A stretch of DNA of 23,754 bases from the IMG/VR virus record IMGVR_UViG_3300032282_002683, positions 1-23,754 of that record; one strand, 5' to 3'. The stretch is from a virus. The notes under the pieces were generated by a model that saw nothing but the letters and a program-made list of their open reading frames with translations, did no database searches and was not told where the DNA came from. Both the position numbers and the translations under genes were made by a program. Of this stretch, positions 1 through 23,754 are shown piece after piece. The stretch's first letter is position 1. Every line of letters starts with the position of its first letter.

Positions 1-1
1 G

Positions 2-127
2 TCTTGGTCCAAGTGGGCTAACAAAAGCAGAAAAGAAGTTATAGAAATGACTAACCATATGATGACATTGAAACAATGTGAAGATAGGTTAAAGTTTTTA
101 AGAAGAACACGTGGGTGGTACAAGTAA
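2..127 (+). CDS. C-terminal end of an unidentified phage protein (partial)
   Basis: An open frame enters from the left edge of the window and gives 41 residues before a TAA at 125-127. The fragment is basic and probably helical (ends RRTRGWYK). The last A of the stop is the first A of the ATG of the nuclease gene (TAATG), as expected for translationally coupled genes of one rightward operon. The family is not recognised and the start lies outside the window. Confidence 0.5.
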   Translation, partial: SWSKWANKSRKEVIEMTNHMMTLKQCEDRLKFLRRTRGWYK

Positions 128-480
128 TGTCTGCCAAGAATAAAGCTAAAGGTTCAAAGTTTGAAACAGATGTAATGAAATGGTTACGCTCTAAAGGTTA
201 CACATCAGAACGTTTACGTCAAGCTGGTGCTAAAGATGAAGGCGACCTTGTTGTTTATGTTGCTGGTACACCTTATCTATTTGAATGCAAAGCAACCATT
301 AAGTTAGACTTACCCCAATTTTGGCGTGAACTACAAACAGAAGTAATAAACTACGCTGAAGCAAGAAACTTAAACGTTGGACCTATTGGTTACGTTGTTG
401 TCAAAAGACGCAACGGAAGCATTGAAGATGCTTGGGTTATCCAATCATTAGACCAATGGAGTAGGCAGTATCAACCGTGA
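127..480 (+). CDS. PD-(D/E)XK nuclease, Holliday-junction-resolvase-like
   Basis: A 117-residue protein with the spacing of a small archaeal-Hjc/VRR-like nuclease: an early Glu (E13, in SKFETDV), then the GD pair with catalytic Asp (D40), then the E-x-K motif (FECK, E53 and K55). Such enzymes bind Mg2+ and cut branched or replicating DNA; in phages they resolve junctions before packaging. The length fits a single-domain resolvase. An in-frame GTG at 115 would add four residues, but the ATG at 127 overlaps the upstream stop and is preferred. It is followed by a 4-base overlap with the methyltransferase. The exact substrate (junction resolvase or other structure-specific nuclease) is inferred. 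Confidence 0.75.
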   Translation: MSAKNKAKGSKFETDVMKWLRSKGYTSERLRQAGAKDEGDLVVYVAGTPYLFECKATIKLDLPQFWRELQTEVINYAEARNLNVGPIGYVVVKRRNGSIEDAWVIQSLDQWSRQYQP

Positions 481-1118
481 ATAATTTAACTGGTGTTAGT
501 TTGTTTGCAGGCATAGGTGGATTTGAAATCGCTATGCAACGTCAAGGTGTAGAAGTTGTTGCGTCTGTTGAAATAGATAAACACGCAAGTAAACTTTTGC
601 AAGCAAGATTTCCATTAGTAAAACATTTTACTGATGTCAAAACGGTAACTGGAAAGGAATTAATAGATGCAGGATTTAAACCGGAATCAGGAATCATTAC
701 TGGCGGATTTCCTTGCCAAGACCTCAGCGTTGCTGGACGCAGAGCTGGTCTTGAAGGAGAACGGTCAGGACTCTTTTGGGAAATCGCGAGAATCCTTGAA
801 GAAACAAAAAGCAAATACTTCATCGTTGAAAACGTCCCTGGTTTATTATCCAGTTCCAAAGGTAAAGATATGGGAATCGTTATCGGAACGTTGGTTGAAC
901 TCGGGTATGGCGTGGCGTGGAGAGTGCTTGATGCGCAGTACTTTGGAGTACCACAACGGCGCAGAAGAGTCTTTATTGTCGGATGTCTTGGAGACGAAAC
1001 AGGTGCCGGAAAAATACTTTTTGAGCGCAACGGCTTGCGAAGGGATTCTTCGCAGAGCATCACGCAGGGGCAAAAAACTTCCACAAGTATTAAAACAAGC
1101 TTTGATAAGGCAATCTAA
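477..1118 (+). CDS. C5 cytosine DNA methyltransferase, N-terminal part (motifs I-VIII)
   Basis: 213 residues carrying the AdoMet-binding and catalytic half of a DNA (cytosine-5) methyltransferase: motif I FAGIGGFE (10-17), motif IV GGFPCQDLS with catalytic Cys80, motif VI ENV (118-120) and motif VIII QRRRRVFIVG (160-169). It starts at a GTG that overlaps the upstream TGA. The frame stops at a TAA at 1116-1118 before the target-recognition region and motifs IX and X, which lie in the next ORF in another frame. It is therefore not active alone by family rules. Either it pairs with the next product as a two-subunit enzyme, or a frameshift separates the halves. Likely role: methylating phage DNA against host restriction. 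Confidence 0.85.
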   Translation: MNNLTGVSLFAGIGGFEIAMQRQGVEVVASVEIDKHASKLLQARFPLVKHFTDVKTVTGKELIDAGFKPESGIITGGFPCQDLSVAGRRAGLEGERSGLFWEIARILEETKSKYFIVENVPGLLSSSKGKDMGIVIGTLVELGYGVAWRVLDAQYFGVPQRRRRVFIVGCLGDETGAGKILFERNGLRRDSSQSITQGQKTSTSIKTSFDKAI

Positions 1119-1123
1119 TAACA

Positions 1124-1633
1124 ATGTGGTTTATTAAAACAACAAGAAGTGGTGCAAGAGATTCTGAAGGAAATCTTCCACCAGAAATTTGGACAGAAGG
1201 AGAGGTGCACCCAACATTGAATACGTTTGATAATGGAGATTCACGGTCTGTTGCAATAGTATTTCATCCACACAGACACGATGGTGCACGAATACAAGAT
1301 AAAACGTCACATACTTTAACAGCTTATATGGGAACAGGTGGTAACAATATGCCAATGGTAACTCAAGCTTATGATGAATTTAATGATAGTATTGCAGATG
1401 TTCATCATACTTTAAGGTCTGGAACTAAGCAATCAACTGGAGTTTTAACTAATACAAAAGTTCGCAGACTTATACCGTTAGAATGTGAAAGATTACAAGG
1501 ATTTCCTGATGGTTGGACAGAAGGCCAAGCTGATACACAAAGATATAAACAAATAGGAAACGCTGTAGCAGTACCAGTAGTTGAATGGATAGTCGGACAA
1601 TTAGTGGACTATGACAAACAAACACGACCTTGA
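1124..1633 (+). CDS. C5 cytosine DNA methyltransferase, C-terminal part (target recognition, motifs IX-X)
   Basis: 169 residues. The first 110 are compatible with a target-recognition domain. Residues 114-132 match motif IX (core RRLIPLECERLQGFPDGW) and 140-156 match motif X (core YKQIGNAVAVPVVEWI). No AdoMet or catalytic motif is present, so it needs the upstream ORF. It lies in a different frame from that ORF, five bases beyond its stop, and has its own ATG. Its own frame is closed by a TAA at 1106-1108, so simple slippage in the last bases cannot join the halves. Only a weak AGG lies about 13 bases upstream of the start. The gene overlaps the primase zinc-domain ORF by 23 bases. A beta-subunit of a split enzyme (like M.AquI) is the simplest reading. 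Confidence 0.8.
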   Translation: MWFIKTTRSGARDSEGNLPPEIWTEGEVHPTLNTFDNGDSRSVAIVFHPHRHDGARIQDKTSHTLTAYMGTGGNNMPMVTQAYDEFNDSIADVHHTLRSGTKQSTGVLTNTKVRRLIPLECERLQGFPDGWTEGQADTQRYKQIGNAVAVPVVEWIVGQLVDYDKQTRP

Positions 1634-1973
1634 AACTGTAGTTAAATACTACGGTGGAAAAGTAAGAACTAGCACAGGGTGGCAAGCCACCAAGTGTGTG
1701 ATACATCCTGATGCACACGCATCAGCAACCGTGAACATACGGGAACAACTTTACAGTTGTTTTGTGTGTGACCTTTACGGCGATGTGTACGAACTGATTA
1801 AGAAAAAGGAAGGGATAGAGTTCAAAGATGCTGTCGCTAGAGCAGAAAGCATTACTAACGGAAACCGCAGCACAGTACTACGAAGCACTAAACGCAGAGA
1901 CAGCCTCTTACCTCAAATCAAGGGGAATAAGCAAAGAGGTGGCCGCTACATTCCTGCTCGGTACAGTGACTAA
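1611..1973 (+). CDS. DnaG-type primase, zinc-binding domain ORF
   Basis: 120 residues. Residues 10-80 resemble the CHC2 zinc-binding domain of DnaG primases: Cys29-x2-His32 and Cys50-x2-Cys53 frame the strand pair, followed by GDVYELIKKKEGIEFKDAV, typical of the helix after the zinc site. This domain selects template sites for primer synthesis. The TOPRIM catalytic domain is in the next ORF, one frame over, which begins 146 bases before this one ends. The tail after residue 82 is basic and of low complexity, like an unstructured linker. Both halves together would form a minimal primase, either as two chains or by recoding. Confidence 0.8.
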   Translation: MTNKHDLETVVKYYGGKVRTSTGWQATKCVIHPDAHASATVNIREQLYSCFVCDLYGDVYELIKKKEGIEFKDAVARAESITNGNRSTVLRSTKRRDSLLPQIKGNKQRGGRYIPARYSD

Positions 1974-2460
1974 CCCTGCACCAGGGCACGAACACGCTGT
2001 TGGTGCGTTAAGTATTCCTTATCTTACTAAAGCTGGTGTTGTTGGTATTAAGTTTCGTAAGATTGATGGTGGTCAACCTAAATACATTTGGCCAACTGGG
2101 CAAAAGATTGGGATGTTTAACGTTAACGATTTAATTTTGGACACAGAAACAATGTGTATCTGTGAAGGTGAAATTGACACAATAATTTTGTCAGGGATGT
2201 GTGGTATACCTGCTGTGGGTGTGGCTGGTGTGACACAGTGGAAAGACTGGTTTCCTATGATGCTTGAGGGATACAAAAGAATATTTGTTTTTGCTGATAA
2301 TGATGTTAAAGAAGATGGCCGTAACCCTGGAATGGAACTGGCTAAACGTATTAAAGAAGATTTGAACGGTGCAGTAGTTGTTAATCTACCTGAAAACAAA
2401 GATGTTAACGATATGTTTTTACGTGAAGGTGCTGACTGGTTTAAGGAGAAGATAGCGTGA
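1828..2460 (+). CDS. DnaG-type primase, TOPRIM catalytic domain ORF
   Basis: 210 residues. The N-terminal region (TASYLKSRGIS, GHEHAVGALSIPYL) is typical of the DnaG RNA-polymerase basic part. The TOPRIM motifs follow: CEGEID with the Glu at 113-115, FADND at 155-159, and KDVNDMF at 191-197. The acidic residues bind the metal ions used for primer synthesis. It starts at ATG 1828 inside the zinc-domain ORF in another frame. The start region already looks like the beginning of such a domain, which supports separate translation. It ends in a GTGA overlap with the Ntn-hydrolase gene. No helicase domain is fused; a DnaB-like partner would have to lie outside the window. Confidence 0.82.
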   Translation: MLSLEQKALLTETAAQYYEALNAETASYLKSRGISKEVAATFLLGTVTNPAPGHEHAVGALSIPYLTKAGVVGIKFRKIDGGQPKYIWPTGQKIGMFNVNDLILDTETMCICEGEIDTIILSGMCGIPAVGVAGVTQWKDWFPMMLEGYKRIFVFADNDVKEDGRNPGMELAKRIKEDLNGAVVVNLPENKDVNDMFLREGADWFKEKIA

Positions 2461-2990
2461 CAACAATACTTGGCATACAAAAACCAGACCACTGTTTACT
2501 AATCGCAGACTCACGTGTAACAGATGACGGTGGCAGAACCTACTCACACCACGCAATGACCAAAATAACCAAACGTGGCAAATACCTTATTGCAGGTGCA
2601 GGAACAACACAACCTTGCGACATCATTCAACACATATGGAAACCACCAACACCAACACCAACCTCATACAAAGACCTATACCATTTTATGATTGCAGAAG
2701 TAGCAACATCAATGCGTTTAGCTTTAACAATGAACGGGTACACACCTGATAAAGAATCAGACGAACCAGATTTTATATTCTTAATCGCATTAGGAGGCGT
2801 CATCTTTGAGCTGGATGATTCCTTATCGGTACTAATGCGAGATGACGGTATCTATGGCATTGGTTCTGGTTCTCCTTATGCCATAGGTGCATTACAAGCA
2901 GGTGCAACTTGGAAACAAGCAATGCAAATAGCAACACGAAACAATGTGTTCACAGCACCACCATTTATTACACATAAGCAGACTAAATGA
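2457..2990 (+). CDS. Proteasome beta/HslV-like Ntn hydrolase
   Basis: 177 residues starting Met-Thr-Thr from a GTG with a good AAGGAG site 8 bases upstream. Removing the Met leaves Thr1, the nucleophile of proteasome beta and HslV subunits. Numbered this way, ADSRVT places Asp17, Ser18, Arg19 and Thr21 as in beta subunits, Lys35 lies two residues from the usual Lys33, AGAG follows, and GIGSGSPYAIGAL matches the conserved GSG segment near Ser129. The length equals HslV. Such subunits form rings and cut peptides, normally with an ATPase partner (HslU, Mpa/ARC), which is not seen here. Location within the primase operon suggests early expression. Alternatively it is a scaffold-like relative with another function. 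Confidence 0.72.
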   Translation: MTTILGIQKPDHCLLIADSRVTDDGGRTYSHHAMTKITKRGKYLIAGAGTTQPCDIIQHIWKPPTPTPTSYKDLYHFMIAEVATSMRLALTMNGYTPDKESDEPDFIFLIALGGVIFELDDSLSVLMRDDGIYGIGSGSPYAIGALQAGATWKQAMQIATRNNVFTAPPFITHKQTK

Positions 2991-3202
2991 CAAGAGAATT
3001 TGTTGGCGGACCAATGGATGGAACACAAATACCTTTAGATGATGATGATTTAACGGACGAAATACACATAGATATGATAAACTTAAACGGTGCAGTAACT
3101 GTTCACGTTTATTCGGAAGATGAAGAAACCGGTAACTATAAATATGATGGCGAATTTCCGCCAGAAGATTTATATGAAGAGGAAGAAGATGAGGATGAGT
3201 AA
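2987..3202 (+). CDS. Small acidic phage protein (GGPMDG motif)
   Basis: 71 residues, starting with an ATGA overlap. The N-terminus EFVGGPMDGTQIPL resembles a widespread family of small actinophage proteins that open with a GGPxDG segment. The C-terminal third is almost entirely Asp and Glu, giving a very negative charge. Such acidic tails can mimic DNA, but no function is known for the family and none is assigned here. It overlaps the next gene by 14 bases. Confidence 0.65.
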   Translation: MTREFVGGPMDGTQIPLDDDDLTDEIHIDMINLNGAVTVHVYSEDEETGNYKYDGEFPPEDLYEEEEDEDE

Positions 3203-3590
3203 TGACACAGCAGGAATGGGAACAGGTGCTAATGCTACTAATGAACCAGGGGTTCAAGATAGTGGCACACAACAGGCAAACGGAAACAATAACCGTAAAA
3301 CTCCCACAAACTTTTTCTACGACCACCCAGCAGTCAAAGACCACGGAAGCGGCATAGCTTTACAAGACTTAACATCTTTTATGGAATCGTTTAACGACTA
3401 TGTGATGAGCCGTATCAAAGGTGTTGGTGCTGACCAGTATATGAAATCAACAGGTCAGTTGTTTGAAACGTTTACTGTTAAAGAAACAGTTGATGAACTG
3501 TTGGCAGAGTTGGCTGACACTATTGCTTACACCAATTTTATTGCTATCAAAGTGATAGCACTATCAAATGCTATTAAGGATAAACAATGA
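3189..3590 (+). CDS. Small helical protein, possible MazG-like NTP pyrophosphohydrolase relative
   Basis: 133 residues from ATG 3189, chosen because AAGAGG lies six bases upstream; an ATG at 3195 is nearly as good. Residues 1-45 are low complexity (Gly, Asn, Thr, Gln). The rest is predicted helical: IALQDLTSFMESFNDYV, then KGVGADQY, then VDELLAELADTIAYTNFIAI. The ELLAELADTIxY segment recalls the acidic metal-binding helix (ExxED/ELAD) of all-alpha NTP pyrophosphatases, used to clear unwanted nucleotides. The match is by eye and weak, so function is uncertain. It is coupled by ATGA to the metallophosphoesterase. Confidence 0.5.
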   Translation: MRMSNDTAGMGTGANATNEPGVQDSGTQQANGNNNRKTPTNFFYDHPAVKDHGSGIALQDLTSFMESFNDYVMSRIKGVGADQYMKSTGQLFETFTVKETVDELLAELADTIAYTNFIAIKVIALSNAIKDKQ

Positions 3591-4348
3591 AACGCATAGT
3601 AGTGCTATCGGATATGCAAATACCATTGCATAATAAACCAGCAGTAGAAGCAGTGATTAGATTTGTTAAAGACTACCAACCAGATGAACTCTTCTGTGTT
3701 GGTGATGAAGCAGATTGTTTAGCACCAGCACGTTGGTCTAAAGGATATGCTGCAGAATACAGTAATCTACAAGCAGACTTTGATGAAACAACACGCATTA
3801 TGAAAAAGTTTCGCAACGCACTTGGAGATTATCCATTTCACGTTATGAGAAGTAATCACGGTGATAGAATGCAAAGATACATAGAAAAATATGCGCCAGC
3901 ATTATCATCACTACGTGATTTAAAAATTGAAAAACAATTAAAGTATACAAGAGAACTTGATATTACTTACCATAAACAATTATGGGAATTTTATGATACA
4001 GGTTGGGTTCTTGCTCACGGTGATGAAGGACCAACGAGTAGATACCCAGGTGGCACAGCAATATCTCTTGCTAAAAAATTAAACAGGTCAGTAATTTGCG
4101 GCCATACGCATAAATTGGGATTAATCCCTCACAGTACAAGTATGAATGGAAAGCAAACTTCTTTACTGTATGGTTTTGAAGTTGGAAACATAATGGATTT
4201 GAAGCAAGCCACTTACCTTAAAGGTGGTTCAAGCAATTGGCAATCCGGTTTTGGAATCTTATACATTGATAAGAAAAAAGTAACACCAATACCAGTACCA
4301 ATGCAAAACAATTCATTTGTAGTAGAAGGTAAAGTATACAAATGGTAG
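3587..4348 (+). CDS. Calcineurin-like metallophosphoesterase
   Basis: 253 residues with the ordered metal-binding motifs of the calcineurin-like phosphoesterase fold: D9-M-Q in place of the usual DxH, GDE (39-41), NHGD (90-93), HGD (144-146) and GHTH (172-175). The fold binds two metal ions and hydrolyses phosphodiesters or phosphomonoesters. The Gln at the first motif is a deviation from D-x-H. In phages these genes often sit beside replication genes and are thought to process DNA ends or nucleotides; substrate here is unknown. The start overlaps the previous stop (ATGA), and the end overlaps the sigma-like gene by 7 bases. Confidence 0.85.
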   Translation: MKRIVVLSDMQIPLHNKPAVEAVIRFVKDYQPDELFCVGDEADCLAPARWSKGYAAEYSNLQADFDETTRIMKKFRNALGDYPFHVMRSNHGDRMQRYIEKYAPALSSLRDLKIEKQLKYTRELDITYHKQLWEFYDTGWVLAHGDEGPTSRYPGGTAISLAKKLNRSVICGHTHKLGLIPHSTSMNGKQTSLLYGFEVGNIMDLKQATYLKGGSSNWQSGFGILYIDKKKVTPIPVPMQNNSFVVEGKVYKW

Positions 4349-4965
4349 AAGACAAATGGGTACAAGATGTTGTAGAAGTAGCACAAACATCAGCGTACAT
4401 AATCACAAGAAATTATAAAGGTTTTGCTGAAGCAGACGATGTCAAACAAGAACTACTTGAATGGTCACTGAAACGACCAGACAAAATACAGGAGTGGTTA
4501 TCACCAGATTTATCTAAACAAGAATACCGACTTGGTATTAAACGTTTAGCCAAAACATTTAACCGTATGGCAGATAGACATTGTCGTAAAGAGAAAGCTA
4601 AGAAACTTGGTTACTCAATACACGATGAAGCGTTCTATTCAACAGCACTCGTTGAAGAACTTCTACCAATGGCATTCAGTTCAGACATCATCACCAAAGA
4701 CCCAGCAAGTGAATACGTTTCATCAGGTGGTGGCGACCCAGCCACAGCAGGTTCATTCCTTGCCTCAATGTATGACATACGAATAGCATTACGTGAACTA
4801 ACAATAGATTTATACGAAATACTTCGTATGCGTTACGAAGATGGTGCAAAACTTGAAGACATTGCATCATACTTTGAAGTAACTGATTCAACTATTAACA
4901 GAAAAATTAACACAGCTATTAAACAAGTAAGTAAAGAACTTGGTGGTGAATCACCTTGGGTTTAA
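4342..4965 (+). CDS. Sigma-factor-like helix-turn-helix protein
   Basis: 207 residues. Residues about 147-200 look like sigma-70 region 4: a helix (RIALRELTIDLYEILRMRY), then an HTH (GAKLEDIASYFEVTDSTINRKI) and a closing helix. The N-terminal part contains EADDVKQELLEW, reminiscent of sigma region 2. Charged helices and a Ser/Gly-rich stretch (127-138) separate them. It may redirect host RNA polymerase to middle or late promoters, or be an anti-host regulator. It overlaps its neighbours on both sides, so it is co-expressed with replication genes. Region 2 is not clear, so a non-sigma HTH protein remains possible. Confidence 0.6.
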   Translation: MVEDKWVQDVVEVAQTSAYIITRNYKGFAEADDVKQELLEWSLKRPDKIQEWLSPDLSKQEYRLGIKRLAKTFNRMADRHCRKEKAKKLGYSIHDEAFYSTALVEELLPMAFSSDIITKDPASEYVSSGGGDPATAGSFLASMYDIRIALRELTIDLYEILRMRYEDGAKLEDIASYFEVTDSTINRKINTAIKQVSKELGGESPWV

Positions 4966-5381
4966 GGGTTTACACAGGTGGAACATTTGATTTGTTTCAC
5001 GCAGGACACGTAAACTTTCTTAAACGATGCAGCGAAATAGCTGGCATAGCAGGACAAGTAATTGTATCATTAAACACCGACAGTTTCATACAAGAATACA
5101 AAAACAAACAACCAGTATGCAACGACCAAGAACGCTACGATGTTATATCTTCCTGTAAATATGTTAATCAAGTTATATGGAACAGTGGTGGTGCAGATTC
5201 TAAACCAGCAATCTTATCGGTTCAACCTGATGTTATTGCAATAGGTTCAGATTGGGCACGCAAAGATTACCATAAACAAATGAACTTCACGCAAGACTGG
5301 TTAGACAAACTAAACATAAGTTTAATCTACATACCATACACACAAGGCATATCAAGTACGGATATTAAAACAAGACTATGA
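4956..5381 (+). CDS. TagD-like cytidylyltransferase (glycerol-3-phosphate type)
   Basis: 141 residues of the HxGH nucleotidyltransferase fold: TGGTFDLFHAGHVNFL (8-22, HxGH at 15-18), ERYDVI (59-64), IGSDW (96-100) and the closing GISSTDIKTR (131-140), which matches GISTTxIK of TagD. TagD joins CTP and glycerol-3-phosphate to make CDP-glycerol for teichoic acids. The start is a TTG, 10 bases inside the previous gene; no ATG or GTG lies upstream of the conserved motif. The length is close to TagD (about 130 residues). Next to a putative glycosyltransferase, it suggests nucleotide-activated sugar or polyol metabolism. The real acceptor could be another phosphorylated polyol or sugar. Confidence 0.8.
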   Translation: MGLRVYTGGTFDLFHAGHVNFLKRCSEIAGIAGQVIVSLNTDSFIQEYKNKQPVCNDQERYDVISSCKYVNQVIWNSGGADSKPAILSVQPDVIAIGSDWARKDYHKQMNFTQDWLDKLNISLIYIPYTQGISSTDIKTRL

Positions 5382-5884
5382 ACATACTGATAGCAACAAC
5401 ACCTGAACGTGAACATTGGTTAGCCGATTGTCTTAAATCTTTTGGCACAATGCCTGTAACAGTACGCTCAGACTATGGTTACGAACTGAGTAAAATCAAA
5501 TGGGCTTACGAGAACACCAACTGGGACAGGTTTTGGTTCTTTCAAGACTCAGTCGTAATAAAGAACAAACAGTTCTTGCAAGATGGTTGGAATATGCAAA
5601 CATCTGTTGCAATAAACAGGTCACCTGCACCTTATGGTATGTATCTTGGTATCTATTCACGTGAAACGTTAAGCAAAATGTATATGCCTTTAGTTATGAC
5701 TAAACAAGACTCAATTAAATATGAAAATGATTGGCACAGAGAGTACTGTTCACACGAAAATGTACCAATAATGTTTCCAGAGTTTAATGATAATCGTGCC
5801 AACGGCACAGAAGAACGACACGGCAGAATAAATCTTGTGTTAGAAAACGATTACCTAATCAAATACAAAGGAACTTGGAACTAA
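5378..5884 (+). CDS. Putative glycosyltransferase-like protein
   Basis: 168 residues. It begins NILIATTPEREHWLADCLKS, like the first strand and helix of a GT-A glycosyltransferase. WDRFWFFQDSVVI (50-62) occupies the place of the DxD-type nucleotide-sugar site, with QDS instead of DxD. It contains many aromatic residues and ends KYKGTWN. The match to glycosyltransferases is structural in feel rather than by clear motif. It is coupled (ATGA) to the TagD-like gene, supporting a shared glycan pathway. It ends tail to tail with the leftward GT gene, the two stop codons overlapping. Confidence 0.5.
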   Translation: MNILIATTPEREHWLADCLKSFGTMPVTVRSDYGYELSKIKWAYENTNWDRFWFFQDSVVIKNKQFLQDGWNMQTSVAINRSPAPYGMYLGIYSRETLSKMYMPLVMTKQDSIKYENDWHREYCSHENVPIMFPEFNDNRANGTEERHGRINLVLENDYLIKYKGTWN

Positions 5885-6465
5885 CCTTTTTGTAGATTCC
5901 ATTTCTTAAAAAAACGTTCCTCATCTTTAACAGTAATATCCATAAGCTCTTTACTATCCCTTGTCAATTCGTTGCCGTGAATATGGCGCACCATAGCTGG
6001 CACGTGAACAACACCACCAAACTGTTGCGCCTGCATATCTAAATCCCTATCACCATACCACCAAACATATTCCTCATCAGGACGAATAGGAAACGAAACA
6101 TCTAACACCCAACAGTAACCTGAAACCCAACCTTGAAAAGGTGCAGGGTAACCAAGTGGCATACCAAGTTTTTGCATAGTCTCAGCAATCTTATGCAACG
6201 GATTATCTTTCAACACCACATCATCATTAAGAACAGCAACATACTTAGCACCCTTAGATTGCGCGTAACCAATACCAAGATTCCACCATTTATGAATATT
6301 GAACTCGCCACGATAGTAAAGGTTGATAGCGTTAGGTACTTCAACATCATCAACAGTTCTAACTAACACACGCTGCTCTGAGGGGATATTAGATTCGTGA
6401 AAAATATCCTGCAAATACTGTGTCCTACTACCCGTTGGTATCACCAACCATAAATCAGAAACCAC
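5881..6465 (-). CDS. GT-A fold glycosyltransferase (GT2-like)
   Basis: 194 residues if started at the GTG at 6465, which has AAGGAG ten bases upstream; a TTG at 6486 would add seven residues. It carries an N-terminal LVIPTGSR strand, WNLGIGYAQSKGAKYVAVLNDDVV (LNDDV at about 79-83, the metal/nucleotide-sugar DxD-type motif), a GW.SGYCWVLD acceptor segment and YGDRDLDMQAQQFG, as in GT2 enzymes. It probably transfers a sugar from a nucleotide donor to a glycan, protein or modified base. It is the last gene of the leftward operon and overlaps the preceding gene by 11 bases. No signal peptide or membrane segment is seen. Confidence 0.75.
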   Translation of the reverse strand: MVSDLWLVIPTGSRTQYLQDIFHESNIPSEQRVLVRTVDDVEVPNAINLYYRGEFNIHKWWNLGIGYAQSKGAKYVAVLNDDVVLKDNPLHKIAETMQKLGMPLGYPAPFQGWVSGYCWVLDVSFPIRPDEEYVWWYGDRDLDMQAQQFGGVVHVPAMVRHIHGNELTRDSKELMDITVKDEERFFKKWNLQKG

Positions 6466-6916
6466 GACTAGCACACTCCTTATCAAGTTCTCTCCACGGT
6501 TTACCGCGACTAAAGTTAGCTGAAAAAACAGCGTCCTCGCCCTCTATGAGAGTCTGATACATACCCAATCTTTTAATACGCTTACCCAAAATAGCGTTCT
6601 CTTTATTCTCCTCAGCAATCATACCCATATACAAAATGCTATAGATTAACTCCAAAGTTTGCCAATCTTTATGATTAACAGCTAACATCTTGCAAGTCAT
6701 AGTAACAATAGGGCAAAGTTTTTTAGTAGTAATGTCATAGATTAAACAAAAGTCTTGGTAAATATGTTTAGCTTCACCAAGTTTTTGCAGCTCATCAAAA
6801 TACCAAGAGTCCAACGGAAAATCTATTGTGCCGTCACGCTTCTCAACATAGATACACCAATCATCAAACTTACCACGACCAAAATAAAGTTTAGTTCCGT
6901 CAGATAATCTAATCAT
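6455..6916 (-). CDS. Hypothetical phage protein
   Basis: 153 residues from the ATG at 6916, which overlaps the stop of the small upstream gene (TGATG); a TTG at 6937 is possible but would overlap more. The sequence has a beta-rich start (MIRLSDGTKLYFGRGKFDDW), one central CxxxxxxxxxC region (DFCLIYD..KLCPIV), then a helical half with a possible hydrophobic helix (LELIYSILYMGMIAEEN). No family is recognised. The position between the Cys-rich peptide and the glycosyltransferase gives no clear function. Confidence 0.6.
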   Translation of the reverse strand: MIRLSDGTKLYFGRGKFDDWCIYVEKRDGTIDFPLDSWYFDELQKLGEAKHIYQDFCLIYDITTKKLCPIVTMTCKMLAVNHKDWQTLELIYSILYMGMIAEENKENAILGKRIKRLGMYQTLIEGEDAVFSANFSRGKPWRELDKECASRGF

Positions 6917-7086
6917 CAAGCCCAACCACCCAAACAATCTTTATCGTGCACACTAATCTGTTTTAATATAAGTTTTTTAGTTGGTGCAAAAGCAATAAAC
7001 TTAGTGCAAGTAAAGCACTCATATATCCACTCTCTTGCAAACCAATCACGATAAAACTGCGGGCGCATAAGGTTAGTAGTATCCAT
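6916..7086 (-). CDS. Small Cys-rich protein, 56 residues
   Basis: A 56-codon frame from ATG 7086 to TGA 6918-6916. It overlaps the end of the transglycosylase gene by 14 bases and the next start by one base (TGATG). The product (MDTTNLMRPQFYRDWFAREW...) has Cys24-x2-Cys27 and His47/Cys51, a possible zinc site. Start-stop coupling on both sides is the main support that it is translated. Function unknown. Confidence 0.6.
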   Translation of the reverse strand: MDTTNLMRPQFYRDWFAREWIYECFTCTKFIAFAPTKKLILKQISVHDKDCLGGWA

Positions 7087-7489
7087 TAGCTTTCCTAAAC
7101 TCTAACGCTTTCTGCCAAGAACCATAACGCTCAAACACGTACTTATGTGCAGCGATAAGTTGAATACGATAATCAGCAGACTTCACAACACCAACTTGTT
7201 CCCAAGTTTGGTCAAGCAACTGACCCAAACCATACGCCGTAGAATTTTTATTCTGTGCGTCACTATTCCAAGACGACTCCAACATAATCAGTTCCTCAAG
7301 TGCTTCATACTCTTTAGCTGACACCATTTGCCTAGCATAAGAACGCGCAGACATAGGTACACGTTGTTTAACAGGTGATGAAACATAACCTGTAACAATT
7401 TTGTTTTCCTCTAATGGTTTATCAGCAGGCAACATAACGGCAAACCCAATTCCAACAATGAGCATACCAAGAATAAACTTTAACTCCAT
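7073..7489 (-). CDS. Membrane-anchored lytic transglycosylase (SLT domain)
   Basis: 138 residues. Residues 4-20 form an uncleaved-looking signal anchor (FILGMLIVGIGFAVMLP), followed by a short linker. Residues 64-138 are a small transglycosylase-like domain: ELIMLESSWN with candidate catalytic Glu71, then STAYGLGQLLDQTW (83-96) and a C-terminal YGSWQKALEFRKANGYY typical of actinobacterial SLT/Rpf-type enzymes. It should cut the glycan strand of peptidoglycan outside the membrane. An AGGAG lies six bases before the ATG, and the gene overlaps WhiB by 10 bases. Expression with a regulatory operon and the single anchor argue against a classical endolysin; a virion entry or wall-remodelling role is possible. 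Confidence 0.82.
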   Translation of the reverse strand: MELKFILGMLIVGIGFAVMLPADKPLEENKIVTGYVSSPVKQRVPMSARSYARQMVSAKEYEALEELIMLESSWNSDAQNKNSTAYGLGQLLDQTWEQVGVVKSADYRIQLIAAHKYVFERYGSWQKALEFRKANGYY

Positions 7490-7725
7490 TTACCACTCCT
7501 ATTCCTAATCTTGTATCTGTCTGGTTCGTTCGTGCCACCCCAAATACCTTTCAGCTCAGGGTCTTTCAGCGCGTAGTCTAAACATTTTTGTTTAATCTCA
7601 CATCTATTACATATTTTCTTAGGGTTCTGTATTTCAGAGAATTGACCTTTAGGGGGAAAAAATAACTCTGGGTCAATCTCAGCACACAACGCGCCTTTCC
7701 AAAAATCTTTTTCTATCAACTCCAC
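7480..7725 (-). CDS. WhiB-family iron-sulfur transcription regulator
   Basis: 81 residues with the four conserved cysteines of Wbl proteins: Cys14, then Cys39-x2-Cys42-x5-Cys48, which hold a [4Fe-4S] cluster, followed by the GIWGG turn (60-64) and a basic C-terminus (YKIRNRSGKW). Wbl proteins bind the primary sigma factor and change promoter choice; phage versions can repress host whiB genes and alter septation or superinfection. It starts at a GTG with GGGGA about seven bases upstream. It is the best marker for an actinobacterial host. Confidence 0.93.
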   Translation of the reverse strand: MELIEKDFWKGALCAEIDPELFFPPKGQFSEIQNPKKICNRCEIKQKCLDYALKDPELKGIWGGTNEPDRYKIRNRSGKWS

Positions 7726-7807
7726 TTTGTTTCCCCAATGCTTGTTGTAGTTTCCATAACATAACAGCTTCCTTACCTAACTTAACAATGTGCTTTGGTG
7801 GTTTCAT
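7679..7807 (-). CDS. Tiny basic protein, 42 residues
   Basis: A frame from ATG 7807 to TGA 7681-7679. The start overlaps the stop of the upstream 41-residue gene (ATGA), and the last 47 bases overlap the start of whiB in another frame. The product is basic and helical (MKPPKHIVKLGKEAVMLWKL...). The overlap with whiB is larger than elsewhere in the operon, so part of the reading may be incidental. Function unknown. Confidence 0.4.
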   Translation of the reverse strand: MKPPKHIVKLGKEAVMLWKLQQALGKQSGVDRKRFLERRVVC

Positions 7808-7929
7808 AATATAGCCCATCTGTATCTTTTACCATATTTTACACGAGCAGCAATAGCGTAACATTTAGAACATTGAAACGCTGGTGTGTTTTTAACATAT
7901 TGCCAATTATGTGTGTGCTTGCGTATCAT
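7804..7929 (-). CDS. Tiny basic CxxC protein, 41 residues
   Basis: A frame from ATG 7929 to TGA 7806-7804, coupled by ATGA overlaps at both ends. The product (MIRKHTHNWQYVKN...) has one CSKC pair (Cys20, Cys23), two His near the N-terminus and a basic tail (KYGKRYRW). It could bind zinc or nucleic acid, but no family is recognised. Support comes from the unbroken coupling within the operon. Confidence 0.52.
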   Translation of the reverse strand: MIRKHTHNWQYVKNTPAFQCSKCYAIAARVKYGKRYRWAIL

Positions 7930-7991
7930 CTTTGCCCCCAATACAACCACAGCAAAACAACAATACCCATAACAATATAAGCTTCAATCAT
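7926..7991 (-). CDS. Very small membrane peptide, 21 residues
   Basis: ATG 7991 to TGA 7928-7926 encodes 21 residues: a short acidic start (MIEAY), one hydrophobic helix (about residues 5-18) and a basic end (GQR). This matches a single-pass membrane micro-protein with N-out/C-in charge bias. GGAAG lies upstream within reach, the ATG overlaps the previous stop (ATGA), and its stop overlaps the next ATG. Such peptides often regulate membrane proteins, but no partner is shown. Confidence 0.5.
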   Translation of the reverse strand: MIEAYIVMGIVVLLWLYWGQR

Positions 7992-8071
7992 TTTGTCTCT
8001 TCCTTATTACACTCGTTATTGCAGGTGCAATACCAATCTTTGTTACATATTGCACACAACTCTTTATTCAC
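7988..8071 (-). CDS. Tiny Cys-rich peptide, 27 residues
   Basis: From GTG 8071 (overlapping the previous stop by 8 bases) to TGA 7990-7988. Five of 27 residues are Cys, arranged C-x2-C-x5-C-x-C-x3-C, enough to bind a metal. An in-frame ATG at 8086 would add five hydrophobic residues. It is coupled by ATGA to the membrane micro-peptide. Family unknown. Confidence 0.5.
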   Translation of the reverse strand: MNKELCAICNKDWYCTCNNECNKEETK

Positions 8072-8231
8072 CAGCGCCACCAACATAATCAGGTTCAAGA
8101 GTTATTTCGTAATCATCAAAATAATCTTTAGCTGTTTCCAATCTGTCGTTAGCTTGGTCTGCTGCCTCATCAGTACTATTTGCAGCAACAGTTAGCCACA
8201 CATTAGCTTTAACCCTGTATAAGTTAGCCAT
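8064..8231 (-). CDS. Small conserved-type phage protein, 55 residues
   Basis: ATG 8231 shares its A with the previous TAA (TAATG); ends at TAA 8066-8064. The pattern LYRVKANVWLTVAANSTDEAADQA (strand, then an Asp/Glu/Ala-rich helix, then a strand EITLEP) matches a common small beta-alpha-beta phage protein class of unknown function. It resembles the layout of the 88-residue gene at 8559-8825, so the two may be distant paralogues. Confidence 0.65.
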   Translation of the reverse strand: MANLYRVKANVWLTVAANSTDEAADQANDRLETAKDYFDDYEITLEPDYVGGAGE

Positions 8232-8353
8232 TATTTTACCCTCACAAGATTAGGTTTCTCCGGCATACTATCCGTCTCCGGAATATAAGTAAGCTCACGA
8301 ATAATGAACCGAAGCATAGCTTCTATTCTGTCTAAGCGTCCTTCTGTTGTCAT
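8231..8353 (-). CDS. Small helical phage protein, 40 residues
   Basis: ATG 8353 overlaps the previous stop (ATGA) and the frame ends at TAA 8233-8231. The product opens MTTEGRLDRIEAMLRFIIREL, an amphipathic coiled-coil-like helix often seen in very small actinophage proteins, followed by a polar tail. Function unknown. Confidence 0.6.
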   Translation of the reverse strand: MTTEGRLDRIEAMLRFIIRELTYIPETDSMPEKPNLVRVK

Positions 8354-8559
8354 ACTGACACCTCTTCACAACTAGGACACAACACATCTCCGTCAGGATA
8401 AATATGCCCACCCTCGTCATCAAGGTCAATAACATCAGCGCAACTAGCACACTTTGTCATACTATTTTCTTTAGTGTGCTGCTCCAAAAGCTCGTCCTCG
8501 CACACTAAACAATAGTTGCCCCAGCTTTGGCCGTGGCAAGTGATTGGGTCAAAAATCAT
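8350..8559 (-). CDS. Small zinc-ribbon-like protein, 69 residues
   Basis: Starts at ATG 8559 in a TAATG overlap. Seven Cys: Cys8, Cys17-x2-Cys20, Cys37-x2-Cys40 and Cys61-x2-Cys64; the last two pairs, separated by a 20-residue acidic loop, form a typical zinc ribbon. An internal ATG at codon 34 would give a 36-residue protein with only that ribbon. Possible nucleic-acid or protein adaptor; no family recognised. Confidence 0.65.
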   Translation of the reverse strand: MIFDPITCHGQSWGNYCLVCEDELLEQHTKENSMTKCASCADVIDLDDEGGHIYPDGDVLCPSCEEVSV

Positions 8560-8825
8560 TACCCAATCACCAACTTAGGCAAAGCAATTTCTTCTAACAA
8601 AATCTCATCGTTATCTTGAACAAGATAAACTTCAACATCGTTAGCACCCACAGAAGCATCCTCATCGGTAGCAAAATCATATTTTATTAGCTCATCAGCT
8701 TCTTCAACAGCTTTTAAGCCTGCCTCTGGACTAAGATTGCCAGTATATTCATCTAGTTCAACAGTAACCCTAGTTGAAACAACTGACCAATCTAACATCA
8801 TCATTACTTTATATTCGTATTCCAT
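8559..8825 (-). CDS. First gene of the leftward operon, acidic 88-residue protein
   Basis: Starts at ATG 8825 with GGGA about six bases upstream and ends with TAATG overlap. The sequence starts with two beta strands (YEYKVMMMLDWSV, STRVTVEL), then an Asp/Glu/Ala-rich helix (PEAGLKAVEEADELI), then a strand (NDVEVYLVQDN). It is acidic overall. The layout is like that of the 55-residue gene downstream. It is the promoter-proximal gene, about 40 bases from the predicted transcription start. Function unknown. Confidence 0.7.
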   Translation of the reverse strand: MEYEYKVMMMLDWSVVSTRVTVELDEYTGNLSPEAGLKAVEEADELIKYDFATDEDASVGANDVEVYLVQDNDEILLEEIALPKLVIG

Positions 8826-8873
8826 TAGCTATCCCTAGCCCTTCACTTATTAGTAGCTTGTGCCACTAAACCC

Positions 8874-8903
8874 ATACTTTCATCGTCCCCGCACCCCTGT
8901 CAA
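8874..8903 (-). promoter_or_regulatory. Leftward promoter for the operon 8825 to 5881
   Basis: On the minus strand TTGACA (8903-8898) is a perfect -35. An 18-base spacer leads to AAGTAT (8879-8874) as a weak -10. The spacer contains one copy of the GGTGCGGGGACG repeat, so a repressor bound there would block RNA polymerase. The 5' flank GTGTATGTGT before TTGACA is nearly identical to that of the promoter at 10758-10786. Upstream is AT-rich. The predicted leader is about 40 bases. Confidence 0.6.
8884..8895 (-). repeat. GGTGCGGGGACG repeat, copy A
   Basis: Exact 12-base copy on the minus strand, lying between the -35 and -10 of the leftward promoter. The placement suggests an operator. Confidence 0.6.
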
Positions 8904-8949
8904 ACACATACACGCAAAATTAGGTAACGTTTCTATAACAATTTTTTAG

Positions 8950-8961
8950 CGTCCCCGCACC
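8950..8961 (-). repeat. GGTGCGGGGACG repeat, copy B
   Basis: Exact 12-base copy, same orientation, two bases after the stop of the 56-residue gene and 46 bases upstream of the promoter -35. An AT-rich stretch lies between it and the promoter. Confidence 0.6.
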
Positions 8962-8963
8962 TT

Positions 8964-9134
8964 TCAACCACACCTATGTTTACGGGCAAGAATTAGCGTG
9001 TCACGCCAGCTCATAGCACCTTTACCCGACACCGCATAAGTTATTGTGTCGCACCTTTGACAATAGATTATGTAGGCACGCTCCCCGCGCTCTATCTTGA
9101 TATTGTCCCGCAATTTTGACGTCCCCGCACCCAT
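8964..9134 (-). CDS. Small Cys/His protein, 56 residues
   Basis: ATG 9134 with AAAGGGAG five bases upstream, an excellent ribosome site; ends at TGA 8966-8964. The product has CQRC (Cys25, Cys28) and a C-terminal HRC (His53, Cys55), a likely zinc site framing ITYAVSGKGAMSWRDTLILA. Codons 2-5 are formed by a copy of the GGTGCGGGGACG repeat. It stands alone between a hairpin (9156-9189) and the leftward promoter. No family recognised. Confidence 0.65.
   Translation of the reverse strand: MGAGTSKLRDNIKIERGERAYIIYCQRCDTITYAVSGKGAMSWRDTLILARKHRCG
9120..9131 (-). repeat. GGTGCGGGGACG repeat, copy C
   Basis: Exact 12-base copy covering codons 2-5 of the 56-residue gene, directly after its start codon. 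A protein or RNA contact here could control translation or transcription of that gene. Confidence 0.6.
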
Positions 9135-9155
9135 ATAAGCTCCCTTTCAATAAGT

Positions 9156-9189
9156 GAGAGCTACCAGCTAGGGTGAGCTAGTAGCCCTC
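9156..9189 (-). terminator. 14-bp RNA hairpin between two small genes
   Basis: Read on the minus strand, the arms 9189-9176 and 9169-9156 pair over 14 bp with two G-U pairs and a six-base loop. On the plus strand those two positions would be A-C mismatches, so the structure fits leftward transcripts. It lies between the membrane micro-protein gene (ending 9215) and the 56-residue gene (starting 9134). No U-tract follows, so it may be a U-less terminator, a processing site or an attenuator. Confidence 0.55.
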
Positions 9190-9214
9190 GTGTCAATCAA
9201 TTCTTATACATACC

Positions 9215-9352
9215 CTAGAACCCAGCTACCCACACCACAACTACTGCAACGACTCGCACCGTAGCAAAGAACGCCATAACACCCAGCGCACCAAGTGTCA
9301 CCGCATAGAACCGCTCACCCAGCGGGGTTAATACCAAGCGTTCTCTACTCAT
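9215..9352 (-). CDS. Small membrane protein, 45 residues
   Basis: ATG 9352 overlaps the preceding TGA (TGATG); stop TAG at 9217-9215. The N-terminus is basic and polar (MSRERLVLTPLGERFYAV), followed by a long hydrophobic segment from about residue 18 to 45 (LGALGVMAFFATVRVVAVVVVWVAGF), one or two membrane passes interrupted by an Arg. Function unknown; coupling to the zinc-finger gene suggests co-expression. Confidence 0.6.
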   Translation of the reverse strand: MSRERLVLTPLGERFYAVTLGALGVMAFFATVRVVAVVVVWVAGF

Positions 9353-9474
9353 CACTTGCCCCGCTTCGTAGCTTTTAAGTAGTTCTTACGAACACACTTA
9401 CCGCACACCTTGTGCTTAGTCATAGCTACCATTAGGTCACTATCGTCCCCGCACTGCCTACACTTACTATCCAT
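9352..9474 (-). CDS. Small zinc-finger-like protein, 40 residues
   Basis: ATG 9474 with AAAGGAG five bases upstream, the best ribosome site in the leftward block. It has two CxxC pairs (CRQC at 5-8 and CGKC at 24-27) separated by 15 residues, then a basic tail (VRKNYLKATKRGK): a compact zinc finger suited to nucleic-acid binding. Part of the first knuckle (CGD) is encoded by a copy of the repeated motif. Many actinophages carry such orphan fingers. Confidence 0.7.
   Translation of the reverse strand: MDSKCRQCGDDSDLMVAMTKHKVCGKCVRKNYLKATKRGK
9444..9455 (-). repeat. GGTGCGGGGACG repeat, copy D (one mismatch)
   Basis: AGTGCGGGGACG on the minus strand, inside the zinc-finger gene, where it encodes part of the first CxxC knuckle. 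It differs from copies A-C at the first base only. Confidence 0.5.
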
Positions 9475-9522
9475 ATAATCTCCTTTACTTGTCTATCTAG
9501 CCACCCTGAGTGACTATGGACA

Positions 9523-9549
9523 CCCCCGCACCAGCTCATAGCGCGGGGG
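9523..9549 (-). terminator. GC-rich hairpin after the 242-residue gene
   Basis: CCCCCGC (9523-9529) and GCGGGGG (9543-9549) pair perfectly around a 13-base loop, 14 bases beyond the stop of the leftward gene ending at 9563. No U-run follows, as is common for actinobacterial terminators. The 3' arm on the minus strand overlaps a degenerate copy of the repeat (GGTGCGGGGGTG, 9532-9521). Confidence 0.55.
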
Positions 9550-9562
9550 CTACCATAACTAA

Positions 9563-10291
9563 TCAGGAAGCGCGCAACACTGCCCCACACTCAGGACACG
9601 GCACATATTCCAGCTTCACATCAGAACCACGTAAAGACTCCACGTGCTCCCATAAATTCAGCTCAGCATCAGAACCAACCCTGAAAGTGTGAACCGTAGG
9701 TGAAGCTAGCTCACCGTCAGTGTTCAGCTGACCTTCCAGCTCAGCAACACCAGCGCACTGAACATCCCAGCTATCGCAAACTATCCACCCCTCATCCCAC
9801 GTATTGAAGACACGGGGGCGAGTATATCCACCGCGCACATCACACCCACCGTGAACTTGCACAATATCGCGCACAACACCGTCAGGGAACGTCACCGTCC
9901 ACCCCTGCAATGTTTGACTAAGTAAATCCCCGTCTACTTCGTAAGTATTCCAGCTGAATATCTCACTTTCAGCTACACCCCACGACTCCAACCAAGCGGG
10001 CACCGCCTCATAGTAGCTATATTCTGAGCTATTAATAAACGCGCTCAGCTGAGCATCCAGCTCGTGGTTATAGTCCAAGTGGTTCACCATATGGTGGAAC
10101 ACTGACACCGTAACCGTGTCACCGTCCAACACCGCAAGCGGAGCTTTACGGAAGTCTTCAACCGTTAGCCCCTGATTGCGTTCGTGATTACGCCCGTAAT
10201 AGCTTCCACTATCTAACAAGTTCCCACCAGTATTCTCAGTGAGCATCTCAGCTACCACATCAGCAGTAGTCACTCGTTCAACCGTCAACAT
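9563..10291 (-). CDS. Conserved phage hypothetical protein, 242 residues (MLTENTG...YGRNxERNQ type)
   Basis: 242 residues from ATG 10291 with AGAGG close upstream. The N-terminus has ADVVAEMLTENTGGNLLDSG then YYGRNHERNQG, and the middle has LLSQTLQ and VHGGCDVRGGYTRPR. I recognise this as a widespread phage/prophage protein family with no known function. The C-terminus ends in a CPEC knuckle (Cys232, Cys235), probably zinc-binding with other Cys (149, 172, 179 region). Codon choice is clearly richer in G and C than in the right-hand virion genes, and the gene is dense in AGCT. It is followed by a hairpin. Confidence 0.75.
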   Translation of the reverse strand: MLTVERVTTADVVAEMLTENTGGNLLDSGSYYGRNHERNQGLTVEDFRKAPLAVLDGDTVTVSVFHHMVNHLDYNHELDAQLSAFINSSEYSYYEAVPAWLESWGVAESEIFSWNTYEVDGDLLSQTLQGWTVTFPDGVVRDIVQVHGGCDVRGGYTRPRVFNTWDEGWIVCDSWDVQCAGVAELEGQLNTDGELASPTVHTFRVGSDAELNLWEHVESLRGSDVKLEYVPCPECGAVLRAS

Positions 10292-10315
10292 ATACCCTCT
10301 ATCCCTTGCACCCTT

Positions 10316-10385
10316 AGCTTGATAAGTTCAAGCTCCCAGCTAGCTATTAGCTAGGCGCACACCCTCAGAATCTTTCAGCTGAGGG
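10316..10385 (-). promoter_or_regulatory. Cluster of three dyads in the gap between two leftward genes
   Basis: Within 70 bases lie: a 7-bp stem with five-base loop (10316-10322/10328-10334); a 15-base near-perfect palindrome CTAGCTATTAGCTAG (10340-10354), operator-like; and a 7-bp stem with ten-base loop (10362-10368/10379-10385), 12 bases past the stop at 10397 and a plausible terminator for that gene. The first two lie just upstream of the 242-residue gene and may control it. Confidence 0.5.
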
Positions 10386-10396
10386 ATAGCGTCCAA

Positions 10397-10702
10397 CTAT
10401 AGAGAGCTAATGCGAGCTATATTCCCCTGCTCACGATTGAAAGCTTTAAGAATAGCTTCACGGTGCTCAGCTGGTAAATTACTATCAGTCCAAGAACCCA
10501 GTAAATTTACTCTATTAACAAAGCGACCATTAGGGGTTCGTCTATTACCCCACGCCATACGGTAAGTGTTCAACGTGCCGTCTTTATTAATGAACTGCTC
10601 CCAGTGAAGCTCAGTCACAAGCTCACCGTTCGCATAAATAAATTGTTCAGAACCCTCTAACTGAACTACCACTTTAACGTGAGAATTACCGTTTACGTTC
10701 AT
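10397..10702 (-). CDS. Hypothetical protein, 101 residues
   Basis: 101 residues from ATG 10702. It reads as a small beta-rich domain (SHVKVVVQLEGSEQFIYANGELVTE) followed by WEQFINKDGTLNTYRMAWGNRRTPNGRFVNRVNLLGSW and a helical end. No family recognised. An AGGACGG lies about ten bases before the start. It is the first gene of the upper leftward group, about 50 bases from a predicted transcription start. Confidence 0.6.
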   Translation of the reverse strand: MNVNGNSHVKVVVQLEGSEQFIYANGELVTELHWEQFINKDGTLNTYRMAWGNRRTPNGRFVNRVNLLGSWTDSNLPAEHREAILKAFNREQGNIARISSL

Positions 10703-10757
10703 AATCTAACCGTCCTAATTTATCTACCCTCAGCTATTACCCTAATAGCTACTACTC

Positions 10758-10786
10758 ACACTAAACGGATAGCTACCACTTGTCAA
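10758..10786 (-). promoter_or_regulatory. Leftward promoter for the gene at 10397-10702
   Basis: Minus strand: TTGACA (10786-10781), exactly 17 bases, then TAGTGT (10763-10758). The flank upstream of TTGACA (GTGTATGTGG) matches that of the promoter at 8874-8903 at 9 of 10 positions. The expected start is near 10751, about 50 bases before the ATG at 10702. Confidence 0.65.
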
Positions 10787-10809
10787 CCACATACACCCAC
10801 AATTCTTTA

Positions 10810-10825
10810 TGTGATACTCGTCACA
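10810..10825. promoter_or_regulatory. Perfect CRP-type dyad TGTGA-N6-TCACA
   Basis: TGTGATACTCGTCACA has both half-sites of the CRP/GlxR consensus with the exact six-base spacing. Its centre is about 66 bases upstream of the predicted start of the leftward promoter, in the range used for class I activation. Actinobacterial CRP-family regulators (GlxR, mycobacterial Crp) use this same consensus. Binding is inferred. Confidence 0.5.
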
Positions 10826-11100
10826 CCCCACCCCCTCACAAGCTACCAGCTGAACCCCTAACCAACACCCCCTAGATAGTCCGCTCGCCTATACGAATAA
10901 CTAGCTTGTCCTAGGTGTACAAGTGTTCTCAGCTGGGGAATACAACTACCCCCACTAATGTTCTAGCCCCGTAAACCCTAACCCTCCACCAAACATCAAC
11001 CCTTATTCTTTGACCCAGGGTATTAAACCCCACACCACGGTACGCACCCACTCTCTTGCATAATATTTTTGATAAACCTTGGTGGTGGTGGGTGGTTGTG

Positions 11101-11119
11101 TTGAGCCGGTGTGGCTCAA
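11101..11119. other. Hairpin, 7-bp stem with five-base loop
   Basis: TTGAGCC (11101-11107) pairs perfectly with GGCTCAA (11113-11119). A G-rich tract lies just upstream and a T-rich stretch just downstream. Could be a terminator-like or packaging-site element. Confidence 0.5.
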
Positions 11120-11187
11120 GTTTGGCTTGTGTTTCCGCAGGTCAAAGAGGGTGCGGGAGAAATCGTAAACTCCCACCCTTGTATATA

Positions 11188-11220
11188 GTAGAGGGGCTTT
11201 TAAAAGCCCCGCCCCTCTAC
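11188..11220. other. Nested hairpin with internal palindrome
   Basis: GTAGAGGGGC (11188-11197) pairs with GCCCCTCTAC (11211-11220) over 10 bp. Inside lies an alternative perfect 18-base palindrome, GGGGCTTTTAAAAGCCCC (11193-11210). The two folds exclude each other, as in a switch or protein-recognition site. Confidence 0.6.
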
Positions 11221-11228
11221 CGGCTTGA

Positions 11229-11300
11229 GGGCTTTCAGCCCGAAAGCTCTTCGCTTCGCTTGGGGCTACGCTCAGAGCGACGAGTATATACGAGGTCGCT
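11229..11300. other. Two further small hairpins before the terminase
   Basis: GGGCT/AGCCC (11229-11233/11237-11241) closes a three-base loop. AGCGAC/GTCGCT (11276-11281/11295-11300) closes a 13-base loop. Together with the two preceding hairpins they form a structured run of about 200 bases. Confidence 0.45.
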
Positions 11301-11403
11301 CACTCACTACATTCGGTTCGCTCCCGATGAAATACTAAAAATTTTTTTACCTTATGAATGGTTATGACGGGCCATTTCTATACCTAGAGGAGTTACTAGT
11401 CTT

Positions 11404-13302
11404 ATGCTTAAACAGCAGGACAGTCTCCATCTACGATTGGCAGCAGGTAAAACTTTGGATTCTACTGAATCTAAGTCCAGGTTGCTTGAGATGATTGCTA
11501 AGGGTTTCTCTGTTGAGGATGCCTGTAAGTCTGTTGGCAAGTCCAGCAAGACGTTTTATTATTATACTAAGTCTGACCCAGATTTTGACCGTGAAGTTAA
11601 ACTTGTTCGCGCCCTTAAAGCCAGGGGTGGTCAGATTTCTGATGCTGATAAGGCTATGACGTTTAGGGATTTTCGTAAAGAGTTTATGAAGTCTGAGACG
11701 TTTGCTCATCAGCAGAACGTTATTGACCTTATTGAGAATCGTCCTCCTTCTTGGTTGCATCCTTCTATGATGTATGAGAAGGGCACTGACCAGTATGTGT
11801 TGGTCAATATGCCACCTGAGCACGCTAAGTCAATGACAGTGTCTATTGATTATATTACTTACAGAATTTGTGTTGACCCTAATGTTCGCATTAAGGTTGT
11901 TTCTAAAACCCAGCAGATGGCTAAAGAGTTTCTTTATGCTGTCAAGCAAAGGTTGACTTCCCCGTTTTATATTGACTTACAACGCAGGTTTGCACCAGCT
12001 GACGGCTTTAAAGCCACGGCTGATAAGTGGACTCAGGACGCAATTTATATTGAACGAGAGTCCGGCGAAAAAGACCCAACGTTACAGGCTCTTGGTATTG
12101 GTGGGCAAATCTATGGTGCCCGTGCTGACTTGATTATTCTTGATGACTGTGTGACTTTGTCTAATGTTGGCGAATACGAGAAACAGATTCGTTGGATTCA
12201 ACAGGAAGTTTTGACACGTATTGGTCCTACCGGTAAGTTGCTGATTGTTGGTACACGGGTTGACCCTATTGATATGTACCGTGAGCTTCGTAACAATGAC
12301 AGGTATCCTGAAGGTAAGTCTCCTTGGACTTATATGGCTATGCCTGCGGTTTTGGAGTTTGATGAAACACCTGAGAATTGGATTACTCTTTGGCCTCGCT
12401 CTGATAAGCCTTGGTCTGGTGACCCTGTTGAGCCTGATAAGGACGGTTTCTTCCCTAGATGGGATGGAACTAGATTAAGACAACGCCGTAGTGTTTTGGA
12501 TTCCAGAACGTGGGCAATGGTTTACCAGCAACAGGATGTTGAGTCTGAAGCTATTTTTTCTCCTGAACTTGTTCGTGCCGCTGCTAATGGTATGAGAGGT
12601 TGTGGTCCACTTGTTCCAGGCGCTCCTGGTTACCCTAATGATACTTCTGGTTTTTACACCGTTTGTTCTATGGACCCTGCTATGTCGGGTGACACTTTCA
12701 CAGTGGCTATTTCTGGTGACAGGTCTACTAAGAAGCGTTATCTTCTTGATGCTTCTAGGATGCCTGCTCCTACTCCTCAGCGTATAAGGGAAATAATTTT
12801 TACTTGGACAGAGAAATATAAACCTTCTGTTTGGGTTATTGAAAAAAACGCTTTCCAGTTGTTCCTTACTAGAGATGAAGAGATTAATGCTTTCCTTCAG
12901 TCAAGAGGAATCCGTTTGGTTCAACATTACACGGGTGTTAACAAGATGGACCTTGAATATGGTGTTGCTTCCCTTGCTCCTCTTTTTGGTTCTTTTGGTC
13001 CTGATGGTAAACCGGCTAAGAATGCTCTTATTGAATTGCCGAGACCAGAGTCTGAAGGCGTTAAAGCACTTATTGAACAACTGATTACTTGGTCTCCTAG
13101 TACTAAAAATAAGCAAGATGGTCCTATGGCTTTGTGGTTTGCTGAAACACAGTTAAGGGATTATGTTAACCAGTCCGGTTCTTACGGACATAGTTGGGTT
13201 AAGAACCCATTTGCAACACCTAATGCGCTTGCACAGCGCAAGGTTGTTGATTTAGAAGAATATGCAAGACAATCAAAACAAGCCAACATTCGTTGGATGT
13301 AA
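11404..13302 (+). CDS. terL: Terminase large subunit with N-terminal HTH domain
   Basis: 632 residues. Residues about 24-70 form an HTH like that of small terminase subunits (LLEMIAKGFSVEDACKSVG...). Then comes the packaging ATPase: Walker A-like PPEHAKS (137-143) and Walker B LIILDDC (243-249). The nuclease follows: CSMDPAMSGD with Asp424 and VIEKNAF with Glu480. It pumps DNA into the prohead and cuts it. AGAGGAG lies 11 bases before the ATG, a slightly long spacing. No separate small terminase gene is visible nearby, so the N-terminal HTH may contribute to DNA recognition. It starts the rightward virion module. Confidence 0.93.
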   Translation: MLKQQDSLHLRLAAGKTLDSTESKSRLLEMIAKGFSVEDACKSVGKSSKTFYYYTKSDPDFDREVKLVRALKARGGQISDADKAMTFRDFRKEFMKSETFAHQQNVIDLIENRPPSWLHPSMMYEKGTDQYVLVNMPPEHAKSMTVSIDYITYRICVDPNVRIKVVSKTQQMAKEFLYAVKQRLTSPFYIDLQRRFAPADGFKATADKWTQDAIYIERESGEKDPTLQALGIGGQIYGARADLIILDDCVTLSNVGEYEKQIRWIQQEVLTRIGPTGKLLIVGTRVDPIDMYRELRNNDRYPEGKSPWTYMAMPAVLEFDETPENWITLWPRSDKPWSGDPVEPDKDGFFPRWDGTRLRQRRSVLDSRTWAMVYQQQDVESEAIFSPELVRAAANGMRGCGPLVPGAPGYPNDTSGFYTVCSMDPAMSGDTFTVAISGDRSTKKRYLLDASRMPAPTPQRIREIIFTWTEKYKPSVWVIEKNAFQLFLTRDEEINAFLQSRGIRLVQHYTGVNKMDLEYGVASLAPLFGSFGPDGKPAKNALIELPRPESEGVKALIEQLITWSPSTKNKQDGPMALWFAETQLRDYVNQSGSYGHSWVKNPFATPNALAQRKVVDLEEYARQSKQANIRWM

Positions 13303-13311
13303 AGGATTAAT

Positions 13312-15138
13312 GTGGCAAGAGACATAAAAGATATTGCGAACGCAGTACAACAACTGCGCCGTAAATACTCTGACCGCGATGCTAGATGGGCTGACGTACT
13401 TGAAGTACGTAAAGGCAACATCAACCGCGTTTTCCCAGGATTGTTCCCTGACGAATACCCTAAGCCAATGGTGGCTAACTTCATTGACGTGGCAGCACGT
13501 GATATTTCTGAAGTTATAGCACCATTACCTAATATCAGTTGTTCTGCAACTAATTCAATTTCTGACCGTGCCCGTAGCAAAGCTGACAAGCGCACAATGA
13601 TTGCTGCCGGTTACCGTGACCAGTCTCGTTTGCAAACACAAATGTACACCGGTGCTGACCGTTATATTACTTTTGGTGCTCTTCCTATTATTATTGAAGC
13701 AGACTACGAAGATAAGATGCCTAAGATTAGGATTGATAATCCTTACAACTCTTACCCAGAATTTGACCGTTTTGGTCGTCTACTTTCTTACAGCAAACGT
13801 TATCTGAAACCTGTTGCTGATTTATGTCGTGATTTTCCTGAACACGAATCTGCTATCCGTGGTCCAATGGAATCTTCTCAATCTCAAAGACCACTTGAAC
13901 TTATCCGCTACCAAGATAAGAACGAAACTGTTTTATTCTTACCTGAACGCGGTTCATACATTTTAGGTCGCACACCTAACCTTATGGGTAAACTTATGGT
14001 TGTGTTCGCTGTTCGTCCCGGTGTTGATTCTGATGATGACCAACGCGGACAATTTGATGATGTTCTTTGGGTACAAGTAGCACGTTCACGTTTTGCTACT
14101 CTTTCACTTGAGGCGGCACAAAAATCTGTTCAGGCACCGTTTGCGTTGCCAGCAGATGTTAACGTCCTAGAAATTGGACCTGACGCAACTATACGTTCAG
14201 CATCTCCAGAAAAGATTAGACGTGTTGATTTAAATGTGCCCCCTGGATTATTTCAAGAATCTGCTTCACTTGACCAAGAAATGCGTATGGGTTCACGTTA
14301 CCCTGAAGGTCGCCAAGGCGTAAGCCAAGGCAGCATTGTTACAGGTCGTGGTGTTGAAGCCCTTATGGGTGGATTTGACACACAAGTTAAAACTGCTCAA
14401 GCCATTCTTGCTCAAGCATTAAAAGAAGTTTTTGCTCTTTGCTTTGAAATGGACGATAAACTTTTCGGTACTCACGAAAAGACGGTACGCGGCGTTGACG
14501 CCGGTGCACCGTATGAAATCACATATACAGCTGGCAAGGATATTGCTGGCGAATATATGGTTGATGTCACCTATGGACTGATGGCCGGATTAAACCCCAA
14601 CCAGGCTTTGGTATTCGGACTCCAAGCGCGAGGAGACCAATTAATCTCACGTGACTTCCTCCGCCGTCAGATGCCTTGGGAAATCAACATTTCACAAGAA
14701 GAAGAAAAAATTGAAATTGAAAAACTGCGTGATTCTTTAGTTGCCGCTATGGCAGCTTACGCTCAAGCAATACCTTCCCTTGTTACACAAGGTCAGGATG
14801 CTGGTGAAATTCTTTCACGTATAGCAGCAGTTATTAAAGGTCGCCAACAAGGTGACCCTATAGAGCAGGTAATCGCGCAAGCGTTTACCCCTCAAGCACT
14901 ACCTTCTGCTGAGGCTGTACCTCCTGGTATGGAACAACCCGTCCCCGGTTCCTCAGGGCAGGTTCCCTCTGGTGGTGCTTCAGGTTTGAGTGCCGCTACA
15001 GGCGGTCCTCGTGGTGTTGCCCCTGGCCAAATAGGTCAAGGTGGTAGACCACCAATTCAAAACTTGCTGGCCGGATTAACAGGTCAAGGCAAGCCGACAC
15101 TGTCAAGCAGTGTCACACGTATGGTACCAGCCGGCTAA
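13312..15138 (+). CDS. Portal protein
   Basis: 608 residues from a GTG at 13312 with AAAGGA five bases upstream. It lies directly after the terminase and has the portal's usual size. The N-terminus has basic helices (AVQQLRRKYSDRDARW) and the middle includes ITFGALPIIIEADYEDKMPKI and NPYNSYPEFDRFGRLL, as in actinophage portals. The last 100 residues are Pro/Gly/Gln-rich and likely disordered. The portal dodecamer forms the DNA gate and docks the terminase and the tail. Confidence 0.82.
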   Translation: MARDIKDIANAVQQLRRKYSDRDARWADVLEVRKGNINRVFPGLFPDEYPKPMVANFIDVAARDISEVIAPLPNISCSATNSISDRARSKADKRTMIAAGYRDQSRLQTQMYTGADRYITFGALPIIIEADYEDKMPKIRIDNPYNSYPEFDRFGRLLSYSKRYLKPVADLCRDFPEHESAIRGPMESSQSQRPLELIRYQDKNETVLFLPERGSYILGRTPNLMGKLMVVFAVRPGVDSDDDQRGQFDDVLWVQVARSRFATLSLEAAQKSVQAPFALPADVNVLEIGPDATIRSASPEKIRRVDLNVPPGLFQESASLDQEMRMGSRYPEGRQGVSQGSIVTGRGVEALMGGFDTQVKTAQAILAQALKEVFALCFEMDDKLFGTHEKTVRGVDAGAPYEITYTAGKDIAGEYMVDVTYGLMAGLNPNQALVFGLQARGDQLISRDFLRRQMPWEINISQEEEKIEIEKLRDSLVAAMAAYAQAIPSLVTQGQDAGEILSRIAAVIKGRQQGDPIEQVIAQAFTPQALPSAEAVPPGMEQPVPGSSGQVPSGGASGLSAATGGPRGVAPGQIGQGGRPPIQNLLAGLTGQGKPTLSSSVTRMVPAG

Positions 15139-15150
15139 AAGGAGAAAAAA

Positions 15151-15333
15151 ATGGCATTCGGTATGAATAAGAAAGTAGCCTTACAAGGCTCAATGGGTAA
15201 GGCAAATATGCAACCAGTTAAAAAATCTGGAACCCCATCAGGAGTTAAAAGTCCTGGTAAAAGCACTATGAACTTCAGCAAAGACCCTTCAGGTACTCGC
15301 GGCGGTTCAGCACCAAAACACGCAAGCAACTAA
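15151..15333 (+). CDS. Small basic protein after the portal, 60 residues
   Basis: 60 residues with an ideal AAAAGGAG six bases before the ATG. It is rich in Lys, Gly, Ser and Pro with few hydrophobics, so probably disordered and positively charged. Location in the virion module and strong ribosome site suggest high expression; it may bind DNA or be a minor head component. Family not recognised. Confidence 0.7.
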   Translation: MAFGMNKKVALQGSMGKANMQPVKKSGTPSGVKSPGKSTMNFSKDPSGTRGGSAPKHASN

Positions 15334-15356
15334 CTAAATCTTTAGGAGAGTGAACT

Positions 15357-15803
15357 ATGGCAAGAGGTGGATATAGGAAACCAACGAATCCTGCACCCGT
15401 TTCAGGTCCAGGTTCACTCTCACAAAGAACAGACGGTGGGCCAGCCGATACACAGGCCGCACGCTACATTTCAGGACTCCCATACGGAGAAGGGCAAGAT
15501 ATGATGAACATTCAACAATCTGCCCCTATGGCTGCTGCTCCGAGCATTGAACAATCAAATATGCCTACGGGCCTCGCTTCAGCGGCAGCCTCACCTATTA
15601 TTCCTTTAAACTCACCTACACAAATGCCTGACCAACCAATCACTTTTGGTTCTAATTATGGTCCAGGACCGGGACCAAGTGTGTTAGGATTAAGTTCCCC
15701 TGGTGAAAGAACCGTTTCACAAATACTTTCAGAACTTGCACAATATGACACAACAGGCGAAGTTAATGCTTTGCGTGAAAGAGCAGAACTTGGTGGATTC
15801 TAG
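15357..15803 (+). CDS. Conserved actinophage virion-module protein (MARGGYR type)
   Basis: 148 residues with AGGAGAG upstream. It opens MARGGYRKPTNPAPVSGPG, followed by SQRTDGGPADTQ and GLPYGEGQDM. This Gly/Pro-rich pattern recurs in actinophage proteins encoded beside the portal. The middle is low complexity and the end is a short helix (VSQILSELAQYDTTGEVNALRERAELGGF). Its role is unknown, possibly minor head or assembly. It overlaps the giant gene by one base. Confidence 0.68.
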   Translation: MARGGYRKPTNPAPVSGPGSLSQRTDGGPADTQAARYISGLPYGEGQDMMNIQQSAPMAAAPSIEQSNMPTGLASAAASPIIPLNSPTQMPDQPITFGSNYGPGPGPSVLGLSSPGERTVSQILSELAQYDTTGEVNALRERAELGGF

Positions 15804-18800
15804 TGGCATCTAACAATGACCCAATACTAGATGCTTCTAAAGAACTTTACGCTGCATCAAAAACAATTTCTCTTGCTCCAAGAGAGAAACAAAAACTTGA
15901 TGGTTTTGCTATGCTTGTCAACAAAAATCGTGAACTTCTTAGCATCCCTGAACAAGATGCACGTCAAGAGTATTTAAAGCTTGACGAAAACTTACAAAGT
16001 ACTTTAAAACAATTTAATCCTGATGCTAAATTTGCTCAAGAACCAGATAGTTCTATTTTTGGTAATATCAAAAAAAACGTTGTTTCACCTGTTTTAGATA
16101 ACCTTTCAAAATACAGTAGCCGTTTAACTGAACCTTATCGTGCTGCTAGAGTTAAAATGGTTGATAATGTTTCTTGGGATAAAGCTTGGGAAATGGCACG
16201 TGACGGTAATTCTCTTTTTGACAAACAACGTGAACTAAAAATTGACAATTATTATGATTCTCCTGTAGCTAAAATTGCTAAACAAATTTCTACAGGTAAA
16301 ACTATTGGTGAAGTTTTAAGCACACTTACTACACCTGAAGAAATTGATGCTATGCGCCGTATGCTTGAAGGGGATAAAACCTTTCAAAACGCTATAGCAG
16401 ATTATGATACAGCCAAGATTTCTCTTGGCCGTGATTTGTTTTATGAAGCATTCAGTATTGACGCAGGTGATTTTGGTGCTAATCGTAAAGCATTTAATGT
16501 TTTTTCTGGTGCCGCTGATTTAGCAACACAAATTGCTTTTGACCCAACAACATACATTCCTGTTGCCGGTCAAGGATATAAGATTGCTCAGTTAAGTATT
16601 CTTAAAATTGCTGGCGATGCAGCTAAAGTTGAAAAAGCATTTAATGCTCCTTTAGTTGGTAAAGCTGTTAATAACTTTTTTGACACTGTTGGTCCTGAAA
16701 TTAAAAAGTTTGCTGAAGGTGATAAAGCCCAACAAACTGAAGCTTTTAGTAAACTTACCCGTTTCTTTGGTAAAGACATATCCCTTGAAGGTATTAACGA
16801 TTTAGCTAAAAATCAAGTTTATGATGCTGTTAGCGCTAAAAAGTTTTTGTCAGAATCAGATAACGCTATGTCACTTGTCAATGGTAAATTTACTGGTGCG
16901 TTTCCAACTCTTCCTACTTATGGTGTTGTTCGCCAACTTAAAGATACTTTAAAAGAATCTGTTGTTTCAGCTGTTGGTATTAACAAAATTAAACCCGTTA
17001 AAGGTTTTGATATTGAAGGTACAAGTATTCTTTCTATGCTTGATAATGCTGTTAATTTATTAAAAACTGGTGACATTAATGGTATCCAAGAACTTAAAGG
17101 AATTATTAAAGATTCTCAAACAGTTGCAGGTAAGTTTGCTAAAAACTGGGAAATAGCACCTGGTTTTAAAACTCTTAAAATTGGTAAAAAACTTACTGAA
17201 GACGGTAAAGTAATTGATGAAGGTTTACGTTCAACTAGAGATGTTGTAGCACTTGCACGTGTTGCTGGTTTTTCACGTCCTATGGCTGACGAAATTGGTA
17301 CTTTGTGGGCTAAAGCAAATGAAGGCCAACGCATTAAGATGCGTGACGGAATCGTTGCAACTATGGCTCATACTATGGGTTTATCTTCTACTGATAGTGG
17401 TCGTCAAGTTCTTGAACGCACTCTTGGTATTCTAAAAAATGAATTATATGCTACTCCTTTAAAAGTTAATAAAGGTCTTCTTGATTCTCTTGGTTCACAA
17501 AGTAGTTTACTTAAAGAAGTTTTTAACCTTTCAGATGAAGCAATTACTGCTGGTGACAATATAACTATTGATGCTTCAGCTGCTAATGGTGCTCCTCGCG
17601 CTGTTGCTTTGTATCAACTTGCTGATGAATTATCTATTCCACCTATTCACGAATGGTATCGTGAAGCGTACAAAACAAAAAACTGGGTTATTAAATCTTT
17701 AGGTGCAACTTTTAACAGCAGAATTTCACAAGGCCTTGTAGATACTTGGTCATTTTTAACTCTTCTTCCACGTCTTGGTGTTCGTTCCGTTATTGAAGAA
17801 GCAATGGTTTATGGTCTTGTTGCTCCTGTAAAAGCTATGACCGCTTTGTTTACTGATGGTTTTAATGCTTCTCGTTCTATGAGACGTGTTTTACAAACTG
17901 TTGATGGTCAGAAAAAAGGTTGGTTTGATGCTGGCCGTCTTTCTATACCTATGAACGCTTGGTACAACTTGTTTCAAAAAGGTATCACTAAAGAATTAAA
18001 GATTGCTGCTGCTGAAGGTAAACCTATTCCTGAACTTATGGCTATAGCTATGATGGGTTCACGTAATCGTTTACCTAATGTTTCTGTTAAACGTCACGCA
18101 GACCAAGCAAGCCAATTTGTTAAATACAGTTACGGTTCTAAACTTATGGAAGATGTTTCCGTTGGCGCTTCTCAAGGTCAACGTTTAGACCAACTTTCTA
18201 CTAAAGGTTATGGCAGCCCTGTTGCTATTGCTAAACAATATGGCGATGTTGTTAAATGGAATGTTAAGTTTAAAGAAACATTAGAACAACAAAAACCTTA
18301 TGGTGATTTTGTTAAAATATCTGTTCCAGATGTTCCTGCTTATAGCAATGCGTATTACATAAATTTAACACAAGATATTTTAAAAGCAGTTGACGGCAAC
18401 GGCGAAGTTGGTAAAATAGCTATAAGGTATATGGACGATGCTGATACCGCTATTGCTAAAATGGTTGAATATCTTGACGCTCACCCTAATGTTGCTAAAA
18501 GATTTGCTAATGCTTACAGCGAAGAATCCATTGACCATACTCGTTTAGCATTTAGTATGTATTTAAAATCTTCTGAACTGTTTCGCAATGCTGATAATGC
18601 TATAAGTGAAGACTTATTAAACCTTGTTCGCAAAAAAGTTGTTAAAGAAGATGGAACATCTGAAATAGTTCTTGACGCATATCTTGATGTAGATGAGTTA
18701 GTTAAATTAGATAAATCAAAACTTCCTGCAACAATACTTGGTCAACAATATGTTCCAGTAGCATACAATCAACAAGGGTTTATTAAAGCAATTGTTGAAA

Positions 18801-20593
18801 AAGGCTATACTTGGATGGACCGTCAAGTAGCAACAATGTCACGTGAACCTTTGTTTCACGCAAACTACTTTTTTTACAGAGATAAGTTAACTAGAATAGA
18901 AGATTTAAAGTACCAACAACTTAAAGCAAAAGGTTTAAGTGACGAAGCAGCAAAAAACATTTCTGAAAAGTACGCAACAGAGATGGCAACAGAGTTATCG
19001 GTAAAACGTACTCTTGATTTTGTTGATAATCCTAACGTTAGAACTAACTTTGCTTGGTCTATGAGAAACTTTGCACGTTTTTATCGTGCAACAGAAGACT
19101 TCTATCGCCGTGTTTACCGTATGACTGTTAAAAATCCACAATCTATTGTTCGTTTACGTTTAGCATCAGATGGTTTAGACCATTCAGGGTTCATTCATAC
19201 TGATGATAATGGCGATAAGTATTTTGTTTTTCCAACTGATGATATTTTAACTGCCGTTATTGCCCCTGTAACAAAATTGTTAACTGGTAAAAGTTTACAA
19301 ACACCTATGCCTTTACAATTTACCTATAAAGTTAAAATGCTTACACCTTCTTTAGACCCGCAATCTTCTATTCCTACTCTTTCTGGTCCTTTGTCTGGTA
19401 TTTCTATGATGGCTTTGCAAAGACTTATGCCTAATTTTATGGGTCCTGTTAAAGACCGTGTACTTAGTACAGCACTTGGTTCTCGTTCTGCTAATGCTCG
19501 TTGGACTGATGTTATTCTTCCTTCTAACGTTCGCCGTGCTGTTGATGCTTTAAATCAAGATGAGCGTGATTCACAGTTTGCTTCCGCTGCACGTAAAGCT
19601 ATTGTTTATATGGCAGCAAATAAACAACAATTACCTCTTAATGCTACTGAAGAACAAAAACTTGCATACCGTCAAAAAATTGAAGGTATTGCCGCTAACA
19701 TTGTTGTTACTCGTTTCTTTCTTGGTTTAGTTTCTCCTGTATCTCCACAAATAGGTTTTGGTAAAGACATACCAGATTATTTAAAAGATGCTGGTAATGT
19801 TAACTTTAAAGCAGAGTTTAATAAACTTGTTAATGAGGTTGCCGCAACAGGTGAACCTGATGCTTATAACATTGCTTTGCAAAAATGGTCTGCTGTTAAC
19901 CCAGGTTTATTAGCTTATACTATTGGTGAAACTGATGCTAATAAAATTGCTACTATTAAGAAAACCAAACAAGCTGCTGATTGGGTTCGTTCAAATCGTG
20001 ACCTTATTCAAAAGTATCCTGAGGGTTCAGGGTTCTTTATTCCTTACACTGGTGATTTTAATTTTGATGATTACACTTTCTTAAAACGTGAAGGTTATAC
20101 TGAGTCTGTTCCTGTTGAGGATTTCTTAAAGCGTGTAACTGTTGCTCAAGACAAAGAAGCATATTACGATTTAAAGAAAACTTTTGATGACAAATTAGAA
20201 GCAACTGGTTCTCCTTCTTTGAAAGCAAATATTCGTGACCAATGGTCAAAAGTTAAAGAAGATTTCTTAGTTGATAAACCTTTACTTGTTCAAGATATGG
20301 AAACAAGGCAAAGTGCTCAACAAGTTAAAAATTCTTTGAATGACCTTCGTTCTATGATTTCTTCTGGTGAAGCACCAAATACTGGTTTAACTCGTAAGTA
20401 TAATGATATGATTACTATTTACGATAAAGCTCAAAGTGTGTTAGATGTTTTGACAAGCAATACTAAAGTTCAACGTAATCAACGTGAGATTATTCGTCAA
20501 CGTGCATATCAACAAATTCAAGATATTTCAGCTGGTGACCCTCAAGCGGAAATGGCTGTTCGTGTTCTATTTACTAGGTTATTAGGAGTTTAA
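15803..20593 (+). CDS. Giant virion-associated protein, 1596 residues
   Basis: Starts at GTG 15803, overlapping the previous stop. At 1596 residues it is by far the largest product. It is mostly helical and contains FDPTTYIPVAG near residue 246 and an aromatic/basic stretch FARFYRATEDFYRRVYRM near 1084. No enzyme motif is seen. Its size, place between portal and scaffold, and absence of tail-type repeats suggest an internal or ejection protein of a podovirus-like particle. A non-enzymatic minor structural role is equally possible. Long runs of T/A-ending codons (GTT, CTT, AAA, GCT) show the AT-rich style of this arm. Confidence 0.55.
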   Translation: MASNNDPILDASKELYAASKTISLAPREKQKLDGFAMLVNKNRELLSIPEQDARQEYLKLDENLQSTLKQFNPDAKFAQEPDSSIFGNIKKNVVSPVLDNLSKYSSRLTEPYRAARVKMVDNVSWDKAWEMARDGNSLFDKQRELKIDNYYDSPVAKIAKQISTGKTIGEVLSTLTTPEEIDAMRRMLEGDKTFQNAIADYDTAKISLGRDLFYEAFSIDAGDFGANRKAFNVFSGAADLATQIAFDPTTYIPVAGQGYKIAQLSILKIAGDAAKVEKAFNAPLVGKAVNNFFDTVGPEIKKFAEGDKAQQTEAFSKLTRFFGKDISLEGINDLAKNQVYDAVSAKKFLSESDNAMSLVNGKFTGAFPTLPTYGVVRQLKDTLKESVVSAVGINKIKPVKGFDIEGTSILSMLDNAVNLLKTGDINGIQELKGIIKDSQTVAGKFAKNWEIAPGFKTLKIGKKLTEDGKVIDEGLRSTRDVVALARVAGFSRPMADEIGTLWAKANEGQRIKMRDGIVATMAHTMGLSSTDSGRQVLERTLGILKNELYATPLKVNKGLLDSLGSQSSLLKEVFNLSDEAITAGDNITIDASAANGAPRAVALYQLADELSIPPIHEWYREAYKTKNWVIKSLGATFNSRISQGLVDTWSFLTLLPRLGVRSVIEEAMVYGLVAPVKAMTALFTDGFNASRSMRRVLQTVDGQKKGWFDAGRLSIPMNAWYNLFQKGITKELKIAAAEGKPIPELMAIAMMGSRNRLPNVSVKRHADQASQFVKYSYGSKLMEDVSVGASQGQRLDQLSTKGYGSPVAIAKQYGDVVKWNVKFKETLEQQKPYGDFVKISVPDVPAYSNAYYINLTQDILKAVDGNGEVGKIAIRYMDDADTAIAKMVEYLDAHPNVAKRFANAYSEESIDHTRLAFSMYLKSSELFRNADNAISEDLLNLVRKKVVKEDGTSEIVLDAYLDVDELVKLDKSKLPATILGQQYVPVAYNQQGFIKAIVEKGYTWMDRQVATMSREPLFHANYFFYRDKLTRIEDLKYQQLKAKGLSDEAAKNISEKYATEMATELSVKRTLDFVDNPNVRTNFAWSMRNFARFYRATEDFYRRVYRMTVKNPQSIVRLRLASDGLDHSGFIHTDDNGDKYFVFPTDDILTAVIAPVTKLLTGKSLQTPMPLQFTYKVKMLTPSLDPQSSIPTLSGPLSGISMMALQRLMPNFMGPVKDRVLSTALGSRSANARWTDVILPSNVRRAVDALNQDERDSQFASAARKAIVYMAANKQQLPLNATEEQKLAYRQKIEGIAANIVVTRFFLGLVSPVSPQIGFGKDIPDYLKDAGNVNFKAEFNKLVNEVAATGEPDAYNIALQKWSAVNPGLLAYTIGETDANKIATIKKTKQAADWVRSNRDLIQKYPEGSGFFIPYTGDFNFDDYTFLKREGYTESVPVEDFLKRVTVAQDKEAYYDLKKTFDDKLEATGSPSLKANIRDQWSKVKEDFLVDKPLLVQDMETRQSAQQVKNSLNDLRSMISSGEAPNTGLTRKYNDMITIYDKAQSVLDVLTSNTKVQRNQREIIRQRAYQQIQDISAGDPQAEMAVRVLFTRLLGV

Positions 20594-22155
20594 TGGCTGA
20601 CATTGTTTACGATGCGGAAAAAAACGCTAAGGAATACAAAGACCTTAACGTTCAAATTAATGCTTTAAAGAAACGCATTAAGAATTTAAAAGTACAAGAC
20701 AGTCAAGCAACTGTTGATAAGACTGTTGAAATAAACGCCGCTAGTGCCGAACTTGAAAAGTTTGAAGAAAAACGTAAAGCCAATAGAGAAGCTTCTCAAA
20801 AGTATATTGAATCAACTCAGGTTGAAGCAAAGACTAAAAAGACTACTAATACAATTGATAGTTTAAGCAAAGAAATTGATTATATCAATAAAACGGGTAA
20901 TGTTAAACCTACTAAAGACCAACGTGCACCTGTTAAAGCAAGTGATGAATACTTACAAAACTTAATTCAAAAACGTGATTCCCTTAAAACTGGTACACCT
21001 ACTGGTCCTGCAGGGGTAGTAGAAATTGCTGCAACTACTGGTAGCACAGGTTCAAGGGTTGGGGCTTTTGATTCTGGAACACCTAATGCTATTTCTGGAA
21101 AACCTGAAGATATTATTTTGGGTGTTAATCTTACTGATGGCAGTGTTGGTCAGGTAGATACTGGTCTTTTCAATGTTCCCGGTATAACTGATTCTGTTCT
21201 TTTTTTAAGTGACCCTAGAGGTAATGGAAAGTATTCTCGTCCTAAAAGTGTTAGCGAATATCGCAAAAACATATATGCTTGGACACCTGAATCTGTTGTT
21301 GCTTATAAAAAAGCAATGAACTATGGTAATACTTCATCTTTTGTTGACTCTAAATTTGCTGATGCTGTTGTTGCTAAAGCACAAGAAGTTTCTGAAAACA
21401 ATTACTATAATGCTTTAAATGGTAAACCTGTTCAAATTGCTGTAGAAAACTTTATTGCTAATCCTGGTAAATATGGCGCTTCTTTTGGTTCTGGCGGAGT
21501 TACTGTTAAAGCAGAAGAACTTAAAGCTAAAACTGCTACAGTTAAACAATTAACCACTGAACTTGGTGTAACCCTTTCAGATAAAGAAATTAAAGACCTT
21601 GCATACAAGTATGCTTCTGGTGCTATTGACGCTAACACCATTAAATATCAAATTGCTAAAGCTGGAGATATTGATTACACTAAAGGCACAGCTGCTTCTA
21701 TTTTAACTGAGTTAAAGAAACTTGCTGCAGATAATGGTATTAGTTATAATGATACTTGGTTTCAAACCGCTGCGAGTAATATTATTACAGGTCGTTCAAC
21801 TTTAGAAACTTTGAAAGCTGATATTAATAATCAAGCTAAAGGTTTGTATTCTGCTGAATCTATCCAAAAGGGTATTGATGCAGGGTTTAGTGTTCGTTCT
21901 CAAGCTTCACCTTATATTACTTATTTAGCTAATATTCGTGGTGCTGACCCAGAGTCCATTAGTTTAAATGACCCTTTCATTAGTCAAGCGTTTACTGCTC
22001 GTGACGATAAAGGCAATCCTACTGTTATGTCCTATTTTGATTTTAGAAAAAATGTTAGACAAAATGACCCTCAATGGGGTTATTCGGATGAGGCACAAAC
22101 TGAAACAACTTCTATGTTGCGTAAGTTTGGTCAAGTATTTGGAAAGAGTTTCTAA
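20593..22155 (+). CDS. Virion-associated protein with N-terminal coiled coil, 520 residues
   Basis: Starts in an ATG overlapping the previous stop (TAATG, with TTAGGAG upstream). Residues 1-100 are a Lys/Glu-rich coiled coil. Residues about 100-180 are Gly/Thr-rich linker. The C-terminal half is helical, containing ELGVTLSDKEIKDLAYKYASG and ASPYITYLANIRGADPESIS and ending in a Phe/Gly/Lys tail. No catalytic motif is seen. It is coupled to the next gene, and the two share the same kind of helical C-terminal layout. Confidence 0.55.
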   Translation: MADIVYDAEKNAKEYKDLNVQINALKKRIKNLKVQDSQATVDKTVEINAASAELEKFEEKRKANREASQKYIESTQVEAKTKKTTNTIDSLSKEIDYINKTGNVKPTKDQRAPVKASDEYLQNLIQKRDSLKTGTPTGPAGVVEIAATTGSTGSRVGAFDSGTPNAISGKPEDIILGVNLTDGSVGQVDTGLFNVPGITDSVLFLSDPRGNGKYSRPKSVSEYRKNIYAWTPESVVAYKKAMNYGNTSSFVDSKFADAVVAKAQEVSENNYYNALNGKPVQIAVENFIANPGKYGASFGSGGVTVKAEELKAKTATVKQLTTELGVTLSDKEIKDLAYKYASGAIDANTIKYQIAKAGDIDYTKGTAASILTELKKLAADNGISYNDTWFQTAASNIITGRSTLETLKADINNQAKGLYSAESIQKGIDAGFSVRSQASPYITYLANIRGADPESISLNDPFISQAFTARDDKGNPTVMSYFDFRKNVRQNDPQWGYSDEAQTETTSMLRKFGQVFGKSF

Positions 22156-23240
22156 TGGCTAAACCAACACGTAATGAGTATTTGCAAACCCGTCTTGAAG
22201 AAGCTAAGAAAATTAATCCTAATGTTAGTGTTGCTATTCCTACAGGTACTATTTCTAAAGCTAAGTTAACTGAACTTGATGCTGCTTTAAATAAAGTTAT
22301 TTACCCTTCAGGTCAATATGGTGAAACCGGTCCAGCTTACAAAGCACCTGACCCTAACGCTGCTGCTAATGCTGCAACTGCAGCTGAAAATGCTGCCAAT
22401 AAAGCTGTTCAAAGACAAAACTGGAAAGAAGTATTAAAAACAACCCTTGAAGGTTGGGGTCTTCCAACTCTTGTTTCTGTAGCACAAGGTTATATTGACA
22501 ATAACTATAATGCTGACACAGCTATTCTTAAACTTCAAGAAGCACCAGAATACAAGCAACGTTTTTCTGGTAACGTTAAACGTGCAGCTAAAGGTTTACC
22601 TGTATTAGAACCTGGAACTTATCTTGATTTAGAAAACCAATATCGTGCAACAATGCGTGCCGCTGGTTTACCTTCAGGTTTTTATGATGACCCTTCAGAT
22701 TATTCAGATTTTATAACTAACGATGTTTCACCTTCAGAACTTCAATCACGTGTAAATATTGCATCATTATCGTTAGATAATGCTGACCCATATTACACAC
22801 AATCTTTACAAAACCTTTACGGTTTAAATAAAGGTGATATGATTGCTTACTCTTTAGACCCACAACGTGCTTTACCTCTTATCAATAAGCAAGTTCAAGC
22901 CGCACAGTTTGGTGCTGCAGCTAGTCGTCAAGGTATGAGTGTTGATTTGTCTTCTGCTGAACAGTTTGCTGGTCTTGGTGTTTCACAACAACAAGCAGAA
23001 TCTGGTTTCCAACAGATAGGTCAAATGATGCCTGCTGCTGAAAAGCTTTCAAACATTTATGGTGGCCGAGTTGGTGCTTATGGTCAAGAGCAAGCTATGG
23101 CTGAAACCTTTGGTGGTGCGGGCGGTGCTGAGGCAGCGTTACGCCGTAAGAAACTTACAGATTTGGAACAAGCAACATTTTCTGGTTCTTCAGGAACCGG
23201 TAAAAGTTCTTTTGCTAAACAGCAAACAGGACAATTTTAA
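22155..23240 (+). CDS. Conserved actinophage virion protein, 361 residues
   Basis: Starts ATG 22155 in a TAATGG overlap. After an Ala/Asn-rich helix (65-90) it has LEGWGLPTLVSVAQGYI and LQEAPEYKQRF (about 98-135), then LYGLNKGDMIAYSLDPQRALP and QAAQFGAAASRQG, a pattern I recognise from actinophage and prophage virion modules. The tail is Gly/Ser-rich. Its function is unproven; internal virion or tail-associated roles fit the position before the scaffold. Confidence 0.68.
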   Translation: MAKPTRNEYLQTRLEEAKKINPNVSVAIPTGTISKAKLTELDAALNKVIYPSGQYGETGPAYKAPDPNAAANAATAAENAANKAVQRQNWKEVLKTTLEGWGLPTLVSVAQGYIDNNYNADTAILKLQEAPEYKQRFSGNVKRAAKGLPVLEPGTYLDLENQYRATMRAAGLPSGFYDDPSDYSDFITNDVSPSELQSRVNIASLSLDNADPYYTQSLQNLYGLNKGDMIAYSLDPQRALPLINKQVQAAQFGAAASRQGMSVDLSSAEQFAGLGVSQQQAESGFQQIGQMMPAAEKLSNIYGGRVGAYGQEQAMAETFGGAGGAEAALRRKKLTDLEQATFSGSSGTGKSSFAKQQTGQF

Positions 23241-23355
23241 AAGCCTGCTAGGCGCACCGGCACCTAGAAGAGTAACCGAAGACCGGCAGTAATAGCCGAC
23301 ACATATTCCCCTGTATGCGTTGTGGATTACGACTAAATGAAAGGGAGTGGCTGCA
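23241..23355. other. Intergenic leader before the scaffold-like gene
   Basis: 115 bases with no gene. It holds a 5-bp inverted repeat (CTAGG/CCTAG, about 23248-23267), two ACCGGC words and an AAAGGGAG ribosome site eight bases before ATG 23356. It is the longest gap in the virion module, so it could carry a leader or promoter for the capsid genes. Confidence 0.4.
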
Positions 23356-23754
23356 ATGGCCAACCAATATGATGATGACGATTACGAAGTGGAAGATAAC
23401 GGCCCAGCCGAACTTCGCAAAGCGTTAAAGAAAGCACAAAAAGAACGTGAAGCTGTAGAAGCTGAACTTTCTAAATTGCGTGGAGATTTACGCTCACGTA
23501 CCGTCAGGGATGTATTGGAATCTAAAGGTGTTAATGCCAAACTAGCGAAGTTAATTCCTAGTGACATTACTGCACCAGAGGAGATTGATGCTTGGTTGAA
23601 CGAATACAGCGATGTATTTGGTACACCAGTTCAATCTGCCGAACCTGTTAATAGCGCCGATATTGAATCAGCAAGAAGAATTGATGCTTCAACATCTACT
23701 GCTTCAACTCCTCAATCAAATGAGGATATGTATGCAAAGTTGATGAACGCAACA
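23356..23754 (+). CDS. Scaffolding-like protein (partial, cut by window end)
   Basis: 133 residues are visible and the frame is still open. It begins with a strongly acidic run (QYDDDDYEVEDNG), then a coiled coil (ELRKALKKAQKEREAVEAELSKL), then RTVRDVLESKGVNAKLAKLIPSD and IDAWLNEYSDVFG. This order matches actinophage capsid scaffolding proteins, which guide prohead assembly. The major capsid gene is expected next, beyond the window. AAAGGGAG supports the start. Confidence 0.75.
   Translation, partial: MANQYDDDDYEVEDNGPAELRKALKKAQKEREAVEAELSKLRGDLRSRTVRDVLESKGVNAKLAKLIPSDITAPEEIDAWLNEYSDVFGTPVQSAEPVNSADIESARRIDASTSTASTPQSNEDMYAKLMNAT

Follow-up and report, generated by a model that had tools for sequence, protein, structure and literature searches.

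What is a 12-base asymmetric word, GGTGCGGGGACG, doing when it recurs in a single orientation in and around the leftward genes of an uncultured phage? The sequence analyzed (hereafter the window) covers 23,754 bases, forms a fragment of a virus record and carries terminase (11404–13302) and portal genes, with the other features relevant to this question collected in Table 1. We note in passing that a cytosine-methyltransferase-like protein is split over two frames (477–1118 and 1124–1633, window 477–1633), which suggests a frameshift or an assembly error.

An oriented repeat in the window

The initial annotation described five leftward-reading copies of the word between 8884 and 9532, with individual copies placed between promoter boxes, after a stop codon and after a start codon, at a frequency far above chance. 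Its coordinates and mismatch counts proved correct throughout: three copies are exact (8884, 8950 and 9120), one carries a single mismatch (9444) and one carries two (9521), all five lie on the minus strand, and the three contexts apply, in that order, to the three exact copies. As the G+C content of the DNA around the motif reaches 51%, compared to ~40% for the genome, the null expectation was taken from local sequence, using 2000 dinucleotide-keeping shuffles of 8201–11000 and a match threshold of ≤1 mismatch. Over this interval, the minus strand holds four copies and the plus strand none, whereas the shuffles average 0.013 copies and never exceed one, and a 12-mer present three times was encountered in none of the 2000 shuffles. 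The repeat is confirmed as real, and the excess holds even against this G+C-richer local DNA. We also note that positions 9001–11000 form an island of 46–51% G+C, in which plus-strand C strongly outnumbers G and AGCT/CAGCTG words are frequent.

The set of five nevertheless needs to be reduced, as two of its members are otherwise explained. The only homolog found for the gene containing the copy at 9444 (in relative L014) keeps Cys-Gly-Asp with a different Cys codon, such that this copy is probably owed to zinc-ribbon coding. The copy at 9521 belongs to a hairpin (minus-strand sequence CCCCCGCGC-TATGAGCTG-GTGCGGGGG), and its membership in the motif set is doubtful. A relaxed match that had been listed at 11151–11160 is unrelated to the motif: it is on the plus strand, in one arm of a conserved hairpin upstream of the terminase gene, and the arms of this hairpin are identical in a relative with a different word (L017, which carries the A word described below) and are exchanged as a pair in other phages. 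With 9444 explained by coding, 9521 by a hairpin arm and 11151 by an unrelated hairpin, the solid set consists of the three exact copies at 8884, 8950 and 9120 only. A further two-mismatch site, at 8493–8504, is inside the coding sequence of a gene at 8350–8559, and the word at 9079–9090 could conceivably be a degenerate copy, judging from the codon alignment of its gene with orthologs. A mini-ORF, GTG CGG GGA CGN followed by a stop, is readable at 8884, 8950 and 9444 and is absent from the copy at 9120.

The hairpin at 11151 is part of a conserved noncoding segment before the terminase gene (11128–11351, about 84–89% identical in several relatives). Besides this hairpin, with its arms swapped pairwise between phages, the segment holds another G+C-rich stem, GTAGAGGGGC..GCCCCTCTAC, and it may serve in packaging, as an origin or as a late promoter. 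A search for known RNA families found none.

Table 1. Positions of the word copies and neighboring features in the window
Feature	Position	Strand	Remarks
Copy 1 of GGTGCGGGGACG	8884–8895	−	Exact; within the −35/−10 spacer of the leftward promoter
Copy 2 of GGTGCGGGGACG	8950–8961	−	Exact; 2 nt beyond the TGA stop of the 56-aa gene
Copy 3 of GGTGCGGGGACG	9120–9131	−	Exact; codons 2–5 of the 56-aa gene, abutting ATG 9132–9134
Single-mismatch copy	9444–9455	−	Q-C-G-D codons of a 40-aa zinc-ribbon gene (9352–9474)
Two-mismatch copy	9521–9532	−	Arm of a G+C-rich hairpin (about 9522–9548), read from sequence
Candidate degenerate copy, GCGCGGGGAGCG	9079–9090	−	C-word relatives have GGCGTGACGAGGG there, in the same gene (ortholog codon alignment)
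−35 box, TTGACA	8898–8903	−	Aligned with relatives
−10 position, AAGTAT	8874–8879	−	Aligned with relatives; weak, 3/6 consensus match
Apparent 5′-terminal stem-loop, leftward transcript	8850–8870	−	TTTAGTGGC..GCTACTAA, read from aligned relatives
56-aa zinc-finger-like gene (CxxC..HxC)	8964–9134	−	Hosts copy 3; orthologs in about 20 relatives
Intergenic hairpin, 45-aa membrane gene to 56-aa gene	9156–9189	−	Consensus fold of 14 sequences
45-aa membrane gene	9215–9352	−	Orthologs usually have a word directly after ATG; window gene has none
WhiB gene	7480–7725
Transglycosylase-like gene	7073–7489
Sigma-like gene	4342–4965

One promoter, several words

A terminase search returned many relatives, at about 68–92% identity, and GGTGCGGGGACG is absent at ≤1 mismatch from all of those fetched. 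The leftward promoter and its 5′-leader are alike in the window and in more than 20 metagenomic relatives, about 20 of which were aligned on TTGAC, and most of these relatives also possess the small gene located upstream. The order is TTGAC, the −10 element at 18 bases from the −35 hexamer, and then TTT(A/C)GTGGC; ten phages were measured, including the window, and each has a distance of 33 from TTGAC to TTT(A/C)GT. The DNA flanking the promoter is conserved among relatives, and the spacer alone changes: it holds an A word (consensus RCAACGAYAACGCG) in one group of relatives and a C word (like GCGTRACGAKRGC) in a second group, at the position where the window has copy 1. As the spacing equals that of the relatives, insertion of the 12-bp word into the spacer is ruled out. 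The case for this promoter is made by the alignment; a generic promoter scan of the window did not list it, because the −10 of the window is weak, the A-word relatives having CATAAT, GATAAT or AATAAT there. The apparent stem-loop at the start of the transcript shows a paired change in other relatives, to TTTCGTGGC..GCTACGA. Upstream of the −35 box, relatives carry a direct repeat, TTGTTATCAAATTGTTATC (for example, in L004 around 2840–2865), which is degenerate in the window. In addition, a minus-strand 24-nt near-repeat ending in TTGACA occurs at 10781–10804 and 8898–8921 (88% alike), and the former is perhaps a second leftward promoter, with a spacer lacking the word.

In each phage, its word recurs close to where the small gene upstream of the promoter begins, and usually also at the start of the preceding membrane gene; the small gene encodes 55–62 aa with the CxxC..HxC pattern in most relatives. 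Copy 3 has a counterpart close to the beginning of its ortholog in relatives, and no equivalent of copy 2 was seen at its place in them. Spacer and gene-start words agree within about 12 phages of A/A type, about 10 of C/C type and the window itself (W/W), with the words of three relatives (L022, L170 and L006) read by eye, as the automatic scan had set the zinc-finger gene to begin at a wrong position in these. The exceptions are L165, which is partly mixed, and L008 (IMGVR_UViG_3300032291_002946), which has a C word in the promoter spacer and A words in the two upstream genes, and may be a recombinant, a chimeric assembly or a sign that one regulator takes both words.

The A and C words share the core AACGATA(A/G)CGC, and the window word is the most distant of the three; one spacer, AGGCGTGACGGGGGC in L020, possibly links it to the others when compared by eye. 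The collection yielded no sister phage with the window's promoter word, no relatives through the neighboring 242-aa gene and, as far as isolated phages in the collection searched are concerned, none carrying the motif region. The string GGTGCGGGGACG+AAA is present in 13 contigs, which were not counted as relatives. A search of bacterial genomes for the host gave one metagenome bin, labeled as a beta-proteobacterium; we set this aside as a host assignment, as it is probably a binning error.

These positions bear on an explanation in which the window copies would reflect chance together with zinc-finger coding constraint. This is true of the copy at 9444, and is likely for 8493–8504, which also lies in a gene. 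For the three exact copies, it is refuted by the shuffles and by positional homology: they lie in a spacer, after a stop codon and in a part of a gene that does not encode the zinc finger, and two of the three occupy the word positions of relatives. We therefore regard this explanation as extremely improbable for the repeat overall.

Words kept as nucleotides in a leftward operon

The distribution of the words is clearest in a 41-kb relative (G001) that begins just before the terminase gene and looks nearly full length. At ≤2 mismatches, its leftward strand carries nine A words between 36.5 and 40.3 kb, against a null expectation of 0.022, and the only match outside this region, at 17.9 kb on the opposite strand, is at the level of chance. 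The sites of this relative are thus confined to the leftward operon. Four further records (G006, G011, G012 and G013) carry 5, 7, 5 and 6 copies, respectively, on a single strand in each record. Most of the nine words of G001 are inside predicted genes, and across ten A-word records the within-gene copies are spread over the three reading frames as 12/12/16, reading TTITR, NDNA and QRQR. Coding copies in all three frames point to selection on the nucleotides themselves, that is, to a word kept as DNA or as RNA. The transglycosylase gene has two A words in A-word phages (one in L009), at +83 and +126 and thus far from any start, and other codons without a word in C-word phages and in the window. 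As these words occur only in A-type phages, the sites turn over with type.

As copies flank small genes that are frequently exchanged, the words could also be gene-boundary or recombination-joint sequences that aid the shuffling of such genes and have no dedicated binder, and the leader at 8822–8875 is indeed common to phages with different downstream genes. However, partners in such exchanges should share the boundary word, whereas here it is the word that differs and the flanks that are conserved, and some copies are inside the transglycosylase gene. We consider this explanation improbable.

A word kept as RNA deserves more weight, although we still judge it unlikely. In this case, a phage protein or RNA would bind the mRNA near gene starts and control translation or termination, similarly to the start-associated sequences (SAS) discussed below or to put/nut sites, with the promoter-spacer copy acting in read-through transcripts from upstream. 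Every copy is in the sense of the leftward transcript, A-word phages have copies right after the starts of two consecutive genes, and a conserved hairpin lies between these two genes. This hairpin (9156–9189) has 10 pairs, 6 of them with compensated changes on both sides, and a loop that is CCCCTAA in most relatives, with no T-run behind it. However, the spacer copy of each phage is fixed between −35 and −10, and hence outside the transcript of that very promoter, and the transglycosylase copies are remote from any start.

The reading that we favor, and consider probable on the basis of these sequence comparisons, is that GGTGCGGGGACG and its counterparts are asymmetric operator and roadblock sites, similar to stoperators, for a phage-type-specific regulator of the leftward operon. 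The regulator would be a sequence-specific and probably phage-encoded protein. The spacer site would serve as an operator, at which the bound protein competes with RNA polymerase, while the sites that follow the start and stop codons in the upstream gene would block or pause transcription directionally, in the manner of L5 stoperators. What speaks for a DNA-binding protein, one that rivals RNA polymerase, is the fixed location between −35 and −10, and a block or pause in leftward elongation is favored by the orientation of those copies that lie just within genes or behind them. The presence of other words at the same sites in related phages suggests that the regulator and its sites co-evolve into specificity types. 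Protein binding, DNA as the target, repression and a phage-encoded binder are all steps that we infer. Counting against this proposal are the small number of firm copies in the window phage (three), the lack of a sister with its promoter word in the collection, the weak −10, the mixture of two words in L008 and the failure to find a binder.

Searches for the binder gave no candidate. The initial annotation had pointed to phage HTH and zinc-finger products, among which the 56-aa product finds no support as binder: its type-specific portion is the N-terminus, which is in large part encoded by the word, and the finger domain hardly differs between A- and C-word phages and hence does not follow the word. 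Among shared genes, this one clearly varies with type; its identities are 77% between A-word phages, 88% between C-word phages and 55% between A- and C-word phages. The product matches no Pfam or NCBIfam family and only weakly a PHROG (E 0.03); its AlphaFold model, of moderate confidence (mean pLDDT 74), consists of three strands plus one helix, and a PDB search with this predicted fold gave no confident match. Profile searches of six to seven records, including the 41-kb G001 (most records, and the window as well, being fragments), gave no match to HTH_3 or HTH_31 and only subthreshold hits to HTH_17. A scan of candidate G001 proteins likewise gave no repressor. Integrases, searched for with the profile of the tyrosine family, had no match in the records tested, and a lysogeny repressor is consequently not expected. 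The only clear HTH protein is the sigma-like one, and neither this protein nor WhiB tracks word type, such that both were rejected as type-specific binders. The binder may be encoded beyond the sequenced part, have a fold that these searches miss, or be a host protein.

The last option would turn the word types into a reflection of different host species, each contributing its own transcription factor, and the failure to find a phage repressor is in line with it. We note, however, that the terminases of A- and C-word phages are 96% identical on average and that one record mixes the two words (L008), and we judge a host factor to be about as improbable as recombination joints. The words are swapped cleanly at positions that are homologous between phages; this provides natural specificity variants and makes the hunt for the binder tractable by comparison.

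Most known cases of oriented operator sets that are specific to a phage come from temperate mycobacteriophages and related phages. Our data raise the tentative possibility, which we hold with considerably less confidence than the operator reading itself, that a nonlysogenic lineage uses stoperator-like oriented sites that lie partly in the 5′ ends of coding sequences, with a regulator other than the Rep/cI-type HTH proteins and with at least three specificity types among phages whose terminases are about 88–97% identical. If true, control through oriented sites would extend beyond lysogeny, to an uncultured WhiB-encoding lineage in which neither integrase nor repressor was detected.

Comparison with known oriented repeats

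Several groups of phages carry dispersed repeats with which these words can be compared. The Rhodococcus cluster CA phages, which are temperate and encode a repressor and an integrase, have up to 20 copies of a stoperator-like 13-bp asymmetric repeat (consensus TGTCTATTGTCAA), which is intergenic and primarily in one orientation (PMC5721134). The likeness is in the repeated asymmetric word with one orientation, the CA copies being intergenic and in temperate phages. The SAS of cluster K mycobacteriophages are also asymmetric 13-bp sequences, mostly in one orientation and restricted to nonstructural genes, of unknown function, located 3–7 bp before the start codon and containing the ribosome-binding site (PMC3203893). 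The present words share with the SAS their single orientation, their restriction to nonstructural genes and their tie to gene starts; unlike the SAS, they lie after the ATG, in a promoter spacer or inside genes, and have no Shine–Dalgarno character. The 17-bp repeats of cluster O mycobacteriophages are likewise dispersed in many copies, some of them near gene starts, in phages with no integrase or known repressor, and they are palindromic and unoriented relative to transcription (PMC4351075), whereas all three word types described here are asymmetric.

The closest comparison is with the L5-like mycobacteriophages of cluster A, to which the initial annotation had likened the repeat. In these phages, the sites are short, asymmetric and predominantly oriented with transcription, those in promoters acting as operators and those elsewhere as stoperators, the bound repressor blocks initiation as well as elongation, the words differ between phages, and inverting a site loses repression (PMC6550527, PMC9283540, PMC5712189). 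The word itself is GGTGGc/aTGTCAAG, with 20–30 sites genome-wide, mostly in short intergenic gaps, that serve Rep and lysogeny (PMC6550527, PMC9283540, PMC5712189). GGTGCGGGGACG, RCAACGAYAACGCG and GCGTRACGAKRGC have no evident relation to this word when compared by eye, they form sets of 3–9 sites in one operon with many copies just inside coding sequence, and no Rep-type HTH protein or integrase was found in the records searched, most of which are fragments. Thus, membership in the stoperator system of cluster A fails on the word, on genome-wide spread and on intergenic location. What stands of the likeness is the anatomy: the sites are asymmetric and have one orientation (in the window as well as in G001, G006 and G011–G013), one of them occupies the spacer of a leftward promoter, as a site overlaps the leftward promoter (an early one) in L5, others are at gene edges, and the word varies at homologous positions (A, C and W). 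In this anatomical sense, the stoperator holds as a working analogy for the oriented words of this lineage.
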